Positions 1 to 64,000 of a stretch of DNA of 64,000 bases are shown piece after piece. Position 1 is the stretch's first letter. Each line of letters starts with the position of its first letter. Both the position numbers and the translations under genes were made by a program. The stretch is from Polaribacter sp. Z022. GTDB taxonomy: Bacteria; Bacteroidota; Bacteroidia; Flavobacteriales; Flavobacteriaceae. The notes under the pieces are model-generated. The model was not told where the DNA came from, searched no databases, and worked only from the letters and a program-made list of their open reading frames with translations. The stretch is from the NCBI RefSeq assembly GCF_023555495.1, contig NZ_JALCZO010000002.1, positions 496,001-560,000 of the forward strand, written 5' to 3'.

Positions 1-1382
1 TTTTTCTTTACATAATATTCTAAATATGCTACAAAATTAGTAGAGTATATATCTATTGTTGAATCAGCGTAACCATCTAAATATTCTATATATTCTTCTT
101 TTAAAGATGAAATTGTATTCTCTTCCATTATATTGTTATTTTTTTGTTCTTCATTCCATAACCAAGCCTCGTAAGAGAGTTGATAAAAAGGTTTGTCTGT
201 TTTTAATTGCAGTTGTTTTAAAATGTTTTTATAATCATCGAATGTTTTAAATTTAGGATTGATGCTAAATACACTTTTTAAATATGGTTTTGTTGGCCCA
301 TTTATTGGAAAGTATTTTATTGGATTTACATTAAATAAGGCTTCTGTTAGTTTTGTTATTGCAATACCTCTTATTTGTAGTAAGTCTTCAAAAGAATCAT
401 TATTAATTTCATCATTTAAAACTTGAAAGAAGAAAGACCATAAACGCTCAATTTCATTATTAACTCTTAATTCTTTGTAAGGAAACATCCATACTTTTTG
501 AGCATTAGAAGAAGGAATTCCAAATTCATCTTTTGGATAATGAATATTTAATTGTTCTGAAATGTTTTGTAATATTTGTAATCTACGACTATCTCCATAT
601 TTATTTATGTAGCAGAAGAAAGTAAAAGGATCTATAACCTCTAAATCTATATCAACGTTATTAGCATCTCTATCTGAAAAACCAGTTACACCTGCATCTT
701 TTAAAACCTCTATTAATTTAGGTTGTTCATTTTCTGTGTCTTTTAAATAATTAGCTATTGCCAAATGTGTTTTAACCCAAGTGAATTTATCTTCACTTTT
801 ATTTATTGTTCTTTCGTTTAAAAAAGCAAAGTAATTTTGTCTGCCTAAAATAGCTTGTGGAATTCCATTCCCATTCCTATCATTATATTCAAAAAAAGCT
901 TCGTTTATGCTTCTGCTTTTACCGTAGATAATATAAGAAATATATGTTTTTATCTCATCAAAATTATTCTTATTAGGTAAGAATAAATCCTTTTCAAGAA
1001 AGAAATTGTCTATTTCATCTAATCTAAATTCTACACTTTTTATAGTGTCACCTAAATATTGCTTGTAAGAAGTTTGCCCTTTATCTAATAACCATTTCGC
1101 AAAATTTCTTTTAAGAGAATTAGTTTTTTTAATACACTCAAAACCTAAATTAGTTAGAAAAGTACGTGATTGAATAGAATTAAAATCATTAGAATTCAAT
1201 TCTTCATTATTAACGTATTTATTTGCAATAGAAATTACATATTTAGGAGGGTATTCTTTATTACTGAACAATAAAGCATATTCTGTAGCATTTCTTCTTG
1301 AATTATAGATACCTTTATTATCTATTTCTTGTATGGCAGAAATTATATGTTCTTTATTAATATTATTAGGTATGTTACTCAT
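1..1382 (-). CDS. McrB-like restriction protein, N-terminal part (runs off the left edge)
   Basis: I found this frame by translating the reverse strand from the ATG at 1382; it is open for 460 codons to the window edge with no stop. Residues about 1-70 resemble the N-terminal head of McrA/McrB-type modification-dependent restriction proteins (a YPPKYVISIANKY core, then FLTNLGFECI). The later part (DPFTFFCYINKYGDSRR; NPIKYFPINGPTKPYLK) looks like the segment that precedes the AAA+ GTPase module in McrB-type proteins. Walker motifs are not in the visible part, so the ATPase is inferred. It lies 60 nt downstream of the CoiA-like gene on the same strand and probably belongs to the same defence cluster. 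The reading frame is certain; the family is moderately supported. Confidence 0.6.
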   Translation of the reverse strand, partial: MSNIPNNINKEHIISAIQEIDNKGIYNSRRNATEYALLFSNKEYPPKYVISIANKYVNNEELNSNDFNSIQSRTFLTNLGFECIKKTNSLKRNFAKWLLDKGQTSYKQYLGDTIKSVEFRLDEIDNFFLEKDLFLPNKNNFDEIKTYISYIIYGKSRSINEAFFEYNDRNGNGIPQAILGRQNYFAFLNERTINKSEDKFTWVKTHLAIANYLKDTENEQPKLIEVLKDAGVTGFSDRDANNVDIDLEVIDPFTFFCYINKYGDSRRLQILQNISEQLNIHYPKDEFGIPSSNAQKVWMFPYKELRVNNEIERLWSFFFQVLNDEINNDSFEDLLQIRGIAITKLTEALFNVNPIKYFPINGPTKPYLKSVFSINPKFKTFDDYKNILKQLQLKTDKPFYQLSYEAWLWNEEQKNNNIMEENTISSLKEEYIEYLDGYADSTIDIYSTNFVAYLEYYVKK

Positions 1383-1441
1383 AGCTGTCTAAATTTTTTT
1401 CTATTTCATCTTTATAAGTTTCCATAAACCAATCTAAAGTT

Positions 1442-3175
1442 TTATTCTTTTTCCCAAGTTCTCTTTGCAAGAAATTTTCGTGCTGCTTTATATCTATTTT
1501 CAAGGAGTTTAAGCTCTTTGTAATTGTTTCCCACTCCTTGGACTTCCAATAAATTTGTAAATTCTTTGGGAAGTCTTCTGGCATTGTTTTTAATTTCTCT
1601 TTCAAATTCTTTTCTAGCTGATTCTTCAATATTTCCTTCTTCCTTTCTAATTCGTTTTTTTTCTGATTCTGTATTTTCCAAGAATTCAGTTTCTTCTTGT
1701 TTAATTCTTTTAATTTCTGATTCTTCAAACTTGATTTTTCTTCCAAATCCTTTACAAATGGTTTCCTCAAGATCTCTTTCTTCTTTTCTAACTGCTTCAA
1801 TTTTTGCTTCAATAAGGATGTCTTCAAATCTAAAGCTCTTTGAAACTTCTCTTGGTATATCATTGTACAATACTCCAAGTGATGAGATAGTGCTGTTTGT
1901 AGCAAATATTTCTCTATTAATGGAGTCTCGTATTGTTTCTTCAAGTTTGTCGACTTCTTCTTTTTCTCCTCTAATACGCCAGCTAAATTCATTTTGTACT
2001 CTTTCTCTAATTTTAGTCTCAAAGTCAATTGATTCTTGTTCAATTCTTCTAATTTCAACTTCTTCTGATTTGATATTTGCAATAATTTCTGCTCTAAACT
2101 CTTGGTCGACACTTGCGCTGTTGATAGCATCTTCAAGTCTTCTTTTTTTTGCAAAATATCTTTTTTCCAAATCTGCGTATTCTTTATTCTCTTTGTCTTC
2201 TTCGTTTGAATTTCTTCCAAGTGCGTCTCTTCTATTTGATTCTTCCAAATCTCCCAATCTCTGGTTTGCAGTTTCTGTATTTCTCTCAACCTTTTGTATT
2301 TGCTGGTTAAGTCCGAGTTCAATTGTTCTGTATTGTTCAGATTGTAAACTTCTTTTAATGCTACGTATGAGCCAATTAATTTCTGCTTGTCTACATTTGA
2401 AATCTTCTTCAAAAAAGATTCTTTCGTTATCGTTAATCTGTGGTAAGTCTTCTGTATCTTTTCTGAATACTGGAATGTACTCTCTGTTTGCTTCTTTTTC
2501 ATTATAAACCCATTTATATGTTCTTGATGATTTTAATGCTTTTTCAATGTCTGCTTCAGATTTTCTTGGAATATTTATTTGAAGTGTATCAATACCTAAT
2601 CTTGATAATTTTAAAAATTTATCTGGTTTTATTTTACTGTAAACAATAAATTCAATAAATAATATTGGTTTATTATCTTTATTAAAAAAAGTAACATCTG
2701 GTCTAATCAATAGATCTTTAGCAGTAATCGTAGGGTTTTTACCCCACTTAATTACACCATCTTCATTTTCGTAAAAGGATAATTCTGCTTTTGTATAAGT
2801 TGCTTCAATTTTCCTTTTACTTTCAATTTTCATTGGAAATAAATTCTCATCAGAACCTAAAGGAGGGTATTTATATATAGCAGGAGCATTTACGTATTTT
2901 AGTTCATTTAATATTGAACGTGCTATTATCTCACGATAAGTTTTACTTGCTCTTACACATTCAACTTTTTCCTTATTAACATCTGAAGCGTAATGACTAA
3001 AATAAGAAAGCCAATTAGGGTTTTTCTTTTGAATGTTAGCTACCATTTGTGCGTGACATCCTAAACACCTATATCCTTTTAAACCGCTTTCGGCTTCAGA
3101 TATATGAATGTTTTTTTTGTGTTTTTTTGAATAAGCCCAATCACTTTTATAGTCTTCTTTTTTTTCTTTTGCCAT
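1442..3175 (-). CDS. CoiA-like zinc-finger/nuclease-fold protein with long coiled coil
   Basis: 577 residues. The N-terminus resembles CoiA-type competence/defence proteins: a probable zinc site made of C37xxC40, H61 and C73, then a predicted PD-(D/E)xK-like core with RPDV (D160) and ILFIEF (E175) followed by K181. Residues about 265-540 are almost entirely charged Glu/Arg/Lys heptads, a long coiled coil. The gene lies between a prokaryotic Argonaute and an McrB-like gene on the same strand, which suggests an effector nuclease or sensor role; that is inference. A second frame is open from 2502 to 1375 on the same strand and ends exactly over the start of the McrB-like gene, so the true C-terminus could differ from the stop at 1442 if a +1 shift occurs near the A5 run. 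Confidence 0.7.
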   Translation of the reverse strand: MAKEKKEDYKSDWAYSKKHKKNIHISEAESGLKGYRCLGCHAQMVANIQKKNPNWLSYFSHYASDVNKEKVECVRASKTYREIIARSILNELKYVNAPAIYKYPPLGSDENLFPMKIESKRKIEATYTKAELSFYENEDGVIKWGKNPTITAKDLLIRPDVTFFNKDNKPILFIEFIVYSKIKPDKFLKLSRLGIDTLQINIPRKSEADIEKALKSSRTYKWVYNEKEANREYIPVFRKDTEDLPQINDNERIFFEEDFKCRQAEINWLIRSIKRSLQSEQYRTIELGLNQQIQKVERNTETANQRLGDLEESNRRDALGRNSNEEDKENKEYADLEKRYFAKKRRLEDAINSASVDQEFRAEIIANIKSEEVEIRRIEQESIDFETKIRERVQNEFSWRIRGEKEEVDKLEETIRDSINREIFATNSTISSLGVLYNDIPREVSKSFRFEDILIEAKIEAVRKEERDLEETICKGFGRKIKFEESEIKRIKQEETEFLENTESEKKRIRKEEGNIEESARKEFEREIKNNARRLPKEFTNLLEVQGVGNNYKELKLLENRYKAARKFLAKRTWEKE

Positions 3176-3209
3176 AGCAGTAGCAATTTTTTTTTATTTT
3201 AATTTATAA

Positions 3210-3298
3210 GAGATTGCTTCGTCCTTTGTCCTCGCAATGACTTTTGTTTGTCTAATTGTATTTGAGATTGCTTTGTCCTTTGTCCTCGCAATGACTTA
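3210..3298. repeat. Two tandem copies of a dispersed intergenic repeat
   Basis: Two near-identical 34-nt units (3210-3243 and 3264-3298) start GAGATTGCTT and end CTCGCAATGACTT. Fragments of the same family appear in opposite orientation at 10658-10707. Units of this kind (CATTGCGAG...AAGCAATCTC) are typical dispersed intergenic repeats of Flavobacteria. They sit in the 282-nt gap between the Argonaute and CoiA-like genes, where I see no other feature. Confidence 0.6.
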
Positions 3299-3457
3299 TT
3301 TAATGGTAATGACATTAAGAATTCTCAACAACTTTAATTTAACTCAGATCTTCTTCTTGTAAGTTGATATAACTTTTTAATACTGAAGTTTGATATAATG
3401 ACATATTCTAATTAGCAATTTTTAGAAATATAAAAGTATAAATATTAATTGATTTTT

Positions 3458-5539
3458 TTAAAGAAACCATAGTTTATCTTTTGCGTGATCTGGTATATTT
3501 CCTTGAAAACGTGGGGCTATTTGTGCTACCATTTCTGGGTATTTTATTGTGATAGGTACGTTTTGCTGCCTTAATGATTTCCAATACAATCTGCTGAATT
3601 GATATACTTGTGTTAGTAATTCTAAAGTGATGTTTGCATCTTCAAATGCGTCTTTGTCTGGACTTGATATACCTATTTTAATAGGGAAGGGGTAACCTTC
3701 TGATGCTGAATATTTATTATGATTGCTATATCTTGCATTGTTGAATAGCAAGAATTTATTATAACCTATTCTAATATAAGACCCGCTTTTTGGCATTAAC
3801 TCCTGCCAATCTTTGTCATATGCAATGATGTCTTGTGCTTCTGTTTTATTTATGTTTAAAATATATAATGGTATGTTTAAACCGAGTTTTTGCATTCCTT
3901 CTTTTATGGGTTTTATTTCTTTATCACTCATGTCTTTATAGAAATGTATTACTACTTTATGGGGTTCTATTTGTGCCGAAAATTCTCTTATTTTTCTACA
4001 AATGCTCCCTGCTAAATCTAGATTGTTGTTTTCTGAGAAATAATCGAAGCCTCTAAAGAGTCCGTTGTTTTGAAAACTAAAAGCACTTGCAATGTATCTT
4101 CTGTTTTCATCTTGAAACATAAATGCACCTACACCAATTACGAGTTCTTTTTTTTCGGTTACTGCTAATTTCCAGGGAACACCTCCTAATTTTGCATGCA
4201 TTGCTAAAGATATGTTGTGTAATGTATATTGATAACTATTTGGTTTGTTTACCTCTTTTTGCATTTTATTATAATCTATTGCTTGCGTAACAATGCTCTC
4301 ATTGAGTAAAAGTTCTTTTACTTTTATATAGACCATTCTATCTTCTTTGTTGGGGGTAAACTTATCAAACGGACTGATATAAAAAACTGCATATTGCACA
4401 TTGTCATGGTCAAATTCCATTTGCTCTAATTGTTTTATGATTTCTGGAATTGGGTTTGAACTATTTTGATACTCGATAAAATGCTCGTTAGACAGTTTTA
4501 CTTTTATATTGATATACTTTTCTAAGCCTTGGTAGTAGGTTTTATTACCCGTACCTTTTGTTAAATAATTATAGAGAATTTTTATTTTTTCTTGATGACT
4601 TTTATGATGAATGAAAAAGAATTTGATGTTTGGTTTTTCTGGTCTGCGATAAGGTTTGAATTTTCCTAATTCTTTTTTTGGAAATAGTCCTTTGTTTTTA
4701 TTGGCATATTCTAAGGCTCCTTTTTGAGCATTTATACCATTTAAAAGTTTTGTAGGCACTTTTAAAAAATCGTTACCGTATATAGGAATGATTTCTTTAA
4801 ATTGATCTGTAAGTATGTAAGCTTTTGCAAACGAGGTAATATTCTCTAAATATTTACGATATCTATTACTACGCTCAGGTTTGGAATCTGGTATATTGTA
4901 AATTTTTGCTAACTCTCTACGCAATAAAGGGAAAGCTTTGTTAAACTCTAAACTGTTGTAAAAGTCTTGTTTGTTAGGGTCGTTTAATTTTTGATAATTG
5001 AAAACCGAATTTTTATATACTGTTCTTTTTATTAAAGTAGTGTCTTCTATTTCTGAAATAGGGATGTTCATTACTTTAGCAATGCCATCAAAAGAAATCA
5101 TTAATTCTGGATGCTTAGAAACTTTCGCAAATTGAATTTTTAGTGAAAATTTATAATACTGTTGGTATAAAGCATTTGTTGCTTTTTTTGCAGGTAACCA
5201 TACTTGAGTATCTCTGATGAAATTTTTAGTAACAACGAACCCTTTTTCTTTAAAATAGCTTCTTATTTGGTGTTTTAAGAACTGCTTATAAATGAGCAAG
5301 TCTTTCTTATACATTTCTATTTCTATAGCAATAGCCCCTTTTGTTTGAGTTGTAAAGGTTGTATAAATATGCTCTGTTTCTGTATTATTTAATTCAGGAA
5401 ATGCATTTAAAATTTTTGAAGACCATTTGTATTTATGAATGGGATGGCTGTTTAACGTTTCTTGTATTGTAAAATAGAAGATTGGTTGTTTTTTAGGCCA
5501 ATTGAAAGATAAGATATTAAAGGATAGATTTTTTGACAT
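3458..5539 (-). CDS. Long prokaryotic Argonaute with degenerate PIWI active site
   Basis: 693 residues, the length of a long pAgo. The MID region is about residues 300-445. The PIWI domain (445-693) opens with the AKLGGVPWKL signature (449-458) and ends with a hydrophobic -WFL terminus typical of Argonautes. At the position of the first catalytic Asp (normally IG-hydrophobic-D) the protein reads VIGVGAF, giving Gly471. The HFYKDM segment stands where HRDG-type motifs are usual, so a slicer-competent DEDX tetrad is unlikely. Known inactive long pAgos act as guide-dependent sensors that trigger a separate effector; by analogy the downstream CoiA-like protein is a candidate partner, although 282 nt of repeats separate them. 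It is divergent from the ompA gene. The Argonaute assignment is firm; inactivity is inferred from the residues. Confidence 0.88.
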   Translation of the reverse strand: MSKNLSFNILSFNWPKKQPIFYFTIQETLNSHPIHKYKWSSKILNAFPELNNTETEHIYTTFTTQTKGAIAIEIEMYKKDLLIYKQFLKHQIRSYFKEKGFVVTKNFIRDTQVWLPAKKATNALYQQYYKFSLKIQFAKVSKHPELMISFDGIAKVMNIPISEIEDTTLIKRTVYKNSVFNYQKLNDPNKQDFYNSLEFNKAFPLLRRELAKIYNIPDSKPERSNRYRKYLENITSFAKAYILTDQFKEIIPIYGNDFLKVPTKLLNGINAQKGALEYANKNKGLFPKKELGKFKPYRRPEKPNIKFFFIHHKSHQEKIKILYNYLTKGTGNKTYYQGLEKYINIKVKLSNEHFIEYQNSSNPIPEIIKQLEQMEFDHDNVQYAVFYISPFDKFTPNKEDRMVYIKVKELLLNESIVTQAIDYNKMQKEVNKPNSYQYTLHNISLAMHAKLGGVPWKLAVTEKKELVIGVGAFMFQDENRRYIASAFSFQNNGLFRGFDYFSENNNLDLAGSICRKIREFSAQIEPHKVVIHFYKDMSDKEIKPIKEGMQKLGLNIPLYILNINKTEAQDIIAYDKDWQELMPKSGSYIRIGYNKFLLFNNARYSNHNKYSASEGYPFPIKIGISSPDKDAFEDANITLELLTQVYQFSRLYWKSLRQQNVPITIKYPEMVAQIAPRFQGNIPDHAKDKLWFL

Positions 5540-5830
5540 GCAGTGTTTTTTTTCTTGTTCATATGTTTTTTTTGAGAGGGTATAGCAGCCCTATTTACTA
5601 TAAAAGGTTTTTTAAAACGCTTATTAATAGCTTGTTGCTTAATTGTTTCAAATATACTTATTTACAATAGTAATGGGTAGGATCGAATAAATTAAAAGTA
5701 AAAGCGGTTTATATTACCACTTATCTTTAAATAAGGTCACTTATTACTTAGGTTAGTTGTTAGGTCTTTTTTTGCATTTTCTTTGTGGTTGTTGAACAAA
5801 AAATTAAAAACAAAAATTAATACAAAAAAA
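5540..5830. promoter_or_regulatory. Divergent intergenic region with LytTR-like direct repeat (site a, 5718-5745)
   Basis: This 291-nt gap separates the minus-strand Argonaute from the plus-strand ompA gene. It contains CACTTATC at 5718 and CACTTATT at 5738, a direct repeat with a 20-bp period that recurs upstream of other genes in the first 21 kb. Such spacing (about two helical turns) is typical of LytTR-domain binding sites. The second unit ends 85 nt before the ompA start codon. No further gene is seen. Confidence 0.45.
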
Positions 5831-7132
5831 ATGAAAAAAATTACAATTTTAGTGTTTTGCTTTTTTTCCATAATATCTATGGCGCAAAACAAAGAAACAA
5901 CTTACAGTAAATGGTTGTTTAAAGTAGGAGCAAATATTGTGGATAATTCTGGAGATACGAACCCTTTTAACGGTTTTGAATTGAAGAAGATGGGTTTTTC
6001 TAACAATATTGCTGGAGGCTTGGAGTATCGTTTTCATAAACATTGGTCTGCAGGATTATTTTTAAGCATCAATAAATTTAAAGCACCTGATGCTGAATTA
6101 GATGGTGAATTTATTACTATGGATTTGGATTATTTTGCCACAGACTTGAGTATGAAATATTATTTAAGAAGTGCAACCAATGAATTAAATAGGTTTAATA
6201 TGTATTTATCAGGTGGTGTAGGTATGTTTAAAATAGTAGATAATACGCTGTCTTTAAATTTTGGAGGAGGATTGGTGTATTGGTTAAACGATTCTTTTGG
6301 TGTTACTTTAGAAAGTGTAGCGAAATTTACTACAGAAAATGATGTACAATATGATTCTAATCATTTTCAGCATTTTGCGGGAATTACTTTTAGACTTGGA
6401 AAAAAAGACAGCGATAAAGATGGAGTGGTAGATAAAGAAGATGCATGCCCAAATACTTTTGGGTTGGTAGCATTTAAAGGATGCCCTGATGCTGATAATG
6501 ATGGTATTAAAGATTCTGAAGATGCTTGCCCAAATGTTGCAGGTTTAAAGGCGTTTAATGGTTGTCCAGATACTGATAAAGATGGTGTAATAGACTCTTT
6601 AGATAATTGTAAAAACACATTTGGCCCAAAAGAAAATAATGGTTGTCCTTATAAAGATACTGATAAGGATGGTGTGTTAGACAAAGATGATGCTTGTCCT
6701 GAAGTAATAGGAGATTTAAGTTATAAAGGATGCCCTAAACCTAAAGAAATTGTAGTGGAAAAAGAAGAAAACTTAAATGCAATTAATACCCTTTTAGAGG
6801 ATTATGCCCAAGTAGTATTATTTGAAACCGGGAAATTTGAATTTACCAAAGAAACTTTATTGATATTGGAAGAAGTAATTACTGTGCTAAAACCTTACCC
6901 AAATGCCATTATTATAGTTGAAGGACATACAGATAATGTGGGTGCTGCACATGTAAATAAAGTACTTTCCCAAAAAAGAGCAGATGCTATAAAAGCCTAT
7001 TTGGTTAAAAATAGCAGTATAGAAAGCAACAAGATACAAGCAATTGGTTATGGAGAAACTCAACCAATAAATGCTAATGTAACAAGAGCACAAAGAAAAT
7101 TAAATAGGAGAGTAGTTTTAAAAGTTCAATAA
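5831..7132 (+). CDS. OmpA-family outer membrane protein with thrombospondin-3 repeats
   Basis: 433 residues from the ATG at 5831; an upstream in-frame start at 5783 would put a lysine-rich extension before a good signal peptide (MKKITILVFCFFSIISMAQ), so 5831 is preferred. Order: signal peptide, N-terminal beta-barrel (to about residue 190), three to four calcium-binding TSP3 repeats rich in DxDxDG, then a C-terminal OmpA peptidoglycan-binding domain (GHTDNVG ... LSQKRADAIKAYL ... GYGETQP). It probably anchors the outer membrane to peptidoglycan. A LytTR regulator follows, and a LytTR-like site lies upstream, suggesting joint control (inference). Confidence 0.92.
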   Translation: MKKITILVFCFFSIISMAQNKETTYSKWLFKVGANIVDNSGDTNPFNGFELKKMGFSNNIAGGLEYRFHKHWSAGLFLSINKFKAPDAELDGEFITMDLDYFATDLSMKYYLRSATNELNRFNMYLSGGVGMFKIVDNTLSLNFGGGLVYWLNDSFGVTLESVAKFTTENDVQYDSNHFQHFAGITFRLGKKDSDKDGVVDKEDACPNTFGLVAFKGCPDADNDGIKDSEDACPNVAGLKAFNGCPDTDKDGVIDSLDNCKNTFGPKENNGCPYKDTDKDGVLDKDDACPEVIGDLSYKGCPKPKEIVVEKEENLNAINTLLEDYAQVVLFETGKFEFTKETLLILEEVITVLKPYPNAIIIVEGHTDNVGAAHVNKVLSQKRADAIKAYLVKNSSIESNKIQAIGYGETQPINANVTRAQRKLNRRVVLKVQ

Positions 7133-7154
7133 TATCAAAATTCCTATTGTTAAG

Positions 7155-7184
7155 CACCATTTTCTTAATGTAAAGAAGATGGTG
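7155..7184 (+). terminator. Hairpin terminator after ompA
   Basis: A 12-bp stem (CACCATTTTCTT pairing with AAGAAGATGGTG, one G.T pair) begins 22 nt after the ompA stop codon and is followed by a T-rich stretch. Confidence 0.6.
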
Positions 7185-7323
7185 TTCTTATTGTTGTGTT
7201 TTTAGCTGTATTTTAAAGTGACCTCCTTTTTGGATGGTTGGCTTTTTGGTTTTTAGAACTTTTGTAAAAAGCCCCTAATAAGTATCCTTTTTAAAATAAA
7301 AAATTATCTAAGACTCGAATAAT

Positions 7324-8070
7324 ATGCCTGAAAAAATTAAAGCCTTAATTGTTGAAGACGATGCTGTAAGTATAAGGCTTCTAACCCTTTTATTGAATAA
7401 GTATTGTGAAGAGATTGAAATTATAGGAGAAGCCAAAAATTCTATAGAGTTTATAGATAGGCTTTTAGCTTTAAAACCAGATCTTCTTTTTTTAGATATT
7501 GATATTGGAGAGAAAAGAAACACCTTAGAAATTTTACATGAAATAGGTGAAATAGATTGCGAAATTATTATTACCAGTTCACATAAAGATTATGCTATAA
7601 AAGCCATTAATGAATATCATGTATCTAGTTATATTGTAAAACCCATTAGTACTATAAAGTTGAAAAAAGCAGTAGAAACTGTTATAAAAAACCTACAGTA
7701 TAAAAAAGCATTTTCTGAAAGACTGCAAAATATTGAGCCACTAGATAGTATTATTGCTTTGCCTAACCTAAATTCTGTAAATCTTGTTGACGCTAAAGAT
7801 GTTTTGTATTTAGAAGCCGATGGGAAATATACTGTTTTTCATTTAGTGAAAGATACAAGTATAGTTGTGTCTAAAAATATTGGACATTATGAAACTTATT
7901 TGCCTAAGCATTTATTTTTTAGAATACACCATAAATATATTGTGAATCTTAAAAAGGTAATTAGTATTCAAAGAACCGATGGCGATTATTGTATGTTGAA
8001 AAACGGAAAATCTTTGTCTATTGCCAAAAGAAGGATAGACAATCTTAGGAAATTTTTGCATTTAAAATAA
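7324..8070 (+). CDS. LytTR-family response regulator
   Basis: 248 residues. Receiver domain at 1-120 with the acidic pair at 11-13 (EDD), phosphoacceptor Asp58 in LLFLDID and the KP motif near 105. A LytTR DNA-binding domain occupies about 150-247. It is closely paralogous to the minus-strand regulator at 19036-19785: both end in KRRxxxLxKFLxLK and share the YLEADGKYTVFHL / YLEANGKYTIFHL block. No kinase is directly adjacent; the TPR histidine kinase at 16.1 kb is a candidate partner. Direct repeats of LytTR type upstream of ompA and of the T9SS/DGR operon are plausible targets. Confidence 0.93.
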   Translation: MPEKIKALIVEDDAVSIRLLTLLLNKYCEEIEIIGEAKNSIEFIDRLLALKPDLLFLDIDIGEKRNTLEILHEIGEIDCEIIITSSHKDYAIKAINEYHVSSYIVKPISTIKLKKAVETVIKNLQYKKAFSERLQNIEPLDSIIALPNLNSVNLVDAKDVLYLEADGKYTVFHLVKDTSIVVSKNIGHYETYLPKHLFFRIHHKYIVNLKKVISIQRTDGDYCMLKNGKSLSIAKRRIDNLRKFLHLK

Positions 8071-8190
8071 ATTTTTTACTCAGACCTATCTGTGTTTGTT
8101 GGTTGTTAAAAATTACATTACAAAAAACATTTATTGCTTAAAATGATTCATTAATTCTCTTTTACAATCAATTATAAAAGAAAGCCTACT

Positions 8191-8218
8191 CACTTATACC
8201 TTATATCGACCACTTATT
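8191..8218 (+). promoter_or_regulatory. LytTR-like direct repeat (site b) upstream of the T9SS/DGR locus
   Basis: CACTTATA at 8191 and CACTTATT at 8211, 20-bp period, end 70 nt before the start codon of the T9SS gene at 8289. It has the same geometry as the sites at 5718, 18334, 19862 and 20973 and lies directly downstream of a LytTR regulator gene. Confidence 0.5.
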
Positions 8219-8288
8219 TATTTCCTCGTTGAAAACCCCACTAATATTGTGAGATTTGCTTTAAATATTAAATAAAATTAATAAAATT

Positions 8289-9830
8289 ATGAAGAAAATT
8301 ATGTGTTTTATGCTCTTTGTTTCCATTGCCCTACAGGGGTGGTCTCAAGAGTTACACGTAGCTTCTGGGGGAGCAATGTATGTGTCTTCCGAAAGTTATG
8401 TTTACGTTGACGATGACGTTGACGTTGTAAGTGGTGGGGATCTCACCATAAATTCTGATGCTACCCATAGTGGCTCTTTTTTGGTAACAGGTTCTGCTTC
8501 TGGAGATATTAGTTACCAACGCTATGTAACAGGTAACCGTTGGCATTTTGTATCTGCCCCTGTAACTACCCAAGCAATTGGTGATTTTGCCACAGAGGCA
8601 GCCAATGATGTTGGTGTAAGTAGTACAGGTAATTATGGGATTTCATTTTACAAAAATGACAATGCCCAAGGAACTCGTTGGCAGTATTATACAGTAGCTG
8701 CTGGAGCTTTAGGAGCTTCTACTGCTGGAGATTTTGTAAGTGGAAAAGGGTATTCTAACTTTAGAGATTCTGATGGTATTTACACTTTTACAGGTGAAAT
8801 GGCCACTACAGATGTAAGTATAACCATACCTGCAAATGCTATTTTACCAGATGTATCTACCAACCATTTATGGAGTGTTGTTGGTAATCCTTACCCATCT
8901 TTTATAAATGGTGCTGCCCTTTTAACAGCAAACCAAAGTAATTTAGACCCTAACTACAATCAATTAAATGTTTGGAATGGTAGTGATTACCAAGTAGTTA
9001 ATTTTGCTAATCCTGCAAAAATTGCACCAGGACAAGCTTTTATGGTAGACCCTGCACAAAATAATGTAACTTTTACATTTACTAAAAGTTTACAATCTAT
9101 ACAAGAAGAAGCTACTGCTACTTTTTACAGAACAGCTGCAACTCCAGAAATTACTGTAAAATTAAAGAGTGGTAAAGATACTAAAACAACGAGTCTTAAG
9201 TATTTTAATAATACAACTACTGGTTTAGATAGTGGTTGGGATGCTGGTACATACCAAGATTCAAACCCTACGTTTGCTTTAGATACTCATTTAGTATCTG
9301 GTAGTAATGGTATTAATTTTACTTTACAATGCTTACCTAATTTTAATTACCAATCTTCTGTAGTACCATTATCTGTAGTTGCAAAAGCAAACCAAACACT
9401 TGCTTTTAGTACAACAACAGCTAATTTGCCAGAAGGTATTAATGTATATATAGAAGATAAAGTTACCAATACTATTACAGATATTTCTACAGGTACCTAC
9501 AATGTTATACCTACAGAAGCACTAAATGGAATTGGTCGTTTTTATTTACATACTGCTTCTAGTGTGTTAAGTACAGAAGATAATCTTTTAACAAATGCTT
9601 TAAATCTTTATAAAACTAACAATAGTACACTTAGAGTTATTGGTTTACAAAACCAAGCAAATACTACTATTAACATGTATAGTATAACTGGTAAACAAGT
9701 ATTAGCTAAACAATTTAGTGCACAAAACGTACAAGACATTGCTTTACCAAAAAGCTTAGCTACAGGTATTTACGTTGTGAATGTTATTTCTGATAAAGTT
9801 GAGTTTACTAAAAAAATAATTATAGAATAA
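8289..9830 (+). CDS. T9SS-sorted secreted surface protein
   Basis: 513 residues. Signal peptide (MKKIMCFMLFVSIALQGWSQ), a low-complexity Gly/Ser/Thr-rich extracellular region, and a C-terminal type A T9SS sorting domain (INMYSITGKQVL ... GIYVVNVI ... TKKIIIE) that directs export through the outer membrane and removal of the tail. The region from about residue 70 to the end is paralogous to the C-terminal part of the 1020-residue protein at 57895-60957; both contain GIGRFYLHTASSVLS and similar blocks. Only 5 nt separate it from the mini-peptide gene at 9836, a pairing repeated at the other locus. Function beyond surface display is unknown. Confidence 0.88.
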   Translation: MKKIMCFMLFVSIALQGWSQELHVASGGAMYVSSESYVYVDDDVDVVSGGDLTINSDATHSGSFLVTGSASGDISYQRYVTGNRWHFVSAPVTTQAIGDFATEAANDVGVSSTGNYGISFYKNDNAQGTRWQYYTVAAGALGASTAGDFVSGKGYSNFRDSDGIYTFTGEMATTDVSITIPANAILPDVSTNHLWSVVGNPYPSFINGAALLTANQSNLDPNYNQLNVWNGSDYQVVNFANPAKIAPGQAFMVDPAQNNVTFTFTKSLQSIQEEATATFYRTAATPEITVKLKSGKDTKTTSLKYFNNTTTGLDSGWDAGTYQDSNPTFALDTHLVSGSNGINFTLQCLPNFNYQSSVVPLSVVAKANQTLAFSTTTANLPEGINVYIEDKVTNTITDISTGTYNVIPTEALNGIGRFYLHTASSVLSTEDNLLTNALNLYKTNNSTLRVIGLQNQANTTINMYSITGKQVLAKQFSAQNVQDIALPKSLATGIYVVNVISDKVEFTKKIIIE

Positions 9831-9835
9831 TTTTT

Positions 9836-10021
9836 ATGAATACAACAGATAAAAACAAGAAAGCCGAAGACATTACACGTAAAGATGCTATTAAAAAAAT
9901 AGGTACTTACGGTAAATATGCAGCCCTAACAGCACTAGGTACGTATATGATTTTAAATCCACAAAAAGCGCAAGCTTCTAGTGTAGCAGATGACCCAGGT
10001 ACAAACGGTGGATTCTTCTAA
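9836..10021 (+). CDS. Tiny secreted peptide precursor, partner of the T9SS protein
   Basis: 61 residues: a charged N-terminus, a TRKDAIKKIG motif resembling a weak twin-arginine (Tat) signal, a hydrophobic stretch, then a NPQKAQA signal-peptidase site. Cleavage there leaves a mature peptide of about 14-15 residues (SSVADDPGTNGGFF). A paralogue at 60984-61154 shares 33 of 35 residues in the signal region but has a different, roughly 10-residue mature end. Both follow a T9SS protein with almost no gap. Conservation at two loci argues that it is a real gene. Function is unknown; a signal-like peptide or a T9SS accessory are options. Confidence 0.75.
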   Translation: MNTTDKNKKAEDITRKDAIKKIGTYGKYAALTALGTYMILNPQKAQASSVADDPGTNGGFF

Positions 10022-10048
10022 TATTAATTAGGAATAAAAATGAGAAAA

Positions 10049-10615
10049 ATGAAAAAAACAATTATTACACTAAGTGCAGTACTATTTAGCTTTTTAGCAA
10101 TGGCGCAAGAAAGAGAAAGATCTTTTGATTTACATACTGGTAATTGGGAAATAGCCGCCTTATTTGGCTCTATTAATTTTGATAATACTGCCACTGTTAA
10201 CGTACAAGACAACATTAATATAGGGTTTACAGTAGAAGGTACTAGAAAATTTAAAAACAATTTATTTTTAAATGCAGGGGTAAGTTTTAGTTCTGGTAAA
10301 GAATTAGGTGAGTTATACGAAAACCCTTTAACCTACTTTTCTGTAAATGCAGATGTTGGGTATAGATTTAAATTAAAAGAAATTACAAAACCTTTTGTAG
10401 TGCCTTATGTTGCAATTGGAGGTAGTTATATAAATGCTGCAAACACATTACCAAATGCAGACAGCAGTTATTCTATTAATACCACAGTTGGGTTTATCTT
10501 TTGGTTAAACCAATCTAATTTTGGGTTAACTATTAGAGACACTTACAAATTTGTAGAGAGTGACTATATGGTTAACCACAACCAAATTTTGGTAGGACTT
10601 AGATATAAATTATAA
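10049..10615 (+). CDS. Outer membrane beta-barrel protein
   Basis: 188 residues from the ATG at 10049, which gives a clean signal peptide (KKTIITLSAVLFSFLAMAQ); 10040 is an alternative ATG three codons upstream. The mature part has alternating amphipathic strands and ends in GLRYKL with aromatic residues typical of small outer membrane barrels. It lies 27 nt downstream of the mini-peptide gene and probably shares its transcript. No catalytic motif is seen. Confidence 0.8.
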   Translation: MKKTIITLSAVLFSFLAMAQERERSFDLHTGNWEIAALFGSINFDNTATVNVQDNINIGFTVEGTRKFKNNLFLNAGVSFSSGKELGELYENPLTYFSVNADVGYRFKLKEITKPFVVPYVAIGGSYINAANTLPNADSSYSINTTVGFIFWLNQSNFGLTIRDTYKFVESDYMVNHNQILVGLRYKL

Positions 10616-10620
10616 TAAAA

Positions 10621-10792
10621 TGTCATTTAGACCTTGTGGAGAAATCTCACTGCTTTTGTCATTGCGAGGCTTGAGCTTGTGCTGAGCGAAGTCGAAGTAA
10701 AGCAATCTGTTAATAAAGAGTAATTAATCTCAAAAAAAAAACGAGAAATACTCTAAAACCAATGTCATTTCGACCTTGCGGAGAAATCTCAA
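10621..10792. repeat. Cluster of dispersed intergenic repeats upstream of the DGR target
   Basis: Two copies of a 30-nt unit (10621-10650 and 10763-10792, containing GGAGAAATCTCA) and one copy (10658-10707) of the CATTGCGAGG...AAGCAATCT family also seen inverted at 3210-3298. They fill most of the 257-nt gap between the beta-barrel gene and the DGR target gene. A local duplication (AACAATTAAACATTAA at about 10795 and 10840) follows just before the target gene. Confidence 0.55.
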
Positions 10793-10872
10793 AAACAATT
10801 AAACATTAACACAATTAAATAATTAAACGTTTTTAAAAAAAACAATTAAACATTAATACAAATATTAAAATT

Positions 10873-11766
10873 ATGAAAAAAATATTATTAAGCGTTGCAT
10901 TTATTGCAGCAAGTTTTACAAGTATTGCACAAGTAGGTGTAGGTACAACAAACCCAGATGCGTCTGCAGCTTTAGATGTAGAAAGCACAACAAAAGGTTT
11001 TTTACCACCACGTATGACACAAGTACAAATGAATGCCATTGCCTCTCCAGCAGAAGGTTTAATAGTGTATTGTTTAGACTGTACAACAAAAGGATTATAT
11101 GTAAACAATGGTAACGAGTTTGTTAATGTTGCTAGTGGTGCTAGCGCATCTGCAGCAGCAGGACCTCCTAGTGATACAACAACTACAGTAGTAGAAGTTG
11201 CAGGGCAAAACGGTACAATTTGGATGGATCGTAACCTAGGCGCTACACAACAAGCAACAAGTAGTACAGATGCTGCATCTTACGGAGATTTATACCAATG
11301 GGGTAGAGCAGCAGACGGACACCAAATTAGAACTTCTTCTACTGTGGCAGCACCAAGTACAGTTACAAGTGCAGACCCTGGACATGGAGACTTTATCTTA
11401 ACAGATGCTACAACAGATAATAACTGGACAAACTTTGCAGGTGAAGATGGTTTATGGCAATCTGGTTTAAACGATCCTTGCCCAACAGGTTATAGAATAC
11501 CTACAGAAACAGAGTTAGATAACGAGCGTTCAGCATTTAGCTCTAACAATGCAGCTGGAGCAGCTAGTAGTGCTTTAGCTTTACCCGCAGCAGGTAGCCG
11601 TAGCCGCAGTAATGGTGCGCTTAGCGTTGTTGGTAGTTACGGCTACTATTGGTCAAGTACGGTTAGTGGTACTAACGCACGTAGCCTCCACTTTCTTAGT
11701 AGTAATGCTTTCGTCAATACTAACAATAGGGCTCGCGGTTCCTCTGTTCGTTGCATTAAGGAATAG
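10873..11766 (+). CDS. DGR target (variable) protein, secreted, FISUMP/C-type-lectin-like
   Basis: 297 residues. Signal peptide (cleavage near SIA-Q19), then a VGVGTTNPDASAALDV segment common in flavobacterial surface proteins, a Ser/Thr/Ala-rich linker, and a C-terminal domain of the Fibrobacter major paralogous type (IWMDRNLGA, DLYQWGR, CPTGYRIPTETEL, YYWSST, RCIKE), a fold used by DGR targets. Residues 238-297 are encoded by the VR. Compared with the TR, 15 residues differ: 242, 244, 245, 249, 251, 252, 256, 258, 271, 273, 275, 280, 281, 288, 290; 13 of them are Asn in the TR translation. The scaffold YWSSTVSGTNAR is unchanged. No T9SS tail or lipobox is seen, so the surface attachment route is unclear. 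Confidence 0.93.
   Translation: MKKILLSVAFIAASFTSIAQVGVGTTNPDASAALDVESTTKGFLPPRMTQVQMNAIASPAEGLIVYCLDCTTKGLYVNNGNEFVNVASGASASAAAGPPSDTTTTVVEVAGQNGTIWMDRNLGATQQATSSTDAASYGDLYQWGRAADGHQIRTSSTVAAPSTVTSADPGHGDFILTDATTDNNWTNFAGEDGLWQSGLNDPCPTGYRIPTETELDNERSAFSSNNAAGAASSALALPAAGSRSRSNGALSVVGSYGYYWSSTVSGTNARSLHFLSSNAFVNTNNRARGSSVRCIKE
11581..11763 (+). other. DGR variable repeat (VR)
   Basis: Aligns with 14224-14406 at a constant offset of 2643. In the 179-nt core (11585-11763) I count 22 mismatches: 21 at TR adenines (9 A-to-G, 7 A-to-T, 5 A-to-C) and one at a TR cytosine (14337 C, 11694 T). Position 11584 is a further A-to-C just outside the core. The last 22 nt, from CTCTGTTCG to the stop codon, are identical, which fits the initiation-of-mutagenic-homing (IMH) region. 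Confidence 0.95.
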
Positions 11767-11800
11767 ACACTTTGTATGTATTTGTGCACTTTGGCACTTT

Positions 11801-11829
11801 AACCTGCCATCCCTTTAGGGTGGCAGGTT
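11801..11829 (+). terminator. GC-rich hairpin 37 nt after the VR: terminator and possible DGR target-site hairpin
   Basis: AACCTGCCA-T-CCC pairs with GGGTGGCAGGTT around a TTTA loop (one bulged base) and is followed by T5. It ends the target transcript. A GC-rich hairpin just after the VR is also a known requirement for retrohoming in the Bordetella phage DGR, and the TR lacks such a structure downstream, so a double role is plausible. Confidence 0.75.
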
Positions 11830-11911
11830 TTTACTTTAAAACCGCGTAAGCGGTCAAAAAAATTTTTAAATATTATACTATTACATCTTAAAAACGCTAA
11901 TAAGTTTAGTA

Positions 11912-12463
11912 ATGACCACTAAAGAGAAAATAGCACTAGCTACCCAAAACAATAAATTGTATTGTTTTAAAGAAGGTATGTTTTGCAAAGTATATAACCA
12001 AAATGCAATGTGGTTTACACAGCATATAAAACGGTATAAGGTAAATAGTAAATTTGTTAAAGCTGTAAACCAACAAGTATTTAGTTTAGGTTTTCCATAC
12101 AGTTTAATTTTAAAAAATGGTTTAAGTTATCAAAACAAACAACTTCAAAAAATAGAAGAAACACAAAGTTTTACAGCCTATAAAATTAGTAATATTAACC
12201 AAGAAAAAGAATTTATAAATTGGTGTACTAAAATAGTAGCACTTAATAGCAATATAATTAAACAAAATACAAAACCTAGTAGTAGTTTAACAATACAACA
12301 AGAACTTAAAAATTTTGATTTAGCAAACAAAACACCGCTACAAGCTATGGAGTTTATAGCAAAATTAAAAGCGTATTGTTTGTTACCCTGTAAAGGTCTC
12401 ACACAAGAGCAAGAAACAAAGAGTAAAAAACACAAGAGTAAGAAACACAAGAGTAAGCAATAA
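11912..12463 (+). CDS. MutS-like DGR accessory protein (MSL)
   Basis: 183 residues. Residues 5-65 match the MutS mismatch-recognition domain I pattern (KLYCFKEGMFCKVYNQNA ... LGFPYS). Near residues 147-160, TPLQAMEFIAKLKA resembles the extreme C-terminal TPxEALxxLxxLK motif of MutS. The clamp, ATPase and Walker motifs are absent, so it is a stripped-down MutS relative. The tail is a Lys/Ser/His repeat (KSKKHKSKKHKSK), probably nucleic-acid binding. MutS-like accessory genes have been reported next to some DGR reverse transcriptases; its place between target and RT fits. A role in choosing mismatched VR/cDNA duplexes is inference. Confidence 0.8.
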   Translation: MTTKEKIALATQNNKLYCFKEGMFCKVYNQNAMWFTQHIKRYKVNSKFVKAVNQQVFSLGFPYSLILKNGLSYQNKQLQKIEETQSFTAYKISNINQEKEFINWCTKIVALNSNIIKQNTKPSSSLTIQQELKNFDLANKTPLQAMEFIAKLKAYCLLPCKGLTQEQETKSKKHKSKKHKSKQ

Positions 12464-12499
12464 AAATACCGGAAAATAAAACAGTAAGCCATAAAGCAA

Positions 12500-13708
12500 A
12501 TGCAAAATCTATATTACCAACTTTATTTATCTTACCTAGAAGCACGTAAAAATAAACGTAATACAAACAATCAATTAGCTTTCGAGATAGATGTAGAAAG
12601 CAAATTATATACATTAGCTAAACAGATTGTTAATAAAACATATATACCTAAACCAAGTATTGCTTTTATGGTGTATAAACCGGTACAACGAGAAATTTTT
12701 GCTGCAGATTTTTCAGACCGTGTAGTGCATCACTTAATATATAGATGTATTTATCAAGATCACATAGATCCTTTTTTAATACCAGATAGTTATAGTTGTC
12801 GTAAAGGTAAAGGCACTTTACATGGTGCAAAAAGGTTAAATTATTTTATAAAATCTTGTTCAAACAATTATACACAAGATGCCTATATTTTAAAATTAGA
12901 CATTAAAGGGTATTTTATGAACCTGAGTCATAGCATACTATATAATAAAGTAATTAAGTTTTTAAACCCAAACATACGGTATTTGGGTATAGACTATGCT
13001 ACTTTAAATTTTCTTTTACAAAAAACTATTTTTACTAATGTAGCTTTAAATTGTAAAATTAAAGGAAACCGTTCTAATTGGAAAACCTTACCTAAAGACA
13101 AAAGTTTATTTAGTAAACCAAAAGGTATAGGTTTACCCATAGGTAATTTAACATCGCAAATTTTTGGTAATATTTTTTTAAATGAAATAGATTATTATAT
13201 AAAAAACAGTTTAAATATACAGTATTATGGCAGGTATGTAGATGATATGGTGTTTGTACATAAAGATAAAAATGTTTTAAAAAAAGCAGTACCTTTAATA
13301 CAGGCAGAATTAAATAAAATAGGCTTAACTATACACCCTAAAAAAATATACCTTCAGCATTATAGTAAAGGAGCTTTATTTTTAGGGCATTATATAAAAC
13401 CGTATCGTACATATATTAGCAATCGTACAAAAAATAATTTCTACAAAGCTATAAAACAAATTAATAAGTTATTAGATGCAACTTTTAAAATAGAATGGAC
13501 AGTAATGAAACAAATAAGAGCAACATTAAACTCTTATTTAGGTACATTAAGTCATGCAAAAACATACAATTTAATTGTAAAAGCATTGCAACAATTAAAC
13601 AGTAAGTTTCATTATTTTTTTGGTTTTACTAAAAGTTACTCTAAGTCTTATATAAAAACAGATTATTGGCAATGGCATTATTCACTAGCTTACCCGTTTA
13701 TAAATTAG
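12500..13708 (+). CDS. DGR reverse transcriptase
   Basis: 402 residues. RT motifs in order: REIFAADFSDRVVHHL (64-79), PDSYSCRKGKGTL (95-107), KLDIKGYF with catalytic Asp134, GLPIGNLTSQ (211-220) carrying the DGR-type IGxxxSQ signature, and YGRYVDDM (243-250) with the YxDD Asp pair 248-249. No maturase, endonuclease or integrase domain follows, as expected for DGR RTs. Start at ATG 12500, 37 nt after MSL; an in-frame stop lies just upstream. The 3' end overlaps avd by 37 nt, suggesting coupled translation. Expected role: adenine-mutagenic cDNA synthesis from the TR RNA. Confidence 0.96.
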   Translation: MQNLYYQLYLSYLEARKNKRNTNNQLAFEIDVESKLYTLAKQIVNKTYIPKPSIAFMVYKPVQREIFAADFSDRVVHHLIYRCIYQDHIDPFLIPDSYSCRKGKGTLHGAKRLNYFIKSCSNNYTQDAYILKLDIKGYFMNLSHSILYNKVIKFLNPNIRYLGIDYATLNFLLQKTIFTNVALNCKIKGNRSNWKTLPKDKSLFSKPKGIGLPIGNLTSQIFGNIFLNEIDYYIKNSLNIQYYGRYVDDMVFVHKDKNVLKKAVPLIQAELNKIGLTIHPKKIYLQHYSKGALFLGHYIKPYRTYISNRTKNNFYKAIKQINKLLDATFKIEWTVMKQIRATLNSYLGTLSHAKTYNLIVKALQQLNSKFHYFFGFTKSYSKSYIKTDYWQWHYSLAYPFIN

Positions 13709-14031
13709 GTTACGATGTGTTAATACAAATACACAAAATAACAAAATCTTTTACAAGAGAACATAAATATACTTTGGGCGAAAAATTAAAAGAAGAGAGC
13801 ATACAATTGTTAATACAAGTTTATAAGGCTAATAAAAGCAAAAAAGAAATTAGATTAAACACTATTGGTACAGCCAGAGAACATCTAGAAACAATACGAT
13901 TGCTCTTTAGGGTAACAAAAGATATAAACGTAATAGGAGGCAAAACGTATGTAAACATTAATTTAAAAATTGAAGAACTATCTAAACAATTAACAGCATG
14001 GCAAAAATATACAGCCAGAGCTAATGCATAA
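13672..14031 (+). CDS. avd: DGR accessory variability determinant (Avd), four-helix bundle
   Basis: 119 residues from ATG 13672; a TTG at 13666 in the same frame is less likely. It resembles the Avd/23S-intervening-sequence four-helix-bundle family (LPVYKLGYDVLIQIHKITKSF ... LGEKLKEESIQLLIQVYKA ... AREHLETIRLLFRV). It overlaps the RT gene and is followed 192 nt later by the TR. In characterised DGRs Avd forms a basic pentamer that binds the RT and the TR RNA and is essential for cDNA synthesis. A distant relative of the same fold is encoded at 54083-54445. Confidence 0.88.
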   Translation: MALFTSLPVYKLGYDVLIQIHKITKSFTREHKYTLGEKLKEESIQLLIQVYKANKSKKEIRLNTIGTAREHLETIRLLFRVTKDINVIGGKTYVNINLKIEELSKQLTAWQKYTARANA

Positions 14032-14223
14032 ATCTAAAAAAGGTTTGGTATTAGGCGTGCTTTTTTATTCCTAACACAGCCCTTATTTATTAGCAATTAC
14101 TTTAAGTAATAAATACTTAACGTTTTTAGTTAAAATTGGTATTCTCATATAAGTAATAATATAAAATAAGGACAAGACTATTTGGTCATTTACATTTTTT
14201 GTAAAATACAAGTTTGTGTTTAA
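14032..14223 (+). ncRNA. Avd-TR spacer, probable 5' part of the DGR template RNA
   Basis: 192 nt without an open frame between avd and the TR. It holds a weak TTAGG...CCTAA hairpin at about 14052-14080. In known DGRs the sequences flanking the TR are part of the structured template RNA that binds RT-Avd, so this stretch is likely transcribed with the TR. I see no clear promoter. Confidence 0.4.
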
Positions 14224-14406
14224 TTAACCGCAGCAGGTAACCGTAACAACAGTAATGGTACGCTTAACAATGTTGGTAGTAACGGCAACTATTGGTCAAG
14301 TACGGTTAGTGGTACTAACGCACGTAACCTCAACTTCAATAGTAGTAATGCTAACATCAATACTAACAATAGGGCTAACGGTAACTCTGTTCGTTGCATT
14401 AAGGAA
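14224..14406 (+). ncRNA. DGR template repeat (TR)
   Basis: Non-mutated parent of the VR. Its core has 60 adenines in 179 nt, concentrated in AAC/AAT triplets that match the frame of the target gene, so most A changes alter Asn codons; this is the classic DGR design because AAY can reach many amino acids without making a stop. It ends with the same 22-nt conserved tail as the VR, followed by AAC rather than the VR's stop codon, and only 41 nt before the start of the thioredoxin-like gene. Apparent open frames across it are VR-like echoes, not genes. Confidence 0.95.
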
Positions 14407-14447
14407 AACAATTTTTGCTATGCTATTAAATAACAAATAATATTAAA

Positions 14448-15791
14448 ATGAAAAACGTATTACTAATTACACTCTTACTAACAAACATACTGTTAGTCCA
14501 AGCCCAAACCTTAAACGGCACACTAAAGCAACATAAAGGGCAACAAATAACCTTAACAGGTTTTAACTACTACAAAACAGTAAATTTAGCTACAACTGTG
14601 GCAGACAGCCTAGGTAACTTTAGCCTAAACTACCCAAAAAACTACAAAGGTATGGCAATTTTAAACACCCAAGACAATAGTAGCTTGGTGTTTGTTTTAA
14701 CAGAACCTAGTATACATATAAAAGGTACACATTTAAATGAAACAGATAGTTTGCAATTTATAAATAGTAAAGAAAACATCAATTTTCTAAAATATGCCAA
14801 AGACCAAAGTTTGCGTAGCAATGCGTTATCTGCTTTTGCATTTTTAGAGCCACTATACAATAACAAACCGTTGTTTGCCAAACAAAAAAAGTTTTTAAAA
14901 AATCTTAAAAAAGAACAAACTCGTTTACAAAAAGAAGACGCCCAATTTGTTGCCAATTTGCATAAAGAGAGTTATACACGTTGGTTTATACCCTACCGTA
15001 AAATGGTACAAGAAATGCCAGTTATTGTCAGAAAAAAAACAGCCCAAATACCCAATGCCATTTCTTTTTTTAGAAGCACAGATTTTAACCACCCTAACTT
15101 TAAAACCAGTGGTTTATTTAAAGAGTTTGTAGAAGGGCATTATATGTTGCTAGAAAACATGGGGCAATCTTTAGATAGTAGTAATGTACAAATGAATTTA
15201 AGCTCTAAATATCTTATAGACAACCTACAAGAAAACGATAGTTTATTAAATACAGTAGCAGATAATTTATATAATTATTTTGAAAAACGTAGCTTAATAA
15301 AAGCATCAGAATATTTATCAATACAATTATTAACCACACAGCAATGTGCTTTAAATGATGATGTAGCTGCAAAATTAGAAAGCTACAGAAAAATGAAACC
15401 TGGCAATATAGCACCAGAAATAGTTTTTGAAAACAATAAAAAAATAAGCGATATAAAAACCAATAAATTGGTAGTTTTTGGTGCAAGTTGGTGTCCTCAT
15501 TGTACAAAAGAGATTCCTAAATTGGTAGAAAATTATAAAAAGTGGAAAGATAAAAATGTAGAAATTGTGTATATAAGTATAGACACAGACCAAGCTGCAT
15601 TTAAAAATACCTATAAAAATTTACCTTGGCAACAAACATATTGCGATTTTAAAGGCTGGGAAACTCAAGCTGTAAAAGATTATTATATAACAGGTACACC
15701 CACCTATTATTTATTAGATGCAAATAATACAATCTTGGTAAGGGCAAAAACGTTACTTCACGCAGATTCTTGGATTAATTATAAGATGTAA
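14448..15791 (+). CDS. Secreted thioredoxin-like (TlpA/AhpC type) protein
   Basis: 447 residues. Signal peptide (KNVLLITLLLTNILLVQAQ), a DUF4369-like N-terminal beta domain (LNGTLKQHKGQQITLTG), a helical middle, and a C-terminal thioredoxin fold with the WCPHC active site near residue 347 and a cis-proline TGTPTYYLLD motif. Expected to be a periplasmic thiol-disulfide reductase. It starts 41 nt after the DGR template repeat with no terminator between them, so TR RNA and this mRNA are probably co-transcribed. A role in folding the cysteine-containing target protein is possible but only inferred. Confidence 0.87.
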   Translation: MKNVLLITLLLTNILLVQAQTLNGTLKQHKGQQITLTGFNYYKTVNLATTVADSLGNFSLNYPKNYKGMAILNTQDNSSLVFVLTEPSIHIKGTHLNETDSLQFINSKENINFLKYAKDQSLRSNALSAFAFLEPLYNNKPLFAKQKKFLKNLKKEQTRLQKEDAQFVANLHKESYTRWFIPYRKMVQEMPVIVRKKTAQIPNAISFFRSTDFNHPNFKTSGLFKEFVEGHYMLLENMGQSLDSSNVQMNLSSKYLIDNLQENDSLLNTVADNLYNYFEKRSLIKASEYLSIQLLTTQQCALNDDVAAKLESYRKMKPGNIAPEIVFENNKKISDIKTNKLVVFGASWCPHCTKEIPKLVENYKKWKDKNVEIVYISIDTDQAAFKNTYKNLPWQQTYCDFKGWETQAVKDYYITGTPTYYLLDANNTILVRAKTLLHADSWINYKM

Positions 15792-16133
15792 AAGTGTTAG
15801 ATATCAATATTCCAACTGTTACGCTGAAAGCTCACACTCATAGAAATTGTTCTTGTAGAAATGAAAAATCCTACCGAATTGGTCATTTTTTAATAATTAA
15901 ATAGAGGTTATACTGTAATTTAAGAGGGAGCATCAATATTAAATGAAATAGAAAGGACTCTTATTTATTTTAGTAATTTTTTATAATGGGTAGGAATAGT
16001 ATTAAGATAACGGTTATACTGTATATGTGGCACTTGTTCTTTAAATATTATTTTAATTGAATTGTTATAATGATATAAAGGTATTTAGCTTGTTGTTTTT
16101 GTATTTTTGAATTATAATTTATACCAAATAATT
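15792..16133. promoter_or_regulatory. Intergenic region with a weak LytTR-like site (16011-16038)
   Basis: 342 nt between the thioredoxin-like gene and the sensor kinase. CGGTTATA at 16011 and CACTTGTT at 16031 keep the 20-bp period of the other LytTR-like sites but match less well. The stretch around 15986 (AATGGGTAGGA, then CGGTTATA) also resembles the ompA upstream region (5671-5745). No gene seen. Confidence 0.3.
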
Positions 16134-18182
16134 ATGAGTAGTAAGAATTTCTTTTCAATAGTTTTGATCTTTTTTTTTATACAGATGAATTATAGTCAAA
16201 ATTCAACAAAAGACTATGGTTTTGATTTGTCAAAAGAAGGAGAAATAGGAGCCCTTTTAATAAAAGCTAGTAAATTTAATAACTTGGATTCTACTATTTT
16301 TTATAGCCAAAAAGCTTTAGGATTAAGTTTGATTAAGAAAGATACATCTTTAGTATCTTCTTCTTATATCACATTAGGGCTTGGTTATTTTTACAAACAA
16401 GATTTTGAAAATGGAACAATAATAGCGAATAAGTGTTTAGATTATTTAAAGAATATTGATTTACCAGGTTTTAAAATGATGGGTAATAAAATTATTGCAG
16501 CTAGTTATAGAAGGAAGAAAGATTTTAATAATGCTATTAAATATTATGAAAAAGCTATTACCTATGCAAAGAAACCTGAAGATAAAATGTTTACAAAAAT
16601 AAATTTAGGGACCTTATATTTAGAACACAAAAATGGTACACCAGAATTGGCTAAAGGTATATTATTAGAAGTGTTAGCATACCATGTAGCTAACCCTAAT
16701 ATACTTAGTACTAAAACACTTTATGCTATGTTTGAAGGATTATCTTTGACATCTAGTAGTGCAAAAGAAGCCATTAAATATGCAGATAGTTCTGTTGTAT
16801 ATGCAAAGAAAGACGGAATTAAAAGTATGCGTTATATTGTAGCTTTATCATCTAAAGCTAGAACATTATTTTTAAATAAAAAATATAATGAAGCTTTAAA
16901 GTTTTATAAGAAATCTTTGTTCCTTTCTAAAGAAGTTAACTATACCCATTCAATATTAGAAAATTATACTCAATTAGCTCGAGTTTATGGAACCATAGAA
17001 AACTATGATTATTCTTTAAAGTATATTGATTCTTTAGAGAGTTTTTGCAAAAAAAACAATGTAGATTTATCTGTAGGAATCAATGAAATATTAGACATGA
17101 AAATTGCTATATATGAAGCTTTAGATGATTTTAAAAATGCTAATATTAACTTAAAAAAGAAACATGTTTATTTAGATTCTGTTAACAAACAAAAACATAA
17201 CAATGCTTATTTAGAATATGGACGAAAATATGAATCTGAGATAAAAGCCCAAGAGAATAAAATATTAAAACAAGAAATTAGCATTAAAGAATTAACTCTT
17301 TTAAAAGAAGCTAGGTATAAGAGTTATTTATATTTAGTATTGTTTTTAACGTTACTATTGTTGTTATATGGTAATTATAGGTATCGAAAAAACGTTAGGA
17401 CTAAAAATGTTTTAACAGAGAAAAACACCATAATAGAGCTGCAAAAAGAAGATTTACAAAAGGCTTTGGGTTATTCTAAACAAGTTAATGATAAACTAGA
17501 ATTGGCTAATAAAACAAAAGAAAAACTTTTTGGAGTTATTGCTCATGATTTAATAAACCCATTTAATACTGTAATTGGTTACACTAATTTATTACTGGAA
17601 GATTTTGAGTATTTTACAGAAGAAGAAAAAATAGAAATAGTAAAGGTGATTAATGAAGCCTCTAAGAAAAACCATATTTTGGTTAAAAATCTTTTAGATT
17701 GGTCTAGGTCTCAACAAAATAGAATTGTTGTAAAAAATGAAGAACTAACAATAAATAGTTTAATAGACAATGCTATAACGCCTTATTTAGAATATGCAAA
17801 AAAGAAAAATATAAAAATTATTTATGACTTTGAATTTACCCATTTATATGCTGATCAGAATATTCTAAAAACAGTAATTGGAAATTTATTTTTTAATGCC
17901 GTAAAGTTTACGAAAGCAAATCATAACATTTTTATAAGTTCTAAAATTACTAATGAAATAAAAACAATAGAAATTAAAGATGAAGGGGTAGGAATGTGTA
18001 AAGAAAAATTGAAGACATTGTTTCATTTAAATACATCTAATACCACTAAAGGTACAAATAATGAAAAAGGTTCTGGACTTGGTTTGATAATCTCTAAAGA
18101 GTTTTTAGAACTTGCAGGGGGTAATCTTAAAATACAAAGTAAAGCTAATTTTGGAACTTCTGTTTCTTTAGAGTTTGCTTAA
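16134..18182 (+). CDS. TPR-containing sensor histidine kinase
   Basis: 682 residues from ATG 16134, which places a signal peptide (FFSIVLIFFFIQMNYSQ) at the start; 16107 is an alternative. Periplasmic TPR repeats span about residues 40-370, one transmembrane helix follows (SYLYLVLFLTLLLLLYG), then a coiled coil, a HisKA domain with the phosphorylated His in VIAHDLINPF, and a HATPase domain with N box (NLFFNAVKF), DEGVGM and GSGLGL. A typical flavobacterial TPR kinase. It is an orphan with no adjacent regulator on its strand; the LytTR regulators at 7324 and 19036 are candidate partners. Confidence 0.92.
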   Translation: MSSKNFFSIVLIFFFIQMNYSQNSTKDYGFDLSKEGEIGALLIKASKFNNLDSTIFYSQKALGLSLIKKDTSLVSSSYITLGLGYFYKQDFENGTIIANKCLDYLKNIDLPGFKMMGNKIIAASYRRKKDFNNAIKYYEKAITYAKKPEDKMFTKINLGTLYLEHKNGTPELAKGILLEVLAYHVANPNILSTKTLYAMFEGLSLTSSSAKEAIKYADSSVVYAKKDGIKSMRYIVALSSKARTLFLNKKYNEALKFYKKSLFLSKEVNYTHSILENYTQLARVYGTIENYDYSLKYIDSLESFCKKNNVDLSVGINEILDMKIAIYEALDDFKNANINLKKKHVYLDSVNKQKHNNAYLEYGRKYESEIKAQENKILKQEISIKELTLLKEARYKSYLYLVLFLTLLLLLYGNYRYRKNVRTKNVLTEKNTIIELQKEDLQKALGYSKQVNDKLELANKTKEKLFGVIAHDLINPFNTVIGYTNLLLEDFEYFTEEEKIEIVKVINEASKKNHILVKNLLDWSRSQQNRIVVKNEELTINSLIDNAITPYLEYAKKKNIKIIYDFEFTHLYADQNILKTVIGNLFFNAVKFTKANHNIFISSKITNEIKTIEIKDEGVGMCKEKLKTLFHLNTSNTTKGTNNEKGSGLGLIISKEFLELAGGNLKIQSKANFGTSVSLEFA

Positions 18183-18333
18183 AATGATCTGGTATTTTAA
18201 CAATTTTAAGTTGTTTATTACTTAATTAAGTAGGTTTAAATATAAGTTTATTTCTGTTATATTTATTGTAAATTACTAAATTACTTAGTAGGATTGGTTG
18301 TGTGTATTTTCTTTTACATCTTTTGTTTTATAA

Positions 18334-18361
18334 CACTTATTCTTAATTAATAGCATTTATT
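18334..18361 (+). promoter_or_regulatory. LytTR-like direct repeat (site c)
   Basis: CACTTATT at 18334 and CATTTATT at 18354, 20-bp period, followed by TATTTACTTG, a continuation also partly seen after sites b and e. It ends 62 nt before the long inverted repeat and 270 nt before the next coding start. Confidence 0.45.
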
Positions 18362-18422
18362 TATTTACTTGTTAGATATTAGAATTAAGTATGCATATTT
18401 GAGTATTATTAAGTTTGGGAAT

Positions 18423-18537
18423 AAACTTTATATCACAAGGATTTATTTATACATTCTACTCAATACTATTGTATAATGCGGTTTTGATATATTTAGGGGT
18501 ATTTCAGATTACTGTATTCCTTGTGATTTTAAAGTTT
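18423..18537. repeat. Long inverted repeat with about 76-nt loop
   Basis: Left arm 18423-18441 (AAACTTTATATCACAAGGA) pairs with right arm 18518-18537 (TCCTTGTGATTTTAAAGTTT) with one 1-versus-2-nt interruption. The loop contains a nested TATAC...GTATA pair. No T-run follows, so it is not a plain terminator. It could be a structured RNA downstream of site c or a small MITE-like element; I saw no clear target duplication. Confidence 0.5.
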
Positions 18538-18631
18538 ATGTATTAAATTAAAAGTAATAAGCTTTGAATATTCTCTCATATATTTAGATAATTAAAAGGT
18601 GTTATGATTCAAATCTTTTTTATATAATACT

Positions 18632-18916
18632 ATGGTTTTTAATTTAAAATTTAGAAAAGTTAAATTTGATAAACAAAAATGGTTAATTTGTAGGGAGCAA
18701 CGTGTTTATATGGTTGACTCGATTATAGAGCATAAACTATTAGATGGGTTGTTAAAAACTGAAGTTTTACAACTTTTGGGTTTTGAGTTTAATGATATTA
18801 ACTCTGATACTTGGACTTATTATATTGGTAAACGAAGAAGAATTTTTTTATTTAAATGTTATTTGTATATTAAATTTGATACTTCTGATAAGGTTATTAA
18901 GATTGGTATAAAATAA
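18632..18916 (+). CDS. Small conserved hypothetical, BamE/SmpA-like pattern
   Basis: 94 residues, no signal peptide. The pattern REQRVYMVDSIIEHKLLDG ... TEVLQLLGFE ... DTWTYYIG ... LYIKFD matches small Bacteroidota proteins with a BamE-like fold (a helix pair followed by a sheet, with a G-x-T-x-x-E-V-x-x-LLG turn). It has no lipobox, so it is unlikely to be BamE itself. Stand-alone gene between the kinase and a convergent LytTR regulator. Function unknown. Confidence 0.6.
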   Translation: MVFNLKFRKVKFDKQKWLICREQRVYMVDSIIEHKLLDGLLKTEVLQLLGFEFNDINSDTWTYYIGKRRRIFLFKCYLYIKFDTSDKVIKIGIK

Positions 18917-19035
18917 TATAGAAAGTTTGATTAAACTTATTATTTATATATGTGAATTACTGATTGAATTTGTTGCTGGAATTGTAAATTATTTTACTTT
19001 TTGATGGAATTTTTGCAATTAACCTAAATATAGGT

Positions 19036-19785
19036 TTATTTAAGCCTTAAAAATTTATTTAGCAGTTCTTGTCTTCTTTTTGCAATTGGTATGTTTTTAC
19101 CATTATTTAACTCGCAATAATTACCATCTGTTTTATAAATATTAGACACCATTTTAATATTAACCAAATAACGATGGTGAACTCTAAAGAATATAATAGG
19201 GTCTAAAATTTTTTCGAATTCTCCTAAGTTTCTACTAGCTATTTTTTCTTTATTATTTGTAAGATGAAAAATAGTGTATTTGCCATTAGCTTCTAAGTAC
19301 ATTATTGTAGAAACAGGAATTAACTCTATTTTATTTACAGTAGGTATTGCAATGTTTGTTGGGTAGTTTATTATTGCATTACTTTGAGGGGTGCTATTAT
19401 TTGAAATGCTTCTTTTGTTTTGGATGTTTGTTATGGCTTTGTTAATTGTTTTTTGTAATTCTAGAACATTAATTGGTTTTACAATAAAACCTGTAACATT
19501 GTAATTGACAGCTTTTACACCAAATTCTGGGTGAGAACTGATAAAAATAATTTCTCCAGTAATAGAACCAATGTTATCTATAAAACTAAAAATGGTATCG
19601 TTACCTAAATCTATGTCTAACAACAAAATATCTGGTTGTGTTTTAAGGTATTCTGTTATTCCTTGATTTACATTATTAGCCACAGCAACAATGTTGATCA
19701 TAGGGAGGTATTTTTTTAAATATATACTTAGAATATTTATATTCTCAGTATCATCATCTATTATGAGTGTTTTATAAGTAATCAA
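19036..19785 (-). CDS. LytTR-family response regulator, paralogue of the one at 7324
   Basis: 249 residues. Receiver domain with acidic residues at 10-12 and phosphoacceptor Asp57 (ILLLDIDLG), KP motif, then a LytTR DNA-binding domain (about 150-249). It shares layout and many blocks with the regulator at 7324-8070. It is divergent from a region that carries LytTR-like site d (19862-19889), so autoregulation or control of the divergent small transcript is possible. Confidence 0.93.
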   Translation of the reverse strand: MITYKTLIIDDDTENINILSIYLKKYLPMINIVAVANNVNQGITEYLKTQPDILLLDIDLGNDTIFSFIDNIGSITGEIIFISSHPEFGVKAVNYNVTGFIVKPINVLELQKTINKAITNIQNKRSISNNSTPQSNAIINYPTNIAIPTVNKIELIPVSTIMYLEANGKYTIFHLTNNKEKIASRNLGEFEKILDPIIFFRVHHRYLVNIKMVSNIYKTDGNYCELNNGKNIPIAKRRQELLNKFLRLK

Positions 19786-19861
19786 AGCAAATATTTTTAT
19801 AAAGAATTAAAATAGTCTTATAATAATACTTCTAAAATAAAAAAAAAACACCATATATCAT

Positions 19862-19889
19862 CACTTATTCCTGTATTTATACACTTGCT
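19862..19889 (+). promoter_or_regulatory. LytTR-like direct repeat (site d)
   Basis: CACTTATT at 19862 and CACTTGCT at 19882, 20-bp period, in the gap upstream of the LytTR regulator gene (19785, minus strand) and of a putative short plus-strand transcript. Confidence 0.45.
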
Positions 19890-20075
19890 CATTTGTAATG
19901 TGTTTGTTGAAAATTATTGTTGACTTTTGTTACTGTTAAACAAAAAAATAATTCTAAAAATGAAATTCATAATTTATTTATTACCCTTTGATGGTAATTA
20001 AAAGAATACCTGGGTAAAGTGTTTTTTTTAAAAAGATAAAACAAATATTGTTAAAGATATTTAAGAAGACATCTA

Positions 20076-20113
20076 ACTATAATTTTTTATACACTTTATA
20101 AAATAATTATAGT
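20076..20113 (+). terminator. Hairpin terminator of an unassigned short transcript
   Basis: ACTATAATT pairs with AATTATAGT (9 bp, 20-nt loop) and is followed by a run of T on the plus strand. No annotated plus-strand gene ends here. Confidence 0.45.
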
Positions 20114-20395
20114 TTTTTAAAAAGATACAAGTATTACAATTATTCAATACTTATGTGTGTTTATAATTTTCTATGCTTTATAACAAAACCGCAATAAGTA
20201 TATAAAGGTATTACTTACAATTTACTTGGTTCTTTTCTAATTATTATTAGGTTCTTTATCAGCACCATTTACTTTTAAAAGAGTGTTCTGTATAATGACT
20301 AAAGTTTGTAACCTCTATTAAAACGCAATATTAATTAGACTACTTAAAGAGTACTATAAGCTCTATTAAACAAACAATAATAAAACTCATTAAAA

Positions 20396-20574
20396 ATGAA
20401 ATGTCCTGTATGCAAAGGGAAATCAATTTTACAAACAAGAATTAAAAGAAACTTTTTTTTAAATTAATTTACTCTAGTAAAGCTTATAAATGTTATAACT
20501 GTGAATCTAAATATTTAAAATGGTGTTATTGGTTTATACCTTATAGAATAAGGAATAGTGAATATAAGAATTGA
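20396..20574 (+). pseudogene. Zinc-ribbon mini-gene broken by one base in a T8 run
   Basis: The frame from ATG 20396 (MKCPVCKGKSILQTRIKR) stops right after an eight-T run at 20453-20460. Adding one T continues it in the next frame through YKCYNCESKYLKWCYW to a stop at 20574, giving about 60 residues with CxxC...CxxC. The two halves form one plausible zinc ribbon, so this is either a decayed gene, a homopolymer sequencing error, or a slippage/phase-variable tract. Confidence 0.6.
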
Positions 20575-20590
20575 ATAACTAAACTTATTT

Positions 20591-20818
20591 ATGGCGTTTT
20601 ATGTACAGAATTTGGGTTATTTAAAAGGAGGAGAAACAATATTTATACCCCAGAAATTTAAAGATATTGAATTGTTTTTGATAAAAAAAGATGCAACAAT
20701 ATGTTTTTCTTTTGATGTAAGTAAGATTTATAATTGCCAAAAAAAGATAACAAATTATAAGGAAGGAATAATTATACCTGATAATGGGTTTTGGCAATTG
20801 GTATTAAGAATTTTTTAG
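20591..20818 (+). CDS. Small protein resembling DUF1883
   Basis: 75 residues. The spacing of LGYLKGG ... IELFLIKK ... IIIPDNGFWQLVLRI resembles the DUF1883 pattern (YxLGxLxxG ... VxLM ... IPxxGxW). No signal peptide. It begins 16 nt after the broken zinc-ribbon frame and may have been co-transcribed with it. The family call is from pattern memory only; function unknown. Confidence 0.45.
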   Translation: MAFYVQNLGYLKGGETIFIPQKFKDIELFLIKKDATICFSFDVSKIYNCQKKITNYKEGIIIPDNGFWQLVLRIF

Positions 20819-21322
20819 TTCAAAATATTAAAGTTTTAGCAGTGACATTATTAAATAATTTTGGAAACTATTGATTGTCTCATTTAAAAGGTGTAAAAAA
20901 AAATGTAATAGAGAATTAGCATTTAAGAATGTGTATAATTTGTAGTTTATATTTAACAGTAATTAAAAGAATCATTTATTTTAATATAGGCTCACTTATT
21001 TATTTGCTGTTCTTAAATTGAATAAAAAGATTGATTTTTGTATTGTTAATATGTATTATAGATTTTCGTTGTTAATTGTTATTTGTTACATCTATATATA
21101 GAAGTATTTTTTTTTTCAATAAAGAGGTTGATTTAATCTTTTCTACATTTAAGATTTTAAATTGTAATTCTTTAAATCTTTCCCCCGAAATTTTAAAGCC
21201 CTCTTTTTTTAATATTTTATTTACAAAATTAACTTTCAGGTTTTTGAGGGATTCAAGGAACTGAGGAAATAACAATGGGAGTTGGCATTTTATCCTCAGT
21301 ATCCTTGATAACCTGAGTATCC
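20819..21322. other. 504-nt region with LytTR-like site e and no convincing gene
   Basis: Opposite-strand open frames at 21072-21275 both depend on TTG starts and have no clear ribosome-binding site. The region holds site e and, at 21294-21325, a short direct repeat (CTCAGTATCCTT / CTGAGTATCCTT) next to the end of the integrative element's last gene. No other feature is recognised. Confidence 0.5.
20973..21000 (+). promoter_or_regulatory. LytTR-like direct repeat (site e)
   Basis: CATTTATT at 20973 and CACTTATT at 20993, 20-bp period, followed by TATTTGCTG. No plus-strand gene lies downstream, so its target may have been lost or displaced by the adjacent integrative element. Confidence 0.4.
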
Positions 21323-23092
21323 TTATTCTTCTTTTGTGGTATTGGTATATGTGTTTTGTTTTTCTCTATGAATTAAGCCAGATTTTACAAAAGCTGTTAT
21401 ATACCCTTCTGCTGTTTTATTTGGGATGTTTAAGTTTTTAGCTACTTGTAAATACTGTTGCCTAGTAAAATGTTTAGTTAAAGTTTCTAAAAAACGTTCT
21501 TTTCTGTTTTTTCTTTTATTGACTTTAGTTTCTAAAGGTAAATCATTAAAGACTTTACTACTGTGTTTTACAATTGTTTTGATTATTGATAAAGCATTCT
21601 TAAAATCTTCTTTTTCTGCAAGTTTTATCGTATTTACATCTCCATCTTCCATAATTCTAAATACAGAGAAAATCATTATGATGCGAAATGCAATTAGTCC
21701 TAATCTTCTTACAGTTGCTATGTATTCTTGAGGCTGTAAGTTTAGATATTTAGTTTGTAACGTTTCGAAAAAAGAATTGAATTGATTTTGTTGTTTTGGA
21801 GTTAATCGAATTTCTATAGCAGGATTGTGTTTGAGTGTTTTGTATAATTCTAAAAAATCATTACCCAAGTTGTTGTAATAATCGTCTAAGTTTATATTGT
21901 TGCTATTTTGAAATACATTTTTCCAAGTAGGTTTTATATTCATATAATAAAACATAAACCTACTAAATAACCCGTTTTCTGCATTAGGAATTAATGTAGC
22001 TACTTGTTTAGGAGTACCAGACAAAACTGTAGATAAACAAGGTTTTTCTATATCTACATATTCGCTATCGGTTCTTCTGTAATAACTAATTGTTTCGTGA
22101 TGAAACGCTTTTCTAAAACCATCTGAATAATTACCATAATCACTTTTAAACGCTTGAGCTAAAGTATCTCCTTCCGTTTCAAATATTAATCCTCTACCTT
22201 CATTGTCTGCAATTAATTGATACACACCAGTTACACTATTGTTTGCAGGAATGAATAACATTTGTTCTGGAGGTTTGGAAGGTTTTTCTGAATTGTCATT
22301 TTTCTTTTTTTGAAAATTATAAGTAGCCATTTCAGATTGGTATTGCTGTTTTAAAACTTTTGCTTGTTCTCGTTTTATTTTATGAACAGGGTTTACTAAG
22401 TTTTTGACTTTGTTTAATCTTCCTTTACCTGCAGAAGCAGGAGCTGTTACAAACAGGTATAAATTACTAAAAACCTTATTTTGGTCGTATATACCAAATA
22501 ATTTAGGTAAACAAGCACTAAAAGTAGTGAGTGCACCTAATAGTAAAATATCTCTTTCTTCTGAACTTGTAGCAGGTTTTACAATTTGCTTTAAAAACTC
22601 TGGTATTGTTTTATATACTTTATTGTTAATTGTAGGTAGTATCTCTTTTATTGGTTCGGTTTCTATAGTATTAGAAGCAGTATTTGTAGATTCTAGATTA
22701 TTGTCTATAATTTTTATACCTGCTTGATGAGCAAGATGATAGAAAGTTGCAATAGTAATTCCATGTCCTTTAGCATTTAAACATTTTGTGAATTGTGTAT
22801 TGCATTCTGTTTGGTTAAAATTAGGATGATTTTTACTTATTCTACAAAAATAATTTCTACCTGATTCTCCGTATTTATCTGCGATAGCAAAACCAATATT
22901 TAGCCAATTTGTATAGTTGTTTGTAATATCTATACCCGATTGCTCTATTAATGTAATGTAGTTTTCTATATTGTTATTAGTATCTGAGAAAATGGGTGTT
23001 TTATTATGAGTTGCCCTGTTATTACTTACCTTTTCTGCATTATTATTAACAGGATTTGTTAGCCACTCTTTTGGGTTGAATTCTTTTTTCAT
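21323..23092 (-). CDS. PriCT-2 / DUF3987 primase-helicase-like protein of the integrative element
   Basis: 589 residues. A PriCT-2-like segment (about 40-125: WLNIGFAIADKYGESGR ... ATFYHLAHQAG) precedes a DUF3987 domain (about 160-540) that carries a Walker-like turn (VTAPASAGKGRL) and the conserved ETEGDTLAQAFKSDYG block. Such proteins act in replication of Bacteroidota mobile elements. Its start overlaps the stop of the upstream gene by 4 nt. A different frame stays open past its stop for about 20 codons (NKDTQVIKDTEDKMPTP), so a small C-terminal frameshift cannot be excluded. Confidence 0.85.
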   Translation of the reverse strand: MKKEFNPKEWLTNPVNNNAEKVSNNRATHNKTPIFSDTNNNIENYITLIEQSGIDITNNYTNWLNIGFAIADKYGESGRNYFCRISKNHPNFNQTECNTQFTKCLNAKGHGITIATFYHLAHQAGIKIIDNNLESTNTASNTIETEPIKEILPTINNKVYKTIPEFLKQIVKPATSSEERDILLLGALTTFSACLPKLFGIYDQNKVFSNLYLFVTAPASAGKGRLNKVKNLVNPVHKIKREQAKVLKQQYQSEMATYNFQKKKNDNSEKPSKPPEQMLFIPANNSVTGVYQLIADNEGRGLIFETEGDTLAQAFKSDYGNYSDGFRKAFHHETISYYRRTDSEYVDIEKPCLSTVLSGTPKQVATLIPNAENGLFSRFMFYYMNIKPTWKNVFQNSNNINLDDYYNNLGNDFLELYKTLKHNPAIEIRLTPKQQNQFNSFFETLQTKYLNLQPQEYIATVRRLGLIAFRIIMIFSVFRIMEDGDVNTIKLAEKEDFKNALSIIKTIVKHSSKVFNDLPLETKVNKRKNRKERFLETLTKHFTRQQYLQVAKNLNIPNKTAEGYITAFVKSGLIHREKQNTYTNTTKEE

Positions 23093-23997
23093 GCTATTTG
23101 GTGTCTTTTATTAATAAATGCAGAAGGATCATGTGATAAAAAACAAGCTCTGGAAATGTCTTTACCTGAATGGTCTACTTCTATGTTATAAGTATGTTTA
23201 ATATAGTTTGTAACTGCTTTAAAATATTCTGCGTGCGTAATCTCTGAAATGTCTATTCTTATTATCCATTTTATTCCTTTACCAGAAGGCGATGTGAATA
23301 ATAATTCTGTTTCAAAGTATTGGTCAGATAGTAATTTGTCTTTTAATTCTTTTACATTTTCTAGATGGTCAAAATCAATAGTTAAAAGGTTAGAATGTTT
23401 AATTAATTCTTTATCACTTCTTTTTTTAAAAATGCCTGAAAATGTTACGTAATCGAAATTATTGGCTTTGTATTTACGAGCTTCTTTAGTGTTTTTAAGC
23501 GTTCTAAAAGTGTTTGTGATGCTTTTGTATTTGTTGCTAGTTATAAGCGTGTAAATTTGATGTAGCCACATTGTTTCTGTTGGAAATACATTTCTGATAG
23601 GTGCTTTAAAAAAGCTACATCTAGCATACCAGGTATTTTTATCGTTATAATTGCATTCTAAATGATCTTTAACTTTAATTTTTAAGTTTAAATTAAGTGT
23701 TTGATTTATTTTAAGAAGTAAATCATAATTGTTTGAAGTTTTAAAATACAATTGCGCAAAATCAAATACATCTCCTTTAAATTCATTTAAATAGATGTCT
23801 TTATGTATAGCAATGTTATTTACGATACTAATTTTTAAAGATTCTTTATTATCATTAAATGGGTTCTTTGTTATCCTAGAGTTCTTTCCTGTTAAGGAAA
23901 GAACTGTTTGATTAGGATAAAACTGTCTTAACACGTAGGTATAAATATTGATGCCATAATGTGTTTTATTAAGAATAGCTGTTCTACTTATTTCCAT
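23089..23997 (-). CDS. VirE-N / BT4734-family protein of the integrative element
   Basis: 302 residues. The C-terminal half carries the BT4734/VirE-N block (LLTIDFDHLENVKELKDKL ... LLFTSPSGKGIKWIIRID ... DISRACFLSHDPSAF), a primase-like palm fold usually paired or fused with DUF3987. The N-terminus (GKNSRITKNPFNDNKESL ... GDVFDFAQLYF) resembles the segment around primase zinc-finger regions but lacks the cysteines. Translation is coupled to both neighbours (14-nt overlap upstream, 4-nt downstream). Confidence 0.83.
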   Translation of the reverse strand: MEISRTAILNKTHYGINIYTYVLRQFYPNQTVLSLTGKNSRITKNPFNDNKESLKISIVNNIAIHKDIYLNEFKGDVFDFAQLYFKTSNNYDLLLKINQTLNLNLKIKVKDHLECNYNDKNTWYARCSFFKAPIRNVFPTETMWLHQIYTLITSNKYKSITNTFRTLKNTKEARKYKANNFDYVTFSGIFKKRSDKELIKHSNLLTIDFDHLENVKELKDKLLSDQYFETELLFTSPSGKGIKWIIRIDISEITHAEYFKAVTNYIKHTYNIEVDHSGKDISRACFLSHDPSAFINKRHQIA

Positions 23998-24277
23998 TTT
24001 TTTTAAAATTATGGTTATAGTAGTTGTCTTGCAGAATTTGTATAATATCTGCTTCTTTATAGTAAAACTTGCCTTGTATTTTACTAAATGGTATTATGCC
24101 ATTTGTTCTAAAAGTTTGTAAAGTACGTTTGCTTATATGCAATGTTTGCATTACATCTTGATTGTCTAACCAAGTATCTTTTAATTTTGAATTAGAGTTT
24201 TTTAAATCTTCTAAATGCGCTTTTATGTCTTTCACTTCTTGTGATAATGACATTAATAAATCGATAATCTCAATCAT
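23984..24277 (-). CDS. Helix-turn-helix protein (excisionase-like)
   Basis: 97 residues. After a coiled N-terminus, WLDNQDVMQTLHISKRTLQT and the KIQGKFYYKEADI wing form a MerR/HTH_17-type DNA-binding domain. Paired by a 4-nt overlap with the HTH gene upstream; such tandem HTH genes are usual in flavobacterial integrative elements and control excision or element genes. Confidence 0.8.
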   Translation of the reverse strand: MIEIIDLLMSLSQEVKDIKAHLEDLKNSNSKLKDTWLDNQDVMQTLHISKRTLQTFRTNGIIPFSKIQGKFYYKEADIIQILQDNYYNHNFKKNGNK

Positions 24278-24576
24278 AATTTTATACTTCCTTTATTGAT
24301 TAAGAAATTTGCAGCTTGCTGGTCGATTTCGTCTTGCGATTCAATTTTATTACGCAACAACCATTGGTCTAATTCTGTTCTATTAAAATAGATTTTCTTA
24401 CCATTTGGTTTATAGTGTGGAATGTTACACGTACTTGTAAGTTTATACAAATGCGATTGCGATAATTCTAAGTATTTGCAAGTTTCATTAAAATTTAACA
24501 CTTGCTTTTGTAAAGATTGTTGCTCTAATAAGAGTTTTTCAATGTTGTTTAATTTATCAATTATGTTATTGTCCAT
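24274..24576 (-). CDS. Helix-turn-helix protein (excisionase-like)
   Basis: 100 residues from ATG 24576 (MDNNIIDKLNNIEKLL); a longer frame to 24642 exists but its extra residues do not look like this family. A coiled-coil N-terminus precedes an HTH_17-type domain (LNFNETCKYLELSQSHLYKL ... PNGKKIYFNRTELDQWL). First of two overlapping HTH genes. Confidence 0.8.
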   Translation of the reverse strand: MDNNIIDKLNNIEKLLLEQQSLQKQVLNFNETCKYLELSQSHLYKLTSTCNIPHYKPNGKKIYFNRTELDQWLLRNKIESQDEIDQQAANFLINKGSIKL

Positions 24577-24733
24577 TTCTTTATTGTTTAAAAAATAAAT
24601 AAGGACACTTGGCCAAATGTCATTCTTGGTGCTCAAGAACAATACAAAGGTTTAAAATTAGTAAGATGATTTTAGTAAGAGTGTAAAGTAAGGGTAAGGT
24701 AACAGTAAGATTTCTTACTATTCTTACTGTTTT

Positions 24734-25684
24734 TTATTGTAGTTGATTGATAATGTTGTCTATTTCTTCCTTTTCTTTTGGGTTGTGGACTTTGTTTTTA
24801 TAAAGGTTGTTAGCTTTTAATGTTGTTCCTGTTTTCGTTTTAAATGAGTCAGAAAATTCAATTGAAGTAGGGGTAAGCCCATTAAAGTAAGGTTTTAGTT
24901 TTGATACAATATAACTAAATTGAGTGGTTTCACATTGAAGGTGAATTTGAATGTTAATTTGTGTAAAATCATTAGCAATTAAAAGTTTGTGTAATTCTTC
25001 TACAGTAGTTCTGTTTTGTAATAAATCTACTCTGAATTGAAGATTTTTTAAAACGGATAATAATTTAGAGTGGTCTCTGTCTTTAAAACCAAATGAGGTT
25101 TTGAGTTTTCTTTTTGGCTTTGATGTTTTTTGAATCACTACTTGTTGAGGTTCTTGTATTTTTTCAATTAATGAATTGTCAAAAGAAATGTCATTAAAAT
25201 ATTTTTCTGCTATTTCTGAAATTGTGTACAAATGATTGTCTGAATAATGACCATACTGCTCTTGAAGTTCTGTATATAATCTTATTAATGATACTTTTAA
25301 GTAGTTTATGATATAATTTATGTCTTCGTTTAGATTTGTTGTTATTTCTTTTTGGATTATGTATTTAGCAATATCTTGTAAATACTTATCATATTTATTG
25401 ATTAGAAATGTGTAGGTGTAGCTATTTTCGTGTAGAGTAGCGTTGTTTGGAAATTCTTCTCTAAAAGATGAAATGGTTTTTTCTACTTCATAATAAATTA
25501 AGTTTCTATAATATTCTTTCTTGTAATTTAATGGTCTTTTAAATTTTATTTCAAAAATTGTATTTGAAGCTTTTTGATGTTTTTTTATTTCTGATAGTAA
25601 TAATTGAAACTCATTATCAGTTCTTTTATCTTTATGTAGGCCACTTGTTATTGATGTTAAGCGTGAAAATATATCTTTAATCAT
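24734..25684 (-). CDS. Conserved hypothetical of flavobacterial integrative elements
   Basis: 316 residues, mostly helical, no signal or membrane segment. The C-terminal block (LHKLLIANDFTQINIQIHL ... FSYIVSKLKPYFNGLTP ... LYKNKVHNPKEKEEI) is a conserved companion of tyrosine integrases in Flavobacteriia; layout recalls RteC-like regulators, but I see no definite match. It abuts the integrase gene (ends share one base), so the two are translated together. Confidence 0.7.
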   Translation of the reverse strand: MIKDIFSRLTSITSGLHKDKRTDNEFQLLLSEIKKHQKASNTIFEIKFKRPLNYKKEYYRNLIYYEVEKTISSFREEFPNNATLHENSYTYTFLINKYDKYLQDIAKYIIQKEITTNLNEDINYIINYLKVSLIRLYTELQEQYGHYSDNHLYTISEIAEKYFNDISFDNSLIEKIQEPQQVVIQKTSKPKRKLKTSFGFKDRDHSKLLSVLKNLQFRVDLLQNRTTVEELHKLLIANDFTQINIQIHLQCETTQFSYIVSKLKPYFNGLTPTSIEFSDSFKTKTGTTLKANNLYKNKVHNPKEKEEIDNIINQLQ

Positions 25685-26778
25685 TATAAGTCTAAATTTA
25701 TTTTGTTAGCTGCTTCTCTCTTTTTGTCATCAATAACTTTAGCATAAATTTGAGTAGTTCTTAATTCTTTATGACCTAATAGTTTTGAAACTGTATAAAT
25801 ATCTGTTCCTAGTGTTAATTGAAGTGTAGCATAGGTGTGTCTTGCACAATGGAAAGTTATTGTTTTTGTTATTCCTGCTTTCATCATCCATTGTTGTAAT
25901 TTTAAATTTGACCAAGCACTATAATTCAAACCTTTAAAAATTTGGTTTTCTTGTTTATCTTCTTCACCTAATAATTTTCTTGCTTGGTTTGATATAGGAA
26001 GGGTTTGTGCTCCTTTTGTTTTCTTTTGAGTGAATCTGATGTAATACCCCATTTCTTTAGAATGTTGAATTTCTGACCATTTCAGTTTTTCTATATCTGA
26101 CCATCTTAAACCTGTTAAAGTTGAAAATATAAAAGCGGTTTTTAAAATAGGAATTTCACATTCTGTTTTTGCTGCTGCTTGTAATTCATCTAAGGTTAGA
26201 AATTCACGTTGAGGTTCACCTTGTTTAAAATGCTTTACATTTTGCCCAGGATTAATTTTTAGGATATCATCTTTTACAGCTTGTTTTAGTGCAGCCATAA
26301 ATTTACCAAAATAAGAATGCTTTGAGTTTTGAGATAGTTTTTTACCTGCTCTACCAATGGCATCTTTATCTAAATAGTTTTTGAAATTCTCAACAAACAT
26401 TTTATCAACATCTTTAAAACTAATGTCATTTGGACAAAATTTATCAAGATGCTTTAACATACTATTCCAATTACCATAATTACCAGTACTATTGTTTTTG
26501 GTTTCTGCTAATGTTTTAATATAGCTAATAAAACTACCCTTTAATTTTTCAATATTATCAAAGCCATAAATACCATTTTGTAATTCAATCTGTCTTTGTG
26601 CGCAAATGGTTTCAGCTAGTTGTAAGGTTTTTTTATTAACCTCTCTTTCTTTAGAGGTTTTAGGGTTAGGAGTGAGGTACAACCTTAAATACTCAGTTTT
26701 TCTTTTGCCTTTATGATAATAGTCGAGGTATAAACTAATATTTTTATTCTTCTTTCTTTTTCTTAGCGTTACTTTCAT
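25684..26778 (-). CDS. Tyrosine-type site-specific integrase
   Basis: 364 residues. N-terminal arm-binding segment, SAM-like core-binding domain (about 85-180) and catalytic domain with Arg225 (TGLRWSDIEKL), His310 and Arg313 (HCARHTYATL), His336 (LLGHKEL) and nucleophile Tyr345 (TTQIYAKV). All catalytic residues are present, so it should be active. Located at the mnmE-proximal end of the element next to an excisionase-like gene. Confidence 0.95.
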   Translation of the reverse strand: MKVTLRKRKKNKNISLYLDYYHKGKRKTEYLRLYLTPNPKTSKEREVNKKTLQLAETICAQRQIELQNGIYGFDNIEKLKGSFISYIKTLAETKNNSTGNYGNWNSMLKHLDKFCPNDISFKDVDKMFVENFKNYLDKDAIGRAGKKLSQNSKHSYFGKFMAALKQAVKDDILKINPGQNVKHFKQGEPQREFLTLDELQAAAKTECEIPILKTAFIFSTLTGLRWSDIEKLKWSEIQHSKEMGYYIRFTQKKTKGAQTLPISNQARKLLGEEDKQENQIFKGLNYSAWSNLKLQQWMMKAGITKTITFHCARHTYATLQLTLGTDIYTVSKLLGHKELRTTQIYAKVIDDKKREAANKINLDL

Positions 26779-26781
26779 AGC

Positions 26782-27147
26782 TTATTCATTAAATAAATTT
26801 TCAATTTGTTTTTTTGATACAATTCTTTTCCTTCCAAAAGGTACAGCTTTTAAACGTCCATTTTGAACCATTCTTTGAATTGTCCATCTACTAACACCAA
26901 TAAGTTGAGAAGCTTCTGTAATACTTAAGTATTCTTTATTTGTATTAAGAACTGTATTAGCATTATTGATTGTTTCTTTTTTTATTTCAGTTTCAGTAAT
27001 AGCAGCATTTATTTTTTCTTGTCTTTTTCTTAGTTTCCAAGCTTTCTTGCCACAAGAATTACTACAATACTTAGTTACAGTTGTTCGCGCTGTAAATGTC
27101 TTATTACATTGCTGACAATTTTTTAAAAGATATATGTTACTACTCAT
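26782..27147 (-). CDS. Zinc-finger plus HTH protein, probable excisionase/regulator
   Basis: 121 residues. The N-terminus has CxxC (QQCNKTF preceded by NC) and CSNSC, a small zinc finger; the C-terminus is an HTH_17 domain (YLSITEASQLIGVSRWTIQR ... FGRKRIVSKKQIENL). First gene of the element, 3 nt before the integrase, with direct repeats just upstream that may be its binding sites. Confidence 0.85.
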   Translation of the reverse strand: MSSNIYLLKNCQQCNKTFTARTTVTKYCSNSCGKKAWKLRKRQEKINAAITETEIKKETINNANTVLNTNKEYLSITEASQLIGVSRWTIQRMVQNGRLKAVPFGRKRIVSKKQIENLFNE

Positions 27148-27162
27148 CCTTTTGGTGCGTTA

Positions 27163-27260
27163 AGTAGCCTTATGGGTCAATAGGTAGCATTATGGTGCAT
27201 AATATTTCCTATATGTTTTTATTTATCTATTTGGGCAACAAATAATGAAATAAGGCAACG
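27163..27260. promoter_or_regulatory. Short direct repeats between the excisionase-like gene and mnmE
   Basis: AGTAGCCTTATGG at 27163 and GGTAGCATTATGG at 27183 (20-bp period), then GGCAACAAATAA and GGCAACGATTAT around 27233-27260. They lie in the 221-nt gap between the first element gene and the mnmE stop, where integrase/excisionase arm sites and the element promoter are expected. Confidence 0.45.
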
Positions 27261-27368
27261 ATTATACAACGAATTTAATCAAAAAAGAGCTAATAAGCAA
27301 CAAATAAAGGAAGATATATTTAGTTAAATTAAAGAAAAACAAGTAGTTATGTAATAAAAGAAAGGTGG

Positions 27369-28763
27369 TTACTTTCCGATACAAAAATTACCAAAAATAT
27401 GACCTAAAATATCTTTATCAACATCATACTCTCCAGTAATATTACCTAAATGACGTAAACATTCTCTAATATCTATAGAAAATAAATCTGTAGAAATTTC
27501 TAAGTCAATTCCTTGCTGAACAGAAGTTATAGCTGTTAAAGCGTTATTTAAAGCTTCAAAATGACGAGAGTTGGTAACAATGGTTTCATTATTACTTAAA
27601 GCACCAATATTTACCAAAGAAGTTAATTCTGTTTTTAATTCATCTATTCCTGTTTTTTGCTTTGCAGAAAGTAAAATTAAATTCTCAATTTCAGATTGTA
27701 ATATTGATGAATCATGACATGATAAAGTATCAATTTTATTAGCAATTACTAGTAAACGTTTGTTTGGAAAACGCTCTTTAATTGTTTCAATTTCAGATAA
27801 AAAGTCTTCTTTAGCATAAGAAAACTTGTTAGAATCTATTAAGAAAATTATTAACTGCGCATTTTCTGCTTTTTCATACGCCTTTTTAATTCCAATACTT
27901 TCTATAACATCTTCTGTTTCTCTAATTCCTGCAGTATCAATAAATTTAAAAGCAACTCCACCAATTATCATTTCATCTTCAATGGCATCTCTAGTTGTAC
28001 CAGCAATATCAGATACAATTGCTTTTTCTTCGTTTAAAAGTGCATTTAAAAGGGTAGATTTTCCAACATTTGGCTCACCAATAATTGCAACCGGAATTCC
28101 ATATTTCATGGCATTTCCAAAAGAAAAAGAATCGATTAATCGTTTTAAAACTGCTGTAATTTTTGCAACCAATTCTTTAAACTTTGTTCTGTCTGCAAAT
28201 TCTACATCTTCTCCAGAAAAATCTAATTCTAATTCTATTAAAGCAGCAAAATCTAATAACTGAACTCGTAACTCTTTTAATTCGTTGGTAATTCCTCCAC
28301 GCATTTGCTGAATTGCCATTTGATGACTAGCAGCTGAGTTAGAAGCAATAACATCTGCAACAGCTTCTGCTTGAGACAAATCCATCTTTCCATTTAAAAA
28401 AGCTCGCATTGTAAACTCACCATTATCTGCCATTCTACAACCATTTTGCAAAAATAACTGTATAATTTCTTGCTGAATAAAACTAGAACCATGACAAGAT
28501 ATTTCAACCACATTCTCACCAGTATAAGAATTTGGGTTTTTAAAAACAGAAACTAAAACTTCATCTAAAAGAATTTCATCTTTTACAATATGCCCTAAAT
28601 GAATGGTGTGCGATTTTTGGTTTTTTAAAGTCTTTCCTTTTTTTACAGACTTAAAAAAAGCATCAACAATTTCAATAGCTTTTTCACCAGAAAGTCTAAT
28701 TACAGAAATAGCTCCAACTCCAGATGGAGTAGCCAAAGCAATAATAGTATCGTTTTTAATCAT
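27369..28763 (-). CDS. mnmE: tRNA modification GTPase MnmE
   Basis: 464 residues, normal length. N-terminal folate-binding domain (TIIALATPSGVGAISVIRLSG), a helical domain, an inserted Ras-like G domain with GEPNVGKST, DTAG and NKID, and the C-terminal CIGK motif whose Cys is required for activity. With MnmG it makes the cmnm5U34 wobble modification. The gene is complete, so insertion of the neighbouring element restored its 3' end. Confidence 0.97.
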   Translation of the reverse strand: MIKNDTIIALATPSGVGAISVIRLSGEKAIEIVDAFFKSVKKGKTLKNQKSHTIHLGHIVKDEILLDEVLVSVFKNPNSYTGENVVEISCHGSSFIQQEIIQLFLQNGCRMADNGEFTMRAFLNGKMDLSQAEAVADVIASNSAASHQMAIQQMRGGITNELKELRVQLLDFAALIELELDFSGEDVEFADRTKFKELVAKITAVLKRLIDSFSFGNAMKYGIPVAIIGEPNVGKSTLLNALLNEEKAIVSDIAGTTRDAIEDEMIIGGVAFKFIDTAGIRETEDVIESIGIKKAYEKAENAQLIIFLIDSNKFSYAKEDFLSEIETIKERFPNKRLLVIANKIDTLSCHDSSILQSEIENLILLSAKQKTGIDELKTELTSLVNIGALSNNETIVTNSRHFEALNNALTAITSVQQGIDLEISTDLFSIDIRECLRHLGNITGEYDVDKDILGHIFGNFCIGK

Positions 28764-28767
28764 ACTG

Positions 28768-28775
28768 CAAATATA
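28768..28775 (-). promoter_or_regulatory. mnmE -7 promoter element
   Basis: Reverse strand reads TATATTTG, a match to the Bacteroidota -7 consensus TAnnTTTG, just 4 nt before the mnmE start codon, so the mRNA would be nearly leaderless. No convincing -33 TTG is seen at the usual distance. Confidence 0.4.
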
Positions 28776-28865
28776 CGTAGCTTAATTAATGTGATTTAAA
28801 TATTTTTGTAACAAATTAACAAAGTGAGCGTCAAATAAGTATAACTCAAAAACTTAAATATAAAA

Positions 28866-29204
28866 ATGAAAGAAGACAAACAATTATTAGTATTTACACA
28901 TTTAAGCCAATTATTAGATTTTGTAACTGGTATTGGAGGTTTTATAGTTCCATTAATTCTGTGGCTTACTAAGAAAGATGAAGTCTTTGGTATGGATCAA
29001 CATGGAAAAGCAATTCTAAACTTTAGAATCTCAATGTTTATCTACATTTTAATATGTATACCGTTAATTTTATTATTAGGATTAGGAATTTTAGGTATCA
29101 TTGCAATCGTATTTTTTTACTTAATATTTCCTATTATTAATGCAATAAAAGTAAGTAATAATGAAGCACCAAGCTATCCTTTTAGTATCAATTTTATAAA
29201 ATAG
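28866..29204 (+). CDS. DUF4870 small membrane protein
   Basis: 112 residues with three hydrophobic segments, characteristic DUF4870 layout (LLVFTHLSQLLDF ... GGFIVPLILWLTKKDE ... DQHGKAILNFRIS). Inner membrane, function unknown. Divergent from mnmE, and followed by a terminator at 29226. Confidence 0.88.
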   Translation: MKEDKQLLVFTHLSQLLDFVTGIGGFIVPLILWLTKKDEVFGMDQHGKAILNFRISMFIYILICIPLILLLGLGILGIIAIVFFYLIFPIINAIKVSNNEAPSYPFSINFIK

Positions 29205-29225
29205 AAAAAGAAAATAGTAATATTT

Positions 29226-29254
29226 AAAATCGCTCTTTAAGGGCGATTTTTTTT
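29226..29254 (+). terminator. Hairpin terminator after the DUF4870 gene
   Basis: AAAATCGCTC pairs with GGGCGATTTT (one G.T) around TTTAA, followed by T4. Confidence 0.75.
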
Positions 29255-29257
29255 ATG

Positions 29258-29385
29258 GCGTTTCCTTTCAGGTCAGGCTTTACGTTGCAATCTTTTAATT
29301 TGTTCTCGATTCAAATTTATTCATCCTTCATAAATTCACTCAAACTGACATTAAAAGGATTTCCACTGCAATCATTAACGCAAGC
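29258..29385. repeat. Flavobacterial intergenic repeat element
   Basis: About 128 nt beginning GCGTTTCCTTTCAGG and ending CACTGCAATCATTAACGC, with an internal inverted pair (AATCTTTTAAT near 29289 and ATTAAAAGGATT near 29350). I recognise this layout as a dispersed non-coding repeat common between genes in Flavobacteriaceae; function unknown. Confidence 0.5.
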
Positions 29386-29417
29386 TTATCAATAAACAAA
29401 AGGCTATAAAAGAAGGT

Positions 29418-29849
29418 TTATATATTTTTAATAACCTCTTCATATTCGTAGAAAAAAAGCTCAAATTTTTCCATTGTTTCATAATAAAATTCAAAACAAT
29501 CTCTCCAAGAATTTTTGTTGTAAATACTAAACTTCTTTGCAAAAGGAACATAAATTCTATGAATTGTTTTACCACTTTCTAATAAATAATCATCATCAAA
29601 AATTACTTCTGGTAATTCATTTTCTAATAATGTTTTTAAAGATAGCATTTGGTCATAATAGAGTAGGTTAACCAATTCATCTGGATTTTCAATATCCAAA
29701 CAAACCATTGCATGCTTTCTTTCTCCAACAAACTTAAAAGAGAACCCTTTTATTTTGGTGTTATATAGCAACCATTTTCTTGGAAAAGATTTTCCAAAAC
29801 TAGTCCAAAACTCTTTGCGCATTAAAGCTGCTTCGTCTTTTGAGAACAT
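29418..29849 (-). CDS. DUF4268 family protein
   Basis: 143 residues from ATG 29849; a frame extending to 29900 adds a basic stretch not seen in the family. Pattern MRKEFWTSFGKSFP ... FKFVGERKHAMVCLDIE ... WRDCFEFYYETMEKFELFF is typical of the DUF4268 domain, related to restriction-type folds but here a short stand-alone housekeeping-like protein. Last gene of a minus-strand series that starts with the Usp gene at 33561. Confidence 0.8.
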   Translation of the reverse strand: MFSKDEAALMRKEFWTSFGKSFPRKWLLYNTKIKGFSFKFVGERKHAMVCLDIENPDELVNLLYYDQMLSLKTLLENELPEVIFDDDYLLESGKTIHRIYVPFAKKFSIYNKNSWRDCFEFYYETMEKFELFFYEYEEVIKNI

Positions 29850-29952
29850 TTTATTATTAGTTTTAAAGTTGAAATTTCTCAAACGCTTAAAAAAGCTCAC
29901 TTAGAAATGACACTCTATCAAATATTTTATTTTTTGCTAACTGCTAACTAAA

Positions 29953-30534
29953 TTACCCATGAATTTTAGCTAGTTTTCCACGTTCACGCATTAACTCAGC
30001 TTCAAACTCTAATAAAGCATTCCATTTTTTATCAACAATTTCTCTGTCTTGGTATTCTCTTGCAAATTGTAAAAAAGTAGTATAATGGTTTGCTTCAGAA
30101 ATCATTAAATTGTTATAGAATTTAGACAATTCTTCATCTTCCATGTTTTCAGAAAACACTTTAAAACGCTCACAACTTCTAGCTTCAATTAAGGCAGCAA
30201 CTAACAAACGTTGAATTAAGGCATCTGTTCTGTCTTTTGTTTTTGGAAAGAATTTTTGCAATCTAACAGCATAATCGTTTTTTTGTTCACGTCCTAAAAC
30301 CATACCTCTTTTAACCATTAATAAATGCACCATTTTAAAGTGTTGCATTTCTTCAATGGCAATATTGCTCATTTCTTTTACAAGTTCAGTTTCTTCAGAA
30401 TAATTAATGATAATAGAAACAGCGTTAGAAGCTGCTTTTTGCTCTAAAAAAGCATGATCTGTCAATATTTGTTGTAAGTTGTCTTTTGCAATTTCTGCCC
30501 AAGAAGTTTCTGTTTCAAATTGTAAACCTAACAT
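29953..30534 (-). CDS. miaE: tRNA-(ms2io6A)-hydroxylase-like di-iron protein (MiaE)
   Basis: 193 residues. Ferritin-like di-iron ligands are all visible: E in DHAFLEQKAA, ExxH in EEMQHF, E in EARSCERF, ExxH in EANHY. MiaE hydroxylates the isopentenyl group of ms2i6A37 in tRNA using O2. Located 3 nt after the SulP gene in the same orientation. Confidence 0.88.
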   Translation of the reverse strand: MLGLQFETETSWAEIAKDNLQQILTDHAFLEQKAASNAVSIIINYSEETELVKEMSNIAIEEMQHFKMVHLLMVKRGMVLGREQKNDYAVRLQKFFPKTKDRTDALIQRLLVAALIEARSCERFKVFSENMEDEELSKFYNNLMISEANHYTTFLQFAREYQDREIVDKKWNALLEFEAELMRERGKLAKIHG

Positions 30535-30537
30535 TTG

Positions 30538-32727
30538 TTATATTGTTTTTTGCAGCCCCATACCAAAATAAGCCAACGCTTTAATTTCTTTTACACTAGA
30601 TAAACGTTCGTTACCAATAATTAACAATCCGTTTTCTGTAGCTTCTATATGATATTGCTTGTTACTTTCAAAAAACAAAATTAATTCATCTGTAAAAAAC
30701 TCTCTAATTTTTTCGTCATTTTTTCCAGATAAATAAAAACGTTTGCTAAAATCTGGATGATTGTAGATATCTATATCATTATACCCTGCAAATTCTAATA
30801 TATATTCAAAAATACCTTCTCTATCTAATGTAAAATTAGGAACAGGTTTTAGTGTATGAATATGCAACATTGTTGCTTTAATAACTTGCTTTGCAATCAT
30901 TTCTCCTTCAGAAAACTGTACATCAAAAATGGTACAATCTTCGTTAGAAAGTACATTAGAAACTTTGTCTATTTTACGAGTTTTAAAATATCCAAAAGTT
31001 GGTAACTCTTCCATTTCTTGAGCAGAAAAAGCATAATATTTCCAATGCATTTCTTCACTAATACTTTGTATCGATTTTTGTCTTCTGGTTAAAACTCCTT
31101 CTTTAGGAACTATTTGTTTTGGTAAAATTTTACGCAATGCAAAAGGGTGTTCACTACCAGATTTAGAATCATCTAAACCTATAACTTCAAAATGACCACC
31201 TTTTCTAGTAAAAGATTCTGCATAATTACTCATGTTTTCCATTACAGAATGGTCTACAAAATCACATAAAGAAAAATCTATAATAGCCTCTTCGTTTTCT
31301 GGTATTTGATCTAACTTTCCTTTTAGTTTTGTATAATTTAAAAAGCTCGAAAAGTTTTTAACACTCACATAATACTTTCCATCTTCTTTAAACATTAAAA
31401 CATTTGGTTTTAAAACATTTTTAATAAATAAAAATACATCTTTATTAATTATGATGTGAATAATGAAAGTAACCAAAATACCAACTATAATACCTGTAAT
31501 TAAACTAGTTGTAATAGTTGTTAAAAGCGTAATTAAGAATATAATTAATTGCTCTGAACCAATACTAAATACTTTTTTAATATTTTCTGGAGATGCTAAT
31601 TTATACCCTGTAAAAACTAAAATAGCAGCCAAAGCAGACAATGGAATTTTACGTAATTCTGTGGCAAATAATAAGATAAATGCTACTAAAAAGGCAGCAT
31701 GAAAAAAGTTTGCAGACCTGTTAGAACCTTTGTTGTTAACATTTACAGAACTTCTTGCAATTACAGTAACTACATTTAAACCTCCTAAAAAACCACTAAT
31801 TACAGTTGCCAAACCTAAGGCTCTAATATCTTTATTAACGTTAGATCTTCTTTTTAAAGGATCTAATTTATCAACAGCTTTTATGCTTAATAAACTTTCT
31901 ATACTTGCAATTAAAGTTATGGCTATTACTGCATTTATAAAGTTACCTTGATAAACAATAGAAAAATCTGGAAAGGTAAAGTTTGATAAAATATCATCTG
32001 GTAAAGCAATTAATAAACTTTTATCTATTGGATATTCTGATGCAGAAACCAAATCAAAGTAGTAATAAAGACCTACACTTAAAACCACAATCCACATAGG
32101 AGCTGGAATTAACTGAAAATATCTATTTCTAATTTTACCATAAAAAATCATGATTAAAAGACTTCCTATACCAACTAACCCTGCATAAAACATGCTAGAA
32201 TTTTCTGTTTTTATTAAATTTATAATTCCTTCTGGAACCTGAAAAAGAAGTTCTACAATACTTCCTTTTGCATTTAAATTACCAAACATTACATGAATTT
32301 GTTTGGCAAAAATTCCTATTCCAATTGCAGCTAACATACCTTGTATTGCAGATGCAGGAAAAAAGTCTCCTAAAGAGCCCATTCTTAAAAAACCTAGAAT
32401 AATCATTATTACTCCAGAGATTACAATTGCTGCAAGTGTGTATAAAAAACCTTGCTGCATATCTCCTTGACCCAAAGTAGTTATGGCAGCTAAAATAACT
32501 ACTACTAATCCATTTCCAGGACCCGTAATTGTAACATTAGAACCACCAATAATAGCAACTACAGTTCCACCAATAATGGCTGCAATAATTCCAGAAATAG
32601 GAGGTGCACCAGAAGCCAAAGCCAACCCTAAACCTAAAGGAAGTGCAATTAAAGAAACTACAAAACCAGAAAATAGGTTTTGAGGAATATCGCTTATAAA
32701 CGTTTTAACAGTATTTTTCTTTCCCAT
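30538..32727 (-). CDS. SulP-family anion transporter with STAS domain
   Basis: 729 residues. N-terminal SulP transporter core with many transmembrane helices (FSGFVVSLIALPLGLGLALA ... TGPGNGLVVVILAA), STAS domain at about 450-540, then about 180 extra residues with no clear domain. The family moves sulfate or bicarbonate; flavobacterial members next to Usp genes are often thought to be bicarbonate importers, but the substrate cannot be read here. It is directly adjacent (zero gap) to the Usp gene, so they form one unit. Confidence 0.9.
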   Translation of the reverse strand: MGKKNTVKTFISDIPQNLFSGFVVSLIALPLGLGLALASGAPPISGIIAAIIGGTVVAIIGGSNVTITGPGNGLVVVILAAITTLGQGDMQQGFLYTLAAIVISGVIMIILGFLRMGSLGDFFPASAIQGMLAAIGIGIFAKQIHVMFGNLNAKGSIVELLFQVPEGIINLIKTENSSMFYAGLVGIGSLLIMIFYGKIRNRYFQLIPAPMWIVVLSVGLYYYFDLVSASEYPIDKSLLIALPDDILSNFTFPDFSIVYQGNFINAVIAITLIASIESLLSIKAVDKLDPLKRRSNVNKDIRALGLATVISGFLGGLNVVTVIARSSVNVNNKGSNRSANFFHAAFLVAFILLFATELRKIPLSALAAILVFTGYKLASPENIKKVFSIGSEQLIIFLITLLTTITTSLITGIIVGILVTFIIHIIINKDVFLFIKNVLKPNVLMFKEDGKYYVSVKNFSSFLNYTKLKGKLDQIPENEEAIIDFSLCDFVDHSVMENMSNYAESFTRKGGHFEVIGLDDSKSGSEHPFALRKILPKQIVPKEGVLTRRQKSIQSISEEMHWKYYAFSAQEMEELPTFGYFKTRKIDKVSNVLSNEDCTIFDVQFSEGEMIAKQVIKATMLHIHTLKPVPNFTLDREGIFEYILEFAGYNDIDIYNHPDFSKRFYLSGKNDEKIREFFTDELILFFESNKQYHIEATENGLLIIGNERLSSVKEIKALAYFGMGLQKTI

Positions 32728-33561
32728 TTATTTTACAATTAAAACGTCTGTTGGTAATTCAGATAAAATGTACTCAATATCATGAGGAAAAATTCTATCT
32801 AAAAGCCTTAATTTATTTGGAGCATTCATAACAAGCAAGTCAGCTCTTTTTACTTTTGCATAATGACCTATTGAGTATCCTCTTTTTCCAAAAATAGGTT
32901 GTGTATTAACTGTAATGTTTTTATTTTCAATATCTTCTAAAATATGTTTTACACGCTGATCTTCTCTAGTTCTTAACCTCTCTTTTACAATATTAGCTTT
33001 ACGTAAAGATTTGTCATCATTAACTTTTACGTGTAATTCTTCTTGACTCACTTCTTCTACAATTGTTAATTTATTGCAGTTTAATTTATTAGATAAATCA
33101 AATGCAGTTTTAATTGTATCTTCTGTTTTATCATCTTTTAAACCGTTAACAACTATGTGTTTACAAGGAATTCTTTCTACAGAAGGTTTTATTAAAAGTA
33201 ATACAGAACAAGGTGCTTTTCTAGTAATTTTTCTGGCAATAGAACCTACATAATATTTATAGAGATTCTCTTTTTGGATAGCTCCTAAAATAAGTAAATC
33301 TATGTTTTCTTGTGTGCAAGTTTCTAAAATTACATCTACAGGTTTTCCTTCTTTCCAAATACTTTTAAATGGTTTTTTTAAGGGTTCTGCTTTAGATAAA
33401 ATTATATTTAAATCCGATTTTTTTTCTTCAGATTTTGGACCAACATGTACACCAACTAATTCAGCTTCAAACATATTAGCTAGCCTTACAGCTTCAAAAA
33501 TATTTGCTTTTAAGTTTGGGGAAAATGCAATACCAATTAGGATTTTTTGAGTTTCTTGCAA
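32728..33561 (-). CDS. Universal stress protein, two tandem Usp domains
   Basis: 277 residues made of two UspA-like halves (KILIGIAFSPNLKANIFEAV ... and KHIVVNGLKDDKTEDTIKTA ...), with GSIARKITRKAPCSVLLL and a final DVLIVK typical of the fold. First gene of the Usp-SulP-miaE-DUF4268 series; it probably modulates the transporter (inferred from the zero-gap linkage). Confidence 0.88.
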   Translation of the reverse strand: MQETQKILIGIAFSPNLKANIFEAVRLANMFEAELVGVHVGPKSEEKKSDLNIILSKAEPLKKPFKSIWKEGKPVDVILETCTQENIDLLILGAIQKENLYKYYVGSIARKITRKAPCSVLLLIKPSVERIPCKHIVVNGLKDDKTEDTIKTAFDLSNKLNCNKLTIVEEVSQEELHVKVNDDKSLRKANIVKERLRTREDQRVKHILEDIENKNITVNTQPIFGKRGYSIGHYAKVKRADLLVMNAPNKLRLLDRIFPHDIEYILSELPTDVLIVK

Positions 33562-33687
33562 ATAAAAAGTTTAGTAGTTAAAAAAAGATTGCAAGATAGG
33601 AAAGTTTATAAGAAAGAAAAAAACATTAAAAATTATTTTGATGAACACTAAACATTCTTAAATTTACAAACCAACCAATTATAAAAT

Positions 33688-35502
33688 ATGTTAGAATTAG
33701 CAGGAATCGTCATTTTAGGAATATTAGCACAATGGTTTGCATGGAAATTTAAAATTCCAGCTATTTTACCTTTAATTTTAATTGGTTTACTTGTAGGTCC
33801 AATTGCTGCAGAGTTTTTAAGCGAAGATGGAAGTAAATGGATAGAACCTATTTGGAATGGTAAAAAAGGTCTTTTTCCAGGAGAATACTTATATTATTTT
33901 GTTTCATTGGCTATTAGTATTATTCTTTTTGAAGGTGGCTTAACGTTAAAACGTAGTGAAATTAAAAATGTAGGACCTGTAATTACAAAATTAATTACAC
34001 TTGGTTCTGCAATTACATTTTTTGGAGCAGGTATAATTGCTCACTATATTTTTAATTTAAGTTGGAATCTTTCTTTTCTTTTTTCTGGATTGATAATTGT
34101 AACAGGACCAACTGTAATTACACCAATTTTAAGAAACATTCCTTTAAAAAAGGATATTTCTACAGTTTTAAAATGGGAAGGAATTTTAATAGATCCAATT
34201 GGAGCTCTTGTAGCTGTATTGGTTTTTGAGTTTATAAGTGTTGGTGGTGGAAGTGGTTTTACTAAAACAGCTTTAATGGAGTTTGGTAAAATTTTACTTT
34301 TTGGTACAACTTTCGGGTTTACTTTTGCTCATGCTATGGCTTTTTCAATAAATAAAAAACTGATTCCTCATTATTTATTAAATGTGTTTTCATTATCTGC
34401 AGTATTATTAGTTTTTGTACTATCAGAAATATTTGCTCATGAATCTGGTTTATTAGCAGTTGTAGTAATGGGTATGGTTTTAGGAAATGGAAAATTAAAC
34501 AACTTAAAAGAGCTTTTATATTTTAAAGAATCTTTAAGTGTATTACTAATTTCTATATTATTTATACTCTTAGCAGCAAACATAAATATTGAAGATTTAA
34601 TGTTGTTATATACTTGGAAAACTGCAGCTCTTTTTGCATCTGTAGTGTTTGTAATAAGACCATTAGCAGTATTTGCAAGTACAAGAAATTCTAAACTAAA
34701 ATTTAATGAAAAATTATTTATTAGTTGGGTAGGACCAAGAGGTATAGTTGCTGCTGGTATTGCTTCTTTATTTGGAAGTAAATTAATGAAACAAGGAGTA
34801 GAGGGTGCAGAATATATAACTCCTTTAGTTTTTATGATTGTGTTAGGAACAGTTTTATTCAATGCAACCACTGCAAGATTATTTGCTAAAATGGTTGGCG
34901 TTTTCTTAAAAACTTCCAATTCTATATTAATTATAGGAGCATCTAGTCCTGCAAGGTTAATTGCTAAATATTTAAAAGATAATGGTAAGAGAGTAATTTT
35001 AATAGACTCTAATAAAGAAAATGTAAATAAAGCAGCTAATTCAGATTTAGAAGCCTTTAGAATAGATATTTATAATGAAGATTTAACTGATAATATAGAG
35101 TTAAATGATGTTGGATATTTATTAGCAATGACAGGTAGTGATGCTGTAAACAAATATGCTATAAGTAGTTTTTCTGAATCTTTTGGAGAACATGGTTCTT
35201 ATAGATTGGCAACATCAGAAGAAATTAATAATACAAAAGATACACAAAAAAGTAACTTTTTAATACCTAATGATGACTATCTAAATTTAAGTGAAGCTTT
35301 TAGAGACAATCCTAAAATTTATGAAGTTAAAATTGAAACCGAAGAAGAATATAAAGCAATGGTTTCTAAAGATTTTAATGAATTAAAATCAGTTTTACTT
35401 TTTGTTAAAAAAGGTAAAAATATATACTTGATATCTGAATTTGAAAAGTTAGAAGGAAAAAAAGAAAAATGTTCTCTAGTTTATTTAGGAGATAATATTT
35501 AA
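33688..35502 (+). CDS. Cation:proton antiporter (CPA1 type) with TrkA-N domain
   Basis: 604 residues. About 12 transmembrane helices in residues 1-405 with the NhaP-like WVGPRGIVAAGIASL motif, then a cytosolic TrkA-N/RCK nucleotide-binding domain (ILIIGASSPARLIAKYLKDNG ... VILIDSN) and a C-terminal tail. Expected to exchange Na+ or K+ for H+ at the inner membrane. Divergent from the Usp operon; convergent with dnaX, 5 nt apart. Confidence 0.9.
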   Translation: MLELAGIVILGILAQWFAWKFKIPAILPLILIGLLVGPIAAEFLSEDGSKWIEPIWNGKKGLFPGEYLYYFVSLAISIILFEGGLTLKRSEIKNVGPVITKLITLGSAITFFGAGIIAHYIFNLSWNLSFLFSGLIIVTGPTVITPILRNIPLKKDISTVLKWEGILIDPIGALVAVLVFEFISVGGGSGFTKTALMEFGKILLFGTTFGFTFAHAMAFSINKKLIPHYLLNVFSLSAVLLVFVLSEIFAHESGLLAVVVMGMVLGNGKLNNLKELLYFKESLSVLLISILFILLAANINIEDLMLLYTWKTAALFASVVFVIRPLAVFASTRNSKLKFNEKLFISWVGPRGIVAAGIASLFGSKLMKQGVEGAEYITPLVFMIVLGTVLFNATTARLFAKMVGVFLKTSNSILIIGASSPARLIAKYLKDNGKRVILIDSNKENVNKAANSDLEAFRIDIYNEDLTDNIELNDVGYLLAMTGSDAVNKYAISSFSESFGEHGSYRLATSEEINNTKDTQKSNFLIPNDDYLNLSEAFRDNPKIYEVKIETEEEYKAMVSKDFNELKSVLLFVKKGKNIYLISEFEKLEGKKEKCSLVYLGDNI

Positions 35503-35507
35503 CAGAT

Positions 35508-37193
35508 TTATAAGTCTAACTCAAAAGTTTTACGCAACTTGTCTAAAAGAGGATTTATTTCTTTCATCTTGTTGTATTTTTCTTGTGGAGTATAAGCAAA
35601 CTTTTTTTCTACTTTTTCATTTAAAATAACAACAATATCAATACCATAATTGTTAAGTTTTTCTCTTAAAAAGCTTAATAATTTGGGTCTTCCTTTTCTA
35701 AACTGATCTTCCATTAGTTTATTAGGAACTGTAAAGGTAATTTTAAAATTATCTCCTAATTTTGGTAAATCTGTACTAACAATAGAAGCCATACTACGTT
35801 CTCCTTTAGAAATTAATAGCGTACTATATTCTTTCCAATAAGTTTGTAATATTTCTTCTGTAAAAGGGTCTTTTGGGTGATTGTCAAAATTTTCTTCTTC
35901 ATCAATTTTTTTAACTACTTTTTTCTGATGAATACTTTTTAAAGACAAAGAAGAATTTCTTCTTTGTATATTCTTTAAAACGGGTTTTGCTAACTTAGGT
36001 TTAGGAGTTTCAACCTTTGGTTGAGGAGTTGCAGGTTTTTGTTGTATTGGTTTTACAATTTCTTTAACAGCAGGAGAAAGTGCCTGAAAAAAAGTAGCAG
36101 GAATTATGTAATTAGCTGACTTTTTTTTTTCTCCATCAAAAGTGATAGAGGCAATTTGCATAATGGTTAATTCCACTAACAATCGTTGATTTTTACTAGC
36201 TCTGTAGTTTAAATCGCAATCATTTGCTTTATTAATAGCTTGCATTAAAAACGGAATACTTGCCTTTGTTGCTTGCTCTAAATATTTCTTTTTTGCTGAA
36301 TCTCCAACTTCTAACAACTCTAAAGTAGCTTTGTCTTTTGCAACTAATAAATCTCTAAAATGACTTGCTAAACCATTTATAAAATGATGCCCTTCAAAAC
36401 CTTTTGCTAAAACAGTATTAAATGCATTTAAAACTTGTGGTATTTTGTTAGTCAGCATTAAATCTGTCATATTAAAATACGTATCGTAATCTAAAACATT
36501 TAAGTTTTCTGTAACTGCTTCTCGTGTTAAATTGGTTCCAGAAAAACTTACAACTCTATCAAAAATAGACAATGCATCACGCATTGCACCATCTGCTTTT
36601 TGAGCAATAATATGCAAAGCATCATCATCTGCAGTAATGTTTTCTTTTTCGCAAATTACTTTTAAGTAATTTTTTGCATCTAAAACACCAATTCTTTTAA
36701 AATCGAAAATTTGACAACGAGATAATATAGTAGGTATTATTTTATGCTTCTCTGTAGTTGCTAAAATAAAAATAGCATGTGCAGGTGGTTCTTCTAAAGT
36801 CTTTAAAAAAGCATTAAAAGCTGCTTGAGATAACATGTGTACCTCATCTATAATATATACTTTGTATTTTCCTGTTTGTGGAGGAATTCTAACTTGGTCT
36901 GTTAAACTTCTTATGTCATCTACAGAGTTGTTAGAAGCAGCATCTAATTCAAAAATATTAAAAGCAAAATCTTCATCTGCAGCAACTTCTGCATCTTGCT
37001 GATTTATTTTTTTAGCTAAAATACGTGCACAAGATGTTTTACCAACACCTCTAGGACCTGTAAATAATAAAGCTTGTGCTAAATGATTGTTTTTTATAGC
37101 ATTTTCTAACGTATTTGTAATGGCTTGTTGCCCAACAACATCCTCAAAATTTTGAGGTCTGTATTTACGTGCAGAAACTATAAAATGCTCCAT
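35508..37193 (-). CDS. dnaX: DNA polymerase III subunit gamma/tau
   Basis: 561 residues. AAA+ clamp-loader core with Walker A GPRGVGKT, Walker B IIDEVHML, SRC motif (LSRCQIFDF), then the collar and a Pro/Lys-rich linker into a C-terminal domain. The zinc-binding cysteines usual after Walker A are replaced by a short acidic loop (QQDAEVAADEDFAFN), so this clade's protein lacks the zinc module. Loads the beta clamp in replication. Confidence 0.96.
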   Translation of the reverse strand: MEHFIVSARKYRPQNFEDVVGQQAITNTLENAIKNNHLAQALLFTGPRGVGKTSCARILAKKINQQDAEVAADEDFAFNIFELDAASNNSVDDIRSLTDQVRIPPQTGKYKVYIIDEVHMLSQAAFNAFLKTLEEPPAHAIFILATTEKHKIIPTILSRCQIFDFKRIGVLDAKNYLKVICEKENITADDDALHIIAQKADGAMRDALSIFDRVVSFSGTNLTREAVTENLNVLDYDTYFNMTDLMLTNKIPQVLNAFNTVLAKGFEGHHFINGLASHFRDLLVAKDKATLELLEVGDSAKKKYLEQATKASIPFLMQAINKANDCDLNYRASKNQRLLVELTIMQIASITFDGEKKKSANYIIPATFFQALSPAVKEIVKPIQQKPATPQPKVETPKPKLAKPVLKNIQRRNSSLSLKSIHQKKVVKKIDEEENFDNHPKDPFTEEILQTYWKEYSTLLISKGERSMASIVSTDLPKLGDNFKITFTVPNKLMEDQFRKGRPKLLSFLREKLNNYGIDIVVILNEKVEKKFAYTPQEKYNKMKEINPLLDKLRKTFELDL

Positions 37194-37393
37194 TTATCTT
37201 TTTTTTGCCTGTTAAAATGCAGTTTAAAATTCTTTATAAACCTTTTAACTGCGTTTAAAGACAAGGTTTATTGTTTGTTAATTTGGTTAACAAAAGTAAC
37301 TAACTGCTTCTTTTTTTACAAGCAGGTTTCTTAACAAAATGCTAAAGTTGTAAACAACTTGTAAATAGTAGCACTTTATTGCGACTATATGTA

Positions 37394-37401
37394 TAATTTT
37401 G
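37394..37401 (+). promoter_or_regulatory. msrA -7 promoter element
   Basis: TAATTTTG matches TAnnTTTG, 84 nt before the msrA start. The rest of the 292-nt dnaX-msrA divergent gap shows no other feature. Confidence 0.35.
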
Positions 37402-37485
37402 AATTAGAGTTCTGAAAATTGTGCTGAGGATTTGGTTGATTATTCTTAGTGCAATTTTCTATTTAAAAAATTAAATTGATTATAA

Positions 37486-38133
37486 ATGAAAGTTTTAAAA
37501 TTTGCTGCAACCTTAGGTGTATCTTTAGTATTAATTGCTTGTTTTGGTTTTTCTAAAAAGATTGATAAACAACAAGAAAGCAAACTATTATTACAAAATA
37601 AAAACACAAAAGTAGCTTATTTTGCAAGTGGTTGTTTTTGGTGTGTAGAAGCTGTTTTTGAAAGTGTAAGTGGAGTAGAAGAAGCTGTTTCTGGTTATGC
37701 AGGTGGCCATACTTTAAACCCAACTTATAATTCTATTGGAACAGGAAAAACAGGACATGCAGAAACTGTTGCTGTGTATTACAACCCAAATAAAGTTTCT
37801 TTTAAAACTTTGGTTAAAGTATTTTTTGGATCTCATGACCCAACAACTGTTAATGGGCAACATCCAGATTATGGAACCCAATACAGATCTATTGCTTTTT
37901 ATAGCAATGAAGCAGAAAAGAAAATTATAGAAACCATGATTTCTAAATTAAACAAAGAAGTTTACAATGGTAATATTGTTACAGAAGTAACTAAACATAC
38001 AAAGTTTTACAAAGCAGAAGAATACCACCAAGATTTTGAGCGCAGAAACCCAAACCAAGGTTATGTGAAAGCAGTTTCTATACCAAGATTAAATAGATTT
38101 AAAGCTAAGTTTCCAGAGTTACTTAAACACTAA
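37486..38133 (+). CDS. msrA: Peptide-methionine (S)-S-oxide reductase, predicted lipoprotein
   Basis: 215 residues. A lipobox (VLIAC17) precedes the MsrA domain with the GCFWC catalytic motif, GYAGGH and the EYHQDF block. Repairs oxidised methionine; the lipobox suggests an envelope-located version. Its stop codon overlaps the convergent heme-binding-like gene by 4 nt. Confidence 0.95.
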   Translation: MKVLKFAATLGVSLVLIACFGFSKKIDKQQESKLLLQNKNTKVAYFASGCFWCVEAVFESVSGVEEAVSGYAGGHTLNPTYNSIGTGKTGHAETVAVYYNPNKVSFKTLVKVFFGSHDPTTVNGQHPDYGTQYRSIAFYSNEAEKKIIETMISKLNKEVYNGNIVTEVTKHTKFYKAEEYHQDFERRNPNQGYVKAVSIPRLNRFKAKFPELLKH

Positions 38134-38681
38134 ACTTTAGTAAGTACATTAGCGTCTGTATGTGCAAAGGTTTTGCCATAAATGTCTAATAGCATTTCTT
38201 GGGTGTAACTTAATTGATTGTTTAATAGTATAAACTCTCTTTTAAAAGCCAATGTTTTTGCTTTTTTAAGCATAAAAGGAGATTGTACAATGCCCCATTT
38301 TGTGTCATTTTCTGTTACAGCAACATTTAGTTTTAATTTATTGTTTTCTATAGTAGCTTTTCCTCCTGCTAAAACAGCAACACCTCTTGGTATTGAAAAG
38401 GAATTCATTATGGTATTTTCATTTTTATCCCACAACCAATAACCAGTTTCACTATGAGAAATTTTGTCGTTGGCAATTTCTCTAATTACTTGGTGGTATC
38501 TAACTGCCAATAATTCTTGTTCTTCTGCATTTTCAATTTCAGAATCTACAGGTTCTATAATTAATGTTTCATAATAAGGGTTGTTTTCATCTTCATCTGG
38601 TTTTGGAGCAATATCTACACCCATTTTTCCTTGCCATGTACCAATTATTTTAACTAACGGATTTTCTATTGTATTACTCAT
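38130..38681 (-). CDS. FABP-like / nitrobindin-type heme-binding protein
   Basis: 183 residues, no signal peptide. Beta-barrel pattern GTWQGKMGVD ... YHQVIREI ... ETGYWLWD ... FSIPRGVAVLAGG ... MLLDIYGKTFAHTD matches the THAP4/nitrobindin (DUF1794) family. Heme or fatty-acid ligand is likely but cannot be read. A Crp/Fnr-like half-matching palindrome lies 75 nt upstream. Confidence 0.78.
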   Translation of the reverse strand: MSNTIENPLVKIIGTWQGKMGVDIAPKPDEDENNPYYETLIIEPVDSEIENAEEQELLAVRYHQVIREIANDKISHSETGYWLWDKNENTIMNSFSIPRGVAVLAGGKATIENNKLKLNVAVTENDTKWGIVQSPFMLKKAKTLAFKREFILLNNQLSYTQEMLLDIYGKTFAHTDANVLTKV

Positions 38682-38755
38682 TTTTAAAACAATTATATGT
38701 TGATGAAATTTCTTTATAAAGTGGTAAATGTATTATTTTTTATAGCATAGTTTTA

Positions 38756-38769
38756 GTGATTATTGTCAT
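38756..38769 (-). promoter_or_regulatory. Degenerate copy of the ATGAC-N4-GTCAT palindrome
   Basis: GTGATTATTGTCAT: one perfect and one 3/5 half-site of the motif found perfectly at 46829 and 48296. It lies upstream of the heme-binding-like gene. Confidence 0.35.
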
Positions 38770-38796
38770 GCTTTGTATCTTTTTTAAAAATAAAAA

Positions 38797-38819
38797 AACC
38801 TCATTTTTTCTATGAGGTT
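38797..38819 (-). terminator. Terminator of the NACHT-RelA operon
   Basis: AACCTCAT pairs with ATGAGGTT (8 bp); on the minus strand it is followed by a T-run. It lies about 180 nt beyond the stop of the RelA/SpoT-like gene, in a 319-nt gap that is otherwise featureless. Confidence 0.6.
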
Positions 38820-39000
38820 ATTTATAGTTTTAAGAGTATGTTTTTATAGTAGTTCGCTAATGAGTTTGTCTTATGAAAAGTAGCGGATTTTTAAGTACTA
38901 ACTTTTCTTATTATAATTGACCTATAATTTATTCATTTTCTTTTTTGTTTAAGCGACTAAATTTCTATTTTTTATATATTGTTGGTTACTGGCACAACTA

Positions 39001-39873
39001 TTATAATTCAAACTCACCTTTAATAAAATTAGTTTCAAACTTTCTAATTCTATCGTCATTAATTTCGAAGTGATTAATAAGAATTATTAAATTTTCTAGA
39101 GTTAATGGAATAATAATCTTACTATTTAAAAACTTAGTGAGAAATTTTCTCCTATTAACTCGAAATATTTTTTTTAATAGTTCTTTATCTTTTATAATTA
39201 TTGATTCTAAGTCTTTGTTTAGGATTTCATTTTTTAACCTTATTCGGTATTTAGTTTTTATTAATGGAATTAACTTATCTTCTTTATAATGTCTATAAGA
39301 CAAGTTTTCAAACATTTGAAGCATTGAGAACTCACTTGTTTCAAGTGTGGCAAAAATTCCGTTTAAATTTCTGTTTAAGTCATCATGTCCTTTCCAATCT
39401 TCTTTACATTTATAACGTAAATCATGTTCAATTTCATGCCATCCTTCAGACAGCACAGTCCTGATTTGGATTTCATATTTTGTATCAATCACATCTAAAT
39501 CTTCAGCAATAATGGTTTTTGCTTCGCTTAAATACTCTTCATTTAGATTAAACGTAAGATTACATCTTATTGGTTTAAATTCATCAACAGTATGCGAGTC
39601 GGTTGATTCGTGATCAAAATTCGGTTTATCTTTTAGAATTCTATAGACTATATCCACATCATCCTTAAAATAAAGTGTTATTCTAATTCCAATAATATCA
39701 GTAATTTTCTTTTGATGTTTACGGTATTCCTTTTGATTAATTTTATTATTAGTTGATTCATAGCTTTTTACACGTGAAAAAAGACGGTACATTATTCCAC
39801 ATTTATCAAGTTCTAATTTAATTGATTTTTCTATTTTGTTTGTAATGGTTTCAAAACCTAATATATCTCTCAT
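39001..39873 (-). CDS. RelA/SpoT-type nucleotide pyrophosphokinase of a NACHT pair
   Basis: 290 residues. A single RelA/SpoT synthetase domain with no HD hydrolase, TGS or ACT: RVKSYESTNNK, KITDIIGIRI (catalytic Asp), EIQIRTVLSEGWHEIEHDL (catalytic Glu, ExxH), then a helical C-terminus of about 110 residues with no match I know. Small synthetases make (p)ppGpp, and toxic relatives make (pp)pApp or pyrophosphorylate tRNA. It starts 4 nt after the NACHT gene, so the two are co-expressed. A defence effector triggered by the NACHT sensor is the natural hypothesis. Confidence 0.85.
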   Translation of the reverse strand: MRDILGFETITNKIEKSIKLELDKCGIMYRLFSRVKSYESTNNKINQKEYRKHQKKITDIIGIRITLYFKDDVDIVYRILKDKPNFDHESTDSHTVDEFKPIRCNLTFNLNEEYLSEAKTIIAEDLDVIDTKYEIQIRTVLSEGWHEIEHDLRYKCKEDWKGHDDLNRNLNGIFATLETSEFSMLQMFENLSYRHYKEDKLIPLIKTKYRIRLKNEILNKDLESIIIKDKELLKKIFRVNRRKFLTKFLNSKIIIPLTLENLIILINHFEINDDRIRKFETNFIKGEFEL

Positions 39874-39877
39874 TGAA

Positions 39878-41959
39878 TTAAACTATTTGAATTGCATGTT
39901 GGATACCTATTTCTGTTAAAAATGCATTATCTCCATTTACTTTAATCCATTTTTCAGATTTTAATTGGTCTATAGTTTTAGAAACCGAAGTTCTTTGTTC
40001 GGGAATAGCTTCATTAATTATCATCGAAATTTTTCTGTGTCTAGGTCTTTTTGCAATATCCATAAATTTTCTTAAAATTTCTTCTTCTATATTTGTGTTA
40101 TTATCATCAATTGAAATATTGACATTATCTATAGAGTTAATAAACCCACAACCATAGTCATTACAGTTAAGAAGATATATATTAGCGTTAGTTTCATTAT
40201 TAGTAAAAGTACATTTACTAAAAACACAATTAACAAAAGAAGTTTCTAGAAAAGCATTGTTATGAAAATTAACTAATTCAAATGAACAATTTGCAAATAC
40301 ACATCTTTTAAATTGTTCTTTTTTTCCTATATTGATTTTTGAAATTGAAAAATCGTTAAAAGTTGCATTTTCAAAGTTTTGAGAAATTTCACCTTTTAAT
40401 AGATATTCTGTAATTAATTTATCTTGTTTTTTGAAAATACTCAATCCCAAAATAATTCCATAAAGTTTATCTTTATTTATTCTGGATTGAAACTGAAATG
40501 CTGTTGTTGCCAATTCAATCATATGTTTGGATAAAACTTTATTGACATTAAAATTAGGTTGTATTATATTTTCTCCTATAAATGTTCCAAAAATAAAATC
40601 ATTTATGAATCCTATGTTATCTTTATTTCCTTTTCGGTCAAGAAGAGCATGGTTACTGAGTGTATTGGTTAACTCATCCATACTAGGTCTTTGAGCTATC
40701 GAATAAGATTTTCTTATCTGTTCGAGCAATTCATAATTTCTATCTAGAATTAACTCTCTAATCCATGCTTTAGAATCTGATGTAATATCAAACTCGATCA
40801 TGCCATCAGTTAATTTTCTAAAAATATTAAGTTGGTTTTTCGCTTCAATGTTAAGTTGTTGTCTTTCTTGTTCTCTATCTAATATAGTATCAAAATACCT
40901 ATCAACAATTTGATTAGGTTCTTTTACTATTGAATCAAAAATGTTTTGTTCAAGACTTCGTAAAAAAGCTAAAAGTACCGGGTTTGATATTTGATTAATT
41001 GGAATTTCTTTTTCATTTATTTTTTTGAGCTTATATTCATCAAGCCAATCTTCAATTTTTGGAGGGTTTAGTAAATATCTACTGACTTCAAATTTATTAG
41101 GATTTGAATCTATCCAGTTATTAAATGAATCTCCCGAAAAAATTGCAGTTTTCCTACCTGTAATGATAATTTTTGCATTACTTACGAGCAAGTCTCCAAT
41201 TGTAGAAAGCATTGTTTCTACTTGTGCAAATTCTGAATTAGCCTTGTCTTGCTCCTTACTTAAAAGTTCATCAAAACCATCAATAATTAGTGGGATTTTT
41301 CCATTTTGTATTTCATGTATTACCAGTTCTTCATCAAGAAGTGAATGAAATTCGTTAACTATTACATCTTGTAATATGTGTTTGAATATTGCTGCTCGTC
41401 GATCTCTAGATAATTCTGTAAAAATAGGAGAGAGGGTTTTTATGTTTAATGAAACGTTATTAATTATTTCATATGAGGTACATGTCTTTCCATACCCTGC
41501 TGCTGCCTCAATAATTATTAATTGTGCTCCTTCTTTAGTTAATTTTGATGTAACACTATCTATAATATTTTTTTTAGACTTAAAGTCTTCGTTTTCCAAT
41601 AAATATGATACTGGGATATATTCATATTTTACCTTTAGAATATCCGATTGATTTTTTGCAAAATTGTGATATCTTTTTTGAAGCCTTTCAGTTAATTGAG
41701 TCGAATGAAAAAATGATTCGAATAGAAATAATTCAGCTTCTTTTATTGATTGAAAAACTTTTAATCTACACGCAAATCCTGCATCTGATAATTGTTTTAC
41801 GATGTGTTGACATTCAGTATTATTATCATTTACGACGATATCTGCTCCAAAATAAACTCCTTTGTTTAAAGTGTAAACTCTTAAGAAATTATTAGAAAGT
41901 TTTTTATTTAATGTATAACCATATCTTAAATAAAGTGTATCGAACGATTGTATTTTCAT
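39878..41959 (-). CDS. NACHT-type STAND NTPase with pentapeptide-like repeats
   Basis: 693 residues from ATG 41959; a GTG at 42004 lies inside a perfect palindrome and is unlikely. N-terminal domain about 1-120 (unknown), NACHT module with Walker A AAAGYGKTC (152-160) and Walker B PLIIDGFDELL (223-233), a helical region, a pentapeptide-like repeat region near 565-630 (FKRCVFANCSFELVNF, FVNCVFSKCTF), and a C-terminal winged helix. Bacterial NACHT proteins are known antiphage sensors. Paired with a RelA/SpoT-type enzyme and flanked by backbone genes, it looks like an inserted defence cassette. Confidence 0.82.
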   Translation of the reverse strand: MKIQSFDTLYLRYGYTLNKKLSNNFLRVYTLNKGVYFGADIVVNDNNTECQHIVKQLSDAGFACRLKVFQSIKEAELFLFESFFHSTQLTERLQKRYHNFAKNQSDILKVKYEYIPVSYLLENEDFKSKKNIIDSVTSKLTKEGAQLIIIEAAAGYGKTCTSYEIINNVSLNIKTLSPIFTELSRDRRAAIFKHILQDVIVNEFHSLLDEELVIHEIQNGKIPLIIDGFDELLSKEQDKANSEFAQVETMLSTIGDLLVSNAKIIITGRKTAIFSGDSFNNWIDSNPNKFEVSRYLLNPPKIEDWLDEYKLKKINEKEIPINQISNPVLLAFLRSLEQNIFDSIVKEPNQIVDRYFDTILDREQERQQLNIEAKNQLNIFRKLTDGMIEFDITSDSKAWIRELILDRNYELLEQIRKSYSIAQRPSMDELTNTLSNHALLDRKGNKDNIGFINDFIFGTFIGENIIQPNFNVNKVLSKHMIELATTAFQFQSRINKDKLYGIILGLSIFKKQDKLITEYLLKGEISQNFENATFNDFSISKINIGKKEQFKRCVFANCSFELVNFHNNAFLETSFVNCVFSKCTFTNNETNANIYLLNCNDYGCGFINSIDNVNISIDDNNTNIEEEILRKFMDIAKRPRHRKISMIINEAIPEQRTSVSKTIDQLKSEKWIKVNGDNAFLTEIGIQHAIQIV

Positions 41960-42002
41960 CTTTAATGTTATTGTAATGTTTTTTTGTATACACTCAACTA
42001 AC

Positions 42003-42021
42003 ACTGATATATTATATCAGT
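42003..42021. promoter_or_regulatory. Perfect 19-nt palindrome upstream of the NACHT gene
   Basis: ACTGATATATTATATCAGT: 9-bp arms around a central T, 43 nt before the NACHT start codon. Position and symmetry suggest a dimeric repressor operator overlapping the promoter. Confidence 0.5.
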
Positions 42022-42177
42022 CGTGATCGTATTTTGGTTTATGTTTTATTAATATCAATAGGAAAAAACACCTGTTTTTTTAAATTTAAAACTCTAATAA
42101 AAGTTGTAAACTTAATTACGTGTTTCTGTAATTGATGCAATTTTTTATAAAAATAAACAAATATTACAAAGTGGTAA

Positions 42178-42191
42178 GTGATGATTGTCAT
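42178..42191 (-). promoter_or_regulatory. Degenerate copy of the ATGAC-N4-GTCAT palindrome
   Basis: GTGATGATTGTCAT keeps one perfect half-site. It is preceded by AAAGTGGTAAGTG, and a similar AAAGTGGTAAATG precedes the copy at 38756 on the other side of the NACHT-RelA pair. Confidence 0.3.
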
Positions 42192-42236
42192 AAATTTTTT
42201 AAAAACAATTTCCCTTAGTTAGTCAACTAAAAAAAA

Positions 42237-42261
42237 CGCTGTTTTAAAATCTAAAACAGCG
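42237..42261 (-). terminator. Terminator after the cytochrome-like lipoprotein gene
   Basis: CGCTGTTTTA pairs perfectly with TAAAACAGCG (10 bp, 5-nt loop); a T-run follows on the minus strand. Confidence 0.8.
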
Positions 42262-42288
42262 CTTAATATTTTTAGAAGTATTGTGCTT

Positions 42289-43839
42289 TTACTTGTTATC
42301 TTCTTTATTTATTAAATTACCTTGAATACTCCAAGCAAAATCTAATACTACTGTATTTTTAAAATAAGGAGCTTCCATATCATAATATTGGTCTGCAGCA
42401 TAATACTGAAAAGCATCTTCTTTTACTGCTACATCATACATTCTTGCTTGTCCATGGCAACTCATACAATTGGTTTCTATACCAGCTCTATTTAGTTTAC
42501 CTCCAACATACTTATTTTCTGTTGCTCTATAAGCACCAACTTTTTGGTATCCTTCAGAATAATATTTTCTAATGGTATCATTGGCGCCAGAATAATTTCT
42601 AGTTGTACTGTTTTTAGGAGAAGGAGAAAGGTTAAAGGTGTCTTCGCTAAAACCAGCTTCTAAATAAGGATTAAAAGCATAAATAGATTCTTTTTGTGTT
42701 TCTCCTCTGTTAATGGCATTAGAACCACCAGTATTTGGTTGAGAAGGACTAATCATACTATAAGCAACTCCCATTGCATAATGTTTTGCTGCAGTATCTA
42801 AACTACTAGGTTGTTTGCTAGCAATTAATGAAGAACTAGGACTTTGTGGTGCAATAGGATTTTCTGACCACCAAAATGTTTGCCAAGTCCATCTTTTATT
42901 TTCTCTTGTGTTTACATGCATTCCTATTAAAATTGCATATTGTCCTGCTTTTGGAGTTCCACCAGTTACAAAGTTTGTACCTTTTAAAGCTTCTGCTTGT
43001 GCTTCATTTATTTTAAAATGAATAAAGTCATTTACAGAAAATACTTTATTTGCAGCATCTGTTGTACCAGTTGTTGTAATGGTAATATCGTTATTCCATT
43101 CACTTGTTCCAAAACCTTTGCTAATAACTTGTTCCATTGGTATTTGGTTATGATACCCAGGCCACACAGGAAGTTTGTATTTTCCTTCAGAAATTTTAAC
43201 TGAAGAAGAATCTGTTAAAACTTGAAAAACAGGTTTTATTAAAACACTAGAAGCAGGAAAAGCAGGTATGTTAGCAATTTTACCAGGTTTAATCATACTT
43301 TTTAATACTTCAAAATAGTATAATTGATTGTTGTAAATATGATTTGCAGAAGTAGGATCGCATTTTACAAAACCAACAACATCTGCACTATTCTCGGAAA
43401 TTCCATGTGTATTTTGATGTGGAATTTTTAAATGTCCTGTATGAGATCTGTTTAAATCTTGTAATTTAAAAGTACTGTTTGTATTTTGAGTTCTTAAAGC
43501 AGTTTTAATGTCTGCTGGTGTGTACCAAGTTTCGAATCTTCTTAATTTTTGACCATTATTTGTTTGATTAGTAAACGAAGTTAGAGCATCCCAAAGATCC
43601 CATCCATGAGTAATAATATCTGCATTGGTTTCTAGGTTGTTAACTACTGTACTATTTTTTACCCAGTCATTAATACGTCTTGCATCTGTAGGAAACTTTA
43701 AACCAGAAGCTAATAATGATGGCATTGGTACTGCTGTAAAAGATGTATAACTAACTTTTTTTTCTTCTTTTTTACTTTTTTTAGGGCTACAAGAAAAAAG
43801 TAAAAGCACTAAACTTGCGTAGATAATTTGGTTTTTCAT
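42289..43839 (-). CDS. Lipoprotein with one c-type heme motif
   Basis: 516 residues. Lipobox LLLFSC17 then a lysine-rich linker; a single CxxCH heme site (NCMSCHGQAR) near residue 465. The rest (GWDLWDALTSF, TWQTFWWSEN) has no enzyme motif I recognise. Probably a membrane-anchored heme protein of the periplasm or surface. An 8-bp palindrome lies 23 nt upstream. Confidence 0.8.
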   Translation of the reverse strand: MKNQIIYASLVLLLFSCSPKKSKKEEKKVSYTSFTAVPMPSLLASGLKFPTDARRINDWVKNSTVVNNLETNADIITHGWDLWDALTSFTNQTNNGQKLRRFETWYTPADIKTALRTQNTNSTFKLQDLNRSHTGHLKIPHQNTHGISENSADVVGFVKCDPTSANHIYNNQLYYFEVLKSMIKPGKIANIPAFPASSVLIKPVFQVLTDSSSVKISEGKYKLPVWPGYHNQIPMEQVISKGFGTSEWNNDITITTTGTTDAANKVFSVNDFIHFKINEAQAEALKGTNFVTGGTPKAGQYAILIGMHVNTRENKRWTWQTFWWSENPIAPQSPSSSLIASKQPSSLDTAAKHYAMGVAYSMISPSQPNTGGSNAINRGETQKESIYAFNPYLEAGFSEDTFNLSPSPKNSTTRNYSGANDTIRKYYSEGYQKVGAYRATENKYVGGKLNRAGIETNCMSCHGQARMYDVAVKEDAFQYYAADQYYDMEAPYFKNTVVLDFAWSIQGNLINKEDNK

Positions 43840-43861
43840 AATTCTTAGTTTTTTAGGGAAG

Positions 43862-43880
43862 CAAGTAAAGTTTTTACTTG
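43862..43880. promoter_or_regulatory. Perfect 19-nt palindrome upstream of the cytochrome-like gene
   Basis: CAAGTAAA-GTT-TTTACTTG, starting 23 nt before the start codon at 43839. A candidate operator or a leader hairpin; no T-run logic for this strand. The rest of the 282-nt gap to 44121 shows only the terminator at 44058. Confidence 0.35.
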
Positions 43881-44057
43881 TTCTAATTTGGTTAAATGGT
43901 TTTTACACAATTTTGGTTTTAACTGTGTTTAGCAAATTTAGATTTAAATGATGTTTTATAAATGCGTGTAAATACTTGTTTTTTAATTGTTTAAATGGAA
44001 GGTGTTTTTGTGTGATTAGATAAGTAGATGTTTAAAAAAGTAGGTGTAAACAGAAAA

Positions 44058-44078
44058 ACCTCACAATAAATGCGAGGT
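44058..44078 (-). terminator. Terminator after the DinB-like gene
   Basis: ACCTC...GAGGT short stem with a T-run on the minus strand, 44 nt past the stop at 44122. Stem is short, so moderate support. Confidence 0.45.
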
Positions 44079-44121
44079 CTTTTATGAAATTTATGGTAAG
44101 AAATATTATTTTTTTATTGGC

Positions 44122-44571
44122 TTATTTATCATCTAAAAGTCTTCTATGATAGTTAATTTGCCCTAGGTGATAAGATAAATGTATGGCTAAATGCACTAAT
44201 AAAAATTCTGTAGATTCTTTTTTTTCAAATTTTAAAATTGGATAGTCTTTTTTTATTTCATCATCTGTTAGAGAATTTAGCGACTTTTTAATCATGGTTA
44301 TTGTTTCTTTAATACCATTAATTAGTTCTTTTTTTGATATGTTTTCTTGAGAAAATTCTAGTTCTCTATTTCTAACATAGTTTGTTTTTCCTAATTCTTT
44401 GCCAATAAATGTGTGCAAGTTTCCTATTAAATGAAGTACTAAATTTCCTGCTGAATTAGAAACTTCTTTTTCTACTTTCCAAATTTGTTTTTCGTTTTTA
44501 TAAAGTTCTATTTCAGAGATTACTTTGTTTAAATCTCTTTCGTAAAAAGTAATAATTTCTGTTATGCTCAT
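44122..44571 (-). CDS. DinB-family (DUF1572-like) protein
   Basis: 149 residues. Four-helix bundle pattern with metal-site histidines: NLVLHLIGNLHTFIG, FLLVHLAIHLSYHLGQINYHR. The DinB/YfiT fold binds a metal through three His and often acts as a thiol transferase; the specific substrate is unknown. Single-gene unit between two terminators. Confidence 0.85.
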   Translation of the reverse strand: MSITEIITFYERDLNKVISEIELYKNEKQIWKVEKEVSNSAGNLVLHLIGNLHTFIGKELGKTNYVRNRELEFSQENISKKELINGIKETITMIKKSLNSLTDDEIKKDYPILKFEKKESTEFLLVHLAIHLSYHLGQINYHRRLLDDK

Positions 44572-44702
44572 TTTTTATGCTGTATTTTAATATGTACAAG
44601 GAACTTTTGTAACATATTTTAATAAAATGATTTAAATCTTAGAGCGAAGTTAGTTTTTTTGTTTTTATAAATCAATACTTTAAAATACGTTTTTAAAACA
44701 GA

Positions 44703-44728
44703 AAAACCTCACAATACTGTGAGGTTTT
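44703..44728. terminator. Bidirectional-looking terminator after the beta-helix T9SS gene
   Basis: AAAACCTCACA pairs perfectly with TGTGAGGTTTT (11 bp, ATAC loop), 25 nt past the stop at 44753. Confidence 0.8.
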
Positions 44729-44752
44729 AGCTACCTAAAATTAAATAAATGA

Positions 44753-46036
44753 CTAACTTTTAATTAGTTTTTTTATTGAATATACTTCTTTTTTTGCATC
44801 AAATATTCTTATTAAATATGCGCCTTTGTTTAAATCTGAAATATTTAATTTGTCATTTATTACTCCTTTTTTAACAATTGCACCAATTAGAGAATAGATT
44901 TCGAAACTTTTTAAGGTTTTACTCGAAAAAAATATTTCATTTTTTGCAGGGTTAGGGAAGAAGGTTAATTCTTCATTTGTATTTGCTAAAGCTTCAGTTT
45001 TTAAAACCGAAAAATTATTTGCAATAGGAGTAAAGTTTACTATGCCTCTAGATACATCATTATAAGCATCAAAAATGGTTTTAGAAATGTCGGTTTCTAT
45101 ATTAGAACACCAAAAATTACCAGCAATATTAATTGGGTAATTGTTTTGATGCTCAAAATTATATTGAGAGTTATTACAAATTTTATTGTTAGAAAAAATG
45201 TTTGAATATTCATTTTCGAAACTAACTTTTACACCAATCTTATTCAACTCAATAGTTGTATTGGTTACTTTTAAATTTTGCCCTAAACTTAAACCCAATT
45301 CATTATGATGAATGTGAGAATCTGTAATTTCTCCACTATTAATATCTATAGCCCAATCACTAAAGTTAAAAAAATCTGAATTGGTTATGCTTGGTGTTGC
45401 AGCAGAAGAGTTTACACCACTAATTCCTTTTTCTCCATCAGAAAAAATACTATTTGTAATTGTAAAATTTTCTGCATAAATAAAGGCATATGTATTGTTG
45501 TTTACGTTTAAGTTATCTAGTATAACTTTATTTCTATTTGGTAAGTTATTTTGTGGCTGTTTGTAGCCATAAAAAGCATAGTTACAGTTTTCTATTTCAG
45601 AATTATCTATTTTAATTACTTCATCTTTATAAGTAGAACCTTTTATTTGAATAAATTTATCTGCAAATTCACCTTTAATATGTGAAGCAATTAATTTACC
45701 ATTCTGATTATTTTCTATTTCAATTCCTAACCAACTTCCTTTTTTAGGGAAAGAAGAATTAGACGTAAAAATTATTTCATTTCCAGAAGTTGCATTTGCA
45801 ATTAATTTACCTCTAACAATTAATTTTGTTTCTGGATTAAATTTAACCATTACACCTGGTTCTATTGTTAATGTATTACCAGGATAAAGTGCAATATTAG
45901 AAGTTACTATATAAGGGCTGTTGCTTAAACTCCAAATAGTATCTTTAAAAATACCTCCATTTACATTTGTTTGCGAAAACAATAAAGATGTGTTTACAAA
46001 AAGCAGTATCATTAAATAAAAAGTAACTTTTTTCAT
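44753..46036 (-). CDS. T9SS-sorted protein with right-handed beta-helix
   Basis: 427 residues. Signal peptide (KKVTFYLMILLFVNTSLLFSQ), a parallel beta-helix of irregular repeats (IVTSNIALYPGNTLTIEPG ... IENCNYAFYGY ... VNNNTYAFIYAENF), and a type A T9SS sorting tail (TFFPNPAKNEIFFSS ... GAYLIRIFDAK ... SIKKLIKS). Exported and probably bound to the cell surface; the helix could bind or cut polysaccharide but no catalytic residues are evident. Confidence 0.87.
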   Translation of the reverse strand: MKKVTFYLMILLFVNTSLLFSQTNVNGGIFKDTIWSLSNSPYIVTSNIALYPGNTLTIEPGVMVKFNPETKLIVRGKLIANATSGNEIIFTSNSSFPKKGSWLGIEIENNQNGKLIASHIKGEFADKFIQIKGSTYKDEVIKIDNSEIENCNYAFYGYKQPQNNLPNRNKVILDNLNVNNNTYAFIYAENFTITNSIFSDGEKGISGVNSSAATPSITNSDFFNFSDWAIDINSGEITDSHIHHNELGLSLGQNLKVTNTTIELNKIGVKVSFENEYSNIFSNNKICNNSQYNFEHQNNYPINIAGNFWCSNIETDISKTIFDAYNDVSRGIVNFTPIANNFSVLKTEALANTNEELTFFPNPAKNEIFFSSKTLKSFEIYSLIGAIVKKGVINDKLNISDLNKGAYLIRIFDAKKEVYSIKKLIKS

Positions 46037-46143
46037 GCTTTATTGTTTTAGATTTTACACGTTTGTACAATGCTTATACGATTTACGTCTAAGCAAGTTG
46101 CCCATTTTTAGTGTTAAAAACAATAAGAAAAAGCCCTATTTTT

Positions 46144-46740
46144 TTAAAATAAATTGATAGATTTTATTTTAGCATTTGGTTTAAAATCAGCTTTTTTTAA
46201 GCTAACTAAATCACTCGTATTTAATGCTTTTTTGTTACCAATAAAGTCTTCCTTATTTAAAACAAACTGAATATTTAATGATTTACTTTCAATAACAAAA
46301 ACATCTCCAACATAGCTGTACCAAATAGCATATTCTGGGTAAGCTTCTGTAAATGCGGTAATGCTAGAATTTACACCAATGTTATTGGCTGTTTTAAATT
46401 TACTAGATTTTATGATTATACTTACAATTGTACTGTCATTATCTGTTATAAAACAGCTTAATAGTTCGTTTTTGTTTTCAGAAACTTCTATATAGTTTTC
46501 TGTCCAAGTTGTACCTTCTTCAGATTTACTTCTTGTTTTAAATTCTGTTGATATTTTGTTTTCTAAATTTTTTGGTACTTTTTTACTAATGGTAAATTGA
46601 CCCGCATTTTTGTTGTCTATACTAAAAAGTAATGCTTCTTTTTTTGAAGGTTCTGTTGTTTTGCTAACTTTAGTTTTGTTGCAAGAATTTAAAGTTACTA
46701 ATGTTAAAAGAATTAATAATGTTTTGTGTAAAATTTTCAT
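46144..46740 (-). CDS. Lipoprotein, DUF1131-like
   Basis: 198 residues. Lipobox TLNSC20, then a soluble domain containing NNIGVNSSITAFTEAYPEY and WYSYVGDVFVIES, reminiscent of the DUF1131 family. Function unknown. A perfect ATGAC-TATT-GTCAT palindrome lies 89 nt upstream. Confidence 0.65.
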   Translation of the reverse strand: MKILHKTLLILLTLVTLNSCNKTKVSKTTEPSKKEALLFSIDNKNAGQFTISKKVPKNLENKISTEFKTRSKSEEGTTWTENYIEVSENKNELLSCFITDNDSTIVSIIIKSSKFKTANNIGVNSSITAFTEAYPEYAIWYSYVGDVFVIESKSLNIQFVLNKEDFIGNKKALNTSDLVSLKKADFKPNAKIKSINLF

Positions 46741-46828
46741 AGCTTAATTTTTTTTGTAATACTGAGATTGTTTTTATTTCTGAAATTCTATTAATTTTTA
46801 AAAATAAATTTTTAGGCTTATGATAAAG

Positions 46829-46842
46829 ATGACTATTGTCAT
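46829..46842. promoter_or_regulatory. Perfect palindrome ATGAC-TATT-GTCAT
   Basis: 14-nt Crp/Fnr-type palindrome, identical to the one at 48296, 89 nt upstream of the lipoprotein gene starting at 46740. Confidence 0.55.
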
Positions 46843-46877
46843 GTTAATCAGATATTTATTGTAATTTATTTCATAAA

Positions 46878-46905
46878 AAAAGCTTCACTAAATTGTGAAG
46901 CTTTT
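46878..46905 (-). terminator. Orphan minus-strand terminator
   Basis: AAAAGCTTCAC pairs perfectly with GTGAAGCTTTT (11 bp, 6-nt loop), T-run on the minus strand. No annotated gene ends here. Confidence 0.7.
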
Positions 46906-47104
46906 AAAACTACTTACTATTAAAACAAGTACTTATATGATTACTTTGTCTTCTTAAAAATTCTTGTTTTACTATTGTAAATGTTTTTTTAGTAGTAAAA
47001 TAATTAAATTACTAAAAATGGTTTTCCTTATATATTAATTGGGGGATTATAAGTAATTACATTTTTTCGTTTTATAAAAGTATTGGTTTATTAAAATATT
47101 TTAC

Positions 47105-47118
47105 CTGACTATTATCAT
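47105..47118 (-). promoter_or_regulatory. Degenerate copy of the ATGAC-N4-GTCAT palindrome
   Basis: CTGACTATTATCAT keeps the TATT spacer and 4/5 of each half-site. Confidence 0.35.
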
Positions 47119-47153
47119 AAAATAATATTTTTTTTTGCAGTAAAAACAAAGAA

Positions 47154-47191
47154 AAAACCTCACAAATCTAACTAGTAGAAAGTGAGGTTTT
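47154..47191 (-). terminator. Terminator after the KKWSSGW-repeat gene
   Basis: AAAACCTCAC pairs with GTGAGGTTTT (10 bp, 18-nt loop); T-run on the minus strand; 23 nt past the stop at 47214. Confidence 0.75.
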
Positions 47192-47213
47192 TATTAAGTT
47201 AGGGGAAATGTTT

Positions 47214-48194
47214 TTATATTTTTAATTCGCAAATTTTAGTTTGACCTGTACTTTTCTTTTGATGAAATAATTGCGGTTTTCCATTTATATCAAAAATATC
47301 AATTTCAGACCAACCATTAGACCATTTATTATCGTAAACACGTTTGCTTAAGTAACCATTAGAAAGAAATTCTTCAATTCTAACAGTACCACCTTTATTC
47401 TTGTTAAAAAACAAATATGTTTTACCTTTTAGCTTAAAAAACTCAAAATTGCTCCAACCAGAAGACCATTTTTTTCTATAAATTTCTGTACCTAAATTAG
47501 GAGATATAAACCCAAGTTTTGCAGCTTGCTCTAGTTTAGGAACATCTACTCTGTTAATTACACATAGACCATCTTTTTCTTTTTGAGAAAGAATAAAAAA
47601 CTTATTTGATGTAGCTGTCATTGCAAAATTGGTATAACCTTTACTCCATTTTTTTTCATAAATAACAGAACCTACAGTGCCTCCTTTAGTAATGGCATTT
47701 AAACGAATAAGTCCTGTCCCTTTTTTGTAATGAAGAAAATAAATTAAATTATTATGCACAAAGAATTTTGTGCTTGTCCAACCAGAGCTCCATTTTTTGT
47801 TATACACTTGTGCTCCTAATGACTTAGAAGTCATAATTTTTTGATAATCTAATTTTATAATTCTAGCTGTACCTTCAGAGCTTTTCTGTAAGAAAAAATA
47901 ATTTTCTCCTTTATATTCATAGAAATTAAAATTGCTCCAACCAGTAGTCCATTTTTTTTGATAAACAGGTAAGCCACCTCTTTTTAAGTTCCATATTTGA
48001 GAAAGTCCTGTAAATGAGTTGTAAGAGAATAAAAACTGTTCGTTTTCTAAGTAAAAGACTCCAGAAAAAGTATTTCCTTTAGATAGATTTACATTTATTT
48101 TACAATCTAAATGTATTTTTCCTGTAGATAGGTTTTGAGAAGATAGGGTTTGCCCTATAAAGGCTACTAAAAGCACAACAATTAATTTTTTCAT
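47214..48194 (-). CDS. Secreted repeat protein with five KKWSSGW-type blades
   Basis: 326 residues. Signal peptide (KKLIVVLLVAFIGQTLSSQ), then five repeats of about 50-60 residues, each with Y-x-K-KWSxGW-x-x-F followed by a hydrophobic strand and a K-x-G-T-x-RI turn, plus a partial unit at the N-terminus. The layout suggests a five- or six-bladed propeller or tachylectin-like sugar-binding protein. No T9SS tail. I do not recognise the family by name. A perfect ATGAC-TATT-GTCAT palindrome lies 102 nt upstream. Confidence 0.7.
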   Translation of the reverse strand: MKKLIVVLLVAFIGQTLSSQNLSTGKIHLDCKINVNLSKGNTFSGVFYLENEQFLFSYNSFTGLSQIWNLKRGGLPVYQKKWTTGWSNFNFYEYKGENYFFLQKSSEGTARIIKLDYQKIMTSKSLGAQVYNKKWSSGWTSTKFFVHNNLIYFLHYKKGTGLIRLNAITKGGTVGSVIYEKKWSKGYTNFAMTATSNKFFILSQKEKDGLCVINRVDVPKLEQAAKLGFISPNLGTEIYRKKWSSGWSNFEFFKLKGKTYLFFNKNKGGTVRIEEFLSNGYLSKRVYDNKWSNGWSEIDIFDINGKPQLFHQKKSTGQTKICELKI

Positions 48195-48295
48195 TTTCTT
48201 TTTTTTAATTAGTTTTTAATAAGAGTTTAAAATAATTTGTCAAAGAAGGGGAACAATGAACCGAATAAAATTATTGATTTGTATTAGTGAATAAG

Positions 48296-48309
48296 ATGAC
48301 TATTGTCAT
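48296..48309. promoter_or_regulatory. Perfect palindrome ATGAC-TATT-GTCAT
   Basis: Second exact copy of the Crp/Fnr-type site at 46829; upstream of the repeat-protein gene starting at 48194. Confidence 0.55.
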
Positions 48310-48378
48310 AAAATTAAAGTTTAAAATATTTAGAACTAATCTTAATTAAAAAAGAACTTTTTATAATTATAGCACAAA

Positions 48379-48406
48379 AAAAGCCACACAAATTTGTGTG
48401 GCTTTT
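48379..48406 (-). terminator. Terminator after the M28 peptidase gene
   Basis: Perfect 14-bp inverted repeat (AAAAGCCACACAAA against TTTGTGTGGCTTTT), 25 nt past the stop at 48431. Confidence 0.85.
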
Positions 48407-48430
48407 TAGGTTTTTAAATTATTAAAAAAT

Positions 48431-49465
48431 TTATTCTGTGGTTGCTTTATCTACAACAATTCTTTCTTTTCTGTTGGCAATTTCCCAAGCAGTATAAAAA
48501 ATTAAACGCGTTCTTTTTTCAAGTAAATTGTATTCAATTTTATCTGGTGTATCTGTATGTTTATGGTAATCTTCATGTGTACCATTAAAATAAAAAATAA
48601 CAGGAATATTATGTTTTGCAAAATTGTAATGATCAGATCTATAATAAAAACGATTAGGATCATTTTCATCATTATATTTATAATCTAAATTTATATTTGT
48701 GTATTTTGTATTTGCATTTTCAGAGATATTATGCAAATCTGTACTTAATTTATCTGCACCAATTAAATACACGTAATTAGAGTCTTTTTTATGTAAATCA
48801 TCAACTCTACCAATCATATCAATATTTAAATTACAAACAGTGTTTGCTAAAGGGAAAATAGGGTTTTCTGTATAGAATTTAGAACCTAACAATCCTTTTT
48901 CTTCTCCTGTAACATGTAAAAATAAGATAGATCTTTTAGGTCCTTTACCATCTTTTACAGCTTTTTTAAATGCTTCTGCAATTTCTAAAATTGCCATTGA
49001 ACCAGAACCATCATCGTCTGCACCATTATAAATTTTACCATCTTCAATACCCACATGATCTAGGTGAGCAGAAATAACAACAATTTCGTTTGGTTTTTCT
49101 GTTCCTTCAATAAAAGCTAACACATTTTCAGAGTCTTTTAAAGTACCTCTTCTTGCATTTTTATTTAACCATTCTGCAGAAATTTCTTGATAGTAATCAT
49201 TACCACCTATTGGAGAAATAATTTCTTGATTTACATAAAAATCCTTTAAGTATTTAATGGCTTTTTTTTGTCCAGGTTCTCCTGTATCTCTTCCTTCAAA
49301 CTCATCTGAAGCAAAAATATATAGGTGTGTTTTTAAATTTTCTGAAGTAATTGACGCTGCATATTTAGCTGCAAAATCTATGTTTTTATCTTCTTTAGAA
49401 GCTTTTTTGCTAGAACTACAAGATGCTAAAAGGACTAATCCTACAAAGTAGATTAATTTTTTCAT
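48431..49465 (-). CDS. M28-family zinc metallopeptidase lipoprotein
   Basis: 344 residues. Lipobox VLLASC16, then an M28 aminopeptidase domain with the di-zinc ligands: SAHLDHVG, NGADDDGSG, TGEEKGLLGS, NIDMIGR and the final RSDHYNF. Expected to be an outer-membrane or periplasmic aminopeptidase that trims peptides. Single-gene unit. Confidence 0.92.
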   Translation of the reverse strand: MKKLIYFVGLVLLASCSSSKKASKEDKNIDFAAKYAASITSENLKTHLYIFASDEFEGRDTGEPGQKKAIKYLKDFYVNQEIISPIGGNDYYQEISAEWLNKNARRGTLKDSENVLAFIEGTEKPNEIVVISAHLDHVGIEDGKIYNGADDDGSGSMAILEIAEAFKKAVKDGKGPKRSILFLHVTGEEKGLLGSKFYTENPIFPLANTVCNLNIDMIGRVDDLHKKDSNYVYLIGADKLSTDLHNISENANTKYTNINLDYKYNDENDPNRFYYRSDHYNFAKHNIPVIFYFNGTHEDYHKHTDTPDKIEYNLLEKRTRLIFYTAWEIANRKERIVVDKATTE

Positions 49466-49521
49466 TAAGTTAGTTTAATTTTTGTTGAATAAATGACAAT
49501 TATGCCAGATTAAAATCAAAT

Positions 49522-50319
49522 TTACCCTTTGTTTATGATAAATTGCTGCAAAGTTTTGTTAAAATTAACAATTTCTTTAGGAAAAAGATTGTCAAAAGCA
49601 TTAGCATCAATTAATTGATTTGGAGTGCCAGATATTATAGAATTATCTGTAATAAGTACAATTTCATCAGCAATTTGAATGGATAAATTTACTTCATGAG
49701 AAGAAATAATAACAGTTTTTTCAGTTTCCTTTACAAGTTTCTTTAATAACGAAAAAATCTTGATAGTATGATGCATGTCTAAATGCGCTGTAGGTTCATC
49801 TAAAATGATAATTTCTGTGTCTTGTGCCAAAGCTCTAGCTATTAAAACTCTTTGTAGCTGACCATCACTTAACTCATAAAAACGATTGTTTTTAAGATGT
49901 TCTATTTCTGTTTGATGGATGGCTTTATTTACTTTTTCAATATCAGTTTCAGATAATTTATCTATCCAATTTGTGTAAGGTTGTCTTCCTAAGGCAATGA
50001 GTTCAAAAACGGTTAGTTGGCTTTCTGGTAAACGTTCTGTTAAGACTAAACTCAACTTTGTAGAGAGTTGTTTTTCAGTAAGTTCCTCAATATTTTTTTG
50101 ATGGATAAAAACTGAACCAGAAATTGGTTTTTGTACTTTAGAAAGTGTTCTTAAAAGGGTAGATTTTCCAATTCCGTTTTTACCTAAAACTGTAATTAAT
50201 TTTCCTTTTTCAAAAGAAAGGTTAATATTTGAAGCAACTGTTTTAATGTTCTTTTTTTGCTGATAACCTATAGATAGGTTTTCAGTTTTAAGGATGCTAT
50301 TTTTTTTAAACACATTCAT
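49522..50319 (-). CDS. ABC transporter ATPase, FecE/BtuD type
   Basis: 265 residues. Walker A GKNGIGKST, Q-loop, signature LSDGQ, Walker B IIILDEP and the H-loop ISSHE. It directly follows a FecCD permease gene (stop at 50320, start at 50319), so together they form an importer for ferric siderophore, heme or cobalamin. No binding-protein gene is adjacent. Confidence 0.93.
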   Translation of the reverse strand: MNVFKKNSILKTENLSIGYQQKKNIKTVASNINLSFEKGKLITVLGKNGIGKSTLLRTLSKVQKPISGSVFIHQKNIEELTEKQLSTKLSLVLTERLPESQLTVFELIALGRQPYTNWIDKLSETDIEKVNKAIHQTEIEHLKNNRFYELSDGQLQRVLIARALAQDTEIIILDEPTAHLDMHHTIKIFSLLKKLVKETEKTVIISSHEVNLSIQIADEIVLITDNSIISGTPNQLIDANAFDNLFPKEIVNFNKTLQQFIINKG

Positions 50320-51348
50320 TTAAACAAAAATTCTTTTTTTTCTAATTAGCAGCCAAATAACAATAGGAGCACCAAATAATGAGGTAATTGCGTTTATAGG
50401 TAGCGTAAATTCGCTTGTTGGTAATTGAGCAATACTATCGCAAATTAATAAAACTATAGCCCCTAAAATTGCTGTAGATGGAATTAATATTTTATGATTA
50501 GAGGTAGAAAATAACATTCTTGCAATATGCGGAACTGCTAAACCAACAAAGGCAATAGGACCAGAAAAAGCAGTAATTACACCAGTTAAAATACTTGTTA
50601 TTAATAAAATTATATTTCTACTGCGTTTTACATTTATCCCTAAACTTTTAGCGTAATTTTCTCCTAAAAGAAAACTATTTAAAGGTTTAATTACTGCAAT
50701 GGTTCCTAAAATACCAATTGCATAAATAATTGAGAAAACACTAATTTCATTCCAAGATAAATTACCCAAACTACCAAAACTCCAAAATAAATATTGTTGT
50801 ATTTGATCTGCTTCAGAAAAATAAGCTAAAACACTTATTACTGCTGAAGTTAAAGAACCAAACATTAAACCAATTATTAAAATAGACATGGTGTTTCTAA
50901 CTTTGTTTGCTGCAATAATAACTGCAGATAAAACTAAAAAAGCACCTAAACTTGCAGCTATTGGTAAAGACCAGTTTGAAATTGAATTTGTAAGTAAGAA
51001 CCCTCCAAAAACAGAAGATCCTAAAATTAAAATAGCCACACCTAAACTTGCTCCAGAAGAAATACCCAATACAAAAGGACCTGCTAACGGATTTCTAAAT
51101 AAAGTTTGCATTAATAAACCACAAATAGACAAACCAGAACCTACTAAAATAGCTGTTATTGCTTTAGGCAATCTAAAATTAAAAATAATTGTTTGCCAAC
51201 TGTCTTTAGATGGAATGCCACCTGTTAAAGTGGTAAAAATATCTTGAAAAGGAATAGAAACCGAACCTAAACTTATGTTTAAAAAGAATAAAACTACCAG
51301 TAAAACTGATAGTAAAATAAATTGTTTTTTGTACGATTTGTTTTCCAT
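50320..51348 (-). CDS. FecCD-family ABC permease (iron/heme/B12 uptake)
   Basis: 342 residues with about nine to ten transmembrane helices; family signatures FRLPKAITAILVGSGLSICG, NPLAGPFVLGISSGASLG and GPIAFVGLAVPHIAR. Partner of the adjacent ATPase. Substrate specificity cannot be read from the permease alone. Confidence 0.93.
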   Translation of the reverse strand: MENKSYKKQFILLSVLLVVLFFLNISLGSVSIPFQDIFTTLTGGIPSKDSWQTIIFNFRLPKAITAILVGSGLSICGLLMQTLFRNPLAGPFVLGISSGASLGVAILILGSSVFGGFLLTNSISNWSLPIAASLGAFLVLSAVIIAANKVRNTMSILIIGLMFGSLTSAVISVLAYFSEADQIQQYLFWSFGSLGNLSWNEISVFSIIYAIGILGTIAVIKPLNSFLLGENYAKSLGINVKRSRNIILLITSILTGVITAFSGPIAFVGLAVPHIARMLFSTSNHKILIPSTAILGAIVLLICDSIAQLPTSEFTLPINAITSLFGAPIVIWLLIRKKRIFV

Positions 51349-51372
51349 TTGTTAATTTCTAGTCAACTACAT

Positions 51373-51954
51373 TTAAGATTTATAATCTTTTAAAAATGCG
51401 ACTAATTTTTGAATGGCAATACCTCTATGTGAAATGGCATTTTTTTCTTCAGAACTCATTTCTGCAAATGATTGATGAAATCCATTTGGTTTAAAAACAG
51501 GATCATAACCAAAACCTTTTTCACCTTGTTTTTTTCGTAAAATTTCACCTTTACAAATTCCTTCAAATAGAAATTTTTTATCATTAATATTTAATGAAAC
51601 TGCGGTTCTAAATTGTGCTTTCCTGTTTTCTTTATGCTCAAGATTTACTAGTAATTTATGCATATTGTTTTCAGAATTACTAGGTTCTCCTGCAAATCTA
51701 GCAGAATATACACCTGGTTTTCCATCTAAACAATCAACTTCTAAACCAGTATCATCAGCAAAACAATTGTAACCAAACTTATTTGTAATATAATCTGCTT
51801 TTAATTTTGCATTTCCTTCTAAGGTAGTTTCTGTTTCGTCTATTTCATCAAAACAATTAATGTCTTTTAAACTCAATAATTCTATTGAGTTAGGAAGCAT
51901 GTCTTGAACTTCTTTTAGTTTATTAAGGTTGTTGGTAGCAAATACTAGTTTCAT
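51373..51954 (-). CDS. rdgB: Non-canonical purine NTP pyrophosphatase
   Basis: 193 residues. Ham1/RdgB motifs: [14 protein letters not shown] at the start, [34 protein letters not shown] and the final ISHRG. Hydrolyses dITP/XTP to keep them out of DNA. Confidence 0.96.
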
Positions 51955-52012
51955 AATGCTAAAATAATCAATTTAAGGTCAGTAAATATAAATACTTAAA
52001 ATCACAGAGAAA

Positions 52013-52486
52013 TTACTCATGATGATAAGGTTCATTCTTTAAAATTGTAAAACCTCTGTACAATTGTTCTACAATAAAAAGACGAATCATTTGGTGAGAA
52101 AATGTCATTTTTGACAAAGAAATCTTACCAACAGATTTTTTATAAACAGCTTCAGAAAAACCATAAGGACCACCAATTACCAAAACCAATTGCTTAATGC
52201 CAGAATTCATTTTCTTTTGCAAATATTGAGAAAACTCAATAGATGTAAAATGTTTTCCTTTATCATCTAACAAAACTAATTGATCTGTGTTTTGAAGTTT
52301 AGAAAGTATTAATTGACCTTCTTTTTCTTTTTGTTGAATTTCACTTAAATTCTTAACATTTTTAATATCAGGAATTATTTCTAACTCAAACTTAATATAA
52401 TGCTTTAACCTTTTTTGATATTCATCAATTAACATAATTAATTGTTTGTTATCGGTTTTTCCTATGGCAAGAAGTTTAATTTTCAT
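52013..52486 (-). CDS. rlmH: 23S rRNA (pseudouridine1915-N3)-methyltransferase RlmH
   Basis: 157 residues, full length. SPOUT-fold motifs: KIKLLAIGKT start, LLDDKGKHFTS, LVIGGPYGFSEAVY and the C-terminal QMIRLFIVEQLYRGFTI. Divergent from nadC with 61 nt between the start codons. Confidence 0.97.
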   Translation of the reverse strand: MKIKLLAIGKTDNKQLIMLIDEYQKRLKHYIKFELEIIPDIKNVKNLSEIQQKEKEGQLILSKLQNTDQLVLLDDKGKHFTSIEFSQYLQKKMNSGIKQLVLVIGGPYGFSEAVYKKSVGKISLSKMTFSHQMIRLFIVEQLYRGFTILKNEPYHHE

Positions 52487-52490
52487 GCTT

Positions 52491-52498
52491 CAAAATTA
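52491..52498 (-). promoter_or_regulatory. rlmH -7 promoter element
   Basis: Reverse strand reads TAATTTTG (TAnnTTTG), 4 nt before the rlmH start codon, the same near-leaderless layout as mnmE. Confidence 0.35.
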
Positions 52499-52547
52499 CA
52501 AATTATGTAGTTTGTTTCATATTTTTACATCAGAATAAAATTTAAAG

Positions 52548-53408
52548 ATGATTACAGAAGCACAATTTAAAAACGAATTAGATTTAATTATAAAAAATGC
52601 TATTAGAGAAGATATTGGTGATGGAGATCATACCTCTCTTTCTTGTATTCCTGCAGATGCAAAAGGAAAAGCAAAATTGTTGGTAAAAGATGATGGAATT
52701 ATAGCTGGAGTTGATTTTGCAAAACAAGTTTTTAAATATGTGGACGCAGATTTAGAAGTAGAAACGTTTATAGAAGATGGAACAAAAGTAAAATATGGAG
52801 ACGTTGTTTTTCATGTTTCTGGTAAATCGCAATCTATTTTAATGGCAGAACGTTTGGTTTTAAACGCAATGCAAAGAATGAGTGCAATTGCTACTAAAAC
52901 TGCTTTTTTTGCAAATTTATTAGAAGGCACAAAAACTAAAGTTTTAGATACTAGAAAAACTACACCAGGAATTAGAGCATTAGAAAAATGGGCTGTAAAA
53001 ATTGGTGGAGGAGAAAACCACAGGTTTGCTTTGTATGATATGGTTATGATTAAAGATAATCATATAGATTTTGCTGGAGGAATTACACAAGCAATTACAA
53101 AAACAAAAAAATATTTAGCCGATAATAAAATTGATATAAAAATAATTGTTGAAGCTAGAAGTTTAGAAGAAATTAAAGAAATTTTGTCTGTAGAGGGTGT
53201 TTACAGAATTTTAATTGATAATTTTAATTACGAAGATACACGTAAAGCTGTTGCTTTAATTGGTGATACTTGTTTAACAGAATCTTCTGGAGGAATTAAT
53301 GAAGACACTATTAGAAAATATGCAGAATGTGGTGTAAATTATATTTCATCTGGTGCTTTAACACATTCTGTTTATAACATGGATTTAAGTTTAAAAGCTA
53401 TAGATTAA
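52548..53408 (+). CDS. nadC: Nicotinate-nucleotide pyrophosphorylase
   Basis: 286 residues. Quinolinate phosphoribosyltransferase motifs: EDIGDGDHTS, TRKTTPGIRALEKWAVKIGG, HRFALYDMVMIKDNH, IIVEARSLEE. Converts quinolinate to nicotinate mononucleotide in NAD synthesis. Its stop codon directly touches the start of the pentapeptide gene. Confidence 0.97.
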   Translation: MITEAQFKNELDLIIKNAIREDIGDGDHTSLSCIPADAKGKAKLLVKDDGIIAGVDFAKQVFKYVDADLEVETFIEDGTKVKYGDVVFHVSGKSQSILMAERLVLNAMQRMSAIATKTAFFANLLEGTKTKVLDTRKTTPGIRALEKWAVKIGGGENHRFALYDMVMIKDNHIDFAGGITQAITKTKKYLADNKIDIKIIVEARSLEEIKEILSVEGVYRILIDNFNYEDTRKAVALIGDTCLTESSGGINEDTIRKYAECGVNYISSGALTHSVYNMDLSLKAID

Positions 53409-53981
53409 ATGCTAGATAATTATTTTGAAAGCAAAGAATATTCTAAAATAGATTTTACCAAAACAGAATTTATAAAAGGAGAATATGATAATTGTACTTT
53501 TTTAAACTGCAATTTTGAAAGCATACATGCTTCTAATATTGAATTTATAGAATGTGAGTTTATAGATTGTAATTTTAGCAATACAATTATAAAAAATACT
53601 GCCTTTAAAGGTGTAAATTTTATTAAATGTAAAATGATAGGAGTAAAATTTAATGAATGCGATCCTTTTTTATTACAACTTTCTTTTACAGATTGCCAAT
53701 TAAATTTTTCTTCATTTTATAAATTAAAAACGCCTAAAACAAAATTTGTTAATTGTAATTTGCAAGAAGCAGATTTTACAGAAAGTAATTTGTCAAACTC
53801 AATTTTTGATAATTGTGATTTAAAAAGAGCAAATTTTAGTAGAACAAATATTGAGAAATCAGATTTTGAAACTTCGTTTAATTTTGAAATTAATCCTGAA
53901 GAAAATAAGATAAAAGGAGCTAAGTTTAGTAGAAGTTCTATTGATGGACTTTTAGTTAAGTTTGGGATTATCATTAAGTAA
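53409..53981 (+). CDS. Pentapeptide-repeat protein (Qnr/McbG-like layout)
   Basis: 190 residues of A(D/N)LxX-type repeats (YDNCTFLNCNFESIHA ... LQEADFTESNLSNSIF ... LKRANFSRTNIEKSDF) forming a right-handed quadrilateral beta-helix. Some relatives mimic DNA and protect gyrase, but nothing here proves that. Zero gap to nadC, so co-expressed. The downstream repeat element starts at its stop codon. Confidence 0.87.
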   Translation: MLDNYFESKEYSKIDFTKTEFIKGEYDNCTFLNCNFESIHASNIEFIECEFIDCNFSNTIIKNTAFKGVNFIKCKMIGVKFNECDPFLLQLSFTDCQLNFSSFYKLKTPKTKFVNCNLQEADFTESNLSNSIFDNCDLKRANFSRTNIEKSDFETSFNFEINPEENKIKGAKFSRSSIDGLLVKFGIIIK

Positions 53982-54489
53982 CAAAGTTGCAAAGTGACAA
54001 AGTTGCAAGGAAAAAGGAGAGGGAAGAATTATGCAACTTTATAACTACTTTTAACTTTGTAACTCTAAAAAAGAAAAAGAAAATGAAAACGTTTAGAGAT
54101 TTATTAGTTTGGCAAAAGTCGATGAGTTTTGTAACTGAGATTTATGCAGAATCTAAATCGTTTCCTAAAGAAGAAACTTTTGGTTTAAACTCTCAAATTA
54201 GAAGAAGTGCAGTTTCAATTCCAAGTAATATTTCTGAAGGATATGGTAGAGAAGGAGTGAATGATTATCTTCGTTTTCTAAATATTGCTATAGCATCACT
54301 TTTTGAGTTACAAACACAATTAGAAATCGCGTTTAATTTAAAATACATTAAAAAAGAAGATTTTGATACTTTGTATGAATCATCAAGAGAAATTGAAAGA
54401 ATGTTATCAAGTTTTATTAGAAGTATAAAATCAAAAAGAAAATAACTCTAAAACTTTTAACTCTGTAGCTTTGCTACTTTGAAACTTTA
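53982..54489. repeat. Small element: four-helix-bundle gene framed by imperfect inverted repeats
   Basis: Left arm 53982-54009 (ACAAAGTTGCAAAGTGACAA...) and right arm 54461-54489 (...TTGCTACTTTGAAACTTTA) are imperfect inverted copies of about 27 nt around the gene at 54083-54445. The left arm itself is an internal direct repeat of ACAAAGTTGCAA. This gene-plus-repeat unit looks like a mobilised module inserted between nadC-pentapeptide and the BrkB-like gene. Confidence 0.5.
54083..54445 (+). CDS. Four-helix-bundle protein (23S rRNA intervening-sequence type)
   Basis: 120 residues from ATG 54083; the longer frame from TTG 53987 runs through the flanking repeat and is not credible. Typical family motifs: FRDLLVWQKSMSFVTEIY, GLNSQIRRSAVSIPSNISEGYGR, LRFLNIAIASLFELQTQL. 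The fold is shared with DGR Avd, but there is no RT or TR near, so this is the stand-alone type. Function unknown. Confidence 0.88.
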   Translation: MKTFRDLLVWQKSMSFVTEIYAESKSFPKEETFGLNSQIRRSAVSIPSNISEGYGREGVNDYLRFLNIAIASLFELQTQLEIAFNLKYIKKEDFDTLYESSREIERMLSSFIRSIKSKRK

Positions 54490-54498
54490 CCACAAAAA

Positions 54499-55437
54499 AT
54501 GTCAAAAGAAATTGAAGACAAACTAGATAAAATACCGATAGTAAATCTTTTGGTTAGATTTGGGAAAAAAATTAAAGTACCAGGTTTAGAAGGTATGTCA
54601 TTATATGATGTATTAGAAATGTATATTATTGGTATTGTAGAAGGAGCTTTAACAACAAGAGCAGGAGGTATTGCTTTTAGTTTTTTTATGGCGGTTTTTC
54701 CTTTTATGTTATTCATTTTAACCTTAATTCCCTACATACCAATAGAAGGTTTTCAAGACGGATTATTCTCATTTATTCAAGAAATTTTACCACCACAAAC
54801 CTTTGATGCTGTTAATTTGGTAATTGGCGATATTATTAATAATCAATATGGAGGTTTACTTTCTTTTGGTTTTTTATTATCAATATTTTTAATGACAAAT
54901 GGTGTAAATGCCATTTTTAGTGGTTTTGAATATTCGTATCATGTAACTGATATTAGAAATGTATTTAGAACGTATTTTATTTCGTTAGGAGTTTCTTTAT
55001 TAATGTCATTATTTTTAATTGTAACAATTACTTCACTTATATTATATCAGGTAGCATTGTCTAAAATAGATGAACAAGGCTGGTTAAATACAAGCGATTT
55101 AAACCTGTTTTATATTGGTAAAAATGCACTTTTCTTGGTTATGATATTTACAATTGTTTCACTTCTTTTTAGGTATGGAACAAAGCAAGGTAAAGACACA
55201 AAGTTTTTTTCTGCAGGTGCTTTATTAACAACAGTGGTTTCTTTATGTACTTTTTATTTATTCGGAATTTATGTAGTTAAATTTGCACAATACAATCAAT
55301 TATATGGTTCTATTGGTACATTGTTAATCTTAATGTTATTTGTTTGGTTAAATGCTATTATACTACTTTTAGGTTTCGAATTAAATGCATCTTTACACGT
55401 GTTAAGACTTCAAAATAAAAATTGTTCATCTTCTTAA
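54499..55437 (+). CDS. YihY/BrkB-family inner membrane protein
   Basis: 312 residues with six transmembrane helices; family signature RAGGIAFSFFMAVFPFMLF and YGSIGTLLILMLFVWLNAIILLLG at the end. Once annotated as RNase BN, now regarded as a transporter-like family of uncertain function. Confidence 0.9.
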   Translation: MSKEIEDKLDKIPIVNLLVRFGKKIKVPGLEGMSLYDVLEMYIIGIVEGALTTRAGGIAFSFFMAVFPFMLFILTLIPYIPIEGFQDGLFSFIQEILPPQTFDAVNLVIGDIINNQYGGLLSFGFLLSIFLMTNGVNAIFSGFEYSYHVTDIRNVFRTYFISLGVSLLMSLFLIVTITSLILYQVALSKIDEQGWLNTSDLNLFYIGKNALFLVMIFTIVSLLFRYGTKQGKDTKFFSAGALLTTVVSLCTFYLFGIYVVKFAQYNQLYGSIGTLLILMLFVWLNAIILLLGFELNASLHVLRLQNKNCSSS

Positions 55438-55535
55438 CTTTTATAAGTTTTTCACGATATTTGCGCTCGCAATTAACAATAATCAATTAACAGAAATCTT
55501 TGATAACTGATAATTGAAGAATGATAACTGATATT

Positions 55536-56900
55536 ATGAAACCAAGCATCCCAAAAGGAACAAGAGATTTTTCGCCAACAGAAGTAGCCAATAGAACGTA
55601 TATTATGAATACGATTAAAACTGCTTTTGAAACATTTGGATTTCAACCTATTGAAACACCAAGTTTTGAAAATTCATCAACTTTAATGGGAAAGTATGGA
55701 GAAGAAGGAGATAGACTTATTTTTAAGATTTTAAACTCTGGTGATTTTCTTAAAAAAGCAGATGAAAAATTATTATCAGAAAAAGAAAGTGTAAAAGTCA
55801 CTTCTCAAATATCCGAAAAAGCTTTACGTTATGATTTAACAGTGCCTTTTGCAAGGTATGTTGTACAACACCAAAATGATATAACGTTTCCTTTTAAAAG
55901 ATACCAAGTGCAACCTGTTTGGAGAGCAGACAGACCACAAAAAGGAAGATTTAGAGAGTTTTTTCAATGTGATGCAGATGTTGTAGGTAGTAAGTCTCTT
56001 TGGCAAGAAGTAGAATTTGTACAATTGTACGATGCTGTTTTTACCAAACTTGGTTTAGAAGGCACAACTATTAAAATGAATAACAGAAAAATTCTTTCTG
56101 GAATTGCAGAAGTTATTGGTGCTCAAGATAAATTAATAGATTTTACTGTAGCTTTAGATAAGTTAGATAAAATTGGGCAAGAAAAAGTAGAGGCAGAAAT
56201 GTTATCTAAAGGAATTACTGAAGAAGCAATAAAAAAAGTACAACCATTGTTTAGTTTTAACGGTTCTAATTTAGAAAATTTAGCTTCATTAGAAAGTATG
56301 TTATCTACTTCTGAAGAAGGTAAAAGTGGAGTAGAAGAGCTTCGTTTTGTAATAAATTCAATAACTGAATTAGGGTTAGAATCTGCTAATTTAGAAATAG
56401 ATGTAACTTTAGCTAGAGGTTTAAATTATTATACAGGAGCCATTTTTGAAGTTGCAGCACCAAAAGAAGTAAAAATGGGTTCTATTGGTGGTGGTGGAAG
56501 ATATGATGATTTAACTGGTATTTTTGGATTAAAAGATGTTTCTGGTGTAGGTATCTCTTTTGGATTAGATAGAATTTATTTAGTTTTAGAAGAATTAGGA
56601 TTGTTTAAAACTGTAGATTTACCAAAACCAAAAGTTATTTTCTTAAATTTTGATGCATCAACAGATATAATCAAAATGAAAGCTATTAAAAGTTTAAGAG
56701 AAAATGGAGTAAAATCTGAATTTTATCCTGATTTGGGTGAAAGTAATAAGGCTCAAAAACGACAATGGAAGTATGTAACTAATAGAGAAATAGAATTTGT
56801 AGTTTCTAAGGTAGAAAATGAAGTTTTTACTTTAAAAAATATGATTTCAGGAGAACAAGAAAGTTGTTCTTTATCAGAACTAATAAATAAAATAAAATAG
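55536..56900 (+). CDS. hisS: Histidyl-tRNA synthetase
   Basis: 454 residues from ATG 55536 (MKPSIPKGTRDFSPTE); an in-frame ATG at 55521 adds five residues. Class II motifs: RYDLTVPFARYV, VWRADRPQKGRFREFFQCD (motif 2), the histidine signature LARGLNYYTGAIFE, GGGGRYDDLTG and GISFGLDRIY (motif 3), followed by the anticodon-binding domain. Confidence 0.97.
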   Translation: MKPSIPKGTRDFSPTEVANRTYIMNTIKTAFETFGFQPIETPSFENSSTLMGKYGEEGDRLIFKILNSGDFLKKADEKLLSEKESVKVTSQISEKALRYDLTVPFARYVVQHQNDITFPFKRYQVQPVWRADRPQKGRFREFFQCDADVVGSKSLWQEVEFVQLYDAVFTKLGLEGTTIKMNNRKILSGIAEVIGAQDKLIDFTVALDKLDKIGQEKVEAEMLSKGITEEAIKKVQPLFSFNGSNLENLASLESMLSTSEEGKSGVEELRFVINSITELGLESANLEIDVTLARGLNYYTGAIFEVAAPKEVKMGSIGGGGRYDDLTGIFGLKDVSGVGISFGLDRIYLVLEELGLFKTVDLPKPKVIFLNFDASTDIIKMKAIKSLRENGVKSEFYPDLGESNKAQKRQWKYVTNREIEFVVSKVENEVFTLKNMISGEQESCSLSELINKIK

Positions 56901-56949
56901 TTTATAGTTAGAATTTATAACAAAACTATTTTAATACGTTGCAAACACG

Positions 56950-56957
56950 TAAATTTG
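56950..56957 (+). promoter_or_regulatory. folE -7 promoter element
   Basis: TAAATTTG matches TAnnTTTG and lies 19 nt before the start codon at 56977. Confidence 0.4.
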
Positions 56958-56976
56958 CACCCAAATTAAGATTGAA

Positions 56977-57666
56977 ATGTTTGAATTGAACAGCAAAATG
57001 AATGACGAAAGAATAGAAGAAATAGGTGAGAACCATGTTGGTACTTCTGCCAAAACTCCATTAAGAGCAGATGCTTTTGATATTTCTGACGAGGAAAAAA
57101 TAGCAAGAATCCAAGAAAGTGTAAAAGATATTTTAAACACTTTAGGAATGGATTTAACAGATGATAGTTTACAAGGAACTCCTAAAAGAGTAGCAAAATC
57201 TTTTGTAAATGAGATATTTATGGGGTTAGATCCTAAAAATAAACCAAAAGCATCAACATTTGACAATAATTATAATTATGGAGAAATGTTGGTAGAAAAA
57301 AATATTGTGGTTTATTCTACTTGCGAGCATCATTTATTACCAATTGTTGGTAGAGCTCATGTTGCTTATATTTCTGATGGAAAAGTAATTGGACTTTCTA
57401 AAATGAATAGAATTGTAGAATATTTCTCTAAAAGGCCTCAAGTGCAAGAGCGTTTAACAATGCAAGTTGTACAAGCAATGCAAGAAGCATTAGGGACACA
57501 AGATGTTGCTTGTGTTATTGATGCTAAACATTTATGTGTAAATTCTAGAGGAATTAAAGACATAGAAAGTTCTACTGTAACTGCTGAATTTGGTGGTAAA
57601 TTTAAAAACAAAGATACTAAAAGAGAGTTTTTAGATTATTTAAAAATGGATACAGATTTCGATTGA
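56977..57666 (+). CDS. folE: GTP cyclohydrolase I
   Basis: 229 residues (222 if the ATG at 56998 is used). Zinc and active-site motifs: STCEHHLLPIVGRAHVAYI, GLSKMNRIVEYFSKRPQVQE, AKHLCVNSRGIKD. First step of tetrahydrofolate synthesis. A strong terminator follows. Confidence 0.96.
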   Translation: MFELNSKMNDERIEEIGENHVGTSAKTPLRADAFDISDEEKIARIQESVKDILNTLGMDLTDDSLQGTPKRVAKSFVNEIFMGLDPKNKPKASTFDNNYNYGEMLVEKNIVVYSTCEHHLLPIVGRAHVAYISDGKVIGLSKMNRIVEYFSKRPQVQERLTMQVVQAMQEALGTQDVACVIDAKHLCVNSRGIKDIESSTVTAEFGGKFKNKDTKREFLDYLKMDTDFD

Positions 57667-57690
57667 TAATTTAAAAATTATTAAATATAT

Positions 57691-57719
57691 AAACCTGTTT
57701 AGTTATACTAAACAGGTTT
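57691..57719 (+). terminator. Terminator after folE
   Basis: AAACCTGTTTAGT pairs perfectly with ACTAAACAGGTTT (13 bp, TAT loop) followed by T5. Confidence 0.9.
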
Positions 57720-57894
57720 TTTTATATCTACATATTTTTTTAATGTATATAATTTATTTTATTACTCAAATTATTGATAATTAACTAATTTAAGTGTTAA
57801 TATTTTGATAAATTGATTTTATTTGTTACATTGGTCAACCAAACTGGTTTACCAATTAAATCCAGTTATTTAACAATTAACAAATCAATTTATT

Positions 57895-60800
57895 ATGAGA
57901 AAAATTTTACTATTATTTATTTTGATGGCAACTTGCTTTCAATTAAATGCTCAAACCATTGTTTTTGATGGAGAGACAGACAGTGATTGGAATACAGCCA
58001 CAAACTGGGTTGGTGATGTTTTACCTGGAGCTGGTAATGACGTTGACTTAGATGGTAAAACAGTTGTTCTATCAGCTAATACAACAGTTCAAAGGGTCTA
58101 TGCTGGAGGTAGTTCAAACTTAACTATTAATTCAGGAGTAACATTAACAATTGATGGTTTTGCTGGTGGTGATGATGGTTTAGAAATACAAGGTTCAGCT
58201 TCAGTTACTAACAATGGTACAATAGCGATTTCTAATATTACTGGAGCAGAAGCAGATGGACTGTATGTTAAAGGTACATTTGATAATGCAGCTACTGGTA
58301 TAGTAAATATATCAAATACAGGTGAATATGGTTTATATGTTCAAGAAGGTACACTTACTAATTTAGGGACAATTACTATAGAAACATTTGGTGAAGCTAA
58401 TACAAATCGTGATGGAATTGCAATAGATGATAACAGTGGAACTCCAGGTACTATTAATAATAATGGAGGTTCAATTACTGTTACATTAACTACAGGTGAT
58501 GATGGAGTGTATATAAACGACGGCTCTGTTTTTAATAATAATGCTACTTTAAATATTGATTTATCCAATGGTACTGGAGACATGGCATTGCATATAACAG
58601 ATCAAGCTACTGCACCACTTCAAGCTTCACAGTTTTCAAATGGTGCTTCTGGGGTTTTGACTATTGTTGGTTCTCCTGATTATGCTATTCAAGTTGATGG
58701 TACTGATGATGCATCAAATAGAGCAACTCTTACTAATTCAGGTACTATTTCAGTTTCAAACACAAGTAATGATGGTATTAGAGTACGCAGAGGTGGTTCA
58801 GTTATAAATAATGTTGGTGGAACAATAAACATTACAAATGCAGGAGATGAAGCAATACAAATTGATGGGGAAGCTAATACAGTTTTTACTAATAGTGGAG
58901 ATATTGTTTTAACTACTTCAGGAGATCATGGAATGGAACTTTTAGGGACATTTAATAACTTAAGTGGTGGAACATTAACGGGTGTTAACAATACTGATGA
59001 TGGTATAAGAGTTACAACTGGAACTTTTAATAATGATGGTAATATTAGAATTGACGGTTCAGGGTCAGAAGATATAGAAGTAAATTTAACTGGAACTTTC
59101 ACAAACACTGCTAATGCAACTTTTGCTCCAGGATCTAGTCCAGGTGATCTTGAAATCAGAAATGTATTTGATTTAGGATCTTCTACAGCCACATTTGAAA
59201 TTAATGGATTAACTCCAGGAACAGAATTTGATCAAATCTTAAATGCTAATGGAACAGGAATTACTAGTACACTTACTATAACAAATGCAAAATTACATTT
59301 AGATTGGGGATCTTATACGCCTACTGTTGGTGATACATTTAAAATAGTAGATGGATCAGGACCAGTAAGTGGAACTTTTGCTTCTGTAACTAACTCTAAT
59401 GCAGATATAATTTATACAATAGATTACTCAAGCAATACAAGTGAAGTAAAAATTGTAGTTACAGATATAAATAGTACATGGACAGGTAATACTGATACTG
59501 ATTGGACAAAAGCATCTAACTGGAGCACTATTGTACCTACTGCTACAACAGATGTTACTATACCATCAGGTTTATCTAACTATCCTACTGCTAATTCTGC
59601 AGTTACTACTAATAGTATAACTATGGCATCTGGTACTTCTTTTATTGCTAATTCTACAGTTACTGGTAATGTTACATATAATAGAACTCTAAATTATGTT
59701 GCTGGTAATGCTAATGGATGGCACTTGGTGGCTTCTCCAGTAATTGGTCAAGCATACAATAATACATATGCTAGTGATAATGATTTAGCAACAAGTGGAT
59801 CAAAAAGAGGTTTAGCTACATATAATGATGCAAATGCTGCAGGATTAAAATACACATATTTGTTAAATGACGATAGTAATGCAGGAACATTTACTTCTGG
59901 TATTGGTTATTCTGTAAAAAGAGCTAGTACAGGTTCAATTGCTTTTACTGGTACTCTAAATACAGCTGATGTAAATGGTGTTACTGTTTCTACTGCAGGA
60001 AATGGTTTTAATTTATTAGGAGTACCTTATACTTCTTTTATAAGTAGTCAAACATTTTTGGATGAAAATACAAATTTAGACCAAACTCAAATTTGGGTAT
60101 GGGAACAAGGTGTTACTGGAGGTAATTTCATTACTATGACAGCTAAAGCAGATAATTTTATTTTGGCTCCTGGACAAGGGTTTTTTGTAAAAGCAAATTC
60201 AGGTACTACAGTTAATTTTTCTAAATCTAATCAAACTGCAAATACAGATACTTTTAAAAAATCTTCTAGAACACAAGTTAAACTGTTAATGAATGATGGA
60301 GTAACTAATCGTTTTGCAAAGTTATATTATGAAAATAATGTTACTAAAGGTTTTGATGCAGGTTGGGAAGGAGAAGTTTTTGGAGGAATAAATAATAGTT
60401 TAGATGTTTTTACTCAATTAGTGCAAGACAACCAAGGGAAAAACTATCAAGTACAATCTCTACCTTTAGCAGACATGGAATCAACAATTGTTCCAATTGG
60501 TTTACGAGCTTCTTCAGGAAAAGAGTTAACATTTACTGTTGATGAATTAAACTTGCCTAAAGAAATTAATGTTTTCTTAGAAGATAGATTAACTAACACA
60601 TTTACTCAACTAAATGTAGATAATTCTGAATATAAAATTACTTTAACTGAATCTATAGACGGAATAGGAAGGTTTTATTTACATACTGCAAGTAGTGTTT
60701 TAAGTGTTGGTAAAGATTTATCTTTAGAAGGAGTAAGTATTTATAAAACAAATAAATCTACTTTAAGAATAGTAGGGTTACAACAAGGTAAAACAAATGT

Positions 60801-60957
60801 TAAAATATTTAATATTCTAGGTAAACAAATTATGAATTCTTCATTTGAATCAATTGGAGTAAAAGATATTGCTATACCAAATACAGCAAAAGGTATTTAT
60901 GTAATTCAGTTAGAAACTGAAGCAGGTAAATTGAATAAGAAAATTATTTTAGAATAA
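57895..60957 (+). CDS. Large T9SS-sorted surface protein with beta-helical N-terminus
   Basis: 1020 residues. Signal peptide (RKILLLFILMATCFQLNAQ), a G8/autotransporter-like N-terminal region of about 500 residues rich in short TLTNxGTI/NNxGxI beta-helix turns, a linker, a second domain that begins TWTGNTDTDWTKASNW, and a C-terminal type A T9SS sorting tail (VKIFNILGKQIM ... GIYVIQLE ... NKKIILE). The last 430 residues are paralogous to the protein at 8289. Followed 26 nt later by a mini-peptide gene, as at the first locus. Likely adhesin or surface-layer component (inferred). Confidence 0.88.
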   Translation: MRKILLLFILMATCFQLNAQTIVFDGETDSDWNTATNWVGDVLPGAGNDVDLDGKTVVLSANTTVQRVYAGGSSNLTINSGVTLTIDGFAGGDDGLEIQGSASVTNNGTIAISNITGAEADGLYVKGTFDNAATGIVNISNTGEYGLYVQEGTLTNLGTITIETFGEANTNRDGIAIDDNSGTPGTINNNGGSITVTLTTGDDGVYINDGSVFNNNATLNIDLSNGTGDMALHITDQATAPLQASQFSNGASGVLTIVGSPDYAIQVDGTDDASNRATLTNSGTISVSNTSNDGIRVRRGGSVINNVGGTINITNAGDEAIQIDGEANTVFTNSGDIVLTTSGDHGMELLGTFNNLSGGTLTGVNNTDDGIRVTTGTFNNDGNIRIDGSGSEDIEVNLTGTFTNTANATFAPGSSPGDLEIRNVFDLGSSTATFEINGLTPGTEFDQILNANGTGITSTLTITNAKLHLDWGSYTPTVGDTFKIVDGSGPVSGTFASVTNSNADIIYTIDYSSNTSEVKIVVTDINSTWTGNTDTDWTKASNWSTIVPTATTDVTIPSGLSNYPTANSAVTTNSITMASGTSFIANSTVTGNVTYNRTLNYVAGNANGWHLVASPVIGQAYNNTYASDNDLATSGSKRGLATYNDANAAGLKYTYLLNDDSNAGTFTSGIGYSVKRASTGSIAFTGTLNTADVNGVTVSTAGNGFNLLGVPYTSFISSQTFLDENTNLDQTQIWVWEQGVTGGNFITMTAKADNFILAPGQGFFVKANSGTTVNFSKSNQTANTDTFKKSSRTQVKLLMNDGVTNRFAKLYYENNVTKGFDAGWEGEVFGGINNSLDVFTQLVQDNQGKNYQVQSLPLADMESTIVPIGLRASSGKELTFTVDELNLPKEINVFLEDRLTNTFTQLNVDNSEYKITLTESIDGIGRFYLHTASSVLSVGKDLSLEGVSIYKTNKSTLRIVGLQQGKTNVKIFNILGKQIMNSSFESIGVKDIAIPNTAKGIYVIQLETEAGKLNKKIILE

Positions 60958-60983
60958 ATACGAGAATTTAAATACAAGACATT

Positions 60984-61154
60984 ATGAAAAAACAAATAGA
61001 ATCAAATAAAGAAGAAATTACTCGTAAAGAAGCTATTAAAAAAATTGGTAATTACGGTAAATACGCAGCATTAACTGCATTAGGTACATATATGATATTA
61101 AATCCACAAAAGGCACAGGCTCAAAGTATTGAAGCCCCTGGAGAAGGATTTTAA
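60984..61154 (+). CDS. Tiny secreted peptide precursor, paralogue of the one at 9836
   Basis: 56 residues, found by translating downstream of the T9SS gene. The signal region (ITRKEAIKKIG, ALTALGTYMILNPQKAQA) matches the first copy at 33 of 35 positions; the predicted mature end is only about 10 residues (QSIEAPGEGF). Followed by a strong terminator, so it is the last gene of a two-gene operon. Conserved signal plus short variable mature part is typical of secreted peptides, but function is unknown. Confidence 0.75.
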   Translation: MKKQIESNKEEITRKEAIKKIGNYGKYAALTALGTYMILNPQKAQAQSIEAPGEGF

Positions 61155-61173
61155 TTAAATATTATTTTTAATA

Positions 61174-61205
61174 AAAACCGTTTAAAAGAAATTTTAAACG
61201 GTTTT
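61174..61205 (+). terminator. Terminator of the T9SS/mini-peptide operon
   Basis: AAAACCGTTTAAAA pairs perfectly with TTTTAAACGGTTTT (14 bp, 4-nt loop) with T-run. Confidence 0.9.
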
Positions 61206-61340
61206 TTATGTCGTAAAATATTCTTTTAACTATAGAAGTATATCATTCGACTTAACTTATTGGTTTTTCGACGACTATTAACGATTTTTTTGAATTTTAT
61301 TTTTAATATTTAGTTAATATTAACCCTAAAATTTTATGCT

Positions 61341-61619
61341 ATGTCTTTACAAATAACACAAGAATCTAATAAGTTTTATTTAACAGGAGAACTTAATTCT
61401 CAAACTACAGAATCTTTTATTGATAGGTTTGAATATAATATTGGCAACCAAAACAATATTATAATCAATATTGATAATTTAAATGAAATAGATAAATTTG
61501 GAATAGAAGCTATAAAAAACTTAAGAAATTTTGCACTTAAGTACAATAAAAAGTTTTCTATAATAGGAAGAGGAGCCAGAGATATATATGATCACTTTAA
61601 TTATTTTAATGTAGCTTAA
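61341..61619 (+). CDS. STAS-domain protein (anti-sigma-factor-antagonist-like)
   Basis: 92 residues forming one STAS fold: FYLTGELNSQTTESFIDRF, NIIINIDNLNEIDKFGIEAIKNL, KFSIIGRG. The usual D-S-S/T-G phosphosite is replaced (IDKFGIEA), so regulation by an RsbW-type kinase is doubtful. Convergent with secA. Confidence 0.75.
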   Translation: MSLQITQESNKFYLTGELNSQTTESFIDRFEYNIGNQNNIIINIDNLNEIDKFGIEAIKNLRNFALKYNKKFSIIGRGARDIYDHFNYFNVA

Positions 61620-61696
61620 TAACTATTAAGATAATTAAAAATCAACCTATTAATTGTAAAATTTTATTCATTTAATATTAAAATATATAAAATAAA

Positions 61697-61726
61697 AAAA
61701 CCGTTTAGAATTTCTAAACGGTTTTT
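61697..61726. terminator. Bidirectional terminator between the STAS gene and secA
   Basis: AAAACCGTTTAGAA pairs with TTCTAAACGGTTTT between two convergent genes, with A-run on one side and T-run on the other. Confidence 0.85.
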
Positions 61727-61746
61727 ATGTTTTATTAAAAATGAGT

Positions 61747-64000
61747 TTAATTATTAATTAATACCCATTCTCCTTTTTCAATTAAAGGAATTGCTTGTTT
61801 AAATTTAACAACCTTTTCTTCTCCACTCATTACATTTTTAATTGTAACTCTTTCGTTTCTACCAATTTTTGGTTGTTCTCTAACAATTGTTTCAACAGGT
61901 TCTTGAGATTGCTGTCTAGAATTAGATATAGCCTGTTCAGTTGTATTTTGAACATCTGCTTTACTAGTACTTAATTGTTCTCTTTTTTGTTGACGAGCTT
62001 CAGATATTTGATTTGAATCTTGGTTAGGCAATTCTCCTTTAAATAAGAAAGATAATACCTCTTTGTTAATGTTATCAACTGTTTGTTTAAACAATTCAAA
62101 AGCTTCAAACTTGTAAATTAACAAAGGATCTTTTTGCTCGTAAGAAGCATTTTGAACAGATTGTTTTAAATCATCCATTTTACGTAAATGATCTTTCCAA
62201 TTTTCATCAATAATGGCTAAAGTGATATTTTTCTCAAAATCTGTAATTAAAGATTTTCCTTCACTTTCATAGGCATCTTTTAAATTGGTAACAACTTGTA
62301 AAGATTTTATTCCATCTGTAAAAGGAACAACAATTCGTTCATAGCGATCTCCTTCATTTTCAAAAACATCTTTAATTACTGGAAAAGCTAAAATAGCATT
62401 TCTTTCAATTTTGTTTTTGTAATGTTCTGTTACAATATCGTATAATTTATCTGTTAATTCTTTTTCTGTTTGTTTATTGAATTCTTCTTCAGAAAAAGGA
62501 GAAGTCATTGAAGAAAAACGAATTAATTCAAATTCAAAATTTTGAAAATCTTTTGCAAGTTTATTTGCATTAATAATAGATTCACAAGTATCATAAATCA
62601 TGTTTGCAATATCTACTTGTAAACGTTTTCCATCTAATGCATGACGTCTTCTTTTGTAAACAAACTCACGTTGAGAATTCATAATATCATCGTATTCTAA
62701 CAAACGTTTACGAATACCAAAGTTATTTTCTTCAACTTTCTTTTGCGCTCTTTCAATAGATTTGGTAATCATAGAATGTTGAATTACTTCGCCTTCTTTT
62801 AATCCCATTCTATCCATCATTTTAGCAATTCTATCAGAACCAAAAAGACGCATTAAATTATCATCTAAAGCAACATAAAATTGAGAAGAACCAACATCAC
62901 CTTGTCTTCCTGCACGACCTCTTAATTGTCTATCTACACGTCTAGAATCATGACGTTCTGTACCAATAATAGCTAAACCACCTGCATCTTTAACAGCATC
63001 AGATAATTTAATATCTGTTCCACGACCAGCCATATTTGTTGCAATAGTTACAACTCCAGGTTTACCTGCTTCAGCTACAACATCAGCTTCACGTTTGTGT
63101 AATTTTGCATTTAAAATGTTATGAGGAATTTTACGCATTTGTAACATTCTACCTAACAATTCAGATATTTCTACAGAAGTTGTACCCACTAAAACTGGTC
63201 TTTTTTGTTCTACCAATTTTACAATATCTTCAATAACTGCATTGTATTTTTCACGAGCAGTTTTGTAAATTAAATCTTCTTTATCATCTCTTTGAATTGG
63301 TCTATTAGTAGGAATTTCTACAACATCTAATTTGTAAATTTCCCATAATTCTCCAGCTTCTGTAATTGCAGTACCTGTCATTCCAGACAGTTTACGATAC
63401 ATTCTAAAGTAATTTTGAAGTGTTACTGTAGCAAAAGTTTGAGTAGCGTCTTCAATTTTTACGTTTTCTTTTGCTTCAATTGCTTGGTGTAATCCATCAG
63501 AATAACGACGACCGTCCATAATACGTCCAGTTTGTTCGTCTACAATCATTACTTTATTATCCATAACAACATACTCAACATCTTTTTCAAAAACAGTATA
63601 AGCTTTTAAAAGTTGATTCATTGTATGAATACGTTCGCTCTTTACACTAAAATCTTTATAAAGTTCTTCTTTTTGAGAAGCTTTTTCTTCAGAAGTAGTA
63701 TCAGAAGCATCAATTTCTCCAATTTTTACACCTATATCTGGTAAAACAAAGAAACTTTCATTATCAGTTTTCTTAGATAAATCTGCAATTCCTTTATCAG
63801 TTAAATCAATTTGATTATTTTTTTCTTCAACAACAAACCATAAGTCTTCATCTACTTCTGGCATTAGTTTGTTGTTATCTTGCATGTAATAATTTTCAGT
63901 TTTTTGCAAGATTTGCTTAACACCTTCTTGCGATAAAAACTTAATTAATGCTTTGTTTTTTGGTAAACCTCTGTACACTCTTAATAATAAGAATCCTCCA
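61747..64000 (-). CDS. secA: Preprotein translocase ATPase SecA, C-terminal two-thirds (runs off the right edge)
   Basis: The frame stays open past 63978 ([15 protein letters not shown]) to the window end, so the N-terminal DEAD motor lies outside. Visible: the cross-linking and second motor domains ([47 protein letters not shown] as [30 protein letters not shown]) and the helical wing/scaffold. The C-terminus ends [21 protein letters not shown] with no Cys-rich zinc motif, as in other Bacteroidota. Powers Sec export. Confidence 0.96.

Follow-up and report, generated by a model that had tools for sequence, protein, structure and literature searches.

A probable diversity-generating retroelement with a predicted lectin-like surface target in Polaribacter sp. 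Z022

Results and Discussion

The cassette described here from Polaribacter sp. Z022 is almost certainly a diversity-generating retroelement (DGR) with all of its parts present, and by its sequence it is an ordinary and intact one. The variable repeat (VR) of its target gene departs from the template repeat (TR) almost solely at adenines, and it is therefore likely that the cell rewrites a predicted surface protein purposely. The DNA analysed covers positions 496,001-560,000 of contig NZ_JALCZO010000002.1 (assembly GCF_023555495.1), and coordinates refer to this 64,000-nt stretch, hereafter the window. The cassette runs in the order target, 183-aa accessory, reverse transcriptase (RT), Avd and TR, and its neighbours, which form an operon-like row with it, include genes for a LytTR regulator, a T9SS protein, an OMP barrel and a thioredoxin-like protein:

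7324..8070, + strand: LytTR response regulator, context (PF04397, PF00072)
8289..9830, + strand: T9SS-sorted protein, context (PF18962, TIGR04183)
9836..10021, + strand: conserved 61-aa peptide, context (in a scan of 15 relative loci, 10 hold a total of 11 copies; no Pfam family matched)
10040..10615, + strand: outer-membrane beta-barrel protein, context (PF13505)
10873..11766, + strand: target gene with a signal-peptide-like start (by eye) and a C-terminal FISUMP domain, predicted to be C-type-lectin-like (PF09603, fold comparison)
11581..11763, + strand: VR, the final 61 codons of the target (TR comparison)
11801..11829, + strand: GC-rich hairpin with a stem of ~12 bp and a loop of 4-5 nt, then a T run (inverted repeat, RNAfold)
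11912..12463, + strand: 183-aa accessory, unannotated, probably MSL-type, with divergent similarity to MutS domain I (MutS_I matches of relatives)
12500..13708, + strand: RT, 402 aa, with IGNLTSQ and YVDD (RVT_1, E 5e-17; 8ub7_A)
13666..14031, + strand: Avd (accessory variability determinant), overlapping the RT end, ATG 6 bases in (PF22296 bAvd, E 5.8e-16)
14032..14223, + strand: 5' flank of the TR, containing conserved blocks and probably included in the TR RNA (window aligned with G036, G064 and G008)
14224..14406, + strand: TR, with 19 AAY codons in the VR frame (self-comparison, assembly search)
14407..14436, + strand: 3' flank of the TR, containing a conserved block and probably included in the TR RNA (same alignment)
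14448..15791, + strand: thioredoxin-like protein immediately 3' of the TR, context (PF13905)

An earlier sequence-only reading had proposed a retroelement at 11581..14406 that diversifies a secreted lectin-like protein beside T9SS and LytTR genes. That proposal is supported, and genes with PF18962/TIGR04183 and PF04397/PF00072 were found upstream; the target ORF starts outside the span, at 10873, and the Avd and accessory genes had gone unmentioned. Among open-licence papers, searched by title and abstract opening, there was no treatment of this locus and no report linking DGRs with FISUMP, and the only DGR literature on Polaribacter concerned a crAss-like phage.

Template and variable repeats

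The target gene ends in the VR, which shares its reading frame with the TR, and the gap-free alignment previously claimed at an offset of 2643 was reproduced. Over the 183 nt, 22 of the 62 TR adenines differ in the VR, compared with 1 of the 121 other bases (Fisher p = 4e-11); the adenine changes comprise 9 A>G, 7 A>T and 6 A>C, and the lone other difference is a silent C>T. Without the first four bases these counts become the 21/60 and 1/119 given earlier for a 179-nt core. Across the whole repeat 17 of the 61 codons differ, 16 of them changing the residue, and 13 are AAY (Asn) in the TR; the sequence-only reading was correct on the 13 Asn codons, but its total of 15 changed codons omitted codon 238, which lies outside the core, and the silent codon 274. 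Homology ends sharply upstream of the repeat, and a search of the 3.49-Mb, 48-contig assembly with the TR (E 0.001) returned only itself and the window VR, the latter at E = 3e-60, which is far beyond chance.

The same pattern was observed in relatives, with changes at 16/57 adenines and 1/123 other bases in G036, 19/60 and 1/121 in G064, 18/63 and 2/125 in G021, and 19/48 and 1/74 in G122, giving 94/290 adenines against 6/564 other bases for the five pairs of the genus pooled. An alignment of 64 homologues (A3) was assembled from 62 sequences of 264 to 383 aa, chosen among 120 listed of 5527 matches, and the two targets of G064. In these chosen homologues the 19 AAY columns score 2.89 bits, as against 0.98 for the remaining 42 columns of the VR (p = 9e-10). 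The hypervariable columns are thus the 19 TR Asn codons, contrary to the outcome that the earlier reading had named as speaking against it, VR alleles of relatives that differ at non-adenine positions as often as at adenines. Codons at these columns are of the form NNY in 95/95 cases in the five VRs linked to intact DGRs (window, G036, both of G064, and G021), those of the window itself ending in C or T in 19/19 cases, compared with 374/509 in six RT-less relatives. The coverage filter kept 34 of 38 candidate domains; these do not include the three copies of G134, and none was drawn from G122.

Reverse transcriptase, Avd and proposed mechanism

The IGxxxSQ and YVDD motifs attributed to the RT were read as IGNLTSQ and YVDD, and its ORF of 402 aa is open. 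The closest solved relative is 8ub7_A (E 1.7e-21), presumably the RT of the BPP-1 DGR. Several non-DGR RT families also match weakly, yet the six NCBIfam models listed for group II intron, retron or DRT enzymes all score below cut-off, the best being TIGR04416 with 86 against 300 bits. Avd, assigned to the four-helix type of accessory, matches PF22296 with 59 bits (cut-off 40) and NF033474 with 52 bits, below the cut-off of 80; a sequence-profile search with it among solved structures gave no relative.

RT and Avd would copy the TR RNA with errors at adenines, and the resulting cDNA would replace the 3' end of the FISUMP gene, likely re-tooling the binding face of the predicted lectin-like surface protein. 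By analogy with the BPP-1 prototype, RT-Avd would prime on the TR RNA, and retrohoming would occur at the VR 3' end, assisted by the hairpin. The 183-aa protein, as a likely MSL-type accessory, may bind the cDNA/target intermediate.

Target protein and hairpin

The target matches PF09603 at E 6e-9 (36.9 bits, cut-off 33.9). A search of solved structures with its sequence profile gave no relative, and fold comparison of its predicted structure reaches Mtd and other C-type lectins. The C-type-lectin fold is usual, though not universal, for DGR targets. The hairpin begins 38 bases past the VR, in the position of the BPP-1 hairpin/cruciform, and RNAfold gives -32 kcal/mol for the 90 bases after the VR. 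Similarly placed hairpins occur in G036, G064, G064b and the first target of G008, and a different hairpin in G021; the hairpin is absent from the first and third copies of G134 and weak in the second copy of G012. The window hairpin, with a loop that is not GRNA, also resembles a terminator and may double as one.

Accessory protein

There is moderate support, from sequence comparison, for the 183-aa protein resembling MutS domain I and thus the MSL type, a known DGR accessory class; MSL (PF01624) is named with HRDC as such in the review PMC10053308. MutS_I is the commonest Pfam match among its relatives (29/54 with E <=1, the lowest being 5e-5, against 7/54 for the family ranked next), the F-x-x-G-x-F-Y spacing agrees with MutS of the same organism, and the narrower profile has a single PDB match, the C-terminal domain of MutS in 3zlj (E 0.74), from the other end of the same protein. 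The protein could instead be an unrelated DGR-associated Bacteroidota protein. In favour of this less probable reading, the window protein itself has no family match, the wider profile (A2) has no PDB match, HHalign against a narrow MutS alignment (12 genomes) is weak, with a probability of 1.6% and E 0.032 (0.75 and 0.93 for the reversed controls), and all 54/54 rows lack the Glu of the FxE motif of MutS, the Phe being kept in 53/54. At 183 aa the protein is not a full-length MutS. An AlphaFold model from 13 sequences reached pLDDT 52, and its top Foldseek rows were other folds, with several MutS chains from rank 6 on at E >=0.7; because of this pLDDT and the lack of a significant match, the model was not used as evidence.

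The accessory adjoins RT or Avd in the window, G036, G064, G021 and the broken G008. The DNA retrieved around the RTs in G122, G352, G432, G236 and the MAG locus L010 (where it ends at the RT start) contained no match to it, and its profile matched 2/397 family genomes, its own included, when up to nine candidates were scored in each genome. Its dN/dS is 0.27 between G036 and G064.

Activity, loss and duplication in relatives

A silent DGR, with machinery intact in sequence yet no longer working and VR differences that record past activity, is considered unlikely. The silent C>T in the VR shows some ordinary mutation, and the RT was found in 6/166 genomes of the genus, one of these copies being broken. 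Loss does occur in the genus, since the cassette of G008 is broken in its accessory gene, RT and TR. In the window, however, the three ORFs for RT, Avd and the accessory protein are each open, the non-adenine differences are confined to one base, and the C/T endings at the Asn columns are kept throughout. Two comparisons gave dN/dS of 0.11 and 0.16 for RT and 0.14 and 0.34 for Avd, the wider comparison being near saturation. Elsewhere, 4 of 397 family genomes matched the RT at E 1e-40, the window's own included, a contig search gave one further RT locus, and among 13 chosen genomes searched the RT was absent at E 1e-5 from the 10 chosen as RT-less.

It is very improbable that the pair arose by normal duplication, with an A-rich copy diverging under selection on surface residues next to a group II intron, retron or DRT enzyme: selection can vary the target face, because RT-less paralogous FISUMP arrays vary most at the same Asn columns (4/4 groups with at least three copies), and non-DGR RT families do match weakly, but the TR lies outside the target gene, shortly 3' of Avd, in the window, G036 and G064, the changes fall on A with Asn-codon third bases kept as C/T (NNY 95/95 against 374/509 in the arrays), the six NCBIfam models stay below cut-off, and the best solved RT relative is 8ub7.

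The genome of G064 carries a single TR but two targets, separated by 630 kb, the second in an operon copy without RT, Avd and TR. Its VRs are unlike at 31 sites, with TR adenines accounting for 27, and the ~360 bases just before the VR are unchanged. In G008, with its broken cassette, two recent target duplicates show zero VR substitutions and one one-base length difference. Both observations favour the DGR reading. Some RT-less relatives carry tandem FISUMP arrays ahead of the same thioredoxin-like gene as in the window. A tentative and rather doubtful proposal is that the Polaribacter DGR acts as the writer of a lectin repertoire: surface operons or targets would duplicate, copies would lose the RT-Avd-TR core by deletion from the accessory start to the TR end (G064, G134), and would then either receive new sequence in trans from the DGR still present (G064) or be frozen and slowly decay, perhaps up to RT-less tandem arrays (G073, G104) living off a repertoire once made by a DGR. 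For residues with both codon kinds, RT-less genomes show a mild NNY enrichment (181/264 at Asn columns against 487/825 at others, p = 0.006), there is almost none in G111 (60% against 56%), and no accessory-gene fragments were found at E 1e-4 in the array loci of G073, G104, G111, G020 and G153, all of which counts against the arrays as DGR products.

Comparison with known DGRs

The cassette has in common with the Bordetella phage BPP-1 DGR (mtd/avd/TR/brt) the RT, Avd and TR, a VR that closes a gene of C-type-lectin fold (predicted in the window), adenine-specific changes and a GC-rich hairpin after the VR (PMC3240598, PMC12875486). Unlike BPP-1, it is set beside T9SS/LytTR genes, has the TR last in the order given above, and possesses an extra MSL-like gene, a FISUMP-family target and a hairpin loop that is not GRNA. 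Bacteroides phage DGRs (F2, F4, Bacuni_F1) have some of the closest phage RTs, at 40-41% identity, and all 104 matched phage records are <60% identical to the window RT; in contrast to these phage DGRs, the scanned neighbours of the cassette include no phage structural genes. Like the DGRs with an MSL accessory (PMC10053308), the window has a MutS-domain-I-like accessory beside the RT, but it also has an Avd gene, and its accessory is too divergent for Pfam naming and lacks the FxE Glu. Cyanobacterial DGRs are reported in PMC7517822 to have remote variable proteins, with most targets cytosolic and often kinase-linked; these DGRs and G064 share target paralogues elsewhere in the genome, whereas in G064 the surrounding genes are duplicated too and the second copy is without RT, Avd and TR.

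Implications

The accessory, apparently MutS-like at both ends and without the FxE Glu, would allow a test of whether DGRs supply a factor of their own for handling or shielding the mismatched cDNA/target intermediate. The window cassette is a clean further example of a flavobacterial DGR, its predicted surface target lying within a defined row of genes. Of greater use, together with its relatives it forms a natural series within one genus, from a single target (window, G036) through one TR with two targets (G064), a broken cassette (G008) and deletion scars (G134) to RT-less arrays (G073), on which one can test by what route DGRs reach duplicated targets, in what way they disappear, and whether the proteins they produce persist after they are gone.

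The cassette and its repeats

The Polaribacter cassette is confirmed as a diversity-generating retroelement (DGR) of known kind, with all of its parts open and with more evidence than the original finding offered, and it is likely to be active. Its parts lie within the window as follows.

Parts of the DGR cassette, in window coordinates
10873-11766: target gene; PF09603 (FISUMP, predicted C-type-lectin-like) above its cut-off, TIGR02145 below its own
11801-11829: hairpin
11912-12463: accessory gene
12500-13708: reverse transcriptase (RT); RVT_1, with IGNLTSQ and YVDD
13666-14031: Avd; PF22296
14224-14406: template repeat (TR)

The variable repeat (VR) forms the final 61 codons of the target ORF, in frame. 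It aligns with the TR without gaps over 183 bases, with 23 differing bases and an abrupt upstream edge to the homology. Mismatches were found at 22 of 62 TR adenines vs 1 of 121 other bases (Fisher p = 4e-11), bearing out the gap-free, adenine-centred divergence claimed in the sequence-only reading, whose counts for a 179-base core were exact on recount and whose RT motifs are both present. The adenine changes from TR to VR reach all three alternatives (9 G, 7 T, 6 C), and 17 VR codons differ from the TR, 16 with a changed residue and 13 being AAY (Asn) in the TR. When the 3.49-Mb assembly was searched with the TR at E 0.001, the only matches were the TR itself and the window VR.

The closest solved structure to the RT is 8ub7, the RT of the DGR from Bordetella phage BPP-1. 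Phage RTs, among the matches listed (12 rows), are at most 41% identical to the window's RT. The cassette is surrounded by genes for a LytTR response regulator, a T9SS-sorted protein, a conserved 61-aa peptide, an OMP barrel, a thioredoxin-like protein and a TPR/histidine kinase. The peptide (9836-10021, +) has no Pfam family, and its 11 copies in relatives, 55-75% identical, always have the T9SS gene on one side and the target on the other.

Elsewhere in the window, a prokaryotic Argonaute (3458-5539, -; Pfam Piwi domain, PADLOC pAgo E 8e-258) adjoins a 577-aa ORF (1442-3175, -) that neither Pfam nor PADLOC assigns to a family at E 0.001. A DUF3987/PriCT_2 protein and an adjoining BT4734-like_N protein (21323-23997, -) resemble a piece of a mobile element, and a Flavo-1 sRNA (29267-29390, -; Rfam RF01705) scores above the gathering threshold.

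Relatives carrying the RT

The RT was found in 6 of 166 genus genomes (E 1e-30), a total that includes the copy in the window and a broken one. Gene order is as in the window in G036 and G064 (RT identity 72 and 71%); it is target, accessory, Avd, TR, RT in G021 (48%), and VR, Avd, TR, RT, without the accessory, in G122 (49%). TR/VR mismatches at adenines vs other bases number 16 vs 1 in G036, 19 vs 1 in G064, 18 vs 2 in G021 and 19 vs 1 in G122. The DGR-like loci of G122 (L014, where TR and VR are seen) and G352 (L063) encode RTs 47-49% identical to the window's with Avd upstream, and neither locus gave an accessory match.

The sequence-only reading passed its own refutation test, which asked whether VR alleles in relatives differ at non-adenine positions as often as at adenines: the hypervariable columns among relatives are the Asn codons of the TR. 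In 64 chosen target homologues, the 19 AAY columns have an entropy of 2.89 bits vs 0.98 in the 42 other VR columns (p = 9e-10), with 0.95 bits at target residues 100-236, ahead of the VR. The six AAY codons unaltered in the window VR reach 2.2 to 3.5 bits in these homologues, and four non-AAY columns (283, 267, 249, 266) exceed 2 bits. At the Asn columns the third base is C or T in 95 of 95 codons across the five VRs linked to an intact DGR, in 374 of 509 codons from 27 domains of six RT-less genomes, and in 18 of 19 and 14 of 19 codons in two G008 domains.

Duplicated targets in G064 and G008

The one-contig genome G064 has one TR and two VRs, the second being 630 kb distant inside an operon copy 92 to 95% identical to the first. 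Compared with the TR, this VR carries changes at 23 adenines and 3 other bases (p = 4e-10). Of note, 27 of the 31 sites differing between the two VRs are TR adenines; the copies are identical over ~360 bases immediately before the VR and in the hairpin behind it. The simplest reading is that the single TR writes into both VRs. Alternatively, the operon copy, in which ~50 bases stand in place of the stretch from about accessory codon 39 to the TR end, may have had a TR of its own until very recently. Remote DGR targets have been described in cyanobacteria (PMC7517822), and PMC8144416 mentions such targets too.

G008 serves as a broken-cassette control, with frame breaks in both the accessory gene and the RT and a TR that lacks its middle. 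Two more FISUMP targets in this genome arose by recent duplication; over 451 bases they differ at 4, each of them ahead of the VR, and their lengths differ by one base close to the VR end. These duplicates therefore did not diverge by VR substitution, unlike the G064 pair, a contrast between one duplicate pair each, which may differ in age.

The accessory protein

The window's accessory protein has no Pfam or NCBIfam family, and MutS domain I gave no match to it. A profile search found 89 relatives, one of which has a listed Pfam domain, an unrelated one in a longer fused protein. With E allowed to reach 10, MutS domain I matched 9 of 13 relatives; in a wider set, with a limit of E 1, it matched 29 of 54 (best 5e-5); the sole PDB match of a narrow profile was the MutS C-terminal domain (E 0.74). 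The F-x-x-G-x-F-Y spacing agrees with that of the same organism's MutS. The Phe and Glu of MutS have a role in mismatch binding; of the 54 accessory rows, 53 retain the Phe and none has the Glu that follows the motif in MutS. Against a MutS resemblance stand the missing match of the window's own protein, a weak HHalign result against MutS and a poor structure model. A MutS-like protein (MSL, PF01624) is a known DGR accessory according to a review (PMC10053308).

Between G036 and G064 the accessory gene is under purifying selection (dN/dS 0.27; RT 0.11 and Avd 0.14 in the same comparison). A lysine-rich C-terminal tail (12380-12463, +) is missing in the 12 other rows of the 13-row alignment.

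Apparent deletion scars and FISUMP arrays

Of 166 genomes, 24 hold FISUMP targets (E 1e-20), and 20 of those 24 gave no RT match at E 1e-30; at E 1e-5 the RT was absent from all 10 RT-less genomes checked, G073 among them. In G134 (locus L026) there are three target copies, whose matches end near residue 270; an accessory start fragment comes after each of them, and the final fragment continues into a TR end. In G476, of another genus (L062), a target is followed by an accessory start fragment with stops. Both loci look like DGR deletion scars. Accessory fragments are also present in G012 and G017.

G073 (L078, 2410-16907) carries nine tandem genes with two FISUMP domains each, up to the thioredoxin-like gene, and G104, G111, G153 and G020 have shorter arrays with the same neighbours; no accessory fragments were found in these five loci. 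The most variable array columns are again the Asn columns (2.11 vs 1.42 bits in G073). The codon fingerprint there is faint, so selection alone may explain their variability. The value of the window DGR lies in this natural series within the genus.
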